64,000 nt of DNA from Streptomyces sp. NBC_01335 (lineage in GTDB: Bacteria > Actinomycetota > Actinomycetes > Streptomycetales > Streptomycetaceae). The notes under the pieces were generated by a model, which saw only the letters and a program-made list of their open reading frames with translations, was not told the DNA's origin and ran no database searches. Every line of letters begins with the position of its first letter. Positions within the stretch are counted from its first letter, which is position 1. The DNA lies in the NCBI RefSeq assembly GCF_035953295.1, contig NZ_CP108370.1, positions 2,728,001-2,792,000 of the forward strand. The letters run 5' to 3'. The position numbers and the translations under genes were made by a program. This document shows positions 1-64,000 of the stretch, piece by piece.

Positions 1-68
1 GTCAGGTCGACTTTGCGCGGTCCGTTGAACGACTTGATGTTCTCGATGGTGACGCGGGTGACGTACAT
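1..68 (-). CDS. AAA/SMC-type ATPase, N-terminal fragment cut by window edge
   Basis: Only the first 22 codons lie in the window. They translate from ATG at 68 and contain TIENIKSFNGPRKVDL, the opening beta strand of RecF/SMC-like AAA ATPases in which the 'I.NIKSF.G' segment precedes the Walker A loop. Such proteins usually bind DNA ends or act with a nuclease partner in defence or repair, but nothing here tells which. A purine-rich GGAAGGAA lies about 12 bases upstream. The upstream DNA carries a 15-bp tandem array. The assignment rests on a short stretch, so the family is likely and the specific role unknown. Confidence 0.6.
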   Translation of the reverse strand, partial: MYVTRVTIENIKSFNGPRKVDL

Positions 69-113
69 GGCTGCTGACGGTTCCTTCCGGGGCGCGAGGG
101 GCCGGGAGCGCGC

Positions 114-173
114 GGGTCGGTGTCGCGAGGGTCGGTGTCGCGGGAGTCCGTGTCGGGAGAGTCCGTGTCAGGT
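114..173. repeat. 15-bp tandem repeat, four units
   Basis: Units start at 114, 129, 144 and 159. The first two are GGGTCGGTGTCGCGA and GGGTCGGTGTCGCGG; the last two are GAGTCCGTGTCGGGA and GAGTCCGTGTCAGGT. The array lies upstream of the partial ATPase gene and does not encode a plausible peptide. Confidence 0.8.
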
Positions 174-376
174 GTCAGGCAGGGAGGGCCGGCGCGGGTG
201 GTGGCGAGCGCGAGGGGCGGCTGTCCGACGCGCGAGGCGGCTGTCCGAGTTTACGAGGCGTGGGGCGCGGGGGCGTAGCCATCGGCGCCCCGGAAAAAGT
301 AAACGCGGCCCGACCGCACCGGACGGGGCGCGCGTCGGGCCCCGTTCCCGTACGCGTATCCGTGACGGCCCCGGAA

Positions 377-417
377 AAGCGAAACGGGCCCGGCCTCGCG
401 GCCGGGCCCCTCTCGCT
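377..417 (-). terminator. Rho-independent terminator of the 3677-to-551 operon
   Basis: A perfect 10-bp stem (386-395 with 400-409, loop TCGC) lies inside an outer AAGCGA/TCGCTT pairing. Read on the minus strand it ends in TTTCGCTTTTCC, a T-rich tail suited to terminating the leftward sugar operon. Confidence 0.75.
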
Positions 418-540
418 TTCCCCCCTCGTCGGGTCTTCCCGTTCCCCCCGGACCCCTCCCCCGGAAGTCCCGACGCAGAGTGTGACCGGGCAGGGATGCC
501 AAGGGTTGTACGCCTTGACCATTCCTTTACCCAGGCCGCT

Positions 541-553
541 GGAAGCGCTCTCA
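541..553. promoter_or_regulatory. Operator-like sequence at the 3' end of the sugar operon
   Basis: GGAAGCGCTCTCA shares the AAGCGCTnTC core with the two operators flanking the LacI gene at 3700 and 4906. It overlaps the stop codon of the last operon gene (551-553). It may be an auxiliary operator or chance. Confidence 0.35.
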
Positions 554-1390
554 GCAGGCGTGTTCCTGGAAGCGGGAGACCACCTCGGCGAGGACTTCGC
601 CGCCGTCGCGGGCCCAGAGGCCCTCGTTGAAGATCTCCACCTCGATCGGGCCGTCGAAGCCGGTCGCCTCCACCAGCGTGCGCAGCACGTGGAAGTCGAC
701 GCTGCCGTCGCCGAGCTGACCCCGGCCCAGCAGGACGCCCTCGGGGAGCGGGGTGATCCAGTCGGCCAGCTGGAAGGAGTGGATACGGCCGCCGGCCCCG
801 GCGCGGGCGATCTGCGCGGGCGCCTGGTCGTCCCACCACACGTGGTACGCGTCGACCACCACGCCGACCTGCTCGGCCGGGAAGCGTTCGGCGATGTCCA
901 GCGCCTGGGAGAGGGTCGACACCACGCACCGGTCCGACGCGAACATCGGGTGCAGCGGCTCGATGGCGAGGCGGATGCCGCGCTCGGCCGCGTAGGGGGC
1001 GAGCTCGGCGAGGGCGTCGGCGATGCGTTCGCGGGCACCGGCGAGGTCCTTGCTGCCCTCGGGCAGGCCGCCCGAGACGAGGACCAGGGTGTCGGTGGAG
1101 ACGCCCGCCGCCTCGTCGATCGCGGCGCGGTTGTCGTCCAGGGCGCGGGCCCGGGTCGCCGGGTCGATCGCGGTGAGGAAGCCGCCCCGGCAGAGGCTGG
1201 TGACGGTGAGGCCCGCGTCGGCGAAGAGCCGGCCGGCGCGCTCGACGCCGTACTTCTGCACCGGTTCGCGCCAGAGGCCGACCTGGCCGACGCCCGCCTT
1301 CGTACAGCCCTCGGCGAGTTCCTCCAGGGACCACTGCTTGATGGTCTCCTGGTTGACGGACAGGCGGCCGACGTTGCTCGGGGTGGTCAT
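551..1390 (-). CDS. Sugar phosphate isomerase/epimerase (TIM barrel, IolE/AP-endonuclease 2 fold)
   Basis: 279 aa, the usual size for xylose-isomerase-like TIM-barrel enzymes acting on sugars or inosose-type polyols. Metal-binding elements are visible: AIEPLHPMF (Glu), VDAYHVWWD (Asp and His), HSFQLADW (His) and VEIFNE (Glu). It is the last gene of a leftward operon; its ATG overlaps the stop of the DUF993 gene as ATGA (1387-1390), so translation is probably coupled. With the neighbouring Gfo/Idh/MocA dehydrogenase it probably handles a keto-sugar or keto-inositol intermediate. The exact substrate cannot be read from sequence. Confidence 0.85.
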   Translation of the reverse strand: MTTPSNVGRLSVNQETIKQWSLEELAEGCTKAGVGQVGLWREPVQKYGVERAGRLFADAGLTVTSLCRGGFLTAIDPATRARALDDNRAAIDEAAGVSTDTLVLVSGGLPEGSKDLAGARERIADALAELAPYAAERGIRLAIEPLHPMFASDRCVVSTLSQALDIAERFPAEQVGVVVDAYHVWWDDQAPAQIARAGAGGRIHSFQLADWITPLPEGVLLGRGQLGDGSVDFHVLRTLVEATGFDGPIEVEIFNEGLWARDGGEVLAEVVSRFQEHAC

Positions 1391-2529
1391 CGGGTTCCTC
1401 CCTGGACGGTCAGCAGGGCCCGCATCCGGCTCTCGGCCAGCTCGGGGTCGGGGAAGAGGCCGAGGCGGTCGGCGAGTTCGTACGCCTTCGCCAGGTGTGG
1501 CAGCGAACGGGCCGACTGGAGGCCGCCGACCATCGTGAAGTGGTCCTGGTGCCCGGCCAGCCAGGCGAGGAAGACCACGCCCGTCTTGTAGAAGCGGGTG
1601 GGTGCCTGGAAGAGGTGGCGGGAGAGCTCGACCGTCGGGTCCAGCAGGTCCCGGAAGCCCTGGGTGTCGCCGGTGTCCAGGACCCGTACGGCGTGCGCGG
1701 CGAGCGGGCCGAGGGGGTCGAAGATGCCGAGCAGGGCGTGGCTGAAGCCGCGGTCGTCGCCCGCGATCAGCTCCGGGTAGTTGAAGTCGTCGCCGGTGTA
1801 GCAGCGGACACCGCTGGGCAGCCGGCGGCGCACGTCGATCTCGCGGGCCGCGTCGAGCAGCGAGATCTTGATGCCGTCGACCTTGTCCGGGTGCTCGGCG
1901 ATGATCTTGAGGAAGGTGTCGGTGGCCGCGTCCAGGTCGGACGAGCCCCAGTACCCCTCAAGAGCCGGGTCGAACATCGGTCCCAGCCAGTGCAGGACGA
2001 CCGGTTCGGTGGCCTGGCGCAGCAGGTGGGCGTAGGTCTCCGCGTAGTCCTCGGGGCCCTCGGCCACGGCGGCGAGCGCGCGGGAGGCCATCAGGATGGC
2101 CTGCGCGCCGCTCTCCTCGACCAGGGCGAGCTGCTCCTCGTACGCGGCGCGCACCTCGGCGAGGGTGGCCGGGCCGGTCAGCTGGTCGGTGCCGACCCCG
2201 CAGGCGATCCGGCCGCCGACGGCCTTCGCCTCGGCGGAGGAACGGCGGATCAGCTCGGCGCCACCGGCCCAGTCGAGGCCCATGCCGCGCTGGGCGGTGT
2301 CCATCGCCTCGGCGACCCCCAGCCCGTGCGACCAGAGGTGGCGGCGGAACGCGAGGGTGGCGTCCCAGTCGATGGCGGCGGGCCCGTCCGGGCTGACGTC
2401 GACGTACGGGTCGGCGACGACGTGGGCGGCGGAGAAGACCGTGCGCGAGGCGAGCGCGGAGCCGCCGGGGGCCAGGTCCAGGGGTGCGGTGCGGGGCTCG
2501 TACGCCCCGTGCGGGAGGTGGATCGTCAC
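1387..2529 (-). CDS. DUF993 family protein (dihydrodipicolinate synthase/aldolase-like)
   Basis: 380 aa from a GTG start at 2529 that overlaps the upstream stop as GTGA (2526-2529); the longer in-frame start at 2724 would run far into the upstream gene and is rejected. The protein opens VTIHLPHGAYEPR and includes AIDWDATLAFRRHLWSHGLG and KIISLLDAARE-like segments (seen as GIKISLLDAAREIDVRRRL), fitting the DUF993 family, which is related to class I TIM-barrel aldolases such as DapA. Members of this family sit in sugar or inositol catabolic clusters, as here between an oxidoreductase and an isomerase, so a retro-aldol step on an oxidised sugar is a reasonable inference. No experimental function is known to me. 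Confidence 0.8.
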   Translation of the reverse strand: MTIHLPHGAYEPRTAPLDLAPGGSALASRTVFSAAHVVADPYVDVSPDGPAAIDWDATLAFRRHLWSHGLGVAEAMDTAQRGMGLDWAGGAELIRRSSAEAKAVGGRIACGVGTDQLTGPATLAEVRAAYEEQLALVEESGAQAILMASRALAAVAEGPEDYAETYAHLLRQATEPVVLHWLGPMFDPALEGYWGSSDLDAATDTFLKIIAEHPDKVDGIKISLLDAAREIDVRRRLPSGVRCYTGDDFNYPELIAGDDRGFSHALLGIFDPLGPLAAHAVRVLDTGDTQGFRDLLDPTVELSRHLFQAPTRFYKTGVVFLAWLAGHQDHFTMVGGLQSARSLPHLAKAYELADRLGLFPDPELAESRMRALLTVQGGTR

Positions 2530-3677
2530 AGCGACAGCTCCGGCACGTCGAAGCGGCGGCCCTCTGCGGCCGACTTCAGGCCCAGCTCGGCGAGCTGCAC
2601 GCCCCGGGCACCGGCCATCAGGTCCCAGGAGTACGCCTCGTCCAGGACGACGTGGCGCAGGAAGAGCTCCCACTGCGCCTTGAAGCCGTTGTCGAAGGTG
2701 CCGTTGTCGGGGACCTCCTGCCACTGGTCCCGGAAGGACTCGGTGACGGGGAGGTCGGGGTTCCAGACCGGCTTCGGGGTGGCCGACCGGTGCTGGACGC
2801 GGCAGTTGCGCAGGCCCGCGACGGCGGAGCCGTGGGTGCCGTCGACCTGGAACTCGACCAGCTCGTCACGGTTGACGCGCACGGTCCAGGAGGAGTTGAT
2901 CTGGGCGACGGCGCCGCCCTCCAGCTGGAAGATGCCGTACGCGGCGTCGTCGGCGGTCGCGGCGTAGGGCTCGCCCTGTTCGTCCCAGCGCTGCGGGATG
3001 TGCGTCTGGACGTGCGCCTGCACGGTGTTGACCTTGCCGAACAGCTCGTGGAGGACGTACTCCCAGTGCGGGAACATGTCCACGACGATGCCGCCGCCGT
3101 CCTCGGAGCGGTAGTTCCACGAGGGGCGCTGGGCCTCCTGCCAGTCGCCCTCGAAGACCCAGTAACCGAACTCGCCGCGCACGGAGAGGATCTCGCCGAA
3201 GAACCCGCCGTCGATGAGGCGCTTCAGCTTGAGCAGGCCCGGCAGGAAGATCTTGTCCTGGACCACGCCGTGCTTGATGCCGGCGTCCCGGGCGAGGCGG
3301 GCGAGGTCGAGGGCGCCCGCCACGTCGGTGGCGGTGGGCTTCTCGGTGTAGATGTGCTTCCCGGCGGCGACGGCCTTCTTGATCGCCTCGACGCGCGCCT
3401 GGGTGACCTGGGCGTCGAAGTAGATGTCGATGGTCTCGTCCGCGAGGACGGCGTCCAGGTCGGTCGACCACTCGGTGAGGCCGTGCCGGGCGGCCAGCTC
3501 CTCCAGCGCGTGGGCGCGGCGTCCGACGAGGACGGGCTCGGGCCACAGCACGTCACCGTTGCCGAGGTCGAGGCCGCCCTGCTCGCGGATCGCGAGGATC
3601 GAGCGCACCAGGTGCTGCCGGTATCCCATACGACCCGTCACGCCGTTCATGGCGATGCGCACAGTCCTGCGAGTCAC
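2526..3677 (-). CDS. Gfo/Idh/MocA family NAD(P)-dependent oxidoreductase
   Basis: 383 aa. The N-terminal Rossmann region starts RIAMNGVTGRMGYR, and the family signature EKP appears in YTEKPTATDVAG near residue 107. The C-terminal alpha/beta domain contains GGGIVVDMFPHWEYVLHE, where Asp and His match the catalytic DxxxH pattern of sugar and inositol dehydrogenases. GTG at 3677 is chosen because AAGGGAA lies 6-12 bases upstream. It is the first gene of the three-gene leftward operon and probably oxidises the incoming sugar or cyclitol for the isomerase and DUF993 protein downstream. A LacI-type operator at 3700-3715 lies just upstream of its start. Confidence 0.88.
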   Translation of the reverse strand: MTRRTVRIAMNGVTGRMGYRQHLVRSILAIREQGGLDLGNGDVLWPEPVLVGRRAHALEELAARHGLTEWSTDLDAVLADETIDIYFDAQVTQARVEAIKKAVAAGKHIYTEKPTATDVAGALDLARLARDAGIKHGVVQDKIFLPGLLKLKRLIDGGFFGEILSVRGEFGYWVFEGDWQEAQRPSWNYRSEDGGGIVVDMFPHWEYVLHELFGKVNTVQAHVQTHIPQRWDEQGEPYAATADDAAYGIFQLEGGAVAQINSSWTVRVNRDELVEFQVDGTHGSAVAGLRNCRVQHRSATPKPVWNPDLPVTESFRDQWQEVPDNGTFDNGFKAQWELFLRHVVLDEAYSWDLMAGARGVQLAELGLKSAAEGRRFDVPELSL

Positions 3678-3699
3678 GAAAAGTTCCCTTCATCGGCCG

Positions 3700-3715
3700 T
3701 AGCAAGCGCTTTCTA
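3700..3715. promoter_or_regulatory. LacI-type operator in the divergent promoter
   Basis: TAGCAAGCGCTTTCTA is a 16-bp imperfect palindrome (14 of 16 positions symmetric) with the CG centre typical of LacI-family sites. It lies 23 bases upstream of the oxidoreductase start and 80 bases upstream of the LacI gene. It is nearly the reverse complement of the site at 4906. Confidence 0.7.
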
Positions 3716-3794
3716 TCGTGTATGAAGCTAGCCTGCCGACAGCGGCCCGGACAAGAGGGGCGCCGCGACCAACCTCCGAGGAGAACGAGAAACG

Positions 3795-4886
3795 ATGACA
3801 GTCACCCTGGCGGACGTCGCGGCACGCGCCCGGGTGTCCCCGGCCACCGTCTCCCGTGTGCTCAACGGCAATTACCCGGTCGCCGCCACCACCCGCGAAC
3901 GCGTGCTGCGCGCCGTGGACGACCTGGACTACGTGCTCAACGGCCCGGCCAGCTCGCTCGCCGCCGCCACCTCCGACCTGGTCGGCATCCTGGTCAACGA
4001 CATCGCCGACCCGTTCTTCGGCATCATGGCGGGCGCGGCGCAGTCGGAGATCGGCGTCCCCGGCGACGGCACCTCACGGGCGGGCGGCGAGAAGCTCGCC
4101 GTGGTCTGCAACACCGGCGGCTCCCCCGAACGCGAACTCACCTACCTCACCCTCCTCCAGCGCCAGCGCGCGGCGGCCGTCGTGCTGACCGGCGGCGCGC
4201 TGGAGGACCCCGGGCACCAGGCGGCGATGGCCGCGAAGCTGGGGCGGCTCGCCGACGCGGGCACCCGGATCGTGTTCTGCGGGCGGCCCCCGCTGCCCGA
4301 GAACGACGCGGTCACCGCCGCCCTCACCTTCGACAACCGGGGCGGCGGCCGGCGCCTCACCGAGCACCTGATCTCGCTGGGCCACCGCCGGATCGGCTAC
4401 GTCGCGGGCCCCCTGGAACGCACCACCACCCGCCACCGCCTGGAGGGCCACCGCGCGGCCATGCGGGCGGCGGGCCTGCTCGGCGAAACCGGCACCCCCG
4501 AGGACGACCGGCTCACCGTGCACGGCCCGTACGACCGCCGCTCCGGCTACGAGGCCACCCTCGAACTCCTGCGCCGCGAACCGGGGGTGACCGCCGTCGT
4601 CGGCGCCAACGACTCCGTCGCCCTGGGCGCGAGTGCCGCCGTACGCGAACAGGGGCTGCGCATCCCCGAGGACATCTCGGTGGCCGGCTTCGACGACCTG
4701 CCGTTCTCCGTGGACACCGTCCCGGCCCTGACCACGGTCCGGCTGCCGCTGTACGAGGCGGGGGCGCGGGCGGGCCGACTGGCGATGGGCACGGAGACCC
4801 CGCCGCCCGGCGGCATCGCGACGATCGCGGCGGAGCTGATGGTGCGCGGATCGACGGCCCCGCCGCGCGGGGACCGGCCGCTCTGA
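3795..4886 (+). CDS. LacI family transcriptional regulator
   Basis: 363 aa. The N-terminus has a LacI helix-turn-helix and hinge helix (VSPATVSRVLNG, then NGPASSLAAA), followed by the periplasmic-binding-protein-like effector domain with SVAGFDDLPFS near the C-terminus. Compared with typical LacI proteins there is an insertion of about 15 residues (around SEIGVPGDGTSRAGGEK) between the first helix of the effector domain and the AVVCNTGG strand. It is divergent from the sugar operon and precedes a second isomerase gene. Matching operators at 3700-3715 and 4906-4921 suggest that it represses both flanking units and itself. ATG at 3795 has AGGAGAACGAG upstream. Confidence 0.9.
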   Translation: MTVTLADVAARARVSPATVSRVLNGNYPVAATTRERVLRAVDDLDYVLNGPASSLAAATSDLVGILVNDIADPFFGIMAGAAQSEIGVPGDGTSRAGGEKLAVVCNTGGSPERELTYLTLLQRQRAAAVVLTGGALEDPGHQAAMAAKLGRLADAGTRIVFCGRPPLPENDAVTAALTFDNRGGGRRLTEHLISLGHRRIGYVAGPLERTTTRHRLEGHRAAMRAAGLLGETGTPEDDRLTVHGPYDRRSGYEATLELLRREPGVTAVVGANDSVALGASAAVREQGLRIPEDISVAGFDDLPFSVDTVPALTTVRLPLYEAGARAGRLAMGTETPPPGGIATIAAELMVRGSTAPPRGDRPL

Positions 4887-4905
4887 GGGCGCCGCCACCA
4901 CCACG

Positions 4906-4921
4906 TAGAAAGCGCTGTCTG
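4906..4921. promoter_or_regulatory. LacI-type operator before the second isomerase gene
   Basis: TAGAAAGCGCTGTCTG, 20 bases after the LacI stop and about 120 bases before the isomerase start. It matches the 3700 site in inverted orientation, including the TAG arm and the AAGCGCT core. Confidence 0.65.
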
Positions 4922-5042
4922 TACGGTGGTTCACGCATCCGGTTCCGGGCGGCGGGCAGGGGTACGCGTAGCGTCCGGCAGATCGCGTGGATCGCGCAGG
5001 ACCGATGACGTGGCAGCAGGGAACGACGGAAGGAACACGCAC

Positions 5043-5831
5043 GTGAAGCTCGCTTTCTCGACCCTCGGAGTGCCGGGGACGCCCATCGACGAGGTCGTCC
5101 GGCTGGCCGTCGAGCACGGCTACCAGGGGGTGGAGCTCCGCGCCCACCCCGAGGAACCGGTGCACCCGGGGATTTCGGCATCCGAACGCGCCGAGGTGGT
5201 AGCGGAGTTCGAGAAGGCCGGGGTGGAGATCCTCACCGTGGCCGGGTACGTCCGGGTCGCGGCCGACGGGGACGACGACGCGATCGTGGCGCAGGTCGCC
5301 GAGCTGGTGGATCTCGCCCACGACCTCGGGGCGCCGTACGTCCGGGTGTTCCCCGGCGGCGGCGACCAGGACCCGGAGACCGCCGACGCGGCGGCCGCCC
5401 GGCGGCTCGGGGCCGCCGCCCCGCACGCCGCCGACCGGGGCGTCACGATCCTGCTGGAGACCCACGACTCGCACCGGGCCGGAGCCGAGGCGGCCCGGGT
5501 CACGGGCACCGTGGGGCATCCGAACATCGGCGTGATCTGGGACGTGATGCACACCTGGCTGTCGGGCGAGGACCCCGTCGACAGCCGGCTCGTGCTGGCC
5601 CCGTACCTCGGCTACGTACAGGTCAAGGACATCGCCTCGGCCGAGGACACCACCCCGCTCGCGCTCGGCGCGGGCGTGCTGCCGCTGACGGAGTGCCTGG
5701 ACACCCTGGCGCCGGACACCTGGGTCTGCTGGGAGTACGAGAAGCGCTGGTACCAGGGCATCCCGGAGCTGCCCGGACTGCTGTCCGCCGGGCGGGAGTT
5801 CCTGCTGCGGGTGGGCGCACCGAAGCAGTAG
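5043..5831 (+). CDS. Sugar phosphate isomerase/epimerase (second copy of family)
   Basis: 262 aa from GTG at 5043, preceded by GGAAGGAA. TIM-barrel isomerase/epimerase of the AP-endonuclease 2 fold: ILLETHDSH (Glu), GVIWDVMHTW (Asp, His), YVQVKDIAS (Lys-Asp) and WEYEKRWYQG (Glu) are the usual metal and substrate positions. It differs clearly from the isomerase at 551-1390, so the locus encodes two non-identical members. Position behind the LacI operator at 4906 makes it part of the same regulon. The 3' end is duplicated: a 16-bp segment containing the TAG stop is repeated 19 bases further on. Confidence 0.85.
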   Translation: MKLAFSTLGVPGTPIDEVVRLAVEHGYQGVELRAHPEEPVHPGISASERAEVVAEFEKAGVEILTVAGYVRVAADGDDDAIVAQVAELVDLAHDLGAPYVRVFPGGGDQDPETADAAAARRLGAAAPHAADRGVTILLETHDSHRAGAEAARVTGTVGHPNIGVIWDVMHTWLSGEDPVDSRLVLAPYLGYVQVKDIASAEDTTPLALGAGVLPLTECLDTLAPDTWVCWEYEKRWYQGIPELPGLLSAGREFLLRVGAPKQ

Positions 5832-5855
5832 TCAGTCCCCGAAGCAGTGGTCAGT
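5821..5855. repeat. Direct repeat spanning the stop codon of the second isomerase
   Basis: CGAAGCAGTAGTCAGT (5821-5836) recurs as CGAAGCAGTGGTCAGT (5840-5855). The first copy contains the stop TAG (5829-5831); the second has TGG at that place. Confidence 0.8.
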
Positions 5856-5856
5856 G

Positions 5857-5938
5857 TGCGGGCGCGGGCCGCTCTCGGGCGCGGGCGGCTCTCGGACCCG
5901 GGACGCTCTCGGGCGCGGGGCGTGCGGGCGCGGGCCGC
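5857..5938. repeat. 17-bp tandem repeat starting after the EamA stop codon
   Basis: Read on the minus strand directly after the EamA stop (5939-5941), units of about 17 bases follow with the core CCCGCGCCCGAGAGC: GCCCCGCGCCCGAGAGC, GTCCCGGGTCCGAGAGC, CGCCCGCGCCCGAGAGC, GGCCCGCGCCCGCACAC. It fills the space between two converging genes. Confidence 0.7.
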
Positions 5939-6862
5939 TCAGGCACGCGCCTCCTGCATCTCCGGCGCGGCGGCCTGCGGTGCTCCGGTCCCGGCCGCCG
6001 GCTTCTGCCACCGCCCGCCGAGGGAGGTCACGGCCACCCCGCCGACCAGCAGCGCCGCCGCGCACCACCGCAGCGGGCTCACCGACTCGTCCAGCAGCAG
6101 CGCCGCCGAGGACATCCCGAAGACCGGGACGAGGAGGGTGAACGGCGCGACCGAGGACGCCGGGTGGTGGCGGAGCAGGTAACCCCAGGCGCCGAAGCCG
6201 AAGACGGTGGAGATCCAGGCGACATAGACGACGGTCCCCGCGCCGGTCCAGTCCATCGCGGCGAGCGCGTCGGTGTCCCGGTCCCAGCCCTCGAAGAGCA
6301 GCGAGAGGCCGAGCAGGGGCAGGACGGGCACGGTCGAGACCCAGACCATGAAGTTGAGGGAGTCGGGCGGGGCGGCCTTGCGGGTGAGGACGTTCGAGAC
6401 GCCCCAGAACGCCGCCGCCGCGATCACCAGCACGAACGCGAGCACCGGGCCGCTCGCCCCCTCGTCCACGGCGGCCACCCCGATCCCCGCGAGCGCCACC
6501 GCCATCCCCGCCACCCGCACCCCGCCCGGCCGCTCGCCGAGGGTGAGCGCGGCGAAGAGCGCGGTGAAGACGGCCTGGACCTGGAGGACGAGCGAGGAGA
6601 GCCCGGCGCCCATCCCCTGGTCCATGCCGACGAAGAGCAGCCCGAACTTGGCCACGCCGAGCGCGAGGCCGACGCCCACGATCCATTTCCACGCGACCTT
6701 GGGCGGCCCGACGAAGAACACGGCGGGCAGCGCGGCGATCAGAAAGCGCAACGCGGAGAAGAGAAGCGGCGGGAAGTGGTCGAGACCGAGCTCGATGACG
6801 ACGAAATTGACACCCCAGAGGGCGGTCACGAGGACGGCGAGGGCAATGTGGGAGGGACGCAT
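5939..6862 (-). CDS. EamA/DMT family transporter
   Basis: 307 aa with two EamA repeats and about ten predicted membrane helices. It starts MRPSHIALAVLVTALWGVNF, the conserved first helix of drug/metabolite exporters, and contains the second-repeat signature AFWGVSNVLTRK. A His/Gly-poor, Ala-rich C-terminal tail ends QEARA. It is likely an inner-membrane exporter of amino acids or small metabolites. A LysR regulator starts 116 bases away on the other strand, a common arrangement in which the regulator controls the exporter. The substrate is unknown. Confidence 0.88.
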   Translation of the reverse strand: MRPSHIALAVLVTALWGVNFVVIELGLDHFPPLLFSALRFLIAALPAVFFVGPPKVAWKWIVGVGLALGVAKFGLLFVGMDQGMGAGLSSLVLQVQAVFTALFAALTLGERPGGVRVAGMAVALAGIGVAAVDEGASGPVLAFVLVIAAAAFWGVSNVLTRKAAPPDSLNFMVWVSTVPVLPLLGLSLLFEGWDRDTDALAAMDWTGAGTVVYVAWISTVFGFGAWGYLLRHHPASSVAPFTLLVPVFGMSSAALLLDESVSPLRWCAAALLVGGVAVTSLGGRWQKPAAGTGAPQAAAPEMQEARA

Positions 6863-6909
6863 GGCCCGAGCATCACCCGCCCTGACTCTTTAGCACCAGC
6901 GCGGTTTTC

Positions 6910-6920
6910 TTCATGGTGAA
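6910..6920. promoter_or_regulatory. Dyad in the EamA/LysR divergent promoter
   Basis: TTCATGGTGAA (TTCA-N3-TGAA) lies between the divergent EamA and LysR genes and resembles the short dyads bound by LysR-type proteins. A candidate site only. Confidence 0.35.
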
Positions 6921-6977
6921 CTTGAGCGTTGCTGAACAGTCAGTCACTGAACCACGCGTTCTCCTCCGGAGGTCCCG

Positions 6978-7886
6978 ATGCTCGATCTCGCCCGGCTGCG
7001 CGCGCTGCACGCCGTCTCGGTGCACGGCTCGGTCGCGGGCGCCGCCTCGGCGCTCGGCTACACCCCGTCCGCGATCTCCCAGCAGATCACCAAGCTGGAG
7101 CGGGAGACCCGGACGACCCTGCTGGAGCGGCGCGGGCGCGGGATCGCACTGACCGAGGAGGCCCTCCATCTCGCTTCTGCGGCACAGGAGTTGCTGACCA
7201 TCATGGAGCGGGCGCAGACCACGTTGGAGGAGCGCCGGGGGCTACCGACGGGGCAACTGTCGATCGGCGCCTTCGCCTCCGCCGCGCGCGGGCTGCTGCC
7301 GGGCGTGCTGGCCGGCCTGGAGCGCGACCATCCCGCGCTGGAGCCCCGGTTGACGGAGGTGGACCCGCATCTGTCGGTGGACCTGGTGGCCAAGGGCGTG
7401 GTCGATCTGGCCGTCGCGCACGACTGGGACATCGCGCCGCTGCCCGCGCCGGAGGGGCTGGAGCAGGCGGTGATCGGCGACGACCGGTGCGATCTGCTGG
7501 TGCCCCGGGGGCACGTGCTGGCGGGGCGGGACGCGGTGCTCCGCGAGGAGCTGGCGCGGGAGCGGTGGATCTGCCAGCCGCCCGGCACGGTCTGCCACGA
7601 CTGGCTGCTCCGGACGCTGCGGGCGGCGGGGTACGAGCCCGACATCCGGCACCAGGCGGAGGAGAACCACACCCAGCTCGCCCTGGTCGCCGCCGGGCTG
7701 GGGGTCGCGATGATCCCGCGCCTCGGCCGGGGGCCACTGCCGGACGGCGTGGTGGCGGTGCGGCTCGACCCCGTACCGGTACGCAGGCTGTACGCGCTCT
7801 GGCGGGCGGGGGCGGCCCGGCGCCCGGCGATCACGGCGGCGGTGGCGGGGCTGCTGGCGCACGGGCGGGCGATCGGGCTGACCTGA
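6978..7886 (+). CDS. LysR family transcriptional regulator
   Basis: 302 aa, standard LysR length. Residues 1-60 form the winged helix-turn-helix (LRALHAVSVHGSVAGAASAL, then TPSAISQQITKLE) and residues about 90-300 the two-lobed effector-binding domain (GLGVAMIPRLGRGPLP near the end). ATG at 6978 follows TCCTCCGGAGG. It is divergent from the EamA exporter at 5939-6862 and is its likely regulator. The last 27 coding bases and the TGA stop form the first unit of a three-unit 31-bp tandem repeat. Confidence 0.9.
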   Translation: MLDLARLRALHAVSVHGSVAGAASALGYTPSAISQQITKLERETRTTLLERRGRGIALTEEALHLASAAQELLTIMERAQTTLEERRGLPTGQLSIGAFASAARGLLPGVLAGLERDHPALEPRLTEVDPHLSVDLVAKGVVDLAVAHDWDIAPLPAPEGLEQAVIGDDRCDLLVPRGHVLAGRDAVLREELARERWICQPPGTVCHDWLLRTLRAAGYEPDIRHQAEENHTQLALVAAGLGVAMIPRLGRGPLPDGVVAVRLDPVPVRRLYALWRAGAARRPAITAAVAGLLAHGRAIGLT

Positions 7887-7952
7887 GAGGCACGGGCGGG
7901 CGATCGGACCGGCCGGAGAGGCACGGGAGGGAGATCGGGCCGGCCGGAGAGG
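7860..7952. repeat. 31-bp tandem repeat, three units, spanning the LysR stop codon
   Basis: Units at 7860-7890, 7891-7921 and 7922-7952, each beginning CACGGG and ending GAGAGG. The TGA stop (7884-7886) is in unit 1; units 2 and 3 carry CGG in its place. Confidence 0.9.
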
Positions 7953-8093
7953 CGCGGGCGCGGGCTCCTGGTTCGTTTGCCCCCAATCGTCCGGCGGGGT
8001 GGCAGCGCGGCCGGGCGAGGGCCTTGACCGGAAGTTACTTTCCATATATCCGTACCTTCTTGGAAGTTTCTTTCAGTACCGGAAGGGGCTCAC

Positions 8094-9977
8094 GTGCACC
8101 ACCGCACCTCCAGACGCACCCTCCTCGCCGCGGCGGCGGCCACCGCCGCGGCCGCGGCCACCGGCACCGTCGCCATTCCGGGCGCCGCCGCCGCGGCGAC
8201 GGACCGGACGGGCTCGGCGGACTCGGGCTCGGCGGACTCCGGCCGGGCGGACTCCCGCCACGTCCCCGCGGAACGGCTCCGGCGGCTCGTCGCCGGCATG
8301 AGCCTTGAGGAGAAGGTCGGCCAGCTCTTCGTGATGCGGGTGTACGGCCACTCCGCCACCGAGCCGGACCAGGCGGACATCGACGCCAACCTCGCCGAGA
8401 TCGGGGTCCGTACGGCCGCCGAGATGATCGCCAAGTACCACGTCGGCGGGATCATCTACTTCACCTGGGCGCACAACACCCGTGACCCGCACCAGATCGC
8501 CGCGCTCTCCAACGGCATCCAGCGGGCCGGGCTCGCCGGTCCGTCGAAGGTGCCGCTGCTGATCTCCACCGACCAGGAGCACGGCATCGTCTGCCGGGTC
8601 GGCGAACCGGCCACCCTGCTGCCGGGCGCGATGGCGCTGGGCGCGGGCGGTTCGCGCGCCGACGCCCGCCGGGCCGCCCGGATCGCGGGCACCGAGCTGG
8701 CGGCCCTCGGCATCAACCAGAACTACGCGCCCGACGCCGACGTCAACGTCAATCCGGCCAACCCGGTCATCGGCGTACGCTCCTTCGGCTCCGACCCGGA
8801 CTCCGTGGCGGGGATGGTCGCCGCGCAGGTGAAGGGGTACCAGGGCGCCGGAATCGCCTCGACGGCCAAGCACTTCCCGGGCCACGGCGACACCAGCACC
8901 GACAGCCACACCGGGCTGCCCGTCATCACCCACACCCGCGAGCAGTGGGCGGAGCTGGACGCCCCGCCGTTCCGGGCGGCCGTCGCGGCCGGCATCGACT
9001 CGATCATGACCGCGCACATCGTGGTCCCCGCGCTCGACCCGTCCGAGGACCCGGCGACCCTGTCCCGGCCCATCCTGACGGGCATCCTGCGCGAGGAACT
9101 CGGCTACGACGGGGTCGTGGTGACGGACGCCCTCGGCATGGAGGGCGTGCGCACCAAGTACGGCGACGAGCGCGTCCCCGTGCTCGCGCTGAAGGCGGGC
9201 GTCGACCAGCTGCTCAACCCGCCGACCCTGGACGTCGCGTGGAACGCGGTGCTGGCCGCCGTACGGAGCGGTGAGCTCACCGAGGACCGCATTGATGAAT
9301 CGGTTCTGCGGATCGTGCGGCTGAAGGCGGGACTCGGCCTCTTCCAGGACCCGTTCGTCAAGGACTCCCAGGTGGACAAGGTCGTCGGCACCCGGGCGCA
9401 CCTGGCCGCCGCCGACCGGATCGCCGAGCACACCACCACGCTCCTCGCCAACCCCACCGGACTGCTGCCGCTCTCCCGGCGCAGCCACCGCAGCATCCTT
9501 GTGGTGGGCGCGGACCCGGCCTCCCCGTCGGGTACGACCGGTCCGCCGACCACCACGCTGGCCGCGGAGTTCACCGCGCTCGGCCACACGGCGACGGCCC
9601 TGTCCACCGGTACGGCGCCGACCGCGGCGAAGATCGCCGAGGCGGTCGCGGCCGCGGCGGGCAAGGACGCGGTGGTGGTCGGCACGTACAACGTGACGGC
9701 GACCAACTCCCAGCGCACCCTGGTGAGCGCCCTCGCCGCGACCGGGGTCCCGGTCGTCGCGCTGGCCATCCGCAACCCGTACGACATCGCGCAGTTGGCG
9801 GGTACGGGGTACGCGGCGAGCCTCGCGGCGTACTCCTGGACCGACGTCGAACTGCGCGCCGCGGCCCGGGTGATCGCGGGCCACGCCGAACCGGGCGGGC
9901 GGCTGCCCGTCCCGGTGCCGCGCGCGGACGACCCGTCGCAGGTGCTGTACCCGGTGGGCTACGGCCTGGAGTACTGA
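8094..9977 (+). CDS. Secreted glycoside hydrolase family 3 (beta-N-acetylhexosaminidase-like)
   Basis: 627 aa. The N-terminus has a twin-arginine type leader (TSRRTLLAAAAATAA, residues about 5-19) and an Ala-rich cleavage region, so export is likely. The catalytic domain has the NagZ-type motif AKHFPGHGDTSTDSH (about residues 258-272), whose His/Asp loop supplies the acid/base, and VVVTDALGMEGV, with the nucleophile Asp at about residue 344. A C-terminal alpha/beta sandwich follows, as in GH3 enzymes of about 600 aa. GTG at 8094 is preceded by GGAAGGGG. It probably releases GlcNAc from chitin or peptidoglycan fragments; other beta-glycosides cannot be excluded. It stands alone and its 3' end merges with a 15-bp tandem array. 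Confidence 0.85.
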   Translation: MHHRTSRRTLLAAAAATAAAAATGTVAIPGAAAAATDRTGSADSGSADSGRADSRHVPAERLRRLVAGMSLEEKVGQLFVMRVYGHSATEPDQADIDANLAEIGVRTAAEMIAKYHVGGIIYFTWAHNTRDPHQIAALSNGIQRAGLAGPSKVPLLISTDQEHGIVCRVGEPATLLPGAMALGAGGSRADARRAARIAGTELAALGINQNYAPDADVNVNPANPVIGVRSFGSDPDSVAGMVAAQVKGYQGAGIASTAKHFPGHGDTSTDSHTGLPVITHTREQWAELDAPPFRAAVAAGIDSIMTAHIVVPALDPSEDPATLSRPILTGILREELGYDGVVVTDALGMEGVRTKYGDERVPVLALKAGVDQLLNPPTLDVAWNAVLAAVRSGELTEDRIDESVLRIVRLKAGLGLFQDPFVKDSQVDKVVGTRAHLAAADRIAEHTTTLLANPTGLLPLSRRSHRSILVVGADPASPSGTTGPPTTTLAAEFTALGHTATALSTGTAPTAAKIAEAVAAAAGKDAVVVGTYNVTATNSQRTLVSALAATGVPVVALAIRNPYDIAQLAGTGYAASLAAYSWTDVELRAAARVIAGHAEPGGRLPVPVPRADDPSQVLYPVGYGLEY

Positions 9978-10058
9978 GCACTGGAGTGCTGAGCGCTGGA
10001 GTGCCGAGTACGGGAACGCCGAGTACGGGAACGCCGGGTACGGGAGCACTGAGCACCG
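9969..10058. repeat. 15-bp tandem repeat, six units, spanning the GH3 stop codon
   Basis: Six diverged units: GAGTACTGAGCACTG, GAGTGCTGAGCGCTG, GAGTGCCGAGTACGG, GAACGCCGAGTACGG, GAACGCCGGGTACGG, GAGCACTGAGCACCG. The first contains the last two sense codons and the TGA stop (9975-9977). Confidence 0.9.
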
Positions 10059-10082
10059 ACCGGGCCCCGTCCCGGAAACGCG

Positions 10083-10121
10083 CCCGGCGCGCGCCCGCTG
10101 TGCAAGCGGGCGCGCGCCGGG
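10083..10121. terminator. Bidirectional terminator between converging genes
   Basis: Perfect 17-bp GC-rich stem (10083-10099 with 10105-10121) and a GTGCA loop, between the GH3 gene (+) and the peptidase gene (-). There is no strong T tract, as is usual in Streptomyces. Confidence 0.8.
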
Positions 10122-10145
10122 TCGTGTTGCGGGGGACCAGGTGGG

Positions 10146-11645
10146 TCAGGGGTGCAGGGTGCGGTGCCGGTCCAACTGGGCGTCCTGCTTGTCGAGGCGG
10201 GTGTCGTACGTCGCCAGCGGCACCGCCTTCGCGGGGTCGGCGGCGACGGCGGCCGGGGTGACGCCGGCCCAGCGCAGGATGGTCGCGGTGGCCGCCGCGC
10301 TCTCGTCGGCCACCAGGCCCGCCACGTTGGAGCCGTGGTTGCCGCCGGGCTGGGTGTAGACGTAGCTGTCGCGGGAGCCCTTGCCGGGGGCGAACCGCTC
10401 GGCGCCCCACGGGTCGTTCTGCCCGTAGACGTACATCATCCGGGTGGCGTGGTGGGTGACCCAGGAGTCCACGTCCCGCATGACGCCCTTCTGGAAGGTC
10501 ATCGGGATGGAGCGCGGCACGAAGTTGCGCGGCGGCTGGTAGCCGTACCGGCTCAGCCTGCCGAGCCAGGGCTGCGTGATGTCGGGCGAACCGAGCTGGG
10601 TACCGGCCTGGTAGTAGTACGGCGTGTACGTCTCCAGGCCCTGGTCGGCGTAGGCGGAGAAACCCGAGATGGTGTCGACCGAGTCCCAGATCTCCTGGTC
10701 GGTGGCGGTCTTCGCGTCGGCCGGGAGGGAGGCGCAGTCGGCGACCTTGCTGTACTGCCAGAACGCCCAGACGTAGTCCATGACGACGGCCTCGTACGCC
10801 TTGTCCAGGGTGCCCACGGTGGTGAAGGTGTAGCCGTTCCCCGCCGCGTACGCCGCGTACTTCTCCTCCAGGGGCGCACGCCGGATCAGAGCCTCGCGCT
10901 GGACTCCGCTCAGCTTGTCGCGGCACTCCTTCGTACCGACCGTCCGGAAGAAGCGGTCGTACGCGGAGTCCTCGTCGTTCACCACGTCGTTCGGCGCGAC
11001 GTAGGCGACGACGCCGTCCATGTCCTTCGGGTAGTAGCGCTCGTAGTAGGTCGCGGTCATGCCGCCCTTGGAGCCGCCGGTGGCCAGCCAGTTCTCGCTG
11101 TAGATCTTCTTCAGCGCGGTGAACACCCGGTGCTGGTCACTGGCCGCCTGCCAGATGTCGAGCTTGGACCAGTCGGCGGGCTGGGGGCGCGACGGGGTGA
11201 AGAACCGGTACTCCAGCGAGACCTGGTTGCCGTCGACGATCCGGGTGGGCTCGCTGCGGCTCGCCGAGGTGGAGACGTTGTAGCCGCCGGTGTAGAAGAC
11301 CGTGGGCCGCGACGTGTCCTTGTGCAGCAGGGTGATCCGCTGCTGGAACGTTCCCTTGGACGGGTGGCGGTGGTCGATCGGCTGCGTGTAGTTGAGGACG
11401 AAGTAGCGGTAACCCGTGACTGGCTTCTCCTCGATCAGGCTCATGCCCGGAATGGCGAGAATGCGGTCCTTGATGTCAGCGGCGTCCGCGGTCGCCGTCG
11501 CCGTCGCCGTCGCGGAGTTCGCTCCCGCCTGCTCCACGGCCGGCTGCGCGGCGGTGGCCGCTCCGGCCGAAGCGCCTGTCGCACCGACCGTGCCGATCAG
11601 CAACGCGAGCGACAGAGCACCTCTGAGCGTCTTACGCATACGCAC
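10146..11645 (-). CDS. Secreted S37-type (PS-10) serine tripeptidyl aminopeptidase
   Basis: 499 aa. A Sec-type signal peptide (MRMRKTLRGALSLALLIGTV, then Ala-rich) leads a conserved body with YFVLNYTQPIDHRHP and FYTGGYNV. The nucleophile elbow GGSKGGM (Ser near residue 191) marks the alpha/beta-hydrolase fold. These features fit the MEROPS S37 family typified by the mycelium-associated PS-10 tripeptidyl aminopeptidase of S. lividans; automatic pipelines often label it S28. It would trim tripeptides from extracellular peptides. It lies downstream of the ABC exporter gene on the same strand but with a 149-base gap, so separate transcription is likely. Short (AT) repeats ATATATATA near residue 50 mark a flexible stretch after the signal peptide. 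Confidence 0.83.
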   Translation of the reverse strand: MRMRKTLRGALSLALLIGTVGATGASAGAATAAQPAVEQAGANSATATATATADAADIKDRILAIPGMSLIEEKPVTGYRYFVLNYTQPIDHRHPSKGTFQQRITLLHKDTSRPTVFYTGGYNVSTSASRSEPTRIVDGNQVSLEYRFFTPSRPQPADWSKLDIWQAASDQHRVFTALKKIYSENWLATGGSKGGMTATYYERYYPKDMDGVVAYVAPNDVVNDEDSAYDRFFRTVGTKECRDKLSGVQREALIRRAPLEEKYAAYAAGNGYTFTTVGTLDKAYEAVVMDYVWAFWQYSKVADCASLPADAKTATDQEIWDSVDTISGFSAYADQGLETYTPYYYQAGTQLGSPDITQPWLGRLSRYGYQPPRNFVPRSIPMTFQKGVMRDVDSWVTHHATRMMYVYGQNDPWGAERFAPGKGSRDSYVYTQPGGNHGSNVAGLVADESAAATATILRWAGVTPAAVAADPAKAVPLATYDTRLDKQDAQLDRHRTLHP

Positions 11646-11794
11646 TCCCCTGGGTTCACGACATTGGCCGTGAACCTAGCGGGAGCAACACGCACCACGC
11701 CAGACCCAGTTGCCCCGGGCGCGGCGCCGCTCGCACCGCGCCGGACCCGGTTGCCCCGGCGCGCCGCTCGCAGCGTGCGGCGCCGGGGCGCCGC

Positions 11795-14700
11795 TCACAC
11801 GGCGGCGGGTTCGTCCTCCCCTATGAAGGTGCGCCACAGCCTGGCGTACCGGCCCTGGAGGGCGAGGAGTTCGTCGTGCGAACCGTCCTCCACCACCCGG
11901 CCGTGCTCCATCACCACGACCCGGTCCGCGCGCGCCGCCGTGGTCAGCCGGTGGGCGACCACCAGCGTGGTGCGGCGCCCGGTGAGCCGGTCGGTGGCCT
12001 GGTTGACCAGGGCCTCACTGGCCAGGTCCAGGGAGGCGGTGGCCTCGTCGAGCAGCAGCACGTCGGGGTCGACCAGCTCGGCGCGGGCCAGCGCGATGAG
12101 CTGGCGCTGCCCGGCGGAGAGGTTGCGGCCCCGCTCGGCGACCTCGTGCAGATAACCGCCGTCCAGCGTCGCGATCATGTCGTGCGCGCCGACCGACCGG
12201 GCCGCCGCCTCCACCCGGGCGTCGGAGGCGTCCGGGATGCCGTACGCGATGGCGTCGCGGACCGTACCCGGGAAGAGGTACGACTCCTGCGGGACGACCC
12301 CGAGGTGGTGGCGGTACGCCGTCATGTCGAGCTTCCGCAGATCGGTGCCGTCCGCGGTGACCCGGCCGGACGTCGGGTCGTAGAACCGGGCGACCAGCTT
12401 GACCAGCGTGGACTTGCCCGCACCCGTCTCGCCGACGAACGCCACGGTCTGCCCTGCCGGAATGCGCAGGTCGATGCCGGTGAGGGCTTCCTCCTCGTCC
12501 CCGTACGCGAAGGAGACGTCCTCGAACGCGATGTCGCCGCGCAGCTCGGCCAGCTCCACCGGCGCGTCGGGGTCGGCGGTGGAGGTCGGCTCCCGCAGCA
12601 GCTCCTGGATGCGGCCGAGGGAGACGGTGGCCTGCTGGTAGCCGTCGAAGACCTGGGAGAGCTGCTGCACGGGGGCGAAGAACAGGTCGATGTAGAGGAG
12701 GTACGCGACGAGCGCGCCGACCATCAGCGTCCCGTCGTCGACCCGGCCCGCTCCGACGATCAGCACGGCGGCCGAGGCGACGGAGGAGAGCAGCTGGACG
12801 AACGGGAAGTACACCGAGATCAGCCACTGGCCGCGCACCCGCGCCTGCCGGTAGTGGGTGGAGCGCTCCGCGAACCGCGCCGCGCCGTCCCGCTCCCGGT
12901 TGAACGCCTGCACGATCCGCAGCCCGGAGACGGACTCCTGGAGGTCGGCGTTGACGGCGCCGATCCGCTCGCGGGCGAGCTGGTACGCCGCGACGCTCTT
13001 GCGGCGGAACACGGCGGTCCCGACGATCAGGAACGGCAGCGTGGCGAAGACGACGAGGGCCAGCTGCACGTCCAGGACGAGCAGGACCGCCATGATCCCG
13101 AAGAAGGTGACGGCGGAGACGAACGCGGTGACCAGACCGGTCTGCAGGAACGACGACAACGCGTCGACGTCGGTCGTCATCCGCGTCATGATCCGGCCGG
13201 TCAGCTCGCGCTCGTAGTAGTCGAGGCCGAGCCGCTGGAGCTGCGAGAAGATCTTGAGCCGCAGCGAGTACAGCACCCGCTCACCGGTCCGGCCGGTCTT
13301 GCGGGTCTCCCCGATCTGCGCCGCCCACTGCACGACGACGGCGGCCAGTGCGAGGAGCGAGGCCGTCCAGATCGCGCCGGTCGACATCTGCGTGACGCCC
13401 GAGTCGATGCCGTGCCGGATCAGTACCGGCAGCAGCAGGCCCATCCCGGCGTCCACGGCCACCAGCGCCAGGCTGACCAGCAGCACCGCCCCGAACCCGT
13501 GCAGCAGCCTGCGCAGCCCGTACGAGCCCTCCGGGCGGACGGCCCGGTCCTCGTCGATGTCCGGGACGTCCGTCGCGGGCGGCAGCGCCTCCACCTGGGC
13601 GAGCAGCTCCGGAGTGGCGGGCATTCCGGCGGTGGCCCGGTCGCGCTCCTGCTCCTTGCGGATCCAGAGCGCCGGGGTGATGCCGCGCTCGGTGTCGAAC
13701 TCGGCCTCCATCTCCTCCTGGAGCGTCCGGTCGTCCTCCAGGGGCGGAATCCGCGCCGGCCGGTGACCGGGCGAGGTGCCGCCCAGCTCGTCCGGGTCGG
13801 TGAGCAGCCGGCGGTAGAGCGCGGAGCGCCGCTCCAGCTCCTCGTGGGTGCCGACGTCGGAGAGGTGCCCGTCGTCCAGGACGGCGATGCGGTCGGCGAG
13901 GCCGAGAGTCGAGCGGCGGTGGGCGATGAGGAGCGTGGTGCGGCCCGCCATCACCTGCCGCAGGGTCTCGTGGATCTCGTGCTCGACGCGGGCGTCCACG
14001 GCCGAGGTGGCGTCGTCCAGGACGAGCAGCCGGGGATCGGTGAGGATCGCGCGGGCCAGGGCGACGCGCTGGCGCTGCCCGCCGGAGAGGGTGAGGCCGT
14101 GCTCGCCGACCTTGGTGTCGTACCCCTTCGGCAGGTCGGCGATGAACCGGTCCGCCTGCGCGGCGCGGGCGGCCGCCTCGATCTGCTCCTGGGTGGCGTC
14201 GGGGCGCCCGTAGGCGATGTTGGCGCCGACGCTCTCGGAGAAAAGGAAGCTGTCCTCGGGGACCAGCCCGATGGCGGCGCGCAGGGAGCCGAGGGTCAGC
14301 TCGCGGACGTCGTGGCCGCCGACGAGGACGGCGCCGTGCGTCACGTCGTAGAAGCGCGGCAGCAGCATGGAGACGGTGGACTTGCCGCTGCCGGACGCGC
14401 CGACCAGGGCGACGGTCTCGCCGGGGGCGATGGAGAGGGAGAAGCCCTTGAGGACGGGGCGGTAGTGGGTCTCCTCGGCGTCCTCGGTGTGGGCCGTGCG
14501 AGCTGTGTCCGCGCCGAGGCCGGGGTCCGCGGCGGGGGCTCCCGGGGGCGTGCCGTAGCCGAAACTCACGTCGTCGAACTCGACACCGGCCGGCGCGTCG
14601 GCCGGCAGCTCCTTGGTGCCGTCGGCGAACGTCGGCTCGGTGTCGATCAGCTCCAGCACCCGGTCCACACCGGCGCGGGCCTGCTGGCCCACGGTGAGGA

Positions 14701-15760
14701 CCACGGCGAGCATCCGGACCGGCCCGACGAGCTGTGCGAGGTACGAGGAGAACGCGACGAACGTGCCGAGGGTGATCTGGCCCCGGGTCGCCAGCCAGCC
14801 GCCCAGCGCCAGCATCGCGACCTGCCCGAGCGCGGGCACGGCCTGGAGCGCGGGGGTGTAGCGGGCGTTCAGCCGGATGGTGCGCATGCGGCCGGCGAAG
14901 AGCCGGCGGCCCACCTCGCGGAGCTTCCCGGTCTCCTGCTCCTCCTGGCCGAACCCCTTGACGACCCGGACCCCGGAGACGGCCCCGTCGACCACCCCGG
15001 CAACGGCGGCGGCCTGGCTCTGGGCGTACCAGGTGGCGGGGAAGAGGCGGGCCCGGGAGCGGCGGGCGATGAACCAGATCGCGGGCGCGACGGCGACGGC
15101 GACCAGGGTCAGCACCGGCGAGAGCCACGCCATGATCACCAGGGAGACGAGGAAGAGCAGGACGTTCCCGATGGTCATCGGGAGCATGAAGAGCAGGCTC
15201 TGGATGAGCTGCAGGTCGCTGGTGGCCCGGCCGACGACCTGGCCCGTCGACAGCTCGTCCTGGCGTCTGCCGTCGAGCTTGGTGATCGTCGCGTACATCT
15301 CGGTACGGAGGTCGTGCTGTACGTCGAGGGCGAGCCGGCCGCCGTAGTAGCGGCGGACGAACGCGGTGACGTAGATGACGACCGCCGCCCCTATCAGCAG
15401 GCCGGTCCAGACGGCGAGTGAGCGGGTGTGCGTGGTGACGACGTCATCGATGATCACCTTGGTGATCAGCGGGACCAGCGCCATCACCGCCATCCCGGCG
15501 AGGGAGGCGCCGAGCGCCAGGATCACGTCGCGGCGGTAGCGCCAGGCGTAGCCGGTGAGGCGGCGGGCCCAGCCTTGGGGGGGCTGGGGGGCTTGGGACT
15601 GGGAGGCCTGGGGCTGGGAGGCCTGAGGCTGGGGGGCGGGGCGCCCTGATTGGTCGGGGGTCTGCTCGGTCGGCGCCGGTTGTCCGGTGACCGCCGGTTG
15701 TCCGGGGGTCCGTTCGCCGGGGCCCGGTTCTCCCGATCCCTGTTGTTCTGCGCCCGCCAC
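11795..15760 (-). CDS. Single-chain ABC exporter (two TMD-NBD halves), asymmetric ATP sites
   Basis: 1321 aa from GTG at 15760, chosen because GGGAGG lies six bases upstream; an ATG at 15889 is possible. A Pro/Gln-rich disordered N-terminus of about 65 aa precedes the first six-helix domain. NBD1 has Walker A GASGSGKST (about 453), signature LSGGQ and Walker B LLVLDDATSAVD (about 580). Then a linker, the second six-helix domain, and NBD2 with GETGAGKST (about 1110), signature LSAGQ and LLLDEATASLD (about 1240). NBD1 has Asp where the catalytic Glu should be and NBD2 has an altered signature; together these form one degenerate ATP site, as in heterodimeric exporters such as TM287/288 or BmrCD. 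It is probably a lipid or drug exporter. Substrate unknown. Confidence 0.88.
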   Translation of the reverse strand: MAGAEQQGSGEPGPGERTPGQPAVTGQPAPTEQTPDQSGRPAPQPQASQPQASQSQAPQPPQGWARRLTGYAWRYRRDVILALGASLAGMAVMALVPLITKVIIDDVVTTHTRSLAVWTGLLIGAAVVIYVTAFVRRYYGGRLALDVQHDLRTEMYATITKLDGRRQDELSTGQVVGRATSDLQLIQSLLFMLPMTIGNVLLFLVSLVIMAWLSPVLTLVAVAVAPAIWFIARRSRARLFPATWYAQSQAAAVAGVVDGAVSGVRVVKGFGQEEQETGKLREVGRRLFAGRMRTIRLNARYTPALQAVPALGQVAMLALGGWLATRGQITLGTFVAFSSYLAQLVGPVRMLAVVLTVGQQARAGVDRVLELIDTEPTFADGTKELPADAPAGVEFDDVSFGYGTPPGAPAADPGLGADTARTAHTEDAEETHYRPVLKGFSLSIAPGETVALVGASGSGKSTVSMLLPRFYDVTHGAVLVGGHDVRELTLGSLRAAIGLVPEDSFLFSESVGANIAYGRPDATQEQIEAAARAAQADRFIADLPKGYDTKVGEHGLTLSGGQRQRVALARAILTDPRLLVLDDATSAVDARVEHEIHETLRQVMAGRTTLLIAHRRSTLGLADRIAVLDDGHLSDVGTHEELERRSALYRRLLTDPDELGGTSPGHRPARIPPLEDDRTLQEEMEAEFDTERGITPALWIRKEQERDRATAGMPATPELLAQVEALPPATDVPDIDEDRAVRPEGSYGLRRLLHGFGAVLLVSLALVAVDAGMGLLLPVLIRHGIDSGVTQMSTGAIWTASLLALAAVVVQWAAQIGETRKTGRTGERVLYSLRLKIFSQLQRLGLDYYERELTGRIMTRMTTDVDALSSFLQTGLVTAFVSAVTFFGIMAVLLVLDVQLALVVFATLPFLIVGTAVFRRKSVAAYQLARERIGAVNADLQESVSGLRIVQAFNRERDGAARFAERSTHYRQARVRGQWLISVYFPFVQLLSSVASAAVLIVGAGRVDDGTLMVGALVAYLLYIDLFFAPVQQLSQVFDGYQQATVSLGRIQELLREPTSTADPDAPVELAELRGDIAFEDVSFAYGDEEEALTGIDLRIPAGQTVAFVGETGAGKSTLVKLVARFYDPTSGRVTADGTDLRKLDMTAYRHHLGVVPQESYLFPGTVRDAIAYGIPDASDARVEAAARSVGAHDMIATLDGGYLHEVAERGRNLSAGQRQLIALARAELVDPDVLLLDEATASLDLASEALVNQATDRLTGRRTTLVVAHRLTTAARADRVVVMEHGRVVEDGSHDELLALQGRYARLWRTFIGEDEPAAV

Positions 15761-16015
15761 GGATGCCTCCCGATCGCCCTGCTGCCGCCTGCGAACGTGC
15801 TGTCGCGTGACGCCACTCCCTCTGATCTTCCGCAACGCACCAACGCGCTGGGCTGCGGATTTCATCCCGCCGCAACAAATGCCAGTCAATGGTCCCGAGG
15901 TAAATCACCCGATCGGCTGAAGTCGGGGTTCGGCCCCCTACGCACGTTCGATCGCCGACTACGGTGGGTAATCAAGTCGGCGAGCGGCTCTGCCGGAGGG
16001 GCGGAGTCAGGAATG

Positions 16016-16052
16016 TCGGGTCTTCGGGAGTTGTCGGGTCTTCGGGAGCCGG
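16016..16052. repeat. 18-bp direct repeat in the leader of the Cas11c-like gene
   Basis: TGTCGGGTCTTCGGGAGT is followed at once by TGTCGGGTCTTCGGGAGC, about 30 bases upstream of the start at 16082. Function unknown; it lies in the probable 5' leader. Confidence 0.6.
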
Positions 16053-16081
16053 AGGCCGCGACCGAGGGGGAGGGGGACTCC

Positions 16082-16453
16082 ATGAGCGAGGAGAAGCCGA
16101 GGAGCGAGGCGTACCGCTGCGGTCAGGTGTACGCGGTGATCGAGGTGCTGCAGGCTCTGCGTCCGGGCGGCGGTTGGAAGCTGTCCGGGGAGGGCTACCG
16201 CATCGACACCTCCGTAACGCCCATGACCAATCTGCGGATCGCCATGTCCGAGGTGGGCAAGCACTACATCGAGGCGCGACTCAGGCATCCGGTCGGCGAG
16301 GTGGACAAGGTCTTCGGCATGCTGCGGGATGCCATGCCGTTGAAGAACGACTTCCCCGGCCGTCTGGAGGGCGAGGCGCCCGGCGAATTCCTCCAGGGCC
16401 GCGAGGACCAGATAGCGCTCATCAAGAAGGAGACCAGCCTGCGCCTGCGCTGA
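16082..16453 (+). CDS. Orphan small protein resembling Cas11c (C-terminal part of Cas8c/Csd1)
   Basis: 123 aa from ATG at 16082, preceded by GAGGGGGA. The opening AYRCGQVYAVIEVLQ and the closing DFPGRLEGEAPGEFLQG, followed by EDQIALIKKE, match the pattern I remember for the C-terminal region of type I-C Cas8c/Csd1: AY..GRLFAxLExxQ, a Thr-Pro helix, an H-Y/H helix, then FPxxLxxExxGxFxxGxxxQ. In type I-C systems that region is also made separately as the Cas11c small subunit of roughly 120-130 aa, the same length as here. No cas gene or repeat array is nearby; the neighbours are an ABC exporter and a TPP enzyme. The homology is from pattern memory and needs a profile search; any role is unknown. 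Confidence 0.6.
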   Translation: MSEEKPRSEAYRCGQVYAVIEVLQALRPGGGWKLSGEGYRIDTSVTPMTNLRIAMSEVGKHYIEARLRHPVGEVDKVFGMLRDAMPLKNDFPGRLEGEAPGEFLQGREDQIALIKKETSLRLR

Positions 16454-16489
16454 ACTCGCGCACGCCGGTCTCCCTCTCCTCCCCCGCCC

Positions 16490-16528
16490 GGGGCTGCCGT
16501 CCGGGGCTGCCTTCCGGGGCTGCCTTCC
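16490..16528. repeat. 13-bp tandem repeat, three units
   Basis: GGGGCTGCCGTCC, GGGGCTGCCTTCC and GGGGCTGCCTTCC follow one another between the converging Cas11c-like and TPP-enzyme genes. Confidence 0.8.
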
Positions 16529-16593
16529 GGGCGGCCCTCCTGGTCGGTGGCCCTGGTCGCCCGGGTCGGCGGCCTCCGTCCGGGCGCCTCCGG

Positions 16594-18276
16594 CTACAGA
16601 TGCGTCGGGGCGAACATCCTGAGCAGTGCCGGGAGCACGACCACGGAGGGGCCGGGCTCGGCTAGTGCCTTCGCCAGGTCGGCGGCGAGGGCGTCCGGTG
16701 AGGTGCGGACGGCCGGGACGCCGAAGGACTCGGCGAGAGCGACGAAGTCCGGGCGGGCCAGCTCGGTGGCGGTGGCCTCGCCGAAGGCGCCCGTCATGTA
16801 CTCGCGCAGGATGCCGTAGCCGCCGTCGTCGACGATCAGCCAGGTGACCGGGAGGTCGTACTGGCGGGCGGTGGCGAGCTCGGCGATGGAGTACATCGAG
16901 CCGCCGTCGCCGGAGACCGCGAGTACCGGCCGGGTCGGGTCGGCGGCGGCCGCTCCGAGGGCCGCAGGGAAGGCGTAGCCGAGACCGCCGGCGCCTTGGG
17001 CGGAGTGCATGGTGTTGGGGTGGCGGGCGTCGAAGGCGGACCAGGCCCAGTAGGCCAGGATCGTCATGTCCCAGAAGCTGGGCGCGGTGTCCGGGAGCGC
17101 CTCGCGGACGGAGGCCAGGACGCGCTGCTCCAGGGTGAGGTCCTGGGCCTCGATGCGGGCCCGGACCTGCTCCAGCAGGGTCCGGACGCGCATCGCCGCG
17201 GCGGGGTCCTCGCGGGTCTCGACCGCTTCCAGGAGGTCGGCGAGGGCCTCGCGGGCGTCCGAGTGGATGCCGAGGGCGGGGTGGTTGGACTCCAGCTTCC
17301 CGGCGTCGGCCTCGATCTGGATGACCCGGCCCCGGGGGCTGAAGGTGTGGTAGTTCGAGGAGAGCTCGCCGAGTCCGGAGCCGATGACGAGGAGGACGTC
17401 GGCGGACTCCAGGAAGTCGGTGGTGTGCCGGTCCTCCAGCCAGGACTGGAGCGAGAGGGGGTGCTCCCAGGGGAAGGCGCCCTTGCCGCCGAAGGTGGTG
17501 ACGACCGGGGCGTCCAGCTTCTCGGCGAGGGCGAGCAGCTTGCCGCTCGCGTCGGAGCGGACGACCCCACCGCCCGCGATGATCGCGGGGCGTTCGGCGC
17601 GGGAGAGCAGCCGGGCGGCGGTGAGCGTCAGCTCGGGGCGGGGGTAGAGCTCGCGCGGGGTGGCGTCCATCGCGGAGACCGGCGGCAGCGTGGTCTCGGC
17701 GAGCAGCACGTCCTGCGGGATCTCGATCCAGACCGGCCCGTGCGGGGCGGTGAGGGCCGACTCCCAGGCGGCGGCGATGGCGGAGGGGATCTGTGAGGCG
17801 GTCCGCACGGTGTGGACGGACTTCACCACGTCGCGGAAGGAGGCCTTCTGGTCGCGCAGCTCGTGGAGGTAGCCGTGCCGGCCGCCGCCGAGGCCGGCGG
17901 TCGGGATCTGGCTGGAGATCGCGAGGACCGGCGCGGAGGCGGCTGCCGCCTCCTGGAGGGCGGCGAGCGAGGTCAGCGCGCCGGGGCCGGTGGAGAGGAG
18001 CAGCGGGGCGACCTCTCCGGTGATGCGGCCGTAGGCGTCGGCCGCGAAGCCCGCGTTGTTCTCGACGCGGAGTCCGACGTACGAGAGGGAGGAGCGGCGC
18101 AGGGCGTCGAACATGCCGAGCGCGTGCTGGCCGGGCAGGCCGAAGACGGTGGTCGCGCCGAGGCCCTGGAGGGACTCGACGACGAGGTCACCGCCGTTGC
18201 GGCCGGGCGGCGGGTTGAGTGCGGCTTCGGCCTGGGCCTCGGTGAGGCGGGGCCGGTCGTCGTGGTCGTGGCTCAC
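16594..18276 (-). CDS. Thiamine diphosphate-dependent decarboxylase, AruI/acetolactate-synthase-like
   Basis: 560 aa from GTG at 18276, overlapping the agmatinase stop as GTGA (18273-18276). The N-terminal pyrimidine-binding domain includes [15 protein letters not shown], whose Glu activates the cofactor. The C-terminal domain has [12 protein letters not shown] and, about 25 residues on, VDDGGYG, where the usual Asn-Asn of the GDG-N26-NN motif reads Asp-Asp. The length equals that of the Pseudomonas 2-ketoarginine decarboxylase AruI (about 559 aa), and coupling to a ureohydrolase suits that step of arginine transaminase catabolism: 2-ketoarginine to guanidinobutyraldehyde. This is inference from context; benzoylformate- or oxalyl-type decarboxylases share the fold. 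Confidence 0.8.
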
Positions 18277-19241
18277 TTCGTACGCGCCGCGGCGATCTGG
18301 CGGGACATGATCGTCGTCAGCTCGTACGCGGTGTGCGAGGCGGCGACGGCGGTGATCTCCGCGTGGTCGTACGCGGGGGCCACCTCGACCAGGTCGGCGG
18401 AGACGAGGTGGCAGGAGGAGAGGCCACGCACGATTTCGAGGAGTTCGCGGGAGGTGAGGCCACCGGCCTCGGGGGTGCCGGTACCGGGCGCGTGGGCCGG
18501 GTCGAGCACGTCGATGTCGATGGAGATGTAGAGCGGCCGGTCACCGATGCGCTGGCGGAGCTGGTCGGTGATCTCGTCCACGCCGCGCCGCATCACGTCG
18601 GCGGAGGTGACGATGCCGAAGCCGAGCTTGGCGTCGTCGGTGAGGTCCTGCTTGCCGTAGAGCGGGCCGCGGGTGCCGACGTGCGAGAGGGCGGAGGTGT
18701 CGAGGATGCCCTCTTCGACGGCCCGGCGGAACGGGGTGCCGTGGGTGTACTCGGCGCCGAAGTAGGTGTCCCAGGTGTCCAGGTGGGCGTCGAAGTGGAG
18801 GAGGGCGACCGGGCCGTGCTTCTTGGCGACGGAACGCAGCAGCGGCAGGGCGATGGTGTGGTCGCCGCCGAGGGTCATCAGCCGGGCGCCGGTGGAGAGC
18901 AGGTCGTCGGCGGCGGCCTCGATCGTCTCGACCGCCTCGTTGATGTTGAACGGGTTGGCCGCGATGTCACCGGCGTCGGCGACCTGTGCCAGCGCGAACG
19001 GCGAGGCGTCCTGGGCCGGGTTGTAGGGGCGCAGGAGGCGCGAGGCCTCGCGGATCGCGTTGCCGCCGAAGCGGGCGCCGGGGCGGTAGGAGACACCGGT
19101 GTCGAAGGGCACGCCGACGACGGCGACGTCGGTGGTGCCGACCTCGTCGAGCCGGGGCAGCCGGGCGAACGTCGCGGGACCGGCGTACCGGGGCACACGG
19201 GAGGAGTCGATGGGGCCGCGAGGCGTTTCGCTGCTGCTCAT
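18273..19241 (-). CDS. speB: Agmatinase/guanidinobutyrase (ureohydrolase family)
   Basis: 322 aa. All dimanganese-binding motifs of ureohydrolases are present: [24 protein letters not shown] and [20 protein letters not shown]. It hydrolyses a guanidino compound to urea plus an amine; agmatine (giving putrescine) and 4-guanidinobutanoate (giving GABA) are the two likely substrates. ATG at 19241 has AAGGAAGG upstream; the longer in-frame extension is low-complexity and rejected. The downstream TPP decarboxylase overlaps by four bases, and the upstream symporter reads the same way, with three hairpins between. The TPP partner favours guanidinobutyrase over agmatinase, but this cannot be decided here, so the symbol is that of the family. 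Confidence 0.85.
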
Positions 19242-19300
19242 GGAGGGCCTTCCTTCGGGTCGTTCGGGGTGTTCCGGGGTGTTCCGGGGTGGGGGCGGGG

Positions 19301-19393
19301 GTGCGGAGGTTCCGGAGCCTCCGCACCGGGTGGGCGGTGGCCCGCCCGGGTGCGGAGGTTCGCGGGAGCCTCCGCACCGGGTGGGCGGTGGCC
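19301..19393. repeat. Two direct repeats of about 43 bp, each forming a hairpin
   Basis: Copies at 19301-19342 and 19350-19393 both contain GTGCGGAGG...CCTCCGCAC, a 9-bp stem, followed by CGGGTGGGCGGTGGCC. They lie between the symporter stop and the agmatinase start, both leftward, so they may attenuate read-through. A GTTCCGGGGT decamer is also repeated at 19271 and 19281. Confidence 0.75.
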
Positions 19394-19422
19394 GCCACCG
19401 GTGGGACTGAACCGGTGGCGGC
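19391..19422 (-). terminator. Hairpin after the symporter gene (possible terminator)
   Basis: Perfect 12-bp stem GCCGCCACCGGT/ACCGGTGGCGGC with an 8-base loop, about 120 bases downstream of the symporter stop. Confidence 0.55.
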
Positions 19423-19539
19423 CGTGGGTCGGCCGGTCGTACCCGGTCTCCCGTGGGCGACCGTGGGGGCGGTCGGCCGCGGGAGCACGGTCGAGGGGTC
19501 CGGCTCGGGTGGTCTGCGCGGTCGGTCTGCGCGGTCGGT

Positions 19540-21129
19540 CTACACGGTGGCCGGCTCCTGGGCGGAGCCGCCGGCGGCGGAGGTGTCCCCGTCGCGGCCC
19601 CCTTCGTGCCCGTCGCGTCCGGCCAGGCGTTCCCGCCAGGCGCTGAGCACGGCGGGGTCGGTGGGCTCGGTGGCCAGCGAGACGACGACGTACACGGCGA
19701 GCGAGAGGAGCAGTCCGTAGTAGACGGGTTCATTGGCAAGGATGCCGTACACCACCATCAGGACGACGACCGCTACCCCGCCGACGCCGACCGCGGCCAG
19801 CGCCCCGGCCGCCGTGCCCCGGCGCCAGAGCAGTCCGCCGAGGATCGGCACGAGGAGTCCGGCCACGAGGAGGTTGTACGCGACGGTGAGGGCTTCCACG
19901 ACGTCGTTGAGGGCGATGGCGATGAGGATGACGGCGACACCCATGATGAGGATGAACGCGCGGTTGCCCCGCACCTCGTCGTGCCCGCCGCCGTCGGCGG
20001 CTCCGTCGGCCGCAGCCCCGTCGGCCGATGTTCCGCCGGCCCCTGTCCCGCCGGCGCCTGCTGCCTCCGTGGCGCCCGGGACTCCCGCTCCTCGGCCGAT
20101 CACGCCGCGCAGCCGGGACCAGATGTCGTTGTTGGCGACGGTGGCACAGGCGATCAGCGCGCCGGAGGAGGTGGACATCACGGCGGCGAGGGCGGCGGCC
20201 AGCACGAGCCCGCGCACACCGACCGGCAGCTCGTCCTTGACGATGGTGGCGAACGCGGAGTCGGCGCTCGGCAGCTTCGGGTACATCACCTTCGCGGCGG
20301 TGCCGATGACCGCTCCGGCGACGGCGTAGACGAGGCAGTAGGTGCCCGCGACGGTGCCGCCCCAGCGGGCCGTGCGGTCGCTGCGCGCGGTGAACACGCG
20401 CTGCCAGATGTCCTGGCCGATCAGCATGCCGAAGGTGTAGATCAGCACATAGGTGAAGATCGTTTCGCCGCCGATGCCGAGCGGGTCGAAGTACTCCGTG
20501 GGCAGCTTGGCCTTCATCTCGCTGAACCCGCCCGCCTTCACGACCGCGATGGGCAGCAGCAGGAGGAGCACGCCGATCGTCTTGACGACGAACTGCACCA
20601 TGTCCGTGATCGTGATCGACCACATGCCGCCGAGCGTCGAGTAGGCGACGACGATCGCCCCGCCGAGCACGATGGCCACGGTCCGGTCGAGGTCGAAGAT
20701 GACGTCGAAGATCGTGGCGTAGGCGATGGTCGAGGTGACGGCGAGCATGAGGGTGTACGCCCACATGACCACGCCGGAGATGATCCCGGCCCGGCCGCCG
20801 TAGCGGAGGTCGAGCATCTCGGAGACGGTGTAGACCTTCAGCCGGGCGATCCGCGCGGAGAAGAACACCGACAGGGCGAGCAGGCCGAGGCCGATGGTGA
20901 CGACCATCCACGCCCCGGAGAGCCCGTACTGGTAGCCCAGGCCGACGCCGCCGATGGTGGAGGCGCCGCCGAGGACGATGGCAGCCATGGTGCCGGAGTA
21001 CATCCAGGGGCCGAGCCTGCGCCCGGCCACCAGGAAATCGCTCTTGGACTTGGCGCGGCGCATGCCCCACCAGCCCATGGCGAGCATGCCGGCCAGATAG
21101 ACCACGATCACCGCGTAGTCGACAGCCAT
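19540..21129 (-). CDS. Sodium:solute symporter (SSS family)
   Basis: 529 aa, a 12-14 helix membrane protein. The first helices include [19 protein letters not shown] and [17 protein letters not shown], the latter being the SSS region near the sodium site. A Gly/Ala-rich insertion of about 40 residues ([12 protein letters not shown] and similar) sits in a cytoplasmic loop near residue 350. The neighbouring agmatinase, TPP decarboxylase and PucR regulator suggest uptake of a guanidino compound, amino acid or polyamine. It reads toward the agmatinase gene, separated by 298 bases with hairpins, so the genes may be partly co-transcribed. Divergent from the PucR gene. Confidence 0.88.
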
Positions 21130-21509
21130 GGGCGTCCCTCCATCTCAGTCGGTCGGGCGCGCACGCCGGGTCGTTCCGCTCGTTCCGCGACGCGCCCACG
21201 CCGGGCGGCGGGGTCGGGGCGCCTTCCGGAAGCCCGGAGGCCCCGGAAACCCGAGGCCCGGGATCCCTGAGGCCCCGGAAACCCGGAGCCTCCGGAGGCG
21301 GGGTAGCCCGGAGCCCTGCGCGGTCTCCGGCGCTCCGACACGGATGGTCGGTCCCCGGCGTCCCCGGCTCCCCGGCGACAGGTGTCCCCGGCACCACGTG
21401 TCCGCCCCGTGAGGACTTATGCGTCTCGTACGTCTCGTGCGCCCTGATGACGGTAGGTGGCCGGTAGGCGGCGCTGAAGTGTACGTTTCCTCCATCCTCG
21501 ACGTACACG
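21130..21509. other. Divergent promoter region, symporter / PucR
   Basis: 380 bases without a gene. A GGCCCCGGAAACCCG segment occurs twice (near 21239 and 21271), flanked by CCTCCGGAGG-type palindromes, and an inverted repeat precedes the PucR start. This is the likely control region of the guanidino module. Confidence 0.6.
21479..21508. promoter_or_regulatory. Inverted repeat abutting the PucR start codon
   Basis: GTGTACGT (21479-21486) and ACGTACAC (21501-21508) form a perfect 8-bp inverted repeat with 14 bases between, ending one base before the ATG at 21510. It could be an operator for PucR itself or a hairpin masking the start. Confidence 0.6.
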
Positions 21510-23075
21510 ATGGAGCAACCATCCATGCCGGACTCCCCCGCAGGCCCCTCCCCGGCCCCTGAACCAGCCGGACCAGCCGGACCAGCCGGAGCGTCCTCCT
21601 CGACCTCCCCCGGCGGACCCGCCACCCCCGCCAGCCCCGCCGGGCCGCCCACGCCGCCCGTCTCCCTGGGCGCGCTGCTGGCCCGCGAGGAGCTGGGGCT
21701 GCGCCGGATCGCCGGCCCGGAACAGGCGGAGCTGCTCTGGGTGCACACCTCGGAGATGGCCGACCCGTACCCCTATCTCCTCGGCGGCGAGCTGCTGCTC
21801 AGCGCGGGCGTGCTGCTGACCGACCCGGAGTGGTACGTCTCGCGGGTGGTGGAGGCGGGCGCGGCGGCGCTGGGCTTCGGGGTACGGCCGGTGCACGAGT
21901 CCGTGCCGCCGGGGCTGGCGGAGGCGTGCGAGCGGCACGGGCTGCCGCTCCTCGAGGTGCCGCCGGAGACCACGTTCACCTCGGTCGCCCGGGCGGTGTG
22001 GCAGCTGATGGCGGACGCCCGCCATCAGGAACTGCGCCGGACGGCCCGCGCCCAGCAGGCCCTCGCGTCGGCGGCGGCCCGCCCCGACCCGGTACCCGCG
22101 GTGCTCCACCAGTTGGCGGCCCAGCTGGGCGGGTACGCGGTGCTGCTGAGCCCCGAGGGCGGCGAGATCCACACGGCGGGCGCCCGTACCGCCCCGGCGG
22201 TGCGCACCGCGCTCTCCCGGCTGGCCCGGGTGGTCGCCCCGCAGGAGCGGCGGGCCGCTCCCGCGTCCGCCACCGAGACGGTGGACGGCACCCAGCTGTC
22301 GGCGTACGCGCTGGGCGGCGGGCACGGTCTGGTGCTCGCCCTCGCCACCGGCCCCCGCGAGCCCGGGGACCACACGGTGGCGGGCATGGCCGTCGTCCTG
22401 CTCTCGCTGCTGGCCGCCCCGCACCAGGGCGCGGGCTCGGCGGACCGTTCGGCCGCGCTGGTACGGATGCTGCTCGGCGCGGCCCCCGGGGAGGTGGCGC
22501 CGCTGCTCGGTTCGGACGGCCCGTGGACCGTGGTGCACGCCCGCCGCACGAGGAGCGGTGGCACCGCCCCGCTCACCGCGGGCACCCTCGGGGCCTCCCT
22601 CGGTTCGGCCCTTGTCGACACGGGCCGCCGACCGGACGAGCCGGTGCGCGTGCTGCTCACGGACACCGCCCGGCTCACCCCACAGCCCGGCTGGGTGCTC
22701 GGCGCCTCCGACCCCGTACCGCTCGACGGGCTCGCGGCGGCGGACACCCGGGCGTCCCGGGCGCTGGCCCGGGCGGAGGCGACCCGCACACCGCTGCTGC
22801 TCCACCGCGCGGATCGGGGCCTGACCGACTTGCTGACCGGCGAGGCCGCCGAGGCCCACGCCCGTACCCTGCTCGCCCCGCTGTCGGCGACTCTGCGGGA
22901 GACCCTGCGTTGCTGGCTGTCGCTGCACGGCAGCTGGGACCGCACGGCGGTGGCCCTCAAGATCCACCGCAACACGGTCCGCCAGCGCGTCGGGCGCTGT
23001 GCGGAGCTGCTGGGCACGGACCTGGACGACATGGACGTGCGGACGGAGCTGTGGTTCGCCCTGCGGCTGACGTGA
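21510..23075 (+). CDS. PucR family transcriptional regulator
   Basis: 521 aa. After a Pro/Ala-rich N-terminus (about 50 aa) comes the PucR N-terminal purine-catabolism domain (ELLLSAGVLLTDPEWYVSR), a variable central part, and the C-terminal PucR helix-turn-helix: LRCWLSLHGSWDRTAVALKI followed by HRNTVRQRVGRCAELL. PucR proteins activate nitrogen-compound catabolism in response to a metabolite. It is divergent from the symporter-agmatinase-decarboxylase run and is its likely regulator. ATG at 21510 or 21525 could be used; no strong ribosome site distinguishes them. Confidence 0.88.
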   Translation: MEQPSMPDSPAGPSPAPEPAGPAGPAGASSSTSPGGPATPASPAGPPTPPVSLGALLAREELGLRRIAGPEQAELLWVHTSEMADPYPYLLGGELLLSAGVLLTDPEWYVSRVVEAGAAALGFGVRPVHESVPPGLAEACERHGLPLLEVPPETTFTSVARAVWQLMADARHQELRRTARAQQALASAAARPDPVPAVLHQLAAQLGGYAVLLSPEGGEIHTAGARTAPAVRTALSRLARVVAPQERRAAPASATETVDGTQLSAYALGGGHGLVLALATGPREPGDHTVAGMAVVLLSLLAAPHQGAGSADRSAALVRMLLGAAPGEVAPLLGSDGPWTVVHARRTRSGGTAPLTAGTLGASLGSALVDTGRRPDEPVRVLLTDTARLTPQPGWVLGASDPVPLDGLAAADTRASRALARAEATRTPLLLHRADRGLTDLLTGEAAEAHARTLLAPLSATLRETLRCWLSLHGSWDRTAVALKIHRNTVRQRVGRCAELLGTDLDDMDVRTELWFALRLT

Positions 23076-23152
23076 GCCGGCCCTGGCCGGGCGCGCCCGG
23101 CCTCGTCTCCGCCCTGCTCCGGCCCGCCCGCCCTGCTCCGACCTACTCCGGC

Positions 23153-23590
23153 TTACCCCGGCTCCCCCACCGGCGCGGGCTCCGCGACGGCGAGGGGCAC
23201 CTTCACCAGGAGCCCGGATCGGTTGACCAGAAGGACGGGGAGGTCGTCCTCGTAGAAGCGGAGGGTGCCGACGGCCCCTTCGGTGCGGGAGTGCCGGGCG
23301 AGCCGCTCGGCCAGGGATTCCAGGTCGGGCAGCGACTCGGCGTGCACCTCCTGACGCGTGGTGAGCGACCACCCGGCGGGCGTCCGCACCAGCTCGCCCA
23401 CCAGCACGCCCCCGACCCGGGCCGCTGGACCCCGGCCCGCCAGCAGGGGATACGCCCCGGCGGCCCCGGACTCGCCGTACTCGGCGCCGTCCGCCCGTAC
23501 ACCGAGGTGCCACTGCAGATCGGTCAGCACCGGGATGGGCACGGAGTCCTTGAGGTCCAGGCAGAAGTCCACCGCGTACATGTCACTCAT
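23153..23590 (-). CDS. Conserved hypothetical protein, 145 aa
   Basis: 145 aa starting MSDMYAVDFCLDLKDSVPIP; the ATG at 23590 has GGTGG upstream, and a longer form from 23617 is less likely. I do not recognise a named domain. The sequence alternates beta-prone stretches (VLVGELVRTPAGWSLTTRQE, GTLRFYEDDLPVLLVNR) with few charges, suggesting a small soluble alpha/beta protein without signal or membrane segments. Codon third positions are almost all G or C, which supports real coding. It converges with the PucR gene and lies downstream of the amidase gene on the same strand with a 128-base gap. The stop lies in a row of roughly 10-bp repeats (CCGGGGTAAG, CCGGAGTAGG). Confidence 0.65.
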   Translation of the reverse strand: MSDMYAVDFCLDLKDSVPIPVLTDLQWHLGVRADGAEYGESGAAGAYPLLAGRGPAARVGGVLVGELVRTPAGWSLTTRQEVHAESLPDLESLAERLARHSRTEGAVGTLRFYEDDLPVLLVNRSGLLVKVPLAVAEPAPVGEPG

Positions 23591-23718
23591 GCCACCAGCG
23601 TACGAGCGACGGCACACCGCTCGCCCCCACCGGCGCGACGCACGACGGGAGCGACGGGTGACGGCGAAGACCGCTCGCCGCCACCCGCCCCTCCCGTCGT
23701 CGGCGCTTCCGGCTCAGG

Positions 23719-26382
23719 TCACTTGCGGAAGTAGCCGGTGACGTCCGCGATCAGGTCGACGGTGCCCGCGTTGTTGTAGAAGCTCACCTTGCCGTTCACC
23801 ACCGGCACGATCACCAGGTTCGGAACCGTCTGCCCCTTCACCACGTTCAGGTTCGACGCACTCGTGCGGGTCGTCCCGTCCGGGTAGACCGACACGAAAC
23901 TCGTCGCCGACACGTGCGTCGCCGTCACGTTCAGCACCACGGCCGTGACACCCGTCGCCGGAACACCGTTGACGCCCGCGACCTGAAGGGTCACCACACC
24001 GGCCGGACCGACCTGGGCCTTCGGCACACCCAGACCCTCACGCGTGTCCATCACCCGCTTCGGACCGAGGTTGACGTGCGTGGAGCCCTCACCACCGGTG
24101 CTGAAGTAGCCGGTGATGTCCGCGATCAGGTCGACGGAGCCCGCGTTGTTGTAGAAGCTCACCTTGCCGTTCACCACCGGCACGATCACCAGGTTCGGAA
24201 CCGTCTGCCCCTTCACCACGTTCAGGTTCGACGCACTCGTGCGGGTCGTCCCGTCCGGGTAGACCGACACGAAACTCGTCGCCGACACGTGCGTCGCCGT
24301 CACGTTCAGCACCACGGCCGTGACACCCGTCGCCGGAACACCGTTGACGCCCGCGACCTGAAGGGTCACCACACCGGCCGGACCGACCTGGGCCTTCGGC
24401 ACACCCAGACCCTCACGCGTGTCCATCACCCGCTTCGGACCGAGGTTGACGTGCGTGGAGCCCTCACCACCGGTGCTGAAGTAGCCGGTGATGTCCGCGA
24501 TCAGATTGACGGAGCCCGCGTTGTTGTAGAAGTCCACCTTGCCGTTCACCACCGGCACGATCACCAGGTTCGGAACCGTCAGGCCCTCCACCACGTTCAG
24601 GTTCGACGCACTCGTGCGGGTCGTCCCGTCCGGGTACACGGAGATGTAGGACACGGCGGTCGAGGTGGTGGCGGTCACGTTCAGCACCACGGCCCCCACG
24701 CCGGTGGACGGCACTCCGTTGGTGCCGGTCACCTGAAGGGTCACCACACCCGCCGCTCCGACCTTGGCCTTCGGCACGCCCAGCCCCGCGCGCGTGTCCA
24801 TCACCCGCTGCGGGGTGAGGGGCACGAAGGTCTTCGGCGCCGGGACGTTCACGTTCACCGCGGCGGTCGTGGTGGTCGCGCCCGACTGATGGTGAGCCCG
24901 CACGGCGAGCTTGTGGACACCGGGCACGGAGAGCGTCGTGGAGGCGGTGCGCGCGGCTGCCGCGGTGGTCACCACCGGCTGTCCGTCCACCAGCAGCTCG
25001 AACGAGCCGATCAGCGAAGTGGGTGTGGTGGTCGTCCAGTTCAACGACACCGGGCCCGGAGTCTCGTAGCCGGAGTCCACGGCGAAGGCTCCGCCGCCGA
25101 CCGAGGACACCTTGAGGCCCTGTACGGGCCCTGCCGCGAGGGTCCGAATAGCCGGAAGCTGCGGGTAGAGCTTGGCGCCCGGGCACTCGGTGTTGAAGCC
25201 GTCCCGGTGGCCGGAGATCTGGTTGAACGTGTACGACTCCCCGGCGACGAACTGCTGACCCGCGTAGTTCGTCTGGGTGGCGCCGGCGACCAGCGAGGTG
25301 GTGCCCGCCGGATCGCCGCCGTACTGGCCGAGCTTGTACGCCGCCACCCGTGCGGTCGCCTCCAGCGCGGCGTTCGACGCGGCGGTGTTCGTGTAGTCAC
25401 CGAGGATCGCGACGCTGGTGGACTCGCTGTTGAAGCCGTAGGTGTGCGCGCCCATGACGGGCTGGTCGATACCGCCCTGACGGCCCTCGAAGATCGTCCC
25501 GCACTTGTCGACCAGGAAGTTGTATCCGAGGTCGCGCCAGCCATTGGTCTTCACGTGGTAGACGTGGATGGCCCGCACGATGGCCGCCGAGTCCGCGCAG
25601 TCATAGTCGGCGTCGGTGGTGTGGTGGACGAAGACCGCCTTGATGACGCCCTTCTCCAGATAGATGGGCCCCTCGTCGTCGAGCGACTCGTCGGCCCCCC
25701 ATTCGGCGCGGGTGACGACCGGCGGCTGCGGGACCGTGGACGGCGGCCCCGGGTCGACCGCGGCGGCCTCCCGCGCGACGGCGGAAGCCGCGGCGGCGGG
25801 GAGAGCCGCGGACCGGGCGCCCGTGGTCTGGCCCTGCGCGGTGCTCGTGCCCGCGTCGAGGTCGGGGTCGACCATGTCGAGCCGGAGGCCGGCCGGCAGG
25901 ACGCCGGCAGCCGCCCCGTCGCTCACCCGCACCTCGGCACCGTCGGCTCGCCCGACCCAGACCGGCTCGGTCGAACCGCGTTCCGCGGGACGCTCTCCGT
26001 CGAGCCCGGGTGCGTACGGCTCCAGCGTGATCCAGTCCGACCACGCCCCCGTCTCCGCGCTCCGGGTGCGGGCCTCGATCGTGCCCCCGATCGTGGCCCC
26101 GGCGTCGGTCCAGGACACCCCCAGCAGCCCGAACGGCTCGGTCGTACGGCGCGAGAGGGTGGCCTCCCCACGGCCGTCGGCCTTCAGGGCGAGCCGGTGC
26201 ACCTCGCTCCTGACCGGCCCGTCCGCCCGGCCCCCGGCGTCGTACGCCCCCGTACCGCCGGTCCGTACCTGCGTGGCCGGTACTTCCGCGGCGACGGCGC
26301 CGCTCGAGACGCCCTGGAGTCCCAGCACTGCCAGAACTCCGAGCGCCACGGCAGCCCTGCCGCTCACTCGATTCAGTCTCAA
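23719..26382 (-). CDS. Secreted N-acetylmuramoyl-L-alanine amidase (PGRP) with three C-terminal repeats
   Basis: 887 aa from a TTG start at 26382, chosen because AGGGGGA precedes it and the signal peptide begins at once (RAAVALGVLAVLGLQGVSSG). A variable N-terminal part (residues about 40-220) is followed by an amidase_2/PGRP domain (about 220-400): VTRAEWGADES, VFVHHTTDADY (zinc His), NFLVDKCGTIFEGR, GHRDGFNTECPG (zinc His and Cys). Three 125-residue beta-rich repeats follow, each with RVMDTR.GLGVPKA, VLNVTAT, SVYPDGTTRTSASNLNV and FYNNAG..LIAD.TGYF; they probably bind the cell surface. It likely cleaves peptide stems from peptidoglycan during growth or lysis. The last two repeats are nearly identical in DNA. 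Confidence 0.87.
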   Translation of the reverse strand: MRLNRVSGRAAVALGVLAVLGLQGVSSGAVAAEVPATQVRTGGTGAYDAGGRADGPVRSEVHRLALKADGRGEATLSRRTTEPFGLLGVSWTDAGATIGGTIEARTRSAETGAWSDWITLEPYAPGLDGERPAERGSTEPVWVGRADGAEVRVSDGAAAGVLPAGLRLDMVDPDLDAGTSTAQGQTTGARSAALPAAAASAVAREAAAVDPGPPSTVPQPPVVTRAEWGADESLDDEGPIYLEKGVIKAVFVHHTTDADYDCADSAAIVRAIHVYHVKTNGWRDLGYNFLVDKCGTIFEGRQGGIDQPVMGAHTYGFNSESTSVAILGDYTNTAASNAALEATARVAAYKLGQYGGDPAGTTSLVAGATQTNYAGQQFVAGESYTFNQISGHRDGFNTECPGAKLYPQLPAIRTLAAGPVQGLKVSSVGGGAFAVDSGYETPGPVSLNWTTTTPTSLIGSFELLVDGQPVVTTAAAARTASTTLSVPGVHKLAVRAHHQSGATTTTAAVNVNVPAPKTFVPLTPQRVMDTRAGLGVPKAKVGAAGVVTLQVTGTNGVPSTGVGAVVLNVTATTSTAVSYISVYPDGTTRTSASNLNVVEGLTVPNLVIVPVVNGKVDFYNNAGSVNLIADITGYFSTGGEGSTHVNLGPKRVMDTREGLGVPKAQVGPAGVVTLQVAGVNGVPATGVTAVVLNVTATHVSATSFVSVYPDGTTRTSASNLNVVKGQTVPNLVIVPVVNGKVSFYNNAGSVDLIADITGYFSTGGEGSTHVNLGPKRVMDTREGLGVPKAQVGPAGVVTLQVAGVNGVPATGVTAVVLNVTATHVSATSFVSVYPDGTTRTSASNLNVVKGQTVPNLVIVPVVNGKVSFYNNAGTVDLIADVTGYFRK
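23731..24480 (-). repeat. 375-bp near-identical tandem duplication within the amidase gene
   Basis: Copies at 23731-24105 and 24106-24480 have an exact 375-bp period and differ at only a handful of bases (for example GTGCCC/GAGCCC near 23772/24147). A third, clearly diverged copy begins at 24481. The identity includes synonymous sites, implying recent duplication or gene conversion. Confidence 0.9.
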
Positions 26383-27064
26383 TTTTCCCCCTGGATGAAA
26401 CAGAACTTCATCGAACGGCGAAATACTACTGGTGCCACACCGAATAACGGGAACGGAGAGGCGGAACTGACAGCTCTTTTACGGAACGAGTCCTGCCATT
26501 TCTCTTCCGATGCGGCGCGAGGCTCGGACCACAGGGCCTCCGAAGAGCCCACCGGAGCGCAACTCCCGGGCAAGCGAGGGAGGAACGCGACAGTCGGGCC
26601 ATCCATCCACCGCCTCACCTTTCCGGACACAGCGGCAATTTCTGGGAATCCCCCGCCATTTCGTGGTGTCCCGGCACCTCGCACGGAAAATCCTGGCCGC
26701 GGAGCCCGCCGGAATCATCGCGCGCCCGGCGAAAGGTCGACACTCCTGCGGGTTCACCAAAAGTGCGAGACGGTCTCCACCCGGAGGATCGCCGGATTCC
26801 CGCGGTGCACGGCGGTCCGCCGCGCGATGGCGACCCCCGCACCGAACCCCCACCGGCCCACGGCGGCCCCGACCGCAGAACCGGGGGCCCCACCGCCTCC
26901 CGCAGGCGGAGGGCCACCCGCGGGAGTGCGCGGCATCACCCTGGACAGCTCCGTGACCGCCGGGTAACTTCGCAAGGAGACTGAGCAAGCGCTTAGGCCG
27001 CGTCCGACAACGCCTGACCGCGACCAGCCCACAGAAGCCACGCACCCGACCAAGGAGGCACCCC
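26383..27064. other. Long divergent intergenic region
   Basis: 682 bases between the amidase and acyl-CoA dehydrogenase genes. The first 300 bases are clearly richer in A and T than the surroundings, as expected for promoter DNA of the amidase. No reading frame shows Streptomyces codon bias. An operator-like sequence lies at 26983-26997. Confidence 0.6.
26983..26997. promoter_or_regulatory. TetR-type operator-like site before the acyl-CoA dehydrogenase gene
   Basis: GAGCAAGCGCTTAGG lies about 68 bases upstream of the start. It resembles AnCAAGnnCTTGnT, the site I remember for KstR2-type TetR regulators of acyl-CoA metabolism, with two mismatches. Confidence 0.35.
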
Positions 27065-28222
27065 GTGCGCCGTACGGTATTCGACGAGGACCACGAGGCG
27101 TTCCGGGACACCATCCGCGCCTTCATCGAGGCCGAGGTCGTCCCCGTGTACGACGAGTGGTTCACGTCCGGCCTGGTGCCGCGTGACTTCTACTACAAGC
27201 TGGCCGAGCTGGGCATCTTCGGCATCGAGGTGGACGAGGAGTACGGCGGCGCCGGCATCGAGTCGTTCAAGTTCGAGGCGATCATCTCCGAGGAGACCGC
27301 CCGCGCGGCCGTCTCCTTCGGCGGTTCCGGCGTGCACGTGCTGCTCTGCCTGCCCTACCTCAAGGCGTACGCCACGAAGGAGCAGAAGGAGCGCTGGCTG
27401 CCGGACTTCGTGACCGGCAAGACGATGTACGCCATCGCCATGACCGAGCCGGGCACGGGCTCCGACCTGGCCGGGATGAAGACGACCGCCAAGCTCTCCG
27501 AGGACGGCACGCACTACGTCCTCAACGGCGCCAAGACCTTCATCACCGGTGGTGTGCACGCGGACCGGGTCATCGTCTGCGCCCGTACGGACGCCCCGAA
27601 GGCCGACGACCGCCGCCACGGCATCTCGCTGCTCGTGGTCGACACCAAGGCCGAGGGCTACTCGGTCGGCCGCAAGCTCGACAAGCTGGGCCTGCGCACC
27701 TCGGACACCGCCGAGCTGTCGTTCGTGGACGTGAAGGTCCCGGTCGAGGACCTGCTCGGCGAGGAGAACAAGGGCTTCTCCTACCTCGGCCAGAACCTCC
27801 CGCAGGAGCGCCTGGGCATCGCGGTCAACGCGTACTCGCAGGCCAAGGCCGCCGTGCGGTTCGCCCAGAGTTACGTGTCCGAGCGCACCGTCTTCGGCAA
27901 GCCGGTCGCCGCTTTCCAGAACACGAAGTTCGAACTGGCCGCCTGCCAGGCCGAGGTGGACGCCGCCGAGGCCGTCGTGGACCGGGCGATCGAGGCCCTG
28001 GACGCCAAGGAGCTCACCGCCGCCGAGGCCGCCTCCGCCAAGCTGTTCTGCACCGAGGTCGCCCACCGGGTGATCGACAAGTGCCTCCAGCTGCACGGTG
28101 GTTACGGCTACATGAACGAGTACCCGATCGCGCGTCTCTACGCCGACAACCGCGTCAACCGCATCTACGGTGGTACCAGCGAGGTCATGAAGTCCATCAT
28201 CGCCAAGTCCATGGGCCTGTAG
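27065..28222 (+). CDS. Acyl-CoA dehydrogenase (long-chain/isovaleryl-type active site)
   Basis: 385 aa from GTG at 27065. FAD and substrate motifs are present: AIAMTEPGTGSDLAGMKTTA and the C-terminal QLHGGYGYMNEYPIARLYAD. In medium-chain enzymes a catalytic Glu lies in the last motif (EGTSE); here it reads NRIYGGTSEV, a Gly, as in long-chain and isovaleryl-type dehydrogenases where the base sits on another helix. It catalyses the first, FAD-dependent step of beta-oxidation of an acyl-CoA. A thioesterase gene follows 50 bases later and they are probably co-transcribed. Electrons would pass to ETF. Confidence 0.88.
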   Translation: MRRTVFDEDHEAFRDTIRAFIEAEVVPVYDEWFTSGLVPRDFYYKLAELGIFGIEVDEEYGGAGIESFKFEAIISEETARAAVSFGGSGVHVLLCLPYLKAYATKEQKERWLPDFVTGKTMYAIAMTEPGTGSDLAGMKTTAKLSEDGTHYVLNGAKTFITGGVHADRVIVCARTDAPKADDRRHGISLLVVDTKAEGYSVGRKLDKLGLRTSDTAELSFVDVKVPVEDLLGEENKGFSYLGQNLPQERLGIAVNAYSQAKAAVRFAQSYVSERTVFGKPVAAFQNTKFELAACQAEVDAAEAVVDRAIEALDAKELTAAEAASAKLFCTEVAHRVIDKCLQLHGGYGYMNEYPIARLYADNRVNRIYGGTSEVMKSIIAKSMGL

Positions 28223-28272
28223 GGCACTCGGACCGCGGTCCAGACACGATCCAGGACGGCTGCGTTCCTCCC

Positions 28273-29151
28273 ATGAGCGAAGCACTTGATTCCCTGCTCG
28301 ATCTGCTCGACCTGGAGCGGATCGAGCGGGACATCTTCCGGGGCGCCAGCCGCTCGGCGGTGGTGCCCCGGGTGTTCGGCGGCCAGGTCGCGGCGCAGGC
28401 GCTGGTCGCGGCCGGCCGGACCGTGCCCGACGGCTGCCTGGCCCACTCCCTCCACTCGTACTTCCTGCGGATGGGCGACCCCGGCGCGCCGATCGTCTAC
28501 AGCGTCGACCGCATCCGCGACGGCCGGTCCTTCACCACCCGCCGGGTCGTCGCGGTGCAGCACGGGCAGCCGATCTTCCACCTCTCCGCGTCCTTCCAGA
28601 CGTACGAGGAGGGGCTGGACCACCAGGTCGCCATGCCGGACGCCCCGGATCCGGAGACCCTGCCGACGGCCGCCGAGATGATGCCCCGGTACGCCGACCG
28701 CTTCACCGACCCCGGCATGATCGACCGGCTCCTGGAGGCACGGGCGGCGGTGGACCTGCGGTACGTGGAGGAGCCGCCGTTCGCCACCGCCGGGCAGCCC
28801 CGCGAACCCCGCTCCCAGGTGTGGTTCCGCACCCGGGGCAAGCTCGCCGACGACCCGCTGCTGCACGTCTGCCTGGCGACGTACGTCTCCGACATGACGC
28901 TGCTCGACTCCGTGCTGCTGGCCCACGGGCGCGGCGGCTGGGCGATCGGCGACGTGGTCGGCGCGAGCCTGGACCACGCGATGTGGTTCCACCGGCCGTT
29001 CCGGGCGGACGAGTGGCTGCTGTACGACCAGGAGTCCCCGACCTCGTCCGGCGGGCGCGGGCTCGGCCAGGCGCGGATCTGGACGCAGGACGGCCGCCTG
29101 GCGATCACCGTGATCCAGGAGGGCCTGATCCGCACCCCGCGCGGGCGGTGA
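28273..29151 (+). CDS. Acyl-CoA thioesterase II (TesB-type)
   Basis: 292 aa with two hot-dog folds in tandem. Conserved TesB elements: RVFGGQVAAQALVAA and LHSYFLRMGDP in the first half, DGRSFTTRRVVAVQHG, and GASLDHAMWFHRPFRADEWL in the second, which carries the catalytic Asp region. It hydrolyses medium- and long-chain acyl-CoA to free acid and CoA. ATG at 28273 lies 50 bases after the acyl-CoA dehydrogenase stop; this pairing suggests a role in balancing acyl-CoA pools. Length is normal for the family. Confidence 0.9.
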   Translation: MSEALDSLLDLLDLERIERDIFRGASRSAVVPRVFGGQVAAQALVAAGRTVPDGCLAHSLHSYFLRMGDPGAPIVYSVDRIRDGRSFTTRRVVAVQHGQPIFHLSASFQTYEEGLDHQVAMPDAPDPETLPTAAEMMPRYADRFTDPGMIDRLLEARAAVDLRYVEEPPFATAGQPREPRSQVWFRTRGKLADDPLLHVCLATYVSDMTLLDSVLLAHGRGGWAIGDVVGASLDHAMWFHRPFRADEWLLYDQESPTSSGGRGLGQARIWTQDGRLAITVIQEGLIRTPRGR

Positions 29152-29208
29152 GACGCACGGTCACGCCGTTACGGAGTGTCCTGCCGCATCGCGGACATAC
29201 TCGCCACC

Positions 29209-30234
29209 ATGAGTGCCGAGAATCCTCAGGACGCCGCCCGTCCGGAGAGCCCCGAGAAGCCCGGACCAACCGGGACGCCCGAGAAGTCCGAGGAGTCCAC
29301 GGCCACCGTCGTCGTCGCGGCGGCCGCCAACCTCGGCATCGCCGTGGCGAAGGCGGTCGCGGGGCTGATCAGCGGTTCGAGCGCGATGCTCTCGGAGGCG
29401 GCGCACTCGGTCGCCGACACCGTCACCGAGGTCATGCTCCTCACCGCCCTCAAGCGCAGCGAGAAGCCGGCCGACGAGGAACACCCGCTGGGGTACGGCC
29501 CCGAGCGCTACATCTGGGCGATGCTCGCCTCGATCGCGACCTTCGTCGGCGGCGCGGTGTTCTCGGTCTACGACGGGGTGCACACCCTCGTGCGGGGCGA
29601 GGAGCTGGGCGACCCTCTCGTCTCGTACATCGTGCTGGCCGTCGCCTTCCTGCTGGAGGGCTTCTCGCTGCGGACGGGCGTCAAGCAGGTGCGCCGCGAG
29701 GCCGCCCGGCTGCACGCCCCCGCCGCGCACTACCTGCGGCACACCCCGGACACGGCGGTGAAGGCCGTGGTCATGGAGGACTCTGCGGCCCTGGTCGGTC
29801 TGGTCCTCGCGGCGGGCGGCCTGCTGGGCGGGCAGCTGACCGGCTCCGGGGTGTGGGACGGGATCGCGTCCGTCCTCATCGGCATCCTGCTGGTGTACGT
29901 GGCCTGGGTGCTCGGCCGGTCCAACGCGCAACTGCTCATCGGCCGCCCGCTGCCCGAGGCGATGCGGGCCGGGGTCCGGGCCGAACTCCTCGGTGTGCCG
30001 AACATCGTCCAGGTGCTGGAGCTGACCACCCTCATCCAGGGGCCGACGGAGATCCTGATCGCCGCGAAGATCGACTTCCGGGACCTGGCGAGCGCCTCCG
30101 ACGTGGAGTGGGCCTGCGAGCGGGCCGAGCGGCAGCTGCGGGAGCGCTTTCCGTCCGTGAAGCGGGTGTACCTGGACCCGACACCGGGCCCGGAGCAGCG
30201 GCGGGAGCGGGCGGACGGCGCGTCGGCGGGGTGA
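29209..30234 (+). CDS. Cation diffusion facilitator (CDF) metal exporter
   Basis: 341 aa from ATG at 29209; a GTG at 29176 would add 11 residues. After a charged N-terminus come about six membrane helices. The HxxxD metal site of helix II is seen in LSEAAHSVADTVTE, and the second site in VMEDSAALVGLV of helix V. A histidine-poor HPLGYGPERYIWAM loop follows helix II. The C-terminal part (about 250-330) is the cytoplasmic ferredoxin-like domain. It probably exports zinc, manganese or iron in exchange for protons. No metal regulator adjoins it; the MerR gene downstream faces the opposite way and converges. Confidence 0.87.
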   Translation: MSAENPQDAARPESPEKPGPTGTPEKSEESTATVVVAAAANLGIAVAKAVAGLISGSSAMLSEAAHSVADTVTEVMLLTALKRSEKPADEEHPLGYGPERYIWAMLASIATFVGGAVFSVYDGVHTLVRGEELGDPLVSYIVLAVAFLLEGFSLRTGVKQVRREAARLHAPAAHYLRHTPDTAVKAVVMEDSAALVGLVLAAGGLLGGQLTGSGVWDGIASVLIGILLVYVAWVLGRSNAQLLIGRPLPEAMRAGVRAELLGVPNIVQVLELTTLIQGPTEILIAAKIDFRDLASASDVEWACERAERQLRERFPSVKRVYLDPTPGPEQRRERADGASAG

Positions 30235-30282
30235 GAGGGGACACGTACCTCTACGACCTCCGGATCGCCGCGCCCGACGGGA

Positions 30283-30708
30283 TCACCGCGTGACCGACCC
30301 TCCGGAAGGCGTGGCCGACCCCTCGGAAGGCGCGACCACCCCCGCCCCCTCCTCCGCCACCTTCCGCGCCAGTGCCTCGCGCAGTCCGGTGAGGCGGGCG
30401 ATCTCCGCGTCCAGGGCGGCGAGGCGTTGGCCGACGACTCCGGGCGCCCCGGGCTCGGTGGAGGCGCAGCGCACCGGACGGCCCGAGGTCAGCAGGTGGA
30501 GGCGGTCGGCGCAGGCGTGTACGTCCGCCACCGTCAATCCGGCGGCGAGCAGCTCCCGGATGACGCGGACCCGGGCGATGTCCTCGGAGCCGTACTCCCG
30601 TTGGCCGGTGGAGGTCCGGGCGGGCGGGGCGAGCAGGCCGCGCTGTTCGTAGAAGCGCAGGGCCCGTGGGGTCGTCCCCGCCGCCGCTGCCGCGTCGCCG
30701 ATCCGCAT
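30283..30708 (-). CDS. MerR family transcriptional regulator
   Basis: 141 aa from ATG at 30708. The winged helix begins MRIGDAAAAAGTTPRALRFY and continues EQRGLLAPPARTSTGQREYG, the canonical MerR recognition region, followed by a coiled-coil dimer helix (QRLAALDAEIARLTGLREAL). A Cys at CASTEPG could be a sensor but lies alone. It follows the MDR oxidoreductase gene by 50 bases on the same strand and may regulate it. The C-terminus is made of short repeats (APSEG, TPSGG) corresponding to a 21-bp DNA repeat. Effector unknown. Confidence 0.85.
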   Translation of the reverse strand: MRIGDAAAAAGTTPRALRFYEQRGLLAPPARTSTGQREYGSEDIARVRVIRELLAAGLTVADVHACADRLHLLTSGRPVRCASTEPGAPGVVGQRLAALDAEIARLTGLREALARKVAEEGAGVVAPSEGSATPSGGSVTR

Positions 30709-30758
30709 CCCGCACCGCCCCCGTAATGCTCTCCTCGGAGATACGCTCCCGCACCCCA

Positions 30759-31790
30759 TCAGGAGAACACTTCCACCACGACTCCGCCGAAATGCCTTCC
30801 CTCGACGAGTTGTTGGAAGGCGAGTGGGGCGTTCTCCAGCCCCGCGACGGCGCTGTACGGGAAGCGGATCGCGCCCGAGCGCAGCCACCCGCCGAACCGC
30901 CGGGTCCACTCCGCGTCGACGTCCGGGTGGTCGCCGCCGGTGTAGCCGCGTACCGATACGCCCTTCACGATCAGCCGGTACGTGTCGATCTCGGCGGGGG
31001 CGCTGCCTCCGCCGCGCCGGGCGTCCAACTGCCCGGAGAGCGCGCCGACGAGGGCGAACCGCGCGCCCGGCCGGGCCGCGTCCACCGCCGCCGCGAGCTG
31101 TTCGCCGCCGACGAGGTCGAGCAGTACGTCGATGCCCCCGGGCGCCGCCTCGGCCAACTGCTCCGCGAAGTCCCCTGTGCCGCGCACCACGACGGCGTCG
31201 TAACCGAGTTCGGCCACCAGCCGCCCGGCCTTGGCGGGCGAACCGGTGGTGCCGACGATCCGGCCCGCGCCCAGCAGCCGGGCGATCTGCCCGGCGAGGC
31301 TGCCGACCGCACCGGCCGCCCCCGTGACGAGCACGGTGTCGCCGGGGCGGACCTCGGCGAGCCGGGTCAGCGCGCCGTACGCCGACGAGCCCTGGGCGAG
31401 GTACGCGACCGGATCGGGCAGTTCGTCGCCGAGCGGCAGCACCTGACCGACGGGGAGTACGGCGTACTCCCGCCAGCCGAGCAGATGCGTCACCCGGTCA
31501 CCCGGCCGCAGCGGACCTCCGTCGGGCGCGGAGACGACCTCGCCCACCGCCGGCCCGATGACGGTGTCACCGCCGCGCAGCGGGGGCAGCGGCACCCCGT
31601 CGTTCTCGGTGCCCATCAGGGTGCGCAGCCCGGCGAACAGAGCGAAGTGGCTGTTGCGGACGAGCACTTCGCCGGGGCCGGGCTGGGGTACCGGGGTCTC
31701 GGCGACGGTGAAGTGCTTGGCCTCGGGCAGCCCGTCGGGCGTCACGGCGAGGCGGATCTCTCGGGAGGTACGGGGCAGGTCGGCGGACAT
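30759..31790 (-). CDS. Zinc-independent MDR alcohol dehydrogenase/quinone reductase
   Basis: 343 aa. Medium-chain reductase with the NADPH-binding motif VTGAAGAVGSLAGQIARLLG near residue 155 and no structural zinc-binding Cys cluster, so it fits the leukotriene B4 dehydrogenase/curcumin-reductase branch (YGALTRLAEVRPGDTVLVTG). Such enzymes reduce alkenals, enones or quinones. It starts at 31790 and is followed closely by a MerR regulator, a typical pairing for detoxification genes. The exact substrate is unclear. Confidence 0.85.
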   Translation of the reverse strand: MSADLPRTSREIRLAVTPDGLPEAKHFTVAETPVPQPGPGEVLVRNSHFALFAGLRTLMGTENDGVPLPPLRGGDTVIGPAVGEVVSAPDGGPLRPGDRVTHLLGWREYAVLPVGQVLPLGDELPDPVAYLAQGSSAYGALTRLAEVRPGDTVLVTGAAGAVGSLAGQIARLLGAGRIVGTTGSPAKAGRLVAELGYDAVVVRGTGDFAEQLAEAAPGGIDVLLDLVGGEQLAAAVDAARPGARFALVGALSGQLDARRGGGSAPAEIDTYRLIVKGVSVRGYTGGDHPDVDAEWTRRFGGWLRSGAIRFPYSAVAGLENAPLAFQQLVEGRHFGGVVVEVFS

Positions 31791-32046
31791 CGCGGGCTCC
31801 TGGCGTTCGCGGATCGGAGGGCGGCGGGGCGTGCCCGTCGCCCCACGGGTGCGAGGAAGCTAGCCCTTGACCCGCGCGTCAGGGTCAAGCGATCGTGTCG
31901 AAGGAGAGCGGGTGAAGCTCGAACGGGCGGTGTCCCGGCCCTCCTGAGCCCGGGCCACTGCGGATGAACACCCACAGACACCTGAAGCTGTATGCGGGTC
32001 TCGCCAGAGGCCCCATGACCGCCCTCAATTCTCGACTGGAAATTTC

Positions 32047-32559
32047 ATGAAGTACCGCAGACCACAACGGGTCGTTGTGGGAATACTTGTCCTCACCGGC
32101 GCCACAGCCATGCTCATAGCGATGCCCTTTTTCGTCTTCGCGGGCGACACGGGGCAGATTGCCGAAATGATGGCACCCTTTCCACTGGTCGCATACTTCG
32201 CATGGTTCTTCTACATGCACCCCTACGTTCAGGTGACCCCGGGAGAAGTGATCGTCAGGAATTTCGTGACTCTCTATCGGATTCCGAGGAGTCTGACGAT
32301 AAAAAGGCTGGGGATTCGTGCGGTCAGTCTCGACGTGCAGGGGTACGGAAAAATTCCAGCGCTCGCCTCTACATCAGGCATTACTGGAAAACGGCAGTGC
32401 CGAAAGCTGGCTGCCGCTCTCACGGAAAGGCCTCCCGCCCCGACGGGCGCTGCCCTCGACAAGCGTGCGGTGGAGAAGACCCGGCCCGCGGGGGTGGCCG
32501 AGGTGGTCATGCTCGGGGCGACTCTCTCCCTTTGCGCCCTCTCCCTCGTGGGGGCCTGA
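32047..32559 (+). CDS. Small membrane protein with bacterial PH-like domain (first of a pair)
   Basis: 170 aa. Two membrane helices lie near the N-terminus (VVVGILVLTGATAMLIAMPF and FPLVAYFAWFFYM) and one at the very C-terminus (VVMLGATLSLCALSLVGA). The stretch after helix 2, QVTPGEVIVRNFVTLYRIPR, resembles bacterial PH/PrsW-associated membrane proteins in which a beta-rich domain follows the helices. GC content is lower than in neighbouring genes, which suggests relatively recent acquisition or weak codon selection. The stop is separated by one base from the GTG of the next gene. Function unknown; no enzyme motif is visible. Confidence 0.6.
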   Translation: MKYRRPQRVVVGILVLTGATAMLIAMPFFVFAGDTGQIAEMMAPFPLVAYFAWFFYMHPYVQVTPGEVIVRNFVTLYRIPRSLTIKRLGIRAVSLDVQGYGKIPALASTSGITGKRQCRKLAAALTERPPAPTGAALDKRAVEKTRPAGVAEVVMLGATLSLCALSLVGA

Positions 32560-32560
32560 A

Positions 32561-33112
32561 GTGCCGGGGAAGAGGGCGACAACGCCCTTCGACGGGCCTG
32601 ACAGGGTGAGAGCACGGGGGCAGAAGCTCCGCGCCCTCACCTCGCTGACCGTCGTCCTCCTCGTTCAGCCCGTCGCCTCATACCTTGGCTCCGGGGAATT
32701 CTGGCTCGACGAACGATCTGTACAGGTCGCGGTGTACGTCCTGTACGCCGGCCTGGTGATCAGCCTCGGGTGGAGGGTGCTCGCCGCCTCGCACATCGCC
32801 TTTGACGACACATCCGCCGTCCTGACCAACGCATTCACACGCCGTCGGGTTCCTCTCGACCGGATCGACCGATTCGAGCGACACTCCGGTCTGCTGTCGA
32901 TGACGTTGCGAGGCCGCACCGGGGCCATGGCAACGGTCTCGTCCGGAAGCACCCAGGAAGACGTCGACCGGTACAACGACATGCTTCGTCGTGGAGCCTT
33001 CGCGGCGGCCGAGGAACCCGGGATTCCGGACCAGCACTTCTATGTGATCCCCTCGGATCTGGCTCTTCCTGTCTCCGTGGGAGTAGCCGCGTTGATCCTC
33101 TTCGGAGGCTGA
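32561..33112 (+). CDS. Small membrane protein with bacterial PH-like domain (second of a pair)
   Basis: 183 aa from GTG at 32561, one base after the preceding stop with GTGGGGGC as ribosome site; a longer in-frame form would overlap the upstream gene and is rejected. Two N-terminal helices (LTSLTVVLLVQPVASYLG, VAVYVLYAGLVISLGW) precede a beta-rich stretch (IAFDDTSAVLTNAFTRRRVP, LSMTLRGRTGAMATVSSGST) and a C-terminal helix (ALPVSVGVAALILFGG). It has the same order of helices and soluble part as its partner and is probably a diverged duplicate or a complex partner. Translation is likely coupled. Function unknown. Confidence 0.6.
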   Translation: MPGKRATTPFDGPDRVRARGQKLRALTSLTVVLLVQPVASYLGSGEFWLDERSVQVAVYVLYAGLVISLGWRVLAASHIAFDDTSAVLTNAFTRRRVPLDRIDRFERHSGLLSMTLRGRTGAMATVSSGSTQEDVDRYNDMLRRGAFAAAEEPGIPDQHFYVIPSDLALPVSVGVAALILFGG

Positions 33113-33208
33113 AGGCCGTTCCCGCACGGAATACGCCCCGATCGGCGGACTCCGTACCCGGTCGCTCCCCGCGCTCTCCGCAGGGGCCGGCCCGCGGGCG
33201 GCGCCCCC

Positions 33209-33988
33209 TCAGGCGAGCCCCGCCGCCCCCAGCAGGTACTCCGTCAGCACGTCGTAGTGGCGCGGGTCGGGCACGTTGTCGTCCAGCGGGACGGTGACCA
33301 GCAGGGAGCCCTCCGCTTCGCCGAGGAAGAGGGCGGGGTCGTTGCAGTCGGCGTAGCCGATGGCGTCGAGTCCGCGTCCGCCCGCGCAGCCGGCCCAGCC
33401 GTGGTCGGCGAGGACCAGGTCCGGCTGGGGGCGGCCCTCGCGCTCCAGGCCGTCCAGGATGGCGGCCATCGGGGCCGGGGAGTGGGTGTGCCAGAGGGAC
33501 GCGCCGTGCTCCAGCACCGCGACTCCGGCGAACTGGACGACGTTGCCCTCGTCGGCGCGCAGCCCGGCAGGGACGGTGACGATCTCGCAGCCCTCCGCGC
33601 GCAGCGCGTCCGCCGTCCTGCGGTGGACGTCGAGGAGGCCGCCGGGGTGGCCGGTGGCGACGAGGACGCTCTCGGTGTCCGCCACGGCCTTGCGGAGGCG
33701 TTCCGCCATCCGGTCGAGGGCGTCGACGGTCAGCTCGGGGTCGATGGTGTCCTGGCCGAAGCGGTGGGCCGGATCGTCGATGACCCCGCAGCGCTCCGCC
33801 ATGACGGCGAGGACGTCCTGTTCGTCGGTCCAGCGGTCGCCGAGTTCCAGCCCGAGCCAGTAGTGGCGGTCTCCGTTGGCGAGCGCCCGGTAGTGCGCGA
33901 GATTGTTGTCGCGGGGCGTGGCCACGTCGCCGGCGATGCGGGTACGGACGAGGTGGTCGGTGAGTTCGGCGCGGCTGGGTATCGGCAT
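33209..33988 (-). CDS. Phosphatase-family protein (actinobacterial)
   Basis: 259 aa from ATG at 33988; an ATG nine bases upstream is also possible. The sequence contains VATGHPGGLLDVHRRTADAL, VLEHGASLWHTHS, LADHGWAGCAGGRGLDAIGY and ADCNDPALFLGEAEG, a set of conserved His, Asp and Cys positions that I associate with a Streptomyces family annotated simply as phosphatase. It lacks signal peptide and membrane segments and should be cytoplasmic. It lies alone between the membrane-protein pair (convergent) and the TetR gene. The substrate is not known. Confidence 0.65.
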   Translation of the reverse strand: MPIPSRAELTDHLVRTRIAGDVATPRDNNLAHYRALANGDRHYWLGLELGDRWTDEQDVLAVMAERCGVIDDPAHRFGQDTIDPELTVDALDRMAERLRKAVADTESVLVATGHPGGLLDVHRRTADALRAEGCEIVTVPAGLRADEGNVVQFAGVAVLEHGASLWHTHSPAPMAAILDGLEREGRPQPDLVLADHGWAGCAGGRGLDAIGYADCNDPALFLGEAEGSLLVTVPLDDNVPDPRHYDVLTEYLLGAAGLA

Positions 33989-34147
33989 GGCGCCCATTCT
34001 GCCGTCACCCGTACGCGGCGCGCCCGGCATCTCGTACCCCGGGACCGGCGCGACCTGCCCCTGGGCACCCCGGGACCGGCCCGCCCGGCCCCGAGCACCC
34101 AGGAACCGGCGGGCCCGGAACCGGCCGCCCCGTACGCGTACGGCCGC

Positions 34148-34768
34148 TTAGCGCCCTTCGGCCGCCGCCGCGAAGGCACCCCGGGCGAGGCGGTGCAGCA
34201 GGAGGGCGGTCGCCGCGCGGTCCGGGAGGGCTTCGGGGCGGGCGAGGCGCGGGGTGGAGTTCAGCAGGCCGAAGACGGCGTGCACGGTGACGCGGGCCTC
34301 GGCCTCGGTCAGGGCGGGGTAGCGGGTGCGGGCGACGGAGACCCAGATCTCGACGTACTCGCGCTGGAGGCGGCGGACCCGCTTGCGGTCGGCGTCACGC
34401 AGGCGGTCCAGCTCGCGGTCGTGCAGGGTGATCAGGGGGCGGTCGTCGAGGGCGAAGTCGATGTGGCCCTCGATGAGCGCGTCCAGCAGCGCGTCCGGAG
34501 AGCTTTCCGGGGCCGCGGCGTCCTCCTCGACGCGCAGCCGGCCGCCGGTGAGGAGGCGCTCGCTGATGCCGACCAGCAGCTCGGAGAGCATCGCGTCCTT
34601 GCCGGGGAAGTGGCGGTAGAGGCCGGGGCCGCTGATGCCCACGGCGGCGCCTATCTCGTCGACACCGACGCCGTGGAAGCCGCGCTCGGCGAAGAGGAGC
34701 GCCGCCTCCCGGAGGATCTGCTCGCGGCGGGTGGGTCCCGCGACGCGGGCGGTGGCATGGGTGCTCAT
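34148..34768 (-). CDS. TetR family regulator of the acyl-CoA carboxylase operon
   Basis: 206 aa. The N-terminal TetR helix-turn-helix is seen in REQILREAALLFAERGFHGV, then GISGPGLYRHFPGKDAMLSE. The C-terminal ligand domain has the ITLHDRELDRLRDADRKRV stretch typical of regulators next to leucine-catabolism genes (LiuR/SACE_7040 type). It is divergent from the carboxylase-HMG-CoA lyase operon; two copies of a GTTAACGCTC-type operator lie between. Acyl-CoA intermediates are the probable inducers. It likely represses the operon and itself. Confidence 0.87.
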   Translation of the reverse strand: MSTHATARVAGPTRREQILREAALLFAERGFHGVGVDEIGAAVGISGPGLYRHFPGKDAMLSELLVGISERLLTGGRLRVEEDAAAPESSPDALLDALIEGHIDFALDDRPLITLHDRELDRLRDADRKRVRRLQREYVEIWVSVARTRYPALTEAEARVTVHAVFGLLNSTPRLARPEALPDRAATALLLHRLARGAFAAAAEGR

Positions 34769-34790
34769 GGGGATTGATTCTAGACAGGGC

Positions 34791-34807
34791 CGTTAGCGCT
34801 CGTTAAC
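34791..34807. promoter_or_regulatory. TetR operator, copy 1
   Basis: CGTTAGCGCTCGTTAAC, a GTTA-N8-TAAC dyad, in the divergent promoter between TetR and the carboxylase beta gene. Confidence 0.7.
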
Positions 34808-34820
34808 CTGAGGCCGTTCG

Positions 34821-34837
34821 CGTTAACGCTCATTAAC
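34821..34837. promoter_or_regulatory. TetR operator, copy 2
   Basis: CGTTAACGCTCATTAAC, 30 bases from copy 1 (about three helical turns), so two dimers could bind on one DNA face. Confidence 0.7.
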
Positions 34838-34885
34838 CGCACGGCGGGGGTCACGGCCCCACCGCTCACGGGGAGGCTCGACACG

Positions 34886-36523
34886 ATGCAGCCGGCACCG
34901 GCACCACAGGCACCGGTCCTTCTCGGCGCCGCCGATCCCGCCTCCGACGCGTGGCGGGCCAACGAGGCGGCGCACCGCGCGCTCGCCGCCGAGCTGCGCA
35001 CGCGGCTGGCCTCGGCCCGGCTCGGCGGGGGCGAGAAGGCGCGCGCCCGCCATGTGGCGCGCGGCAAGCTGCTGCCCCGGGACCGGGTGGACACGCTGCT
35101 CGACCCCGGTTCGCCCTTCCTGGAGCTGGCGCCGCTGGCCGCCGAGGGGCTGTACGGCGGGGCCGCGCCGGCCGCCGGGGTGGTGGCGGGGATCGGCCGG
35201 GTGAGCGGCCGGGAGTGCGTGATCGTCGCCAACGACGCGACGGTCAAGGGCGGCACGTACTACCCGATGACCGTGAAGAAGCATCTGCGGGCGCAGGAGG
35301 TGGCGCTGGAGAACCGTCTCCCCTGCCTCTACCTGGTGGACTCCGGCGGCGCCTTCCTGCCGATGCAGGACGAGGTGTTCCCGGACCGCGACCACTTCGG
35401 CCGGATCTTCTTCAACCAGGCGCGGATGTCGGCCGCGGGCATCCCGCAGATCGCGGCGGTGCTGGGGTCCTGCACGGCGGGCGGCGCGTACGTCCCCGCG
35501 ATGAGCGACGAGGCGGTCATCGTGCGCGGCCAGGGCACGATCTTCCTCGGCGGCCCCCCGCTGGTGAAGGCGGCGACCGGCGAGGTCGTCACGGCGGAGG
35601 AGCTGGGCGGCGGCGAGGTCCACGCGCGTACGTCCGGGGTCACCGACCACCTCGCCGAGGACGACGCGCACGCGCTGCGGATCGTACGGAACATCGTGGC
35701 GACGCTCCCGGCGCGCGGGGCGCTGCCCTGGACCGTGCGGCCCGCCGAGGAGCCGAAGGCGGACCCGGCGGGGCTGTACGGCGCGGTTCCGGTCGACTCG
35801 CGCACCCCGTACGACGTGCGCGAGGTGATCGCCCGGGTGGTGGACGGGTCGCGGTTCGCGGAGTTCAAGGCCGAGTACGGCCAGACCCTGGTCACCGGGT
35901 TCGCGCACGTCCACGGGCATCCGGTGGGGATCGTCGCCAACAACGGCATCCTGTTCTCCGAATCGGCCCAGAAGGGCGCGCACTTCATCGAACTGTGCGA
36001 CCAGCGCGGCATCCCGCTGGTCTTCCTCCAGAACATCTCGGGCTTCATGGTCGGCAAGGCGTACGAGGCCGGGGGCATCGCCAAGCACGGCGCGAAGATG
36101 GTCACCGCCGTGGCCACCACCCGGGTGCCGAAGCTGACGGTCGTCGTCGGCGGTTCGTACGGCGCGGGCAACTACTCCATGTGCGGCCGGGCCTACTCCC
36201 CCCGCTTCCTCTGGATGTGGCCCAACGCCAAGATCTCGGTGATGGGCGGCGAGCAGGCCGCCTCCGTCCTCGCCACGGTCAAGCGGGACCAGCTCGGTGA
36301 CGCCTGGAGCCCGGAGGACGAGGAGGCGTTCAAGGCGCCGGTCCGCGCCCAGTACGAGGAGCAGGGCAACGCCTACTACGCGACCGCCCGGCTCTGGGAC
36401 GACGGGGTGATCGACCCGGCGGACACCCGGCAGGTGCTCGGCCTGGCCCTGACCGCGTGCGCCAACGCCCCGCTCCCCGAGCGGAATCCGGCCGACCCGG
36501 GCTTCGGCCTCTTCCGCATGTGA
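34886..36523 (+). CDS. Acyl-CoA carboxylase carboxyltransferase (beta) subunit, methylcrotonyl-CoA type
   Basis: 545 aa. Both carboxyltransferase domains are present: [20 protein letters not shown] with [19 protein letters not shown] in the N-terminal half, and [22 protein letters not shown] (here [19 protein letters not shown]) and [16 protein letters not shown] in the C-terminal half. The GAFLPMQ and GNYSMCGRA variants are those of 3-methylcrotonyl-CoA carboxylase rather than propionyl- or acetyl-CoA enzymes. It transfers carboxyl from biotin to 3-methylcrotonyl-CoA in leucine breakdown. It is the first gene of the operon, downstream of the two TetR operators. The biotinylated partner follows 41 bases later. 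Confidence 0.9.
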
Positions 36524-36564
36524 ACGAGCGAGATCGTACGGGCGAGAGGGAGAGAGGGACGTCC

Positions 36565-38561
<1,997 letters not shown>

Positions 38562-38565
<4 letters not shown>

Positions 38566-39584
38566 CCACCCCCCAGCGCCCCGCCCTGCCGATGGCCGTC
38601 GCCGCGCAGGACCTGCCCGCCCGGGTCCGTATCCACGAAGTGGGCGCGCGCGACGGGCTGCAGAACGAGAAGACGGCTCTACCGACCGCCGTGAAGGCCG
38701 AGTTCATCCACCGGCTCGCCGCCGCGGGGCTCACCACCATCGAGGCGACGAGCTTCGTCCACCCCAAGTGGGTCCCCCAACTCGCCGACGCCGAGGAGCT
38801 GTTCCCGATGCTCGGCGACCTGCCGGGGCCGGGCGGCGCGAACGCGGTCGCGCTCCCCGTCCTCGTACCGAACGAACGCGGGCTCGACCGGGCGCTGGCG
38901 CTCGGGGCCCGGCGGATCGCGGTCTTCGGCTCGGCGACGGAGAGCTTCGCCGCCCGCAACCTCAACCGGTCCGTCGCCGAGTCGCTGGCGATGTTCGAGC
39001 CGGTGGTGGCCCGCGCCAAGGAGGACCGGGTGCATGTGCGCGGCTACCTCTCGATGTGCTTCGGCGACCCGTGGGAGGGGCCGGTCCCGGTGCACCGGGT
39101 CGTCCGGGTGGCGAAAGCCCTGATGGACCTCGGCTGCGACGAGCTCTCCCTCGGCGACACCATCGGCGTCGCCACCCCCGGCCACGTACAGGCCCTGCTC
39201 GCCGAGCTGAACGAGGAGGGGGTGCGCACCGACGCCATCGGCGTGCACTTCCACGACACCTACGGCCAGGCCCTCGCCAACACCCTCGCCGCGCTCCAGC
39301 ACGGGGTGACCACCGTCGACGCCTCGGCGGGCGGCCTCGGCGGCTGCCCGTACGCGAAGAGCGCCACCGGCAACCTCGCCACCGAGGACCTGGTGTGGAT
39401 GCTCCAGGGCCTCGGCATCGACACCGGCGTCGACCTCGACGCCCTCACCGCCACCAGCGTGTGGCTGGCGGGGCATCTGGGCCGCCCGAGCCCGTCCCGT
39501 ACCGTCCGCGCGCTCTCGCCGAGTCCGGAGCCGACACCCGAGCCTCCCGCGCCCACCGCTTCCCCCGCTTCCCCCGAGGAGTGA
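38562..39584 (+). CDS. Hydroxymethylglutaryl-CoA lyase
   Basis: 340 aa. Class I aldolase-fold lyase with [11 protein letters not shown] near residue 30 (substrate Arg/Asp), the metal-site [13 protein letters not shown] and the catalytic Cys in [20 protein letters not shown]. It cleaves HMG-CoA to acetoacetate and acetyl-CoA, the last step of leucine catabolism. Translation is coupled to the carboxylase alpha gene by a 4-base overlap. The C-terminus ends in a short Pro/Ala/Ser-rich tail ([19 protein letters not shown]) not needed for activity. Its operon neighbours are the carboxylase and acyl-CoA dehydrogenase of the same pathway. Confidence 0.92.
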
Positions 39585-39591
39585 CCCCGCC

Positions 39592-40761
39592 ATGCCCCTG
39601 GACCACCGGCTCGCCGCCGAGCACGAGGAACTGCGCCGTACCGTCGAGGAGTTCGCCCACGAGGTGGTCGCCCCGAAGATCGGCGACTTCTACGAACGCC
39701 ACGAGTTCCCGTACGAGATCGTGCGGGAGATGGGCCGGATGGGCCTGTTCGGGCTGCCGTTCCCGGAGGAGTACGGCGGGATGGGCGGCGACTACCTCGC
39801 CCTCGGGATCGCCCTGGAGGAGCTGGCCCGGGTCGACTCCTCGGTGGCGATCACCCTGGAGGCGGGCGTCTCGCTGGGCGCCATGCCGGTGTACCGCTTC
39901 GGCACCGAGGAGCAGAAGCAGCGGTGGCTGCCGAAGCTCTGCGCGGGCGAGGCGCTGGGCGCGTTCGGCCTGACCGAGCCCGACGGCGGCTCGGACGCGG
40001 GCGGCACCCGCACCACGGCGGTGCTGGACGAGGCGGCCGGCGAGTGGGTGATCAACGGCTCCAAGTGCTTCATCACCAACTCCGGCACGGACATCACCGA
40101 GTTGGTGACCGTGACGGCCGTGACCGGCCGCAAGGACGACGGCTCCCCGCGCATCTCCGCGATCGTCGTCCCGTCCGGCACCCCCGGCTTCACGGTCGCC
40201 GCCCCGTACTCCAAGGTCGGCTGGAACGCCTCCGACACCCGCGAACTCTCCTTCGCCGACGTCCGCGTCCCGGCCGCCAACCTGCTCGGCGAGGAGGGCC
40301 GGGGGTACGCCCAGTTCCTCCGCATCCTCGACGAGGGCCGGATCGCGATCTCCGCCCTGGCGACCGGGCTGGCCCAGGGGTGCGTGGACGAGTCGGTGAA
40401 GTACGCCGCCGAACGCCACGCCTTCGGCCGCCCTATCGGCGCCAACCAGGCCATCCAGTTCAAGATCGCCGACATGGAGACCCGCGCCCACATGGCCCGC
40501 ATCGGCTGGCGCGACGCGGCCTCCCGCCTGGTGGCCGGCGAGCCCTTCAAGAAGGAGGCGGCCATCGCGAAGCTCTACTCCTCGACCGTCGCCGTCGACA
40601 ACGCCCGCGACGCCACCCAGATCCACGGCGGCTACGGCTTCATGAACGAGTACCCGGTCGCCCGCATGTGGCGCGACTCCAAGATCCTGGAGATCGGCGA
40701 GGGCACCAGCGAGGTCCAGCGGATGCTGATCGCCCGGGAGTTGGGGCTGCCGGCGGCGTGA
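39592..40761 (+). CDS. Acyl-CoA dehydrogenase (isovaleryl/branched-chain type)
   Basis: 389 aa, starting seven bases after the HMG-CoA lyase stop. FAD-binding LGAFGLTEPDGGSDAGGTRT and WVINGSKCFITNSGTDIT are present, and the last motif reads ILEIGEGTSEVQ, so here the Glu that acts as base in medium- and short-chain enzymes is kept. Position in a leucine-degradation operon suggests isovaleryl-CoA to 3-methylcrotonyl-CoA oxidation. From memory, the S. coelicolor counterpart is acdH (SCO2779), linked to branched-chain amino acid catabolism. It ends the operon; a GNAT gene follows after 139 bases. Confidence 0.88.
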   Translation: MPLDHRLAAEHEELRRTVEEFAHEVVAPKIGDFYERHEFPYEIVREMGRMGLFGLPFPEEYGGMGGDYLALGIALEELARVDSSVAITLEAGVSLGAMPVYRFGTEEQKQRWLPKLCAGEALGAFGLTEPDGGSDAGGTRTTAVLDEAAGEWVINGSKCFITNSGTDITELVTVTAVTGRKDDGSPRISAIVVPSGTPGFTVAAPYSKVGWNASDTRELSFADVRVPAANLLGEEGRGYAQFLRILDEGRIAISALATGLAQGCVDESVKYAAERHAFGRPIGANQAIQFKIADMETRAHMARIGWRDAASRLVAGEPFKKEAAIAKLYSSTVAVDNARDATQIHGGYGFMNEYPVARMWRDSKILEIGEGTSEVQRMLIARELGLPAA

Positions 40762-40900
40762 CCCGTTCCACCCCGCGCGAACAGTCGGACACGGCGCGGC
40801 GATCCGGCGCGCGGCCGGCGGCCCCGGCGCGCGCGCCGGGCCGGCTCCCTGCCCCCATAATCGGTCGACGCCCTTCCGGCCCCTGCGGCAGAGTTCGCCC

Positions 40901-41548
40901 ATGACGACCCCGTACGAGCACTGGCCCCTCCACGGACTCCGCATCCGTACGCCCCGGCTCGAACTGCGGCTCCCCGACACCGCGCTCGCCGACCGGCTCG
41001 CGGCCGTGGCCGGGGCGGGGGTGCACGCGGCCGACCGGATGCCGTTCACCGTGCCGTGGACCGACGACGAGCCCGGGGCGGTGGCGCGGGCGACGTTCCA
41101 GCACGTGCTGTCCACGATCGCGAACTGGTCCCCGGACGACTGGGCCCTGAGCCTCGCCGTGCTGCACGACGGGGAGGTCGTCGGGCGGCAGGACCTGATG
41201 GCGAAGGACTTCGCCGTCACCCGCGTCGCCTCCACCGGCTCCTGGCTCGGTCTCGTCCACCAGCGGCAGGGGTTCGGGACGGAGATGCGGGCCGCCGCGT
41301 TGCACCTGGCGTTCGCGGGGCTGGGCGCCCAGTGCGCCGTGTCCGCGGCGATGACCGACAACCCGGCCTCCCTCGGCGTCTCACGCCGCCTCGGCTACCT
41401 CCCGGACGGCACAGCGGTCGCCGCCGTGCGCGGGGCCCCCGCGACGCTCCAGCGGCTCCGGCTGGACCGCGCGCGGTGGGAGGAGCACCGCAGGGTGGAG
41501 GTGTCGATCCAGGGGCTCGACGCCTGCCGGAGCGCCTTCGGGGCGTGA
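40901..41548 (+). CDS. GNAT family N-acetyltransferase (RimJ/RimL type)
   Basis: 215 aa. It begins LRIRTPRLELRLPD, the usual start of RimJ/RimL-type GNAT enzymes, and has the acetyl-CoA loop region GSWLGLVHQRQGFGTEMRAA and the C-terminal NPASLGVSRRLGYLPDGTA. It would acetylate an amine of a small molecule or a protein N-terminus; the substrate is unknown. It stands alone between the leucine operon and glmS, the place where S. coelicolor carries desferrioxamine genes; it is not the DesC type by its motifs. Confidence 0.85.
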   Translation: MTTPYEHWPLHGLRIRTPRLELRLPDTALADRLAAVAGAGVHAADRMPFTVPWTDDEPGAVARATFQHVLSTIANWSPDDWALSLAVLHDGEVVGRQDLMAKDFAVTRVASTGSWLGLVHQRQGFGTEMRAAALHLAFAGLGAQCAVSAAMTDNPASLGVSRRLGYLPDGTAVAAVRGAPATLQRLRLDRARWEEHRRVEVSIQGLDACRSAFGA

Positions 41549-41666
41549 CCCGCGAAGGGGCTCGGCGGGAGCCCTCGGCGGGCGGCGGCCCGGCGCCCGT
41601 AAGGGGGGTCTTCGGAAAGGACTCTCGCGGGCGGCGGCCCGGCTCGAACCCGGCCCCGGTGCGTCC

Positions 41667-41689
41667 CATCCGGCCACCGTGGCCGGATG
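41667..41689. promoter_or_regulatory. 23-bp perfect palindrome
   Basis: CATCCGGCCAC and GTGGCCGGATG flank a single central C, an 11-bp perfect inverted repeat. With no loop it is poor as an RNA hairpin and better suited as a dimer-binding site or cruciform. It is 119 bases after the GNAT stop. Confidence 0.6.
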
Positions 41690-41968
41690 ATCGCCACCCC
41701 GGCCCCGGGAACCGACCGGGCGGACGGAGTCCGAAGGCCTGCGTTCGGGGGTCCGGTGGCGGAACGTGTCCGTGCCCGGTGGCCAGCATCAGCCGGTACG
41801 GTCCGGCCCGCGCGGGGGTTACCGGGCGTAGCCGTACCCTTGGGCGGACCGCTTCCGGCCATCTTCCCGAGGCCTCCCCCCAGGCCTCTCTCACGCCCCT
41901 CTCACGCCTCCCCACGAACACCGCACGGAAGACGTAAGCGCCGCCGTGCCACATGTTTCACACAGCTC

Positions 41969-41986
41969 CTGCCCGATTTCGGGCAG
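41969..41986. promoter_or_regulatory. 18-bp palindrome upstream of the small gene and glmS
   Basis: CTGCCCGATTTCGGGCAG, 8-bp arms with a TT centre, 41 bases before the GTG at 42027. It does not match the DasR consensus. The position suggests an operator over the promoter. Confidence 0.55.
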
Positions 41987-42026
41987 ATTTCTTGCATAAG
42001 GCCGCCTGCCCACGCAGTATCAACGG

Positions 42027-42302
42027 GTGCTCGAACGCCGCTCGTCCCACGACGACCTCATCGACCACCTCGTACGCTCCACCTCGCTCCAGCGCGGTGA
42101 GGCGGCCCGGGTGGTACTCGACGTGCTGGCGTTCTTCGACGAGACGACCGAGGCCTTCGTCCGGCGCCGCCACCGCGAACTGCAGTCCGGCGGCCTGGTC
42201 AACACGGAGATCTTCGAGCGGATCGCGGCCGAGCTGCCGCACCGCGCGGTGGCACCGCCGGAGCTCTCGCTCCGCCAGCTGCGCCGCATCGTCTACGGCT
42301 GA
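42027..42302 (+). CDS. Conserved small hypothetical protein upstream of glmS
   Basis: 91 aa from GTG at 42027. It reads as an all-alpha, charged protein (EAARVVLDVLAFFDETTEAF, ELSLRQLRRIVYG) with no membrane, signal or metal motif. Codon third positions are nearly all G or C, supporting real coding. It ends 72 bases before glmS and is probably co-transcribed with it. I do not recognise a family; helical composition and size would fit a small regulatory or adaptor protein. Confidence 0.65.
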   Translation: MLERRSSHDDLIDHLVRSTSLQRGEAARVVLDVLAFFDETTEAFVRRRHRELQSGGLVNTEIFERIAAELPHRAVAPPELSLRQLRRIVYG

Positions 42303-42374
42303 GGCAACGGCTGAGGCAACGGCCGCGGGCCGAGCACCGCAGGGCATCTGTACGTCGTAGGAGGGGTAGAAAAC

Positions 42375-44204
42375 ATGTGCGGAATCGTCGGATACATCGG
42401 CAGGCGTGACGTCGCTCCGCTGCTGCTGGAAGGTCTGCAGCGGCTGGAGTACCGGGGGTACGACTCGGCGGGCATCGTCGTGACGAGCAAGACCGCGGCG
42501 GGCAAGCCGGGCACGCTGAAGATGGTCAAGGCGAAGGGCCGCGTCCGCGAGCTGGAGGCCCGTATCCCCAAGCGTTTCGCGGGCACGACCGGCATCGCGC
42601 ACACCCGCTGGGCCACCCACGGCGCCCCGAGCGACGAGAACGCCCACCCGCACATGGACGCCGAGAACAAGGTCGCGGTCGTCCACAACGGGATCATCGA
42701 CAACGCCTCCGAGCTCCGCGCGAAGCTCGTCGCCGACGGCGTCGTGTTCCTCTCCGAGACCGACACCGAGGTGCTGGTCCACCTGGTCGCCCGCGCCCAG
42801 GCCGAGACCCTGGAGGAGAAGGTCCGCGAGGCGCTGCGCTCCGTCGAGGGCACCTACGGCATCGCGGTGATGCACGCGGACTTCAACGACCGCATCGTGG
42901 TCGCCCGCAACGGCTCCCCGGTCGTCCTCGGCATCGGCGAGAAGGAGATGTTCGTCGCCTCCGACGTCGCAGCCCTCGTCGCCCACACCCGCCAGGTCGT
43001 GACCCTCGACGACGGCGAGATGGCCACCCTCAAGGCGGACGACTTCCGTACGTACACCACGGAGGGCTCGACCACGACGGCCACGCCGACCACCGTGGAG
43101 TGGGAGGCCGAGTCGTACGACATGGGCGGCCACGACACGTACATGCACAAGGAGATCTCGGAGCAGGCCGACGCGGTCGACCGCGTGCTGCGGGGCCGTA
43201 TCGACGACCGTTTCTCCACCGTGCACCTGGGCGGCCTCAACCTGGACGCCCGCGAGGCGCGCGGGGTGCGCCGGATCAAGATCCTCGGCTGCGGCACCTC
43301 GTACCACGCCGGCCAGATCGGCGCCCAGCTGATCGAGGAGCTGGCCCGCATCCCCGCGGACGCCGAGCCCGCGTCCGAGTTCCGCTACCGCAACCCGGTC
43401 GTGGACCCCGACACCCTCTACGTCGCCGTCTCCCAGTCCGGCGAGACCTACGACGTGCTGGCCGCCGTCCAGGAGCTGAAGCGCAAGGGCGCCCGGGTGC
43501 TCGGCGTCGTCAACGTCGTGGGCTCCGCCATCGCCCGGGAGGCCGACGGCGGTACCTACGTCCACGCGGGCCCCGAGGTCTGCGTGGTCTCCACCAAGTG
43601 CTTCACCAACACCGTGGTCGCCTTCGCGCTGCTCGCCCTGCACCTGGGCCGTATCCGTGACCTCTCGGTCGCGGACGGCAAGCGGATCATCGCGGGTCTG
43701 CGCCGGCTGCCGGAGCAGATCAGCGAGATCCTGGCGAACGAGGACGAGATCAAGCGGCTGGCCGCCGAGTACGCGGACGCCAAGTCGATGATGTTCATCG
43801 GCCGGGTGCGGGGCTACCCGGTGGCCCGCGAGGCCTCGCTGAAGCTCAAGGAGGTCTCGTACATCCACGCCGAGGCGTACCCGGCCTCCGAGCTGAAGCA
43901 CGGCCCGCTGGCCCTGATCGAGCCCGCGATGCCGACCGTGGCGATCGTGCCCGACGACGACCTGCTGGAGAAGAACCGGGCCGCGATGGAGGAGATCAAG
44001 GCGCGCAGCGGCCGGATCCTCGCCGTCGCGCACCAGGTCCAGGAGAAGGCGGACCACACCATCGTCGTGCCGAAGAACGAGAACGAGCTCGACCCGATCC
44101 TCATGGGCATCCCGCTCCAGCTCTTCGCGTACCACACGGCGCTGGCCATGGGCCGTGACATCGACAAGCCGCGCAACCTGGCGAAGTCCGTCACCGTCGA
44201 GTAG
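42375..44204 (+). CDS. glmS: Glutamine--fructose-6-phosphate aminotransferase (isomerizing)
   Basis: 609 aa. The N-terminal glutaminase domain begins MCGIVGYIGRRDVAPLLLEG with Cys2 as nucleophile and contains HTRWATHGAPSDENAHPH. Two SIS isomerase domains follow (GCGTSYHAGQIGAQLIEEL; then the VREASLKLKEVSYIHAEA-type stretch, here AREASLKLKEVSYIHAEA), ending with the conserved DKPRNLAKSVTVE. It makes glucosamine-6-phosphate for peptidoglycan and amino sugars. Ribosome site AGGAGGGG precedes the ATG. No glmS ribozyme is apparent in the short leader. A hairpin terminator lies at 44262-44304. Streptomycetes often carry two glmS genes; this copy is the one near adpA. Confidence 0.95.
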   Translation: MCGIVGYIGRRDVAPLLLEGLQRLEYRGYDSAGIVVTSKTAAGKPGTLKMVKAKGRVRELEARIPKRFAGTTGIAHTRWATHGAPSDENAHPHMDAENKVAVVHNGIIDNASELRAKLVADGVVFLSETDTEVLVHLVARAQAETLEEKVREALRSVEGTYGIAVMHADFNDRIVVARNGSPVVLGIGEKEMFVASDVAALVAHTRQVVTLDDGEMATLKADDFRTYTTEGSTTTATPTTVEWEAESYDMGGHDTYMHKEISEQADAVDRVLRGRIDDRFSTVHLGGLNLDAREARGVRRIKILGCGTSYHAGQIGAQLIEELARIPADAEPASEFRYRNPVVDPDTLYVAVSQSGETYDVLAAVQELKRKGARVLGVVNVVGSAIAREADGGTYVHAGPEVCVVSTKCFTNTVVAFALLALHLGRIRDLSVADGKRIIAGLRRLPEQISEILANEDEIKRLAAEYADAKSMMFIGRVRGYPVAREASLKLKEVSYIHAEAYPASELKHGPLALIEPAMPTVAIVPDDDLLEKNRAAMEEIKARSGRILAVAHQVQEKADHTIVVPKNENELDPILMGIPLQLFAYHTALAMGRDIDKPRNLAKSVTVE

Positions 44205-44261
44205 GACCCAGGGGCCTCCCGGCGAGGTCCGCACCGGGCCGGGACGGACCGAGGGCGACGA

Positions 44262-44304
44262 GAAGCGGGCGCACGACCACTCGATCGTGGTGTGCGCCCG
44301 CTTC
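44262..44304 (+). terminator. Terminator after glmS
   Basis: GAAGCGGGCGCAC pairs perfectly with GTGCGCCCGCTTC (13 bp), with an inner CCAC/GTGG pairing, 57 bases after the glmS stop. Confidence 0.75.
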
Positions 44305-44422
44305 CGTCATGCACGGAACGTGCGGATGACCCGGTGTACTGATGTGCGGACCCGGCGGATTGACGGCCCGTCAACCCTGCGGTGGATCAACACCCGGGGC
44401 CCGCCGGGTCCTTCGCCGGAGT

Positions 44423-44500
44423 CAATGCGTCGGGACCACGTGCCGGGACCATTCGTCGGGACCCCTTGTCGGGACCCCTTGTCGGGACCCCTTGTCGGGA
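44423..44500 (-). repeat. 13-bp tandem repeat, six units, directly after the USP stop codon
   Basis: On the minus strand the TGA stop is followed at once by TCCCGACAAGGGG three times exactly, then TCCCGACGAATGG, TCCCGGCACGTGG and TCCCGACGCATTG. Confidence 0.9.
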
Positions 44501-45022
44501 TCAGGGGATGACGATGACGGGACGTTGCGCGCGGCGGGCGAGACGGCCGGCCACGGAGCCGAAGATCCGGCCCACCAGTCCGTGCGTCGACCCGACGACG
44601 ATCGCGTCGGCCGCGTACTCGCGGCCGACTTCCTCCAGTTCGTGGCAGATGTCGCCGCCGCGCTCGACCAGCACCCACGGCACCTCGGAGAGGTACTCCG
44701 CGCAGGCCAGTTCGAGACCGAGCACCTCGGTGCGGTGATCGGGTACGTCGACGAAGACGGGGGGTTCGCAGCCTGCCCAGACGGTGGTCGGGAGCCGGTT
44801 GGCGACATGCACGATGATCAGTCCGGAGCCGGATCTGCAGGCCATGCCGATCGCATAGGCGAGGGCTCGCTCACTGGACGTGGAGCCGTCGAAACCGACC
44901 ACGACACCGTGCCGGAAGGCCGGGTCGCAGGAATGACGTGTTTCTTCGACCGTCAGGGGGTCCGACCCGTGGTCGGTTACCTGCTTGCGGTCTGCGGGTT
45001 CAGGGGATTCGTGACCGGCCAT
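44501..45022 (-). CDS. Universal stress protein (UspA domain)
   Basis: 173 aa. One Usp domain: VVGFDGSTSSERALAYAIGM gives the first strand and nucleotide-loop, and the C-terminus VGSTHGLVGRIFGSVAGRLA matches the G-x2-G-x9-GS ATP-binding pattern, so it is an ATP-binding type. A hydrophilic N-terminal extension of about 35 residues precedes the domain. It converges with glmS, and the region upstream of its start carries a long stem-loop (45066-45146). A 13-bp tandem array begins directly after the stop. Expected to be induced in stress or growth arrest. Confidence 0.87.
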   Translation of the reverse strand: MAGHESPEPADRKQVTDHGSDPLTVEETRHSCDPAFRHGVVVGFDGSTSSERALAYAIGMACRSGSGLIIVHVANRLPTTVWAGCEPPVFVDVPDHRTEVLGLELACAEYLSEVPWVLVERGGDICHELEEVGREYAADAIVVGSTHGLVGRIFGSVAGRLARRAQRPVIVIP

Positions 45023-45065
45023 CGGTGTCTCGGCGAAGAGAGTCCTCGTGAGGAGGGAACGGCTA

Positions 45066-45146
45066 GGTCGTGTGGTGAAAGTAGCGTCGTCCGCCCGGAG
45101 GGCGTGCCAGGCGTCGCCAGACAGGCGGGACTTTCACAACACGGCC
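45066..45146. repeat. MITE-like imperfect inverted repeat upstream of the USP gene
   Basis: GGTCGTGTGGTGAAAGT (45066-45082) and ACTTTCACAACACGGCC (45130-45146) pair at 15 of 17 positions around a 47-base centre that also folds (CGCCC...GGGCG). A CTA precedes the left arm and CAG follows the right, near the CTAG target of IS5-type elements. It resembles dispersed palindromic repeats I recall in Streptomyces intergenic DNA. There is no transposase gene. Confidence 0.55.
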
Positions 45147-45348
45147 CAGGGGGACGTGTGCGGCTTCGGGGAGCGGCTGCCGTGCGGGGCTGTGGACTTG
45201 TGTCCGACGACCGTCCAGGACGAGGGCCCGACGACGGTGGTCGTGGGCTGCTGTCCCGGGCTGCTGTCGGGCGCTTGTCCGGGAATCATCTTTCCAACCC
45301 TTTACCCCCAAGGGTACGGCGCCACTCCTCCACCGCCCAGACCGCCGC

Positions 45349-45367
45349 AAAGCGCGTGACGCGCTTT
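45349..45367. promoter_or_regulatory. 19-bp palindrome in the adpA upstream region
   Basis: AAAGCGCGT-G-ACGCGCTTT, perfect 9-bp arms around one base, about 900 bases before adpA. A dimeric regulator site is possible; it does not match the BldD consensus. Confidence 0.45.
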
Positions 45368-46268
45368 GGGGGAGCATGCACGAGGCGAGGGCGGTTGGCA
45401 ATGCCGGTTGGCCCGTACACCGAGCGTCGCGGCGCCGGAGAGGGCCCTTCGCCCCGTTTTTCCGACGGGCCGGTATGGCTCGGAGAGGGTCTTCGAACCG
45501 CGGCGCACACCCCGTACCGCCCTCTGGAACGGCCCCTGTTGGCCACCCGACACGCCGGCGAGGGCGTCGGCGCGCCGGGGTGCGCACCCGGAGCGTACGC
45601 GTGGCGACCGCCCGTACCCGACGTCGCCCGGTCCCTCCGAGCCAGGCCGGGCACGAGCGCATGAGGGCGCACGGACAGGCGCACCGGGCGCAAGCCGATT
45701 CCCTTGCGTGCGCCGGTGAATCCGTTGATCCGCCGGGCTCGCGCGCTTCCTCCGGCCCGCTCCGTCCGCGCCCCCGCCGGCGGCCGGCAGAGGCGAGGAA
45801 GATCCCCTGGCGGGCTTTCTCACAGGTGCGCGGGGGCGTGACCGACAGGGCCACGAGTGCGCGGGGAGCGCGCCGGAGCATGACTGAATCCCGCGCGCAC
45901 GACCGTCGCTTTTCGGCCAACTTCACATCTGCGCCGAAACCTTGGCGTTGTGCCTCTCATTTGCACTTGTCACCTGGCAGGAACGGACCGCGCGGTACGC
46001 TTTCACCCGACGCGGACGGGCCATGATCGCGACGCGCACTTCACAGTGCCGCTCGCGAGTGGAACGCTTCGTGATCGAACGCTTCACGCCACGTTGCCTT
46101 GTCGACATTGAGCCGGTGAGGGAACGTGTCATTTCGGCATCGCGGGACGCAGTAGGTTCGATCTTGAAATCGAGCACTGGGGACATGTGCGGCACCGAGG
46201 GGACACGTGCAGGAGCGACAGGCCTGTAGGGACCAGGGAGACGCGAACACCGAGGGGGGCTTAGCGTC

Positions 46269-47489
46269 ATGAGCCAGGACTCCGCTTCCGTAACGGAGGC
46301 CGCACGGAAGTTGGCCGGGCGGCGACGCCGGGAAGTCGTAGCCGTACTGCTGTTCAGCGGTGGCCCGATCTTCGAGAGCTCCATCCCGCTCTCCGTCTTC
46401 GGCATCGACCGGCAGGACGCGGGCGTTCCCCGCTACCGCCTGCTGGTCTGTGGCGGGGAGGAAGGGCCGCTGCGCACCACCGGCGGCCTCGAACTCACCG
46501 CGCCGTACGGCCTGGAGGCGATCAGCAGGGCAGGCACCGTGGTGGTGCCCGCCTGGCGCTCGATCACCTCCCCGCCTCCGGTCGAGGCGCTCGACGCGCT
46601 GCGCCGCGCACACGAGGAGGGCGCCCGCATCGTCGGGCTCTGCACCGGGGCGTTCGTCCTCGCGGCCGCCGGGCTGCTGGACGGCCGCCCGGCGACGACG
46701 CACTGGATGTACGCGCCGACGCTGGCCAAGCGCTATCCGTCGGTGCACGTCGATCCGCGCGAGCTGTTCGTCGACGACGGTGACGTGCTCACCTCGGCGG
46801 GGACGGCCGCCGGGATCGATCTCTGCCTGCACATCGTGCGGACGGACCACGGCACGGAGGCCGCCGGCGCGCTGGCCCGCCGTCTCGTGGTGCCGCCGCG
46901 CCGCAGCGGCGGTCAGGAGCGCTACCTCGACAGGTCTTTACCCGAAGAGATCGGCTCCGACCCGCTCGCCGAGGTCGTGGCCTGGGCCCTGGAGCATCTG
47001 CACGAGCAGTTCGACGTGGAGACGCTGGCGGCCCGCGCGTACATGAGCCGCCGTACCTTCGACCGGCGCTTCCGCTCACTCACCGGCAGCGCTCCGCTCC
47101 AGTGGCTGATCACCCAGCGGGTGCTCCAGGCGCAGCGGCTGCTGGAGACGTCGGACTACTCGGTGGACGAGGTCGCGGGCCGCTGCGGCTTCCGTTCGCC
47201 GGTGGCGCTGCGCGGCCACTTCCGCCGCCAGCTGGGCTCCTCCCCCGCCGCGTACCGGGCCGCCTACCGGGCCCGCCGCCCGGGATCGGGGCCGGAGCCC
47301 GGCGCGGTGGAGGCGGTGGTGCCCGCGCAGGTCTCCTCGGCGGTACGGAGGATGCCGGGCGGTTCCACGGGGCTGGCCGCTTTCGCCGCCTCCCCGGGCA
47401 CGCCGGTCCTCCCGGACCGGCCGGACCGGAGCCCGGAGGGTTACCCCGGCGGGCGCCCGGCCCTGCCGGGACAGCGGAGCGCCCCGTAG
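46269..47489 (+). CDS. adpA: AdpA, AraC/XylS-type global developmental regulator
   Basis: 406 aa, the known AdpA length. Residues about 20-200 form the DJ-1/PfpI-like dimerisation domain ([39 protein letters not shown]), and residues about 235-335 the AraC DNA-binding domain ([40 protein letters not shown]). Codon 224 (46938-46940), in the linker between the domains, is TTA, so translation should depend on the bldA leucyl-tRNA. AdpA activates aerial growth and antibiotic genes. The ribosome site GAGGGGGG precedes the start. The neighbour orn and the ceb cluster further on repeat the S. coelicolor order around SCO2792. Confidence 0.95.
46938..46940 (+). promoter_or_regulatory. TTA codon in adpA (bldA control point)
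   Basis: In-frame codon 224 of adpA reads TTA in the context RS-Leu-PEE. TTA codons are very rare in Streptomyces, and this one in adpA is conserved in the genus. Confidence 0.9.
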
Positions 47490-47499
47490 GGTGGGGTCC

Positions 47500-48105
47500 A
47501 TGAACGACCGCATGGTATGGATCGACTGCGAGATGACCGGGCTCTCGTTGACGCAGGACGCACTCATCGAGGTGGCGGCTCTGGTCACCGACTCGGAGTT
47601 GAACGTGCTCGGCGAAGGGGTGGACATCGTGATCCGCCCGCCGGACGCGGCCCTGGAGACCATGCCCGAGGTGGTGCGGCGTATGCACACCACCTCGGGC
47701 CTCCTCGACGAGCTGGCCGGGGGCACCACCCTGGCCGACGCCGAGGCCCAGGTGCTGGCGTACGTGCGCGAGCACGTGAAGGAGCCGGGCAAGGCCCCGC
47801 TCTGCGGAAACTCCGTCGGCACCGACCGGGGCTTCCTCGCGCGCGACATGCAGGCGCTGGAGGGGTACCTCCATTACCGCATCGTCGACGTGTCCTCCAT
47901 CAAGGAGCTGTCCCGGCGCTGGTACCCGAAGGCGTACTTCAACAGCCCGGACAAGAGTGGCAACCACCGGGCACTGGCCGACATCCGCGAATCCATCGCG
48001 GAGCTGCGCTACTACCGTGAGGCCGTCTTCGTGCCTCAGCCCGGCCCGGACTCGGACCGCGCCAAGGAGATCGCCGCCCGCCACGTGGTCCCGGCCGAGC
48101 AGTAG
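47500..48105 (+). CDS. orn: Oligoribonuclease
   Basis: 201 aa. DEDDh 3'-5' exonuclease: [20 protein letters not shown] holds the first Asp-x-Glu pair, [15 protein letters not shown] the second Asp, and [18 protein letters not shown] the final His and Asp. It degrades 2-5-mer RNAs and the pGpG dinucleotide made from cyclic di-GMP, which ties it to BldD signalling. ATG at 47500 was chosen over a GTG nine bases earlier. It follows adpA by 10 bases, a conserved pair in Streptomyces. Confidence 0.93.
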
Positions 48106-48258
48106 GGCCTGCCGGCCGCACCCCTGCGAACCCCCTGTTCACGGGCCCGGGAGGGCCTGTGGACGGGGCCGCGGAGGGGGCCACCGAAAGGTGGCGCGAG
48201 CACCCTCGAAAACCCTGTACACTTTTTCTCGGCCGGTCGGAAACGCCCGGACGAACAT

Positions 48259-48332
48259 GGTGGGTATAGCTCAGATGGTAGAGCACCTGGTTGTGGTCCA
48301 GGATGTCGCGGGTTCGAGTCCCGTTACTCACC
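48259..48332 (+). tRNA. tRNA-His (anticodon GTG)
   Basis: Cloverleaf: acceptor GTGGGTA/TACTCAC with one G-T pair, D arm GCTCAGATGGTAGAGC, anticodon arm CCTGG-TTGTGGT-CCAGG with anticodon GTG, T arm CGGG-TTCGAGT-CCCG. The extra G at 48259 faces discriminator C at 48332, the special G-1:C73 pair of tRNA-His. CCA is not encoded. A TACACT -10-like element is at 48218-48223. Confidence 0.95.
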
Positions 48333-48338
48333 CTTGAA

Positions 48339-48378
48339 GAAGAAGGCCCGGACTGCGGAAGCAGTCCGGGCCTTCTTC
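48339..48378 (+). terminator. Terminator after tRNA-His
   Basis: Perfect 18-bp stem GAAGAAGGCCCGGACTGC with its complement and a GGAA loop, starting seven bases after the tRNA; it ends CCTTCTTCG. It would also stop transcripts of the 2H gene from the other strand. Confidence 0.9.
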
Positions 48379-48389
48379 GTGCGTTCCCG

Positions 48390-49000
48390 TCACACGGTCC
48401 CCAGGGGCACCCGGGCACAGGTCTCCCACTCGTACATCTGCCGGTCGCGGCCGATGACGATCAGCTCGGCGGACGTGATCCGTGCGGTCGCCGCGGACAC
48501 CCCGAGTGCGTCCAGCGCTTCGGCGATCGGCCCCGCCGGGCCGGTGGAGGCGCTGTAGGCGACGGACACGTGCGGGCGGAACCCTTCTGCCCGCTCCGGC
48601 ACCTCCTGCAGGACGTCCCCGATCGCGGCCCTGATGGCGTCCCGGACCGCGTGCACGGGGTCGGCGGGGAGGGCGGGCAGCCGGATCGCTTCGGGGGCGA
48701 GGACGGCGGACCCGGCGCCGAACCGGACGTCGAAGGCGGGAACGGCCGTGAGCCGCTCTCCGGCAGCTGCGGCGATCCGGTCCACGACGCCGGTCCGACC
48801 TCGTCCACGAAACCGATGCCCTGCATCGTCAGGTGCAGCCACTCGTCGGGGACGAGGGTCAGGCCGTCCAGGCCGGCGAGGCCGCCCCGGTAGGCGGCAG
48901 CCGCACGGTGCAGGTCCTCCTGCCCGCCGAAGGTCAGATGCCAGGTGTAGGACCTCCGGCCGGGGCTCCACCCGGGCCGCCACCACCAGTGGTCACGCAT
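48390..49000 (-). pseudogene. 2'-5' RNA ligase-like (2H phosphoesterase), frameshifted
   Basis: Two adjacent frames together make one 2H phosphoesterase of about 203 aa. The N-terminal part (from ATG at 49000, MRDHWWWRPGWSPG) includes the first motif LHLTMQGIGFVDEV; the reading then shifts near 48796-48803, in GAGGTCGGACCGG, and continues in the next frame with RTGVVDRIAAAAGERL and the second motif RPHVSVAYSAS. Both HxT/S motifs are intact, so one base appears missing at the junction. It is either a true single-base deletion or a sequencing error. The family (LigT, YjcG, CPDase-like) acts on cyclic phosphates or 2'-5' links; its role here is unknown. Confidence 0.75.
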
Positions 49001-49136
49001 GAGCTCAGATCCTGTGGTCATGGCCGGAGATCACATCAGGCAGGCCGCCCCTTGGCCAGAGGGTGACGCGGAGCGGTCGAGCCGACGTGGGAGGGAGGCG
49101 CCTCCCGGGCCCGTGACCGGCGTAACGTCGGCGCAC

Positions 49137-49523
49137 ATGGTGCACGTACTGAGCAGCCGGACGCTGTTGCGTCCCACCGACCCCGAGCGCACCCGCGCCT
49201 TCTACGGCCAGGCCCTCGGCCTGGCGGTCCACCGCGAGTTCGGTACCGGCCCGGAGCGCGGCACGGTCTACTTCCTGGGCGGCGGGTTCCTCGAAGTCTC
49301 CGGCCGGGGCGACACCCCGCCCTCCCCCGACCTGCGGCTCTGGCTCCAGGTCGCCGACGTCGCCGCCGCCCACGAGGAACTCCGCGCACGCGGTGTACCG
49401 ATCCTGCGGCCGCCCGTCCAGGAGCCGTGGGGGCTGATCGAGATGTGGATCGCCGACCCGGACGGGCTGCGCATCGCGGTGATCGAGGTCCCGGCGGACC
49501 ACCCGTTGCGCAGCCGCCCCTGA
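49137..49523 (+). CDS. VOC family (glyoxalase/bleomycin-resistance fold) protein
   Basis: 128 aa from ATG at 49137. Two beta-alpha-beta-beta-beta modules: RTLLRPTDPERTRAFYGQAL opens the first, and QEPWGLIEMWIADPDGLRIA gives the metal-binding Glu near the end. The usual first His is not obvious (HVLSS at the start could supply it). Members act as lyases, dioxygenases or drug-binding proteins; no specific role can be given. The stop codon lies within the first unit of a 15-bp tandem repeat. It is divergent from the frameshifted 2H gene. Confidence 0.82.
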   Translation: MVHVLSSRTLLRPTDPERTRAFYGQALGLAVHREFGTGPERGTVYFLGGGFLEVSGRGDTPPSPDLRLWLQVADVAAAHEELRARGVPILRPPVQEPWGLIEMWIADPDGLRIAVIEVPADHPLRSRP

Positions 49524-49559
49524 GGAGCCCGCCCCTGAGAAGCCCGTTCCTGGGGAGCC
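49515..49559. repeat. 15-bp tandem repeat, three units, spanning the VOC stop codon
   Basis: CGCCCCTGAGGAGCC, CGCCCCTGAGAAGCC and CGTTCCTGGGGAGCC. The TGA stop (49521-49523) is in unit 1; unit 2 repeats the TGA and unit 3 has TGG. Confidence 0.9.
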
Positions 49560-49604
49560 AGGCCCGGACCCGGCCGCCCTGACGGATCAGCCGGTCCGCG
49601 CGGC

Positions 49605-51692
49605 TCAGCCGCCCGTGGGCGCCTCGCCGGCCCGGGCTCGCGGCGCGCTCCTGGTGTCGAGGTGCGCGATGACCGTGGTGTGGAACCGGTGCACCGCGTC
49701 GTCGACGCTCCGGATGAACCCGGACTCGGCGCTGCCACGGCCGCTGCCCATGCCCTTGAGGAGGGAGAGCCGGAACCCGGTGATCTGCGATCCGTCCTTG
49801 GGGAGCAGGTCGGCGGGCTCGGGCCGCAGTCGCTCCAGCGTGCCGCGCGGGCCCGGTGTCTCCCCGTCGAGGAGCGTCTCGATGTGCAGATCGGCGGGTG
49901 CGGAGTCGAGTTGACGCAGGAACCGTTTGACCCGGCTCAGCGGGTAGCCCTGCCCGGCCCACGGCACCTCGACGGAGGTCCGGAGCTTTCCCGTCCGCAG
50001 GTCCGCCGCCAGCGTCAGCGCGCCCGGCATGCCCTCGATACGGAGTCCGGCCTCCAACCGGCCCTGCGCGCACAGGTGATCGGCCTGCTCGGTACGCCGC
50101 GCGGTCGGGTCCGCGCCGCGCCGGGTGCGCTGGAGGGGCAGCACCTTCTGCCCGAGTTCGCCGCCCAGCCGCAGGCAGACCTGGCGCACCAGGCGTTCCC
50201 AGCTCTCGATGACCTGTACGGCCCGGGGGTCACCCACGCAGAGGGTCTCGTCGTCGATCCCCTTGCGGACCGGGACCCAGGCGGCGCCCATGTTCTGGAA
50301 GCCGTGGCAGCCGGAGTTCTCGTGCTGGAGGTACTGGAGCAGCTCCGCGAGGATCCAGACGTGCGCGGCGTTGCCGACGCCTTCGTGCCGGATGAGCATC
50401 TGGGCCTGGTGGGCGACGTCGGCCCAGGAGAGGTGCCAGAGGGCGACCTTGTGCTTGCGACGCCCGTCCACGCGTACGGAGACCAGCGGGCTGCCTTCCA
50501 GCGCGACGTCGTTGGAGAGCGTGATGACGGCCTCGTACCCCCGGCGGGCGGCGATGTCCATGTACGCCTGCACCTGGTCGTCCTTGAGGGGGTTTCCGTT
50601 CGTCTTCGTCTCCACGAGGGCGGTCCAGAGCTTGCCCGCGCGCTCGACGCGGATCACGCCGTCCGGCCGCCTCGGGCTGTCCCCGTGCGGCAGCGACACC
50701 TCGGTGAACGTCTCCATGCGCCCCGCCGGTGCGCCGAATCCGGCGGTGAGCCGCCGTCCGAACTCGGGGACCTGGGCCATCACCGCGAGGACGACGGACG
50801 TGGCCCGGGTCTCGCGCTCCCGGTCGTTCCTGAGGGCGGGTACGGGGAAGAGCCGGGCCGGCTGCCAGGCGTCGGTCTCCGCGAGCGACTTCTTCGCCGT
50901 CCGCTGGATGGTGACCTTCTTCCGGGCGGTACGCGGACGACGCGAGACGGGTACCGCCGCCTCGGGCACCGCGGCGGTCCCGGCCACGCTCCGGGGAGAG
51001 GGCACGGTGGCCCCGGGTGCGCCGGAAGGGGCCTCCGGCGCCGCCTCATCCGGTCCGGGTACCTCGGGGACCGCCTGAGCACCCTCCTCCGCAGAGGCCG
51101 CCTCTTCGGCCTCCTCGGACTCAGCCGCCTCGGCCTCCGTCGCCGCGTCGTCGTCGATGTCCACGCCGAAGTCCGTGGCCAGACCCGCCAGTCCGGAGGC
51201 GTACCCCTGTCCGACCGCGCGGAACTTCCACTCGCCGGCCCGCCGGTAGAGCTCGCCGAAGACGAGAGCGCTGACCTCGCCCGCCTCTTCGACGGCGAAG
51301 GAGAGCAGCCCTTCGCCCGAGCTGTCCGCGAGGGTGAGACGCACGTCGTCGAGCTCGCCGAACCGGGCGCCTCCGTAACGGCTGGCCGCGACGACCAGAC
51401 GGTCGACGGACGCCGGAACCGCGTCGAGGTCGAAGCTGATCCGGTCCTCGTCGCCGTCGGCGGAGGGCGTCTTCCCGAGGAGCTGCACGCTTCCGTCACC
51501 CGCGGCCGGGGTGTTGTAGAAGCAGAAGTCGGTGTCGTCCCGCACCTTGCCGTTCTCGTCGAGCAGCAGCACCGAGACGTCCGCGTCGCCCTCCCCCGTG
51601 GCGCTGCTCCAGCCCAGGCTCACGACGACCGATCCGACGTCCTCGCTCAGCGTGGACAGCCCGACGTTCGCGCCCTTGACCATGGTGCGCAT
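49605..51692 (-). CDS. TerD domain fused to a PD-(D/E)XK nuclease-like domain
   Basis: 695 aa from ATG at 51692 behind GGGGGG; a second ATG follows three codons later. Residues 4-177 are a TerD/CABP stress domain: VKGANVGLSTL, VVVSLGWSS, DVSVLLLDENGKV, DFCFYNTP, GDEDRISFDLDAVP and AVGQGYASGLAGLATDFGV, including the Asp/Gly calcium-binding loops. A low-complexity acidic then basic linker (178-285) leads to a C-terminal region with RPDGVIRVERAGK (Asp about 344) and ALVETKTNGNPLK (Glu about 362, Lys about 364), the spacing of a PD-(D/E)XK nuclease. The last 230 residues are not recognised. TerD proteins belong to tellurite/stress complexes that have been proposed to process nucleic acids. It stands alone. 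Confidence 0.8.
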   Translation of the reverse strand: MRTMVKGANVGLSTLSEDVGSVVVSLGWSSATGEGDADVSVLLLDENGKVRDDTDFCFYNTPAAGDGSVQLLGKTPSADGDEDRISFDLDAVPASVDRLVVAASRYGGARFGELDDVRLTLADSSGEGLLSFAVEEAGEVSALVFGELYRRAGEWKFRAVGQGYASGLAGLATDFGVDIDDDAATEAEAAESEEAEEAASAEEGAQAVPEVPGPDEAAPEAPSGAPGATVPSPRSVAGTAAVPEAAVPVSRRPRTARKKVTIQRTAKKSLAETDAWQPARLFPVPALRNDRERETRATSVVLAVMAQVPEFGRRLTAGFGAPAGRMETFTEVSLPHGDSPRRPDGVIRVERAGKLWTALVETKTNGNPLKDDQVQAYMDIAARRGYEAVITLSNDVALEGSPLVSVRVDGRRKHKVALWHLSWADVAHQAQMLIRHEGVGNAAHVWILAELLQYLQHENSGCHGFQNMGAAWVPVRKGIDDETLCVGDPRAVQVIESWERLVRQVCLRLGGELGQKVLPLQRTRRGADPTARRTEQADHLCAQGRLEAGLRIEGMPGALTLAADLRTGKLRTSVEVPWAGQGYPLSRVKRFLRQLDSAPADLHIETLLDGETPGPRGTLERLRPEPADLLPKDGSQITGFRLSLLKGMGSGRGSAESGFIRSVDDAVHRFHTTVIAHLDTRSAPRARAGEAPTGG

Positions 51693-52256
51693 GTGGCCCC
51701 CCAGATGCACTGCCGCTTCGGAACGCACCCGGCGGCTCAACGTGTGACCAGGTGTGGTGCGTCACACACTCGCCGTACCTGGCGCACTGTAGCCCGCGCG
51801 GTGGAGTCGATGTGGTGACCATGTGAAATTTTCCCTTTCCCTTACCGATCCCCCCGCAGTGGACGCGCCGGGAGCGGGCCGTGGAGTGGCTGTCGCGGGA
51901 CCACCCCGTGCCGTCGTCCTGGTACGGGCACGCGGCGCGGCGTACGGAGATCGGCAGGCGGACCGGGGCGCCGCGCGAAGTACCGCTGCGGGGGGTGCGG
52001 TTCGGCTCGCCCCACGATGCCCGGCGGTGGCTGCGCGGGACCCCGCGCGGGAGGATGCGGGGCCCCGTCCGACGTGGCGGCCTGCGCGGCATGAGGGGGC
52101 ACTCCCCCGCCCGACGGCTGCCCCGGCGCCCGGCCCGGCCGCGGCCGCACCGGACGGTCGCCCCACCCGGCGGCCCCCTCCGACGGGCCCGTCCGGCGGC
52201 CCCGTCCCGCGGCCCCGTCCGCTGCCCGGGAGCCGTTCGGGAGCCGTTCGGAGGTC
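51693..52256. other. Intergenic region between TerD-nuclease and cebR
   Basis: 564 bases. The first 150 bases contain the TerD-nuclease promoter. The rest includes a possible short rightward reading frame (51881-52327) listed separately. The sequence just before the cebR stop carries repeated GGCCCCGTCC-type elements. Confidence 0.5.
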
Positions 52257-52327
52257 TCACGAGGAGGCGCGGACGACCAGTTCGGTCGGGAGCACCAGGT
52301 GGCGGCGCTCGTCGGTGGGGTCGGTGA
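51881..52327 (+). CDS. Doubtful small ORF or gene remnant
   Basis: 148 aa if translated from GTG at 51881 with GGGAG upstream. The first 55 codons (VEWLSRDHPVPSSWYGHAAR, then RTEIGRRTGAPREVPLRGV) have over 90 percent G or C in the third position and look like real protein. The rest is Arg/Pro-rich and resembles noncoding GC-rich DNA, and the frame runs 71 bases into the cebR gene. It may be the stub of a decayed gene or a short real one ending by frameshift. I do not recognise the sequence. Confidence 0.25.
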   Translation: MEWLSRDHPVPSSWYGHAARRTEIGRRTGAPREVPLRGVRFGSPHDARRWLRGTPRGRMRGPVRRGGLRGMRGHSPARRLPRRPARPRPHRTVAPPGGPLRRARPAAPSRGPVRCPGAVREPFGGLTRRRGRPVRSGAPGGGARRWGR

Positions 52328-53288
52328 TCTGCTGGAGCAGGACCTCGGTCATGGCGCGCCCCATCTCCTCTATCGGCTGGCGGACGCTGGTGAGGCCGGG
52401 TTCCATGTGGCGGGCCACCACGGAGTCGTCGAAGCCGACGATGGCCACGTCGTCCGGGATGCGGCGGCCGGCCTCGCGCAGTACGTGGCGGGCGCCTGCC
52501 GCCATCACGTCGGAGGCGGCGAAGACGGCGTCCAGGTCGGGGTGGCGGGCGAGCAGTTCGGTCATCGCGCGGGCGCCGCCCTCCTCGGTGAAGTCGGCGA
52601 GGGCGATGAGGCGTTCGTCCGGGGCGAGGCCGGCTTCGGCGAGGGCCCTGCGGTAGCCGTCCAGGCGGCGCTGGGCGCCGTAGACCTCCAGCCGGCCGGT
52701 GATGGTGCCGATGGTCCGGCGGCCCTGTTCGATGAGGTGGGCGACGGCGCTGCGGCCGCCCTGGAAGTTGTCGGAGTCGACCGAGGCGAGCGGTTCGTCG
52801 GCGCCGCGCTGGCCGCTGATGACGCACGGCATGCCGAGCTGTTCCAGGAGTTCGGGCAGCGGGTCGTCGGCGTGCACGGAGACGAGCAGGACGCCGTCCA
52901 CGCGGTGCGCGGTGAGGTACTGGGCGAGTCTGCGGCGCTCGCGGTCGTTGCCGGCGAGGGTGAGGAGCAGCTGCATGTCGGTGTCGGCGAGGGCGGCGCC
53001 CACTCCGCGCACGATGTCGGAGAAGTACGGCTCGGCGAAGAAGCGGGCCTCGGGCTCGGGTACCACGAGCGCGATGGCGTCCGTGCGGTTTCCGGCCAGG
53101 GCACGAGCCGCGCGATTGGGTACGTACCCCAGTTCGGCGATGGCGGCTTCGACCACTTCGCGGGTCTGGTCGCTGACCCGCGGCGATCCGTTGATGACGC
53201 GGGAGACCGTGCCGCGGCCCACACCCGCTTTGACGGCGACCTCTTCGAGCGTCGGCCGCCCACCGCCCCGTACGCGTGCTGACACCAT
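52257..53288 (-). CDS. cebR: CebR, LacI-type repressor of cellobiose/cello-oligosaccharide genes
   Basis: 343 aa from ATG at 53288 behind GGGAGG; a longer frame to 53591 would cover the operator and is rejected. Helix-turn-helix: PTLEEVAVKAGVGRGTVSRV; hinge PNRAARALAGNRT; effector domain with SVDSDNFQGG and VGFDDSVVARHMEPGLTSVR. CebR binds TGGGAGCGCTCCCA and is released by cellobiose. Three such palindromes lie in this locus (53403, 55076, 59243). It is the last gene on the leftward ceb-bglC strand, with its own box upstream, so autoregulation is likely. In S. scabies and S. griseus the same repressor controls the whole set. Confidence 0.93.
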   Translation of the reverse strand: MVSARVRGGGRPTLEEVAVKAGVGRGTVSRVINGSPRVSDQTREVVEAAIAELGYVPNRAARALAGNRTDAIALVVPEPEARFFAEPYFSDIVRGVGAALADTDMQLLLTLAGNDRERRRLAQYLTAHRVDGVLLVSVHADDPLPELLEQLGMPCVISGQRGADEPLASVDSDNFQGGRSAVAHLIEQGRRTIGTITGRLEVYGAQRRLDGYRRALAEAGLAPDERLIALADFTEEGGARAMTELLARHPDLDAVFAASDVMAAGARHVLREAGRRIPDDVAIVGFDDSVVARHMEPGLTSVRQPIEEMGRAMTEVLLQQITDPTDERRHLVLPTELVVRASS

Positions 53289-53402
53289 GTCCGCCTCCCG
53301 TTTCGCCGTCAACTTCTCACAGTCGAATATGTCGAACCAAGCCCTGTCGAAAGATTCCCTTGACACGTTTCCGGACCCGGGGGCTGCCGAAGAGCACCAA
53401 AT

Positions 53403-53418
53403 TTGGGAGCGCTCCCAA
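53403..53418. promoter_or_regulatory. CebR box upstream of cebR
   Basis: TTGGGAGCGCTCCCAA, a perfect 16-bp palindrome containing the CebR consensus, 115 bases upstream of the cebR start. Confidence 0.92.
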
Positions 53419-53447
53419 TCGTACGGGACTCCTTTCGGGCAACACGA

Positions 53448-53476
53448 AGACCCGGCTGCATTGAGCAGCCGGGTCT
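53448..53476 (-). terminator. Terminator after bglC
   Basis: AGACCCGGCTGC pairs perfectly with GCAGCCGGGTCT around an ATTGA loop, about 150 bases past the bglC stop. Confidence 0.75.
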
Positions 53477-53622
53477 CGGTGCCGGGGGCGTGTGGAGCGC
53501 CCCCGTGACGCAGGGTGGCGGGGAGGCCGTCTGCGCCGAGGGGGTGCCGGGGGCATCGGGGCCGGTCAGGCGGCCACGACTCCCCCGGCACCCCCGGGCT
53601 CGACGCCGCGGGTGCGGAAGTG

Positions 53623-55074
53623 TCAGTCCTGCGGCAGGCCGTGACGGCGGATCACGTCGGTGTACCAGCGGGCGCTCGCCTTGGGGATGCGGGTCTGCGT
53701 GGCGTAGTCGACGTAGACCATGCCGAAGCGCTTCGAATAGCCGTACGCCCACTCGAAGTTGTCCATCAGCGACCAGAGGAAGTAGCCGCGGACGTCCGCG
53801 CCGTCGGCGATCGCGCGGCGGACCGCGTCGATGTGGCCGTGCAGGTACGCGATGCGCTCCGGGTCCTCGACGCGGCCCTCGGGCGAGACGTAGTCGTCGA
53901 AGGCGGCGCCGTTCTCGGTGACCATGAGGGCGACGTCGGGGAACTCGCGGGCGGTGTCGACCAGCAGGGCGTGCAGGCCGTCGGGGTCGACGGACCAGTC
54001 CATCGCCGTGACGGGCTTGCCCTCGGCCTTGTGGAAGGCCACGTGCTCCGAGCCGGGCCACGGCGAGTGCGCGCTGTCGCCGTGCGCGTGGCTGTTGCTC
54101 TCCGCGCCGCCGCCCGACGGGTCGGTGACGAGCGTCGGCGCGTAGTAGTTGATGCCGAGGACGTCGATCGGGCGGGAGATCGTCGCCAGGTCGCCGTCGT
54201 GCACCAGCTTCGACCAGTCGACGAGGTGCTTGGTGTCGGCGATCAGGTCCTCGGGGTAGGCGCCGTGCAGCATCGGGCCGGTGAAGACCCGGTTGCCGAC
54301 CGCGTCGATGCGGCGGGCCGCGTCGACGTCGCCGGGGGCGTCGCTGAGCGGGCGCACCTGGTGGAGGTTGAGGGTGACCGAGGTCTGCGCGCTGGCGGGG
54401 ATGGAAGCGCGCAGAGCCTCGATCGCCCGTCCGTGGGCGAGGTTGAGGTGGTGGGCCGCCTGGAGGGACGCGCCGGGGTCGGTACGGCCGGGGGCGTGGA
54501 CGCCCGAGGCGTAACCGAGGTAGGCGGAGCACCAGGGCTCGTTGAGCGTGGTCCACGTGCCGACGCGGTCGCCGAGGGCGCCGGCCATGATCGCCGCGTA
54601 GTCGGCGAACCGCTCGGCGGTGGCGCGCTCGGGCCAGCCGCCGGCGTCCTCCAGCTCCTGCGGAAGGTCCCAGTGGTACAGGGTCGCGACGGGCTGGATG
54701 CCCGCTTCCAGCAGCTCGTCGACGAGCTTGCGGTAGAAGTCGAGGCCGCGCTCGACGGCCGGGCCGCGGCCGGTGGGCTGGACGCGGGACCAGGAGATGG
54801 AGAAGCGGTAGGCGCCGAGACCCAGCTCCTTCATCATCGCCACGTCGCTGCGGTAGCGGTGGTAGTGGTCCCCGGCGATGTCACCGGTGTCGCCGTTGTG
54901 GACCTTGCCGGGGGTGTGGGAGAAGGTGTCCCAGATGGACGGCGTACGGCCGTCCTCCGAGGCCGCTCCTTCGACCTGGTAGGCGGCGGTGGCCGCGCCC
55001 CAGACGAACCCGGGCGGGAAGACGAGGGCGTCGGCGGCCTGCTTGGGGGCGAGGTCAGGGCGTACAGCTGTCAT
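53623..55074 (-). CDS. bglC: Beta-glucosidase, GH1
   Basis: 483 aa from ATG at 55074. GH1 hallmarks: [20 protein letters not shown] at the N-terminus, the acid/base Glu in [15 protein letters not shown], the nucleophile Glu in [14 protein letters not shown], and [20 protein letters not shown]. No signal peptide, so it acts in the cytoplasm on cellobiose and cello-oligosaccharides brought in by CebEFG, giving glucose. A CebR box (55076-55089) ends one base before the start codon and contains the GGGAG ribosome site, so bound repressor may also mask translation. It follows cebG by 104 bases. Confidence 0.94.
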
Positions 55075-55075
55075 G

Positions 55076-55089
55076 CGGGAGCGCTCCCA
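55076..55089. promoter_or_regulatory. CebR box overlapping the bglC ribosome-binding site
   Basis: CGGGAGCGCTCCCA: 13 of 14 positions of the CebR consensus. On the minus strand it reads TGGGAGCGCTCCCG and stops one base short of the bglC ATG (55072-55074). Confidence 0.88.
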
Positions 55090-55178
55090 TGGATGAAGAG
55101 GAAGAGGGGGGATCCGGTGCCCGCGCGGGCACCGGTGGGGGCGTCGCGCGGGCGCCCGGAGGTGCGGGCCGGGGTGTG

Positions 55179-56096
55179 TCAGCCCTTGACCGCGCCGGAC
55201 ATGATGCCGCCGACGATCTGCTTGCCGAAGACCACGAACACCACCAGCAGGGGCAGCGTACTGATCAGGGCGCCTGCCATGACGATGGACTGGTCCGGCG
55301 TGTACGAGGCGCTCAGCTGGCCCAGGGCCACCTGGATGGTGGGGTTCGCCTGGTTGAGCGCGAGATACGGCCAGAAGAAGTCGTTCCACGCCTGGACGAA
55401 GGTGAGCATGCCGAGCACCATCATCGCGGGGCGCGCCACCGGGAGCACCACGCTGAGCACGATGCGGAAGTTGCTCGCGCCGTCGATCTTGGCGGCCTCG
55501 ATCAGCTCGTACGGAAGCGCCTCCAGCAGGTACTGCCGCATGAAGAAGACACCGAACGCGCTCACCAGGGTCGGGAAGATCACCGACTCCAGCTTTCCGC
55601 CCCAGCCGATGTCCGACATCATCATGAACAGCGGTACGACGCTGAGCTGCGGGGGGATCGTCAGGGTGGCGATGACCGCGGTCATCAGCCAACCCCGGCC
55701 CTTGAAGCGCATCTTGGCGAAGGCGTAGCCGGCGAGGGTGCAGAAGAACAGCGTCGCGGCGGTGATGGACGCCGAGACGATGAGGGTGTTGATGATGGCC
55801 TTGCCGAGGTTGGCGTTCTCCCAGGCGGCCTGAAGGTTGTGCCAGAGCCGGCCGCCCGGCAGGAACGGCGGCGTGCTGGCCAGGACTTCGTCCTGGGTGT
55901 GCGAGGCGGCGACGAACGTCCAGTACAGCGGCAGGATCGAGCCGATGCCGATGACGATCAGCGCGATGTAGGTGAACGGCCCGGCCTTGTGGGTGTCGCC
56001 CGCGCCCATGGCGAGACGGCCCTTGCGGGGAGCGCGACGGTCCGGCTTCGGACGCGCGGGGGCGGAGACCTTGGCGGGGGTGCTGGTGATGGTCAT
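55179..56096 (-). CDS. cebG: Cellobiose ABC transporter permease CebG
   Basis: 305 aa. MalG-type sugar permease with six membrane helices. An N-terminal Pro/Arg-rich cytoplasmic stretch precedes the first helix ([20 protein letters not shown]). The ATPase-contact EAA loop appears as [20 protein letters not shown]. It forms the membrane channel with CebF; energy comes from the shared ATPase MsiK, whose gene is not in this window. The start at 56096 is 18 bases after the cebF stop, so the two are translated together. Confidence 0.92.
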
Positions 56097-56114
56097 GAGA
56101 GGTATCGCTCCCGG

Positions 56115-57110
56115 TCAGGCCGCGGAACGGCGTACGAAGCGGCTGATGATCCAGTTGATCAACGCGATCGCCAGCAGGATGGCGAGCATGACCCAGGCCA
56201 CGGCGGCGGACAGGCCGAGGTGCTGCAGGTTCCAGCCGTAGTTGTAGAGGTAGATGCTCAGCGTCTCGTACTGGTGCTCGGTGCCACCGATGGCGCCGAT
56301 CGCGCCGCCTTCCAGCAGCAGCGGCTCACCGAACAGCTGCATGGAGCCGATGGTGGAGATGACGATCGTGAAGAGGATCGTCGGCCGCAGCGAGGGGATG
56401 GTCACCTTGAGGAACTGCTGCCAGCGGTTGGCGCCGTCCAGCGAGGCCGCCTCGTAGAGGTCGCCCGGCACGGCCTGCATCGCGGCGAGGTAGATCAGCG
56501 CGTTGTAGCCGGTCCACCGCCAGATCACGATGACCGAGATGGCGATCTTCGACGTCCAGTGCCCGTTGCCCCAGTTGGTGTCACCGAAGCCGACGAAGTG
56601 CAGGACCCAGTTGAGGAGCCCGCCGTCGGTCCGGAAGACCAGGGCGAAGACGAGGGCCGCGGTGGCGACGGACGTCGCGTACGGCGTGAGGATGATGGTG
56701 CGCCAGAAGGTGCTGGCCCGCAGCTTGTAGTTGAGCAGGTGGGCCAGGCCCAGCGCCACCAGCAGCTGCGGAACGGTGGAGAGGACACCGATCACGAACG
56801 TGTTGCTGAGGGCCGTCCAGAACTCGGAGTCCTGGAAGATCTTCGTGAAGTTGTCGAAGCCGACCCAGTCCATCTGGTCCATGCCGGTCATCTCGACCCG
56901 GTGGAGGGCGATCCAGCCGGTGTAGATGAGCGGGTAGAGGCCGAAGGCCGCGAAGACCAGGAAGAACGGGGCGATGTACGCGTACGGGGACGCCTTGTCG
57001 TCGAACCGCCACAGCCGGCTCCGCCAGGTCTGCCGGCTGCTCGCCGGTTGCTGTCGGGAACCACGGGGTGGCGGGACGTAGGCGTCCCGGGTGGGGGTCG
57101 AGGTTGCCAC
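56115..57110 (-). CDS. cebF: Cellobiose ABC transporter permease CebF
   Basis: 331 aa from GTG at 57110. MalF-type permease: cytoplasmic N-terminus ([20 protein letters not shown]), first helix [20 protein letters not shown], and the EAA loop [20 protein letters not shown]. It pairs with CebG. The start lies 672 bases downstream of the cebE stop, a large gap within the operon that holds two strong hairpins and a 17-bp repeat; a separate promoter for cebFG is possible. No CebR palindrome is present in that gap. Confidence 0.92.
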
Positions 57111-57566
57111 GGGCGGGAGTCCTTCCCTGGGGTGCGCCGGCGGGCGCGTCGATCGGTACCGGGCCGGCCCGGATTCGGGACTGCGTGTCCCGGTGCGGTG
57201 CCGAGCGGTGCCGGTCGTGTGGGGCTGGATGGGCGGAGCCGTTCGTCCCGGGGCCGGCCTGTGCGGAGCCGGCTGGAGGGGCGAGCGGAGTGGTGCGGGC
57301 CGGGGAGGGCCGGTGGTGCGTGCGCGTGGACGGGCTCTCGGGACCTCTGGGGCGGCGAACCGGCGGAACCGGTTCGCACCTGCGCCCACGAGCCGGGGAG
57401 GCCGGTGGTTCATCTGCGAGGAAGCCCTGCGCGGCGGGCCGGGGAGGCCGATGACTCAGCCTCGGCGGCGGGCCGGGAGGAGGACCGATGGTCGTCCGTG
57501 CGGGTGGTGCGGCGGGTACTGCGTGCGGTGCCGTGCGGGGTGGTGCCGTGATGCCGTGTGCGGGTC

Positions 57567-57600
57567 GTGCCGTGGTGCGGGTCGTGCCGTGGTGCGGGTC
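57567..57600. repeat. 17-bp tandem repeat in the cebE-cebF gap
   Basis: GTGCCGTGGTGCGGGTC occurs twice exactly (57567-57583, 57584-57600), flanked by partial copies from 57544 and to 57608. Confidence 0.85.
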
Positions 57601-57700
57601 GTGCCGTGTGCCTGCCGGTGGTCTCGCGTACCGGCGGTTCCTCGCTGTCGGCCGTTCGCCCCGGGCCCGGCGTGCGGGGGCCCGGGGCGAACGGGCCGGT

Positions 57701-57739
57701 GGCGTGCGCCCGCCCCGGACGGGGTGGCGGGCGCACGCC
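57701..57739 (-). terminator. Second hairpin downstream of cebE
   Basis: GGCGTGCGCCCGCC pairs perfectly with GGCGGGCGCACGCC (14 bp) around an 11-base loop. Confidence 0.8.
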
Positions 57740-57741
57740 GA

Positions 57742-57777
57742 GGCGGTGCGGGCGGCCTGTGGGCCTCCCGCACCGCC
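57742..57777 (-). terminator. Hairpin directly downstream of cebE
   Basis: GGCGGTGCGGG pairs with CCCGCACCGCC (11 bp) beginning five bases after the cebE stop; an attenuator or 3'-end stabiliser that would favour CebE over the permeases. Confidence 0.8.
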
Positions 57778-57782
57778 GGGGA

Positions 57783-59108
57783 TCAGCCGATCACCTTGTC
57801 GACCGACTCGACGGCCGTCTTCCAGGCCTTGTCGGGGTCGGTGCCGCGCTGCTCCATGTTGTTGATCTCGGTGGAGATGGTGTCCTTGATGGTGGCGTCC
57901 TTCGGGCCGAGGACGGCCTCGGGGATGGTCTTGGCCTCACCGGCGTAGATCTCACCGATGGGGGCGTCGTTGAAGTACGGCAGCTTCGCGTCCTTCACAC
58001 CCGGGAGGTCGTACGCACCCGTGTTGGACGGGAAGGAACCGATCGCCTTGAAGACGGCGGCCTGCTGCTCGGGGGCGGTCAGCCAGGCGACGAGCTTGGT
58101 GGCCTCGTCGACGTGCTTGCCGGAGCTCGGAACACCGAGGAAGGAGCCACCCCAGTTGGCGGCGGTGCCGCCCGGCGCGCTGGTGATGTCCCACTTGCCC
58201 TTGTTGGCGTCACCGGCGTTGACCGAGATCTGACCGGCCATCCACGCCGGGCAGGCGACGGTGGCGATGGTGCCCTTGCGGAGCGCGGCGGCCCACGGGT
58301 CACCGAACTGCGGGACGCCCTGGGTCAGCTTCTTGGTGGCCGCCTCGGCGGCCAGGTTCCAGCCCTGCTGGACGGCGGGGCTGTCCTTGTAGATCGCCTT
58401 GCCGTCCTCGTCGTAGTACTGCTTCGCGCTGGAGCTGACGACGGCGTTGAACATCGCGCTGGCGGAGTCCATGAAGAAGGTGCCCGCGGGCGCCTTCGCC
58501 TTGAACTTCTCACCCAGCTTGAGGTAGTCCTCCCAGCCACCCTTGACCAGAGCGGCGACCTCGGTGCGGTCGGTCGGCAGACCGGCCTTCTTGAAGAGGT
58601 CGGTGTTGTAGCAGAGCGACATCGGACCGATGTCCGTGCCGGCGCCGATGAGCGCACCGCTGGAGGTCGTGGCCTGCTTGGCCTTCCACGAGACGAAGTC
58701 CGTCGCGTCGATGACCTTGCTCAGGTCCTCGAACTGGTCCGCCTTGGTGTCGACCAGCTCCTTGATGCGGCCGACCTCCAGACCCTGGACGTCCGCGAGG
58801 CCGCTGCCCGAGTTCAGCTGCTGGAGCAGCTTCGGGTAGTAGACCTTCTCCTCGGCCGTGGTGTCTTCCTTGACCGTGATGTTCGGGTGGAGCTTGTGGT
58901 ACTCGGCGAAGAGCCCGGCTTCCTTGTACCCGAACTGGCCGTAGTCGGCGACGGTCAGGGTGATGTTGCCGTTGGCGTCGGTGCTGCCGCCCTCGTCGTC
59001 CGACGAGTCGCTGCAGCCCGCCAGCAGCAGGGCGGTGGCCGTCAGGCCAGTGGTGGCCACGATCGCGGCTCTACGGCGTCGACCTGCGACGTTGCGGGTG
59101 ATGCGCAT
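57783..59108 (-). CDS. cebE: Cellobiose-binding lipoprotein CebE
   Basis: 441 aa. Lipoprotein signal: Arg-rich n-region (RNVAGRRRRAAIVATTGLTA), hydrophobic stretch and lipobox ALLLAGCSDSSDD with Cys near residue 32. The mature part is a family-1 extracellular sugar-binding protein (KVYYPKLLQQLNSGSGLADV; AWMAGQISVNAGDANKGKWD; FLGVPSSGKHVDEATKLVAW). It captures cellobiose and cellotriose for CebFG. First gene of the leftward operon with a perfect CebR box 135 bases upstream. Two hairpins follow its stop. Confidence 0.94.
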   Translation of the reverse strand: MRITRNVAGRRRRAAIVATTGLTATALLLAGCSDSSDDEGGSTDANGNITLTVADYGQFGYKEAGLFAEYHKLHPNITVKEDTTAEEKVYYPKLLQQLNSGSGLADVQGLEVGRIKELVDTKADQFEDLSKVIDATDFVSWKAKQATTSSGALIGAGTDIGPMSLCYNTDLFKKAGLPTDRTEVAALVKGGWEDYLKLGEKFKAKAPAGTFFMDSASAMFNAVVSSSAKQYYDEDGKAIYKDSPAVQQGWNLAAEAATKKLTQGVPQFGDPWAAALRKGTIATVACPAWMAGQISVNAGDANKGKWDITSAPGGTAANWGGSFLGVPSSGKHVDEATKLVAWLTAPEQQAAVFKAIGSFPSNTGAYDLPGVKDAKLPYFNDAPIGEIYAGEAKTIPEAVLGPKDATIKDTISTEINNMEQRGTDPDKAWKTAVESVDKVIG

Positions 59109-59242
59109 TCCACTACTCCTATTTCCAGGGTGTGACTGGCGGTTGGCTCACTGCGGGACCCAGGCGCCGTGAGTGCCGCGCCAGGTGATGCTGGGGGGAA
59201 GCACGGGCAGTGCCGATCGCACATAAAAACGGGTGTGCGATG

Positions 59243-59256
59243 TGGGAGCGCTCCCA
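59243..59256. promoter_or_regulatory. CebR box upstream of cebE
   Basis: TGGGAGCGCTCCCA, the exact 14-bp CebR consensus palindrome. Confidence 0.95.
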
Positions 59257-59655
59257 TGCGCCGATGACGGAAGGTTGCTGCCTCAAGGGGGTGGGTGTCA
59301 AGACTTGAAGACGCTTCCGTTGCGCGAGCGTGTCCGGCAAGTCACGAGACCGTGTCCCGCACGGGGCTTGCCAATTGGCGAACCATCGGGGTCATTGACG
59401 GGCCATCACCGAATCACCGCAGGTGAGAGGCTGTTCGCGTGTGCGGCCATGATCCACCGCACGGAACGCGCCATCCCTCATCCGGTCTTACCCCGTGGCC
59501 GGTTCTTTACCCGGCCCGTGAGAAACCGGCCCGCCGAAAAGTGAACAGGGACCCCGCCGGAAAGGATCTCTGCCGCCGACTGTGGCGCGATCGTGTTCTT
59601 TCCTCGAAGGCCGACCGGAGGGCCGCGGCCACCGAAGCGGTCGGAAAGCTTCCAC

Positions 59656-59736
59656 GCCGTGACGCCCTCGCCGGTTCCGGGGAGCGCCCCTTCCGGCCGT
59701 GACGCCCTCGCCCCTTCCGGCCGTGACGCCCTCGCC
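59656..59736. repeat. GCCGTGACGCCCTCGCC repeats, three copies
   Basis: Copies at 59656-59672, 59696-59712 and 59720-59736 with TTCCGG-type spacers of unequal length. Confidence 0.8.
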
Positions 59737-59847
59737 GGTTCCGGGGGGAACGCCGGTCACCTGACGAACCACCGAGGTCCGCAGGTCCGCCCCGCCGCCC
59801 GGGACTTCGATGTGCCGCACTCCCCCACCGCTGCTAGCTTCGCCCCT

Positions 59848-59886
59848 ATGTCACATTCATACGCTTTCGTCACCTTCGGGATCTGA
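59848..59886 (+). CDS. Possible 12-aa leader peptide upstream of the aspT-like gene
   Basis: ATG at 59848 to TGA at 59884-59886 reads MSHSYAFVTFGI and ends six bases before the GTG of the transporter gene. TAGCTT at 59835-59840 would place a -10 element directly before the ATG, giving a leaderless start. The TGA overlaps GAGGCGG, the likely ribosome site of the next gene, so coupling is possible. Evidence is only positional. Confidence 0.35.
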   Translation: MSHSYAFVTFGI

Positions 59887-59892
59887 GGCGGC

Positions 59893-61569
59893 GTGGGTGT
59901 CATCCGGGACCACCCCGAACTCGCCCTGTTCCTCTGCCTCGCCGTCGGCTACCTGGTGGGCAAGGCACGCATCGGCCCCATCACCCTCGGCGGCATCTGC
60001 GGCACCCTGATCGTCTCGCTGCTCCTCGGCACGCGGCACGTCAGCGTGAACGACGACGTCAAGACGGTCTTCTTCGCCCTCTTCATCTTCTCGCTGGGCT
60101 ACATGGCGGGGCCGCAGTTCTTCGCCAACCTCAACCGCCGCAGTCTGCGCTTCTTCGCGCTCTGCCTGATCGAGCTCGTCTGCGTCCTCGGCATCGCGTA
60201 CGGGCTGGCCCAGGCCTTCGACCTGGACGTGGGCACCGCCGCCGGCATCCTCGCCGGAGCCGCCACGGAGTCGGCGGTCGTCGGTACGGCCACCGAGTCC
60301 ATCGGCAAGCTCAGCGGACTCACCGCGGACCAGATCAGCCAGTACCAAGGGCACGTCGCCACCGCCTACACGGTCTGCTACCTCTTCGGCCTGATCACCA
60401 TCGTGCTGCTGACCAGCCAGATCATGCCGATGCTGCTGCGCATCAACCTGGCGGACGCCTCCCGCGAGCTCTGGGAACGGATGCGCGGCGGCTCCGCCGG
60501 ACTGGAGTCCGACGAACGGGAGGCGCTGCCCGGCACGGTCGGCCGGACGTACCTGGTGACGCTCGCCGACGGGCGCACCGTGGGCGGTCTGGAACAGGCG
60601 CTCGGCGGCCGGGTCACCGTCGAGGGCGTCAAGCGGGGCAGCAAGCTCCTCGCCCCGTCCCCCGAGCTCGAACTCACCCTGAGCGACCTGGTCCAGGTGG
60701 TGGGGCGCCGGGCGGCCATCATCGAGGCGGGTCGCGAGATCGGGCCCGAGACGCCCGCGATCCCGGGCCTCGACACCCCCCTGGCCACCAGCCAGGTCGC
60801 CGTGACCGAGAAGGCGACGCACGGCGCGACCATCGACGCGATGGAGCGGGCGCACCCCGAGTTCCGCAAGGACGGGGTCTACATCACCGACGTCGTCCGC
60901 AACGACCAGCGCCTTCCGGCCACCGGGGACACCACCCTCTACCGGGGCGACGTGCTGACCCTGGTGGGCGCGCGCAACGGCCTGGCCAGACTGGTCGGGA
61001 AGATCGGTGCGGTGGTGAAGAACGACGCCACCGACTTCATCTATCTGGGGTTCGGCATCGTCGCCGGTTCCCTGCTCGGTCAGATCGTGGTCAACGCCGG
61101 GGACATCCCGCTGTCGCTCGGCACCGGAGGCGGCTGTCTGATCTCGGGGCTGCTGTTCGGCTGGTTCCGCTCCCGCAAGCAGACCTTCGGCGCGTTCCCC
61201 CCGCAGGCGGCGGCGACCCTGAAGGACCTGGGCCTCGCCGTCTTCATCGCGTGCACCGGGCTGGCCGCCGGTCCGCAGGCCTGGCCCCTGCTGAAGCAGT
61301 ACGGAGCCCTGCTGCCGTTCGCGGGCATCGCGATGGTGCTGGTGCCGGCGACGCTCTCCCTGATCGTCGGGCGCAGGCTGCTGAAGATCGAGAAGCCGCT
61401 GCTGATCGGTGCCATCGCCGGGCAGCAGTGCTCGACGCCCGCGATCACCGCGGTCACCCAGGTGGCGCAGAGCTCGGTGCCGTTGCTGGGCTACACGATC
61501 ACCTACACGCTCTCCAACTTCCTGCTGCCGCTGACCGGTCCGATCCTCGTGGGAATCCTGGGGGCCTGA
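59893..61569 (+). CDS. AspT-family aspartate:alanine antiporter-like transporter (first)
   Basis: 558 aa from GTG at 59893. Two blocks of hydrophobic helices (residues about 5-180 and 380-558) flank two TrkA-C/RCK_C-like domains (about 210-370, for example RTYLVTLADGRTVGGLEQAL and DTTLYRGDVLTLVGARNGLA). The helices carry the AspT family repeats GAATESAVVGTATESIGKLS and GAIAGQQCSTPAITAVTQVA. The family exchanges aspartate for alanine, exporting the product of aspartate decarboxylation. The next gene is a paralogue that starts right at its stop, and an aspartate 4-decarboxylase gene follows, which supports this role. Confidence 0.85.
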   Translation: MGVIRDHPELALFLCLAVGYLVGKARIGPITLGGICGTLIVSLLLGTRHVSVNDDVKTVFFALFIFSLGYMAGPQFFANLNRRSLRFFALCLIELVCVLGIAYGLAQAFDLDVGTAAGILAGAATESAVVGTATESIGKLSGLTADQISQYQGHVATAYTVCYLFGLITIVLLTSQIMPMLLRINLADASRELWERMRGGSAGLESDEREALPGTVGRTYLVTLADGRTVGGLEQALGGRVTVEGVKRGSKLLAPSPELELTLSDLVQVVGRRAAIIEAGREIGPETPAIPGLDTPLATSQVAVTEKATHGATIDAMERAHPEFRKDGVYITDVVRNDQRLPATGDTTLYRGDVLTLVGARNGLARLVGKIGAVVKNDATDFIYLGFGIVAGSLLGQIVVNAGDIPLSLGTGGGCLISGLLFGWFRSRKQTFGAFPPQAAATLKDLGLAVFIACTGLAAGPQAWPLLKQYGALLPFAGIAMVLVPATLSLIVGRRLLKIEKPLLIGAIAGQQCSTPAITAVTQVAQSSVPLLGYTITYTLSNFLLPLTGPILVGILGA

Positions 61570-63273
61570 ATGATCGACTTCCTGAACCGGAACGTCTTCC
61601 AGCCCCATCCGGAGCTGCTGGTCTTCCTGGTGGTCGCACTCGGCTTCCTGCTCGGGAAGATCCGCTACCGCACCATCGCCCTGGGCGTGGTGACGGGCTG
61701 CCTGGTGGCCGGGCTGGTGCTCGGCGCGCAGTTCAAGATCCAGATCGACGACACCGTGAAGAACCTGTTCTTCATCATGTTCCTGTTCGCCCTCGGCTAC
61801 CGGGTCGGCCCGCAGTTCTTCCGCGGTCTGCGCAAGGACGGCCTGCCGCAGGTGCTCAACGCGATCGTGGTGTGCGTGTCCGGTCTGCTGATCTCGTGGC
61901 TCTTCGCCGGACTGCTGGGGTACGGCCCCGGGCTCGGCGCCGGTCTGATGAGCGGTGCCCTCACCCAGTCCGCGGCCATCGGCGTCGCGCAGGACGCGAT
62001 CGGCTCCCTGCCGGGGCTCTCGTCCGCCCAGGTGAAGTCCGAGGAGAACCTGGTCGCCGTCGGGTACGCGGTGACGTACCCGCTCGGCACCATCCTCTGC
62101 GCCATGCTGCTGGCCAATGTGCTGCCCCGGCTCTACCGCCGTGATCTGGCGAAGGAGAGCGCCGCCCTCGCCGCCGAACTGGACGCTCCGGACGAGAATC
62201 CGGACGAGGGCGAGGGCTACTACGAGGTGGTGCTGCGCGCGTACCGGGTGGAGCGCCCCGACCTCGTGGGCCGGACCGTCGAGGACGTCGAAGCGCAGCA
62301 GCAGGGCATCGGACGCCGGATCTACCTCACCGCCGTCCGCCGGGACGGCACCGTGCTGGAGCAGTCGCAGGCGCTGACCCTGGAGCGGGGCGACACCGTC
62401 GCCGTCAGCGCGCTCCGCCACGACCTGGTCGACTTCGACGCCCGTACCCACATCGGCCCGGAGGCGGACGACGTGGAGCTGCTCGGCTACCGCACCGAGA
62501 CGCTGCACGTCGTCGCGTCGGAGAAAGCTCAGCTCGGCCGCACGATCGAGGAACTGCGCCGGGAGCCCTTCATGGTGGGGGTGTACGTCGACCGTCTCTA
62601 CCGGGCGGGGGCGGAGTTCCCCTACCGGCTGTCCACCCGGGTGGAGCGGGGCGACACCCTGGTCCTGACCGGCCCGGAGCGGCTGGTGGGGCCCGCGGGG
62701 AAGTCCCTCGGCAAGCCGGTGCCGACCAGTTTCGCCACGGACATGGTCTGGGTGGGGCTCGGGATCTTCCTCGGCGGCTGCCTGGGCATCCCGGCCCTGA
62801 CCGCCGGCGGGGTGCCGATCTCGCTCTCGACCTCGGGCGGCGGGCTCATCATGGGGCTGGTCTTCGGCTGGATCCGCGGCAAGTACCCGACGTACGGGAA
62901 CGTTCCGCCGGGTGCCCAGTGGTTCATGGACACCCTCGGCCTGTGCGTGTTCGTCGCGGTGGTCGGCATCAACGCCGGTCCGAGCTTCACCAGCGGTCTC
63001 TCCGACGCCGGCTGGGGTCTGCTGCTCCTCGGCGCGGTCGCCACCGTGGTGCCGCTGATCGTGGGCTTCCTGTTCGGGCACTACGTCCAGCGCATCCAGT
63101 TCCCGGTGCTGATGGGCGTACTGGCCGGGGGCCAGACCACGACGGCGGCGATCGGCGCGATCAACGAGACGTCCAAGTCCCAGATTCCCACCCTCGGTTA
63201 CACGATCCCCTACGCCGTCGGCAACGTGCTGCTGACCGTGTGGGGCGCAGTGATCGTCCTCCTCAACCACTGA
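61570..63273 (+). CDS. AspT-family aspartate:alanine antiporter-like transporter (second)
   Basis: 567 aa; the ATG abuts the preceding TGA with no gap. Same plan as its neighbour: helices (NVFQPHPELLVFLVVALGFL; GALTQSAAIGVAQDAIGSLP), two RCK_C-like domains (GRRIYLTAVRRDGTVLEQSQ; STRVERGDTLVLTGPERLVG), then a second helix block (GVLAGGQTTTAAIGAINETS). Since bacterial AspT is usually a single polypeptide, two different tandem copies suggest a hetero-oligomer or separate substrates. The decarboxylase gene starts 21 bases later. Confidence 0.85.
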   Translation: MIDFLNRNVFQPHPELLVFLVVALGFLLGKIRYRTIALGVVTGCLVAGLVLGAQFKIQIDDTVKNLFFIMFLFALGYRVGPQFFRGLRKDGLPQVLNAIVVCVSGLLISWLFAGLLGYGPGLGAGLMSGALTQSAAIGVAQDAIGSLPGLSSAQVKSEENLVAVGYAVTYPLGTILCAMLLANVLPRLYRRDLAKESAALAAELDAPDENPDEGEGYYEVVLRAYRVERPDLVGRTVEDVEAQQQGIGRRIYLTAVRRDGTVLEQSQALTLERGDTVAVSALRHDLVDFDARTHIGPEADDVELLGYRTETLHVVASEKAQLGRTIEELRREPFMVGVYVDRLYRAGAEFPYRLSTRVERGDTLVLTGPERLVGPAGKSLGKPVPTSFATDMVWVGLGIFLGGCLGIPALTAGGVPISLSTSGGGLIMGLVFGWIRGKYPTYGNVPPGAQWFMDTLGLCVFVAVVGINAGPSFTSGLSDAGWGLLLLGAVATVVPLIVGFLFGHYVQRIQFPVLMGVLAGGQTTTAAIGAINETSKSQIPTLGYTIPYAVGNVLLTVWGAVIVLLNH

Positions 63274-63293
63274 ACCCGGAAAGGGACACCGTC

Positions 63294-64000
63294 ATGCCCA
63301 GGACCAGCTTCAGCCGGGAAGAGATCCGGTCGTTCGCCCAGCTCAGCCCGTTCGAGCTGAAGGACAAGTTCATCAGCATCGCCCAGACGGCCCAGAGCGA
63401 CGAGCCGGGCCAGAAGGGCCGGACGACGCGCGCGATGCTCAACGCGGGCCGGGGCAACCCGAACTGGGTGGCGACCGGGCCCCGTGAGGCGTACCACGCG
63501 CTCGGCTACTTCGCGCTCTCGGAGTGCAAGCGCGTCTGGACGGCGGACGATCTCGGCGGGATGCCCGAGGAGAAGGGGTGTGCCGAGCGCTTCGCGTCCT
63601 TCGCGCGGGCCCATCCGGACCTGCCGGGGATGGAGCTGCTGCAGGCGTCGTTCGATCTGGCGGTGAAGCGCTTCGGTTTTGAACCGGACGCGTTCGTCCA
63701 TGAGATGACGGACTCGTCGATCGGGGACAACTACCCGGTGCCGGACCGCATCCTGCACCACACCGAGAGGATCGTGCGGGCGTACGTGGCGGACGAGATG
63801 TTCGACCACCGGCCGCCCGAGAACCAGAATCTGAGCCTGTTCGCCACCGAGGGCGGCACGGCGGCGATGTGCTACATCTTCGACTCGCTGATGAAGAACG
63901 GCATTCTGGCGAAGGGCGACCGGATCGCCCTGATGGTTCCGGTGTTCACGCCCTACCTGGAGATCCCGGAGCTCGACACCTACGAGTTCGACGTGGTGCG
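63294..64000 (+). CDS. aspD: Aspartate 4-decarboxylase (bifunctional aminotransferase), N-terminal part
   Basis: The first 235 codons are inside the window; the gene runs off the end. It starts with SREEIRSFAQLSPFELKDKF and has MLNAGRGNPNWVATGPREAY and GDNYPVPDRILHHTERIV, then FATEGGTAAMCYIFDSLMKN, the PLP-phosphate loop of this fold type I branch. These match AspD, the PLP enzyme that converts aspartate to alanine and CO2. With an aspartate:alanine exchanger this makes a decarboxylation cycle that generates proton-motive force. The catalytic Lys is beyond the window. Ribosome site GGAAAGGGA precedes the ATG at 63294. Confidence 0.85.
   Translation, partial: MPRTSFSREEIRSFAQLSPFELKDKFISIAQTAQSDEPGQKGRTTRAMLNAGRGNPNWVATGPREAYHALGYFALSECKRVWTADDLGGMPEEKGCAERFASFARAHPDLPGMELLQASFDLAVKRFGFEPDAFVHEMTDSSIGDNYPVPDRILHHTERIVRAYVADEMFDHRPPENQNLSLFATEGGTAAMCYIFDSLMKNGILAKGDRIALMVPVFTPYLEIPELDTYEFDVV

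Follow-up and report, generated by a model that had tools for sequence, protein, structure and literature searches.

Introduction

Cas11c, the small subunit of type I-C CRISPR effector complexes, is made by internal translation of cas8c. Exapted parts of CRISPR systems are, to our knowledge, mainly nucleases, integrases and whole derived systems. In Desulfovibrio vulgaris, Cas11c is identical to the C-terminus of Cas8c (PDB 7kha, 8dej and 9jhb; PMC7684278). Solo cas genes such as solo-Cas4 are maintained outside CRISPR-cas loci (PMC5704561), exapted CRISPR parts have been reported (PMC8730458, PMC12669027), and the Cas11 of type IV-B, whose role is given as unknown, occurs in an array-less setting in an operon with csf1-3 (PMC8175902).

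The window, meaning the whole stretch of 64,000 nucleotides that was analyzed, corresponds to C1:2728001-2792000 of an 8.36 Mb Streptomyces genome. It carries a free-standing gene whose product is homologous to the C-terminal ~120 residues of Cas8c/Csd1 (TIGR01863, PF09709) and is without the N-terminal part of that protein. Unlike Cas11c in its role as a type I-C subunit, it is not encoded inside cas8c or a type I-C operon; the gene has its own start, the slot that it occupies is without cas5c, cas7c and the N-terminal part of cas8c, and most of the conserved basic positions have been lost in its Streptomyces family. As with solo-Cas4 and the other exapted parts, a Cas protein is maintained outside CRISPR-cas loci; unlike solo-Cas4 it is a structural small subunit and no nuclease, found in one slot of one genus. 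The array-less setting is shared with the type IV-B Cas11, but no shared operon partner comparable to csf1-3 was seen across the Streptomyces loci. Among the listed titles and first lines of abstracts in the open-licence literature, none names a Cas11c or Cas8c C-terminal family with free-standing members.

We consider it probable that the free gene arose by capture of the 3' part of a type I-C cas8c that encodes Cas11c, that its inheritance since then has been mostly vertical, with losses, and that it acts independently of Cascade.

The gene and its product

16082..16453, plus strand: free-standing Cas11c-like gene, 123 aa (gene finder, profile and predicted-structure matches)
16064..16077, plus strand: G/A-rich stretch, candidate ribosome-binding site of the Cas11c-like gene (from sequence)

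The open frame runs from an ATG at 16082 to a stop at 16451-16453 (123 codons), its ends and letters agreeing with those originally reported. Exactly the same ends were returned by a codon-usage gene finder trained on four neighboring genes, and the codon pattern is of the Streptomyces-gene type (GC per codon position 0.66/0.42/0.90). The ribosome site claimed for the gene corresponds to the putative Shine-Dalgarno-like G/A-rich stretch directly 5' of the ATG; in the family as a whole, an SD-like 5-mer was located within 22 nt upstream in 38 of 56 upstream regions (window counted). No Rfam match was obtained within window positions 15000-17000. Five helices are predicted in the protein, at residues 9-25, 37-45, 47-68, 71-84 and 99-117.

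Homology and predicted fold

Searched alone, the window protein had no match in Pfam, NCBIfam or the PDB, and a single weak one in PADLOC, to Cas8c positions 419-516 of 525 (E 0.0059). A protein search of 392 Streptomyces genomes gave matches in 31 at E <=0.01. From its 32 matches an alignment of 23 rows (A1) was made, leaving out L023 (altered frame), L025, L026, L028 and L030-L032 (short or long-frame partial matches) and two matches without a locus. A second alignment (A2) comprised 57 rows, with L054, L102, L120 and L125 excluded for altered or broken frames.

Identity to the window protein is 22-37% among the A1 members. Twelve of the 23 matched the commonest PADLOC Cas8c model (best E with any model 1.8e-7), ten matched PF09709 Cas_Csd1 (best E 2e-7) and four matched TIGR01863 (best E 3.8e-5); free members fall far below the TIGR01863 whole-protein cut-off (218.65 bits) because just the end of the model is matched. 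The remaining Pfam matches were to single members, at E >=0.019. When the A1 profile was compared with the PDB, ten sequences were returned at E <=10, every one a type I-C Cas11 or Cas8. The A2 profile gave 15 PDB matches headed by the same type I-C Cas11 and Cas8 molecules (best E 2.6e-8), with a designed helical protein at E 8e-4 amid the weaker Cas11/Cas8 matches and an oxidoreductase next at E 0.05 as background. Comparison of the free family with 11 actinobacterial Cas8c C-terminal domains using hhalign gave a probability of 98.5 and an E value of 1.8e-15, figures from one pairwise comparison in which the Cas8c rows had originally been found via the A1 profile; nine of these 11 rows come from genomes where TIGR01863 also finds a full Cas8c.

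The predicted model of the window protein is all-helical and Cas11c-like in fold, and the length of the protein is also Cas11c-like. Foldseek with this model gave no match at E <=0.001 (best 1.2e-3). The window protein is confirmed as a member of the Cas11c/Cas8c C-terminal homology family. The likeness from which the original prediction set out is weak for the single protein and clear once relatives are added; the refuting condition set for that prediction, a missing profile match to the Cas8c C-terminus together with a predicted fold unlike Cas11, did not hold, both matches being found.

Four phage proteins of 98-157 aa in BFVD (A0A8S5MS93, A0A8S5LWF5, A0A8S5MN34 and A0A8S5QYQ3) resemble the window model weakly (Foldseek probability 0.87-1.00, E 0.058-0.46, TM ~0.5), and may offer a weak lead toward a wider fold family.

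Distribution

Using the A1 profile, the free-standing gene was found in at least 59 of the 392 Streptomyces genomes, the window's included; carrier counts are lower bounds, as scoring covered 11 candidates per genome. The 72 genomes matched were made up of the 59 carriers, eight with a Cas8c match alone, four with short partial matches in long frames that were not counted as carriers (G101, G139, G281 and G381), and one (G370) with just a remnant of the gene. Outside Streptomyces, a class search (296 genomes, 114 genera) matched five genomes and a family search (150 genomes, 17 genera) matched six, the matches sitting in frames of 385-799 aa and some being short and partial. In both searches free-standing members were restricted to Streptomyces.

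Loci used for comparison numbered 60 from 59 genomes, that is, the 58 other Streptomyces carriers (G190 twice) and G516 from the class search. Of these loci, 56 keep an intact frame of 118-129 aa, and the gene finder called the gene in 48 of the 60. The frame is altered or broken in four (L054, L102, L120 and L125), and because of these and the G370 remnant the gene is regarded as dispensable.

Scans of genome contigs and viral contigs with the window protein found no relative, probably because the window copy is so diverged. With the central member L041 as the query, six Streptomyces loci were found in the genome contigs, five full-length and one over 34 residues, and none in the viral contigs. 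L041 is a 100% match in S. anulatus JCM 4721 record NZ_BMVK01000017.1, and the presence of homologues in S. griseus and S. anulatus records makes the role of the gene directly testable. Phage and plasmid collections searched by tblastn with the window protein and L041 gave no match, and PHROGs gave nothing better than E 0.034.

CRISPR context

The gene had been described as lying within 64 kb of DNA free of cas genes and repeat arrays, which proved correct, and as an orphan with no CRISPR locus, which holds for the window and not for the genome. The window was without a CRISPR array; its short direct repeats fell into just seven families with two or three copies each, none resembling an array, and a script looking for 20-mers present three times at 50-80 nt spacing found none. 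Neither cas5c, cas7c nor the N-terminal part of Cas8c was found by tblastn (E 1e-3) in the window or the 60 loci; in the control, 8 of 8 type I-C loci were matched, one being the queries' own source. Searches of the whole genome for Cas8c, Cas1, Cas7c and Cas8e gave no match at the location of the window, and no Cas8c or Cas7c was found in the host genome, where the following were located elsewhere:

C1 ~6729400-6738200 (L208:7406-16198): type I-E locus with Cas8e, Cas7e, Cas5e, Cas6e, Cas1e, Cas2e, partial Cas3 and CRISPR-like repeats
C1 ~7520261-7521664 (7.52 Mb; L206:12261-13664): truncated type I-C cas1 (TIGR03640 positions 75-291 of 340, E 8.9e-79)

The type I-E locus, at C1:6.73 Mb, is ~4 Mb from the window's gene, which is not at the Cse2 (Cas11e) position between cas8e and cas7e. 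The cse2 position of that locus is taken by a 253-aa gene (L208:12797-13558) with no NCBIfam match. Of type I-C, the searches for Cas8c, Cas7c and Cas1 found in the host just the cas1c remnant, which scores below the TIGR03640 cut-off. Its frame runs into what appears by eye to be the start of cas2, followed by decayed repeats at ~73 nt spacing (four by repeat search, a fifth by eye) that resemble those of Streptomyces type I-C arrays. The 7.52 Mb region is the remains of a type I-C locus.

Within the genus, TIGR01863 found Cas8c in 10 of 392 genomes (9 over cut-off). One of 59 carriers has Cas8c vs 9 of 333 other genomes (p = 1); in that carrier, G075, the free gene and the full Cas8c are on separate contigs. 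Cas8e was present in 13 of 40 carriers (including a single match below cut-off) vs 12 of 40 others (p = 1), the sample consisting of 40 of the 59 carriers and 40 other genomes, all with the thiamine-pyrophosphate (TPP) enzyme gene. Presence of the Cas11c-like gene is unlinked to type I-C or I-E systems. This absence of linkage, together with the loss in most free rows of six of the seven conserved Cas8c basic positions (see below), makes it very unlikely that the protein acts in trans as the small subunit of a Cascade, either type I-C or the host's I-E, a role with which the Cas11c-like predicted fold and length, the host's type I-E locus and the full Cas8c of G075 would agree.

CRISPR arrays usually have near-identical repeats. 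Widely differing repeats were observed in the Streptomyces type I-C arrays at L131:11258-14728 and L137:4782-7865.

Surface residues

The 57 free rows were aligned jointly with the 11 actinobacterial Cas8c rows, five of which are near-copies. Core positions of the Cas8c domain are kept in the free family (G14, A18, P47, A73, F103 and G106, with Q110 in 79%), the window protein having E in place of A at position 73. At each of seven positions (15, 38, 55, 63, 67, 77 and 111), 82-100% of the Cas8c rows carry a basic residue. Positions 38, 55, 63, 67, 77 and 111 are basic in just 0-21% of the free rows, and position 15 in 56%. Hallmarks of the free family relative to the Cas8c rows are proline 86 (81% of free rows) and a basic residue at position 68 (86% of free rows vs 9% of Cas8c rows) followed by G69. 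Net charge is +1 for the window protein and +1.8 on average for the free family; in the Cas8c rows it is +4.0. A positively charged channel of Cas11c has been proposed to hold the non-target strand (PMC7684278); the lost basic positions hint against DNA binding of the Cas11c type, and the alignment gives a hint that the surface of the free family has been re-made.

Descent and selection

In an unrooted tree (L115 and L195 omitted as duplicates, L194 added), 57 free members and 18 Cas8c domains were split by one branch with support of 100/100. The tree is compatible with descent in either direction, including an ancestral free gene that was fused to Cas8 as its C-terminal domain. That direction is highly improbable, as free members were found in Streptomyces only and matches elsewhere lie in frames of 385-799 aa. 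Under the capture reading, the 3' part of cas8c that encodes Cas11c would have been acquired from a type I-C system, probably once, in the history of Streptomyces, in the slot between an ABC-exporter gene and the TPP-enzyme gene, and afterwards inherited mostly vertically, with losses.

Mostly vertical descent is suggested because free-protein distances track those of the TPP enzyme over 51 loci (Spearman 0.455, a value reached by 0 of 999 permutations), a correlation expected of such descent although the fit is moderate. Mean pairwise identity in these loci is 0.31 for the free protein vs 0.86 for the TPP enzyme. In 46 pairs, median dN/dS was 0.47 for the Cas11c-like gene vs 0.14 for the TPP gene, and median dS was 0.43 vs 0.22, i.e. 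twice as high; pairs were >60% identical and share branches, and a strong GC bias makes dS rough. In 55 pairs dN/dS of the Cas11c-like gene ranged from 0.27 to 1.0 (median 0.50). These values point to mostly purifying selection with fast evolution, and their range allows for weak constraint.

No other branch of the family is as long as that of the window copy (1.29 changes per column), and this copy is at best 38% identical to any other row of the tree; its frame is intact, and it could be drifting. That long branch, and the weak or missing scores of the window protein taken alone, would suit a helical likeness due to chance, or an open frame in decay. Such an explanation has a negligible probability in view of the profile, fold and selection results and the frame preserved in 56 of the 60 other loci.

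Genomic slot and possible role

11795..15889, minus strand: double ABC exporter, divergent neighbor, one flank of the slot (two ABC_membrane and two ABC_tran stretches)
16594..18276, minus strand: TPP enzyme, convergent neighbor, other flank of the slot (TPP_enzyme_N/M/C)

From the Cas11c-like gene it is 192 nt to the most upstream start of the exporter gene and 140 nt to where the TPP gene has its 3' end. The exporter start is uncertain (15889 upstream-most, 15526 according to the gene finder). Beyond the TPP gene lie arginase-family and sodium:solute symporter genes.

A survey of Streptomyces homologues for conserved neighbors, as originally proposed, found the ABC/TPP slot to be common to all 60 loci: both flanks were present in 51, TPP alone in 3, ABC alone in 6 and neither in 0. 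The stretches fetched thus contained the ABC exporter in 57 of 60 loci and the TPP gene in 54, the TPP gene always being on the strand opposite to the Cas11c-like gene (54/54). Both flanks are close in 28 loci (TPP <=600 nt, ABC <=1500 nt); up to ~7 kb of extra genes can lie between the Cas11c-like gene and its flanks. No same-strand partner gene common to the 60 loci was found, leaving the suggested defence or regulatory unit with partner genes unsupported.

The TPP gene was detected at E <=1e-100 in 82 of 101 genomes. Twenty slots without the Cas11c-like gene were fetched; the ABC gene was present in 20/20 and the best score with A2 was E 0.54 (filters off). With the flanks intact in these slots, the gene has been lost from, or was never in, many lineages. 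In 4 of the 20 the slot holds a toxin-antitoxin-like Gp49-like (DUF891)/HTH pair or an HTH gene alone:

L177:72-868 and L178:11014-11810: Gp49-like (DUF891) and HTH pair in the ABC-TPP slot (Pfam run on L177)
L179:11384-11800 and L193:11559-11903: HTH gene alone in the carrier-free ABC-TPP slot

Because the slot is common to all loci, a local role was considered, in which the host would use the protein as a regulator or adaptor connected with the neighboring exporter or with the TPP, arginase and symporter genes. The gene is divergent from the exporter gene; its distance to the matched part of the exporter has a median of 1135 nt and is <=300 nt in 25 of 57 loci. Such a role is unlikely, since ABC and TPP genes are kept in genomes without the gene (20/20 slots) and extra genes often intervene. 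More weight, still as a tentative proposal, is given to a function in defence or counter-defence, with the slot serving for the exchange of small conflict genes; this would be one concrete form of the capture reading. Fast evolution beside conserved neighbors, patchy presence, the toxin-antitoxin-like and HTH genes of carrier-free slots and an endonuclease I gene in some loci speak for it. Against it stand the missing common same-strand partner, the absence of the free protein from phage, plasmid and viral-contig searches at their sensitivity, the vertical signal in the distances, and the occurrence of endonuclease I also in a slot without the Cas11c-like gene (L186).

The slot shared by the loci, where the cas genes looked for are absent, the mostly purifying selection and a presence unassociated with type I-C or I-E systems agree with the original idea of an exapted subunit, or a CRISPR remnant kept for another purpose. 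Following capture from cas8c, the protein would work without Cascade. Its helical bundle may have been re-surfaced into a binding or adaptor module for nucleic acid or protein, with a conflict-type role in anti-phage or anti-plasmid defence or its regulation. Of the mechanisms considered this is the likeliest, and a conjecture all the same; the conflict-type role is suggested because evolution is fast and presence patchy. Stated more broadly, and with a chance somewhat short of even, a CRISPR effector subunit would have been domesticated as a single-slot, CRISPR-independent solo Cas11 that binds nucleic acid or protein in host-parasite conflict or regulation. A lone structural subunit of the Cas11 type in part of one genus is a tractable single gene for asking what the fold does, and a Cas8c/Csd1 match to a short Streptomyces protein does not imply a CRISPR system.

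Other elements of the slot

An endonuclease I gene lies 3' of the Cas11c-like gene in several loci. It was rejected as an operon partner because it is also found in slots without the Cas11c-like gene (L186).

L095:8227-9030: endonuclease I gene, secreted-looking by eye (PF04231, Pfam run on L095), with similar genes elsewhere

The endonuclease I gene occupies the slot of one species group, with or without the Cas11c-like gene. A k-mer promoter motif was dropped as a candidate, as it belongs to the exporter side and occurs in 56 of 60 carriers, 17 of 20 non-carriers and the window.

A conserved element lies ahead of the ABC-exporter gene (window 15830-15878, minus-strand reading), in which TTGTTGCGGCGGGATGAAATCC opens a short frame; it was found in 73 of 81 loci searched, carriers and non-carriers together. 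The frame often reads M-K-S-x-x-x-x-V-G-A-F-R and in 31 of these 73 loci is closed by a stop after 12 codons; in the window it continues in frame. The element may be a leader peptide, the start of the exporter gene or an operator.
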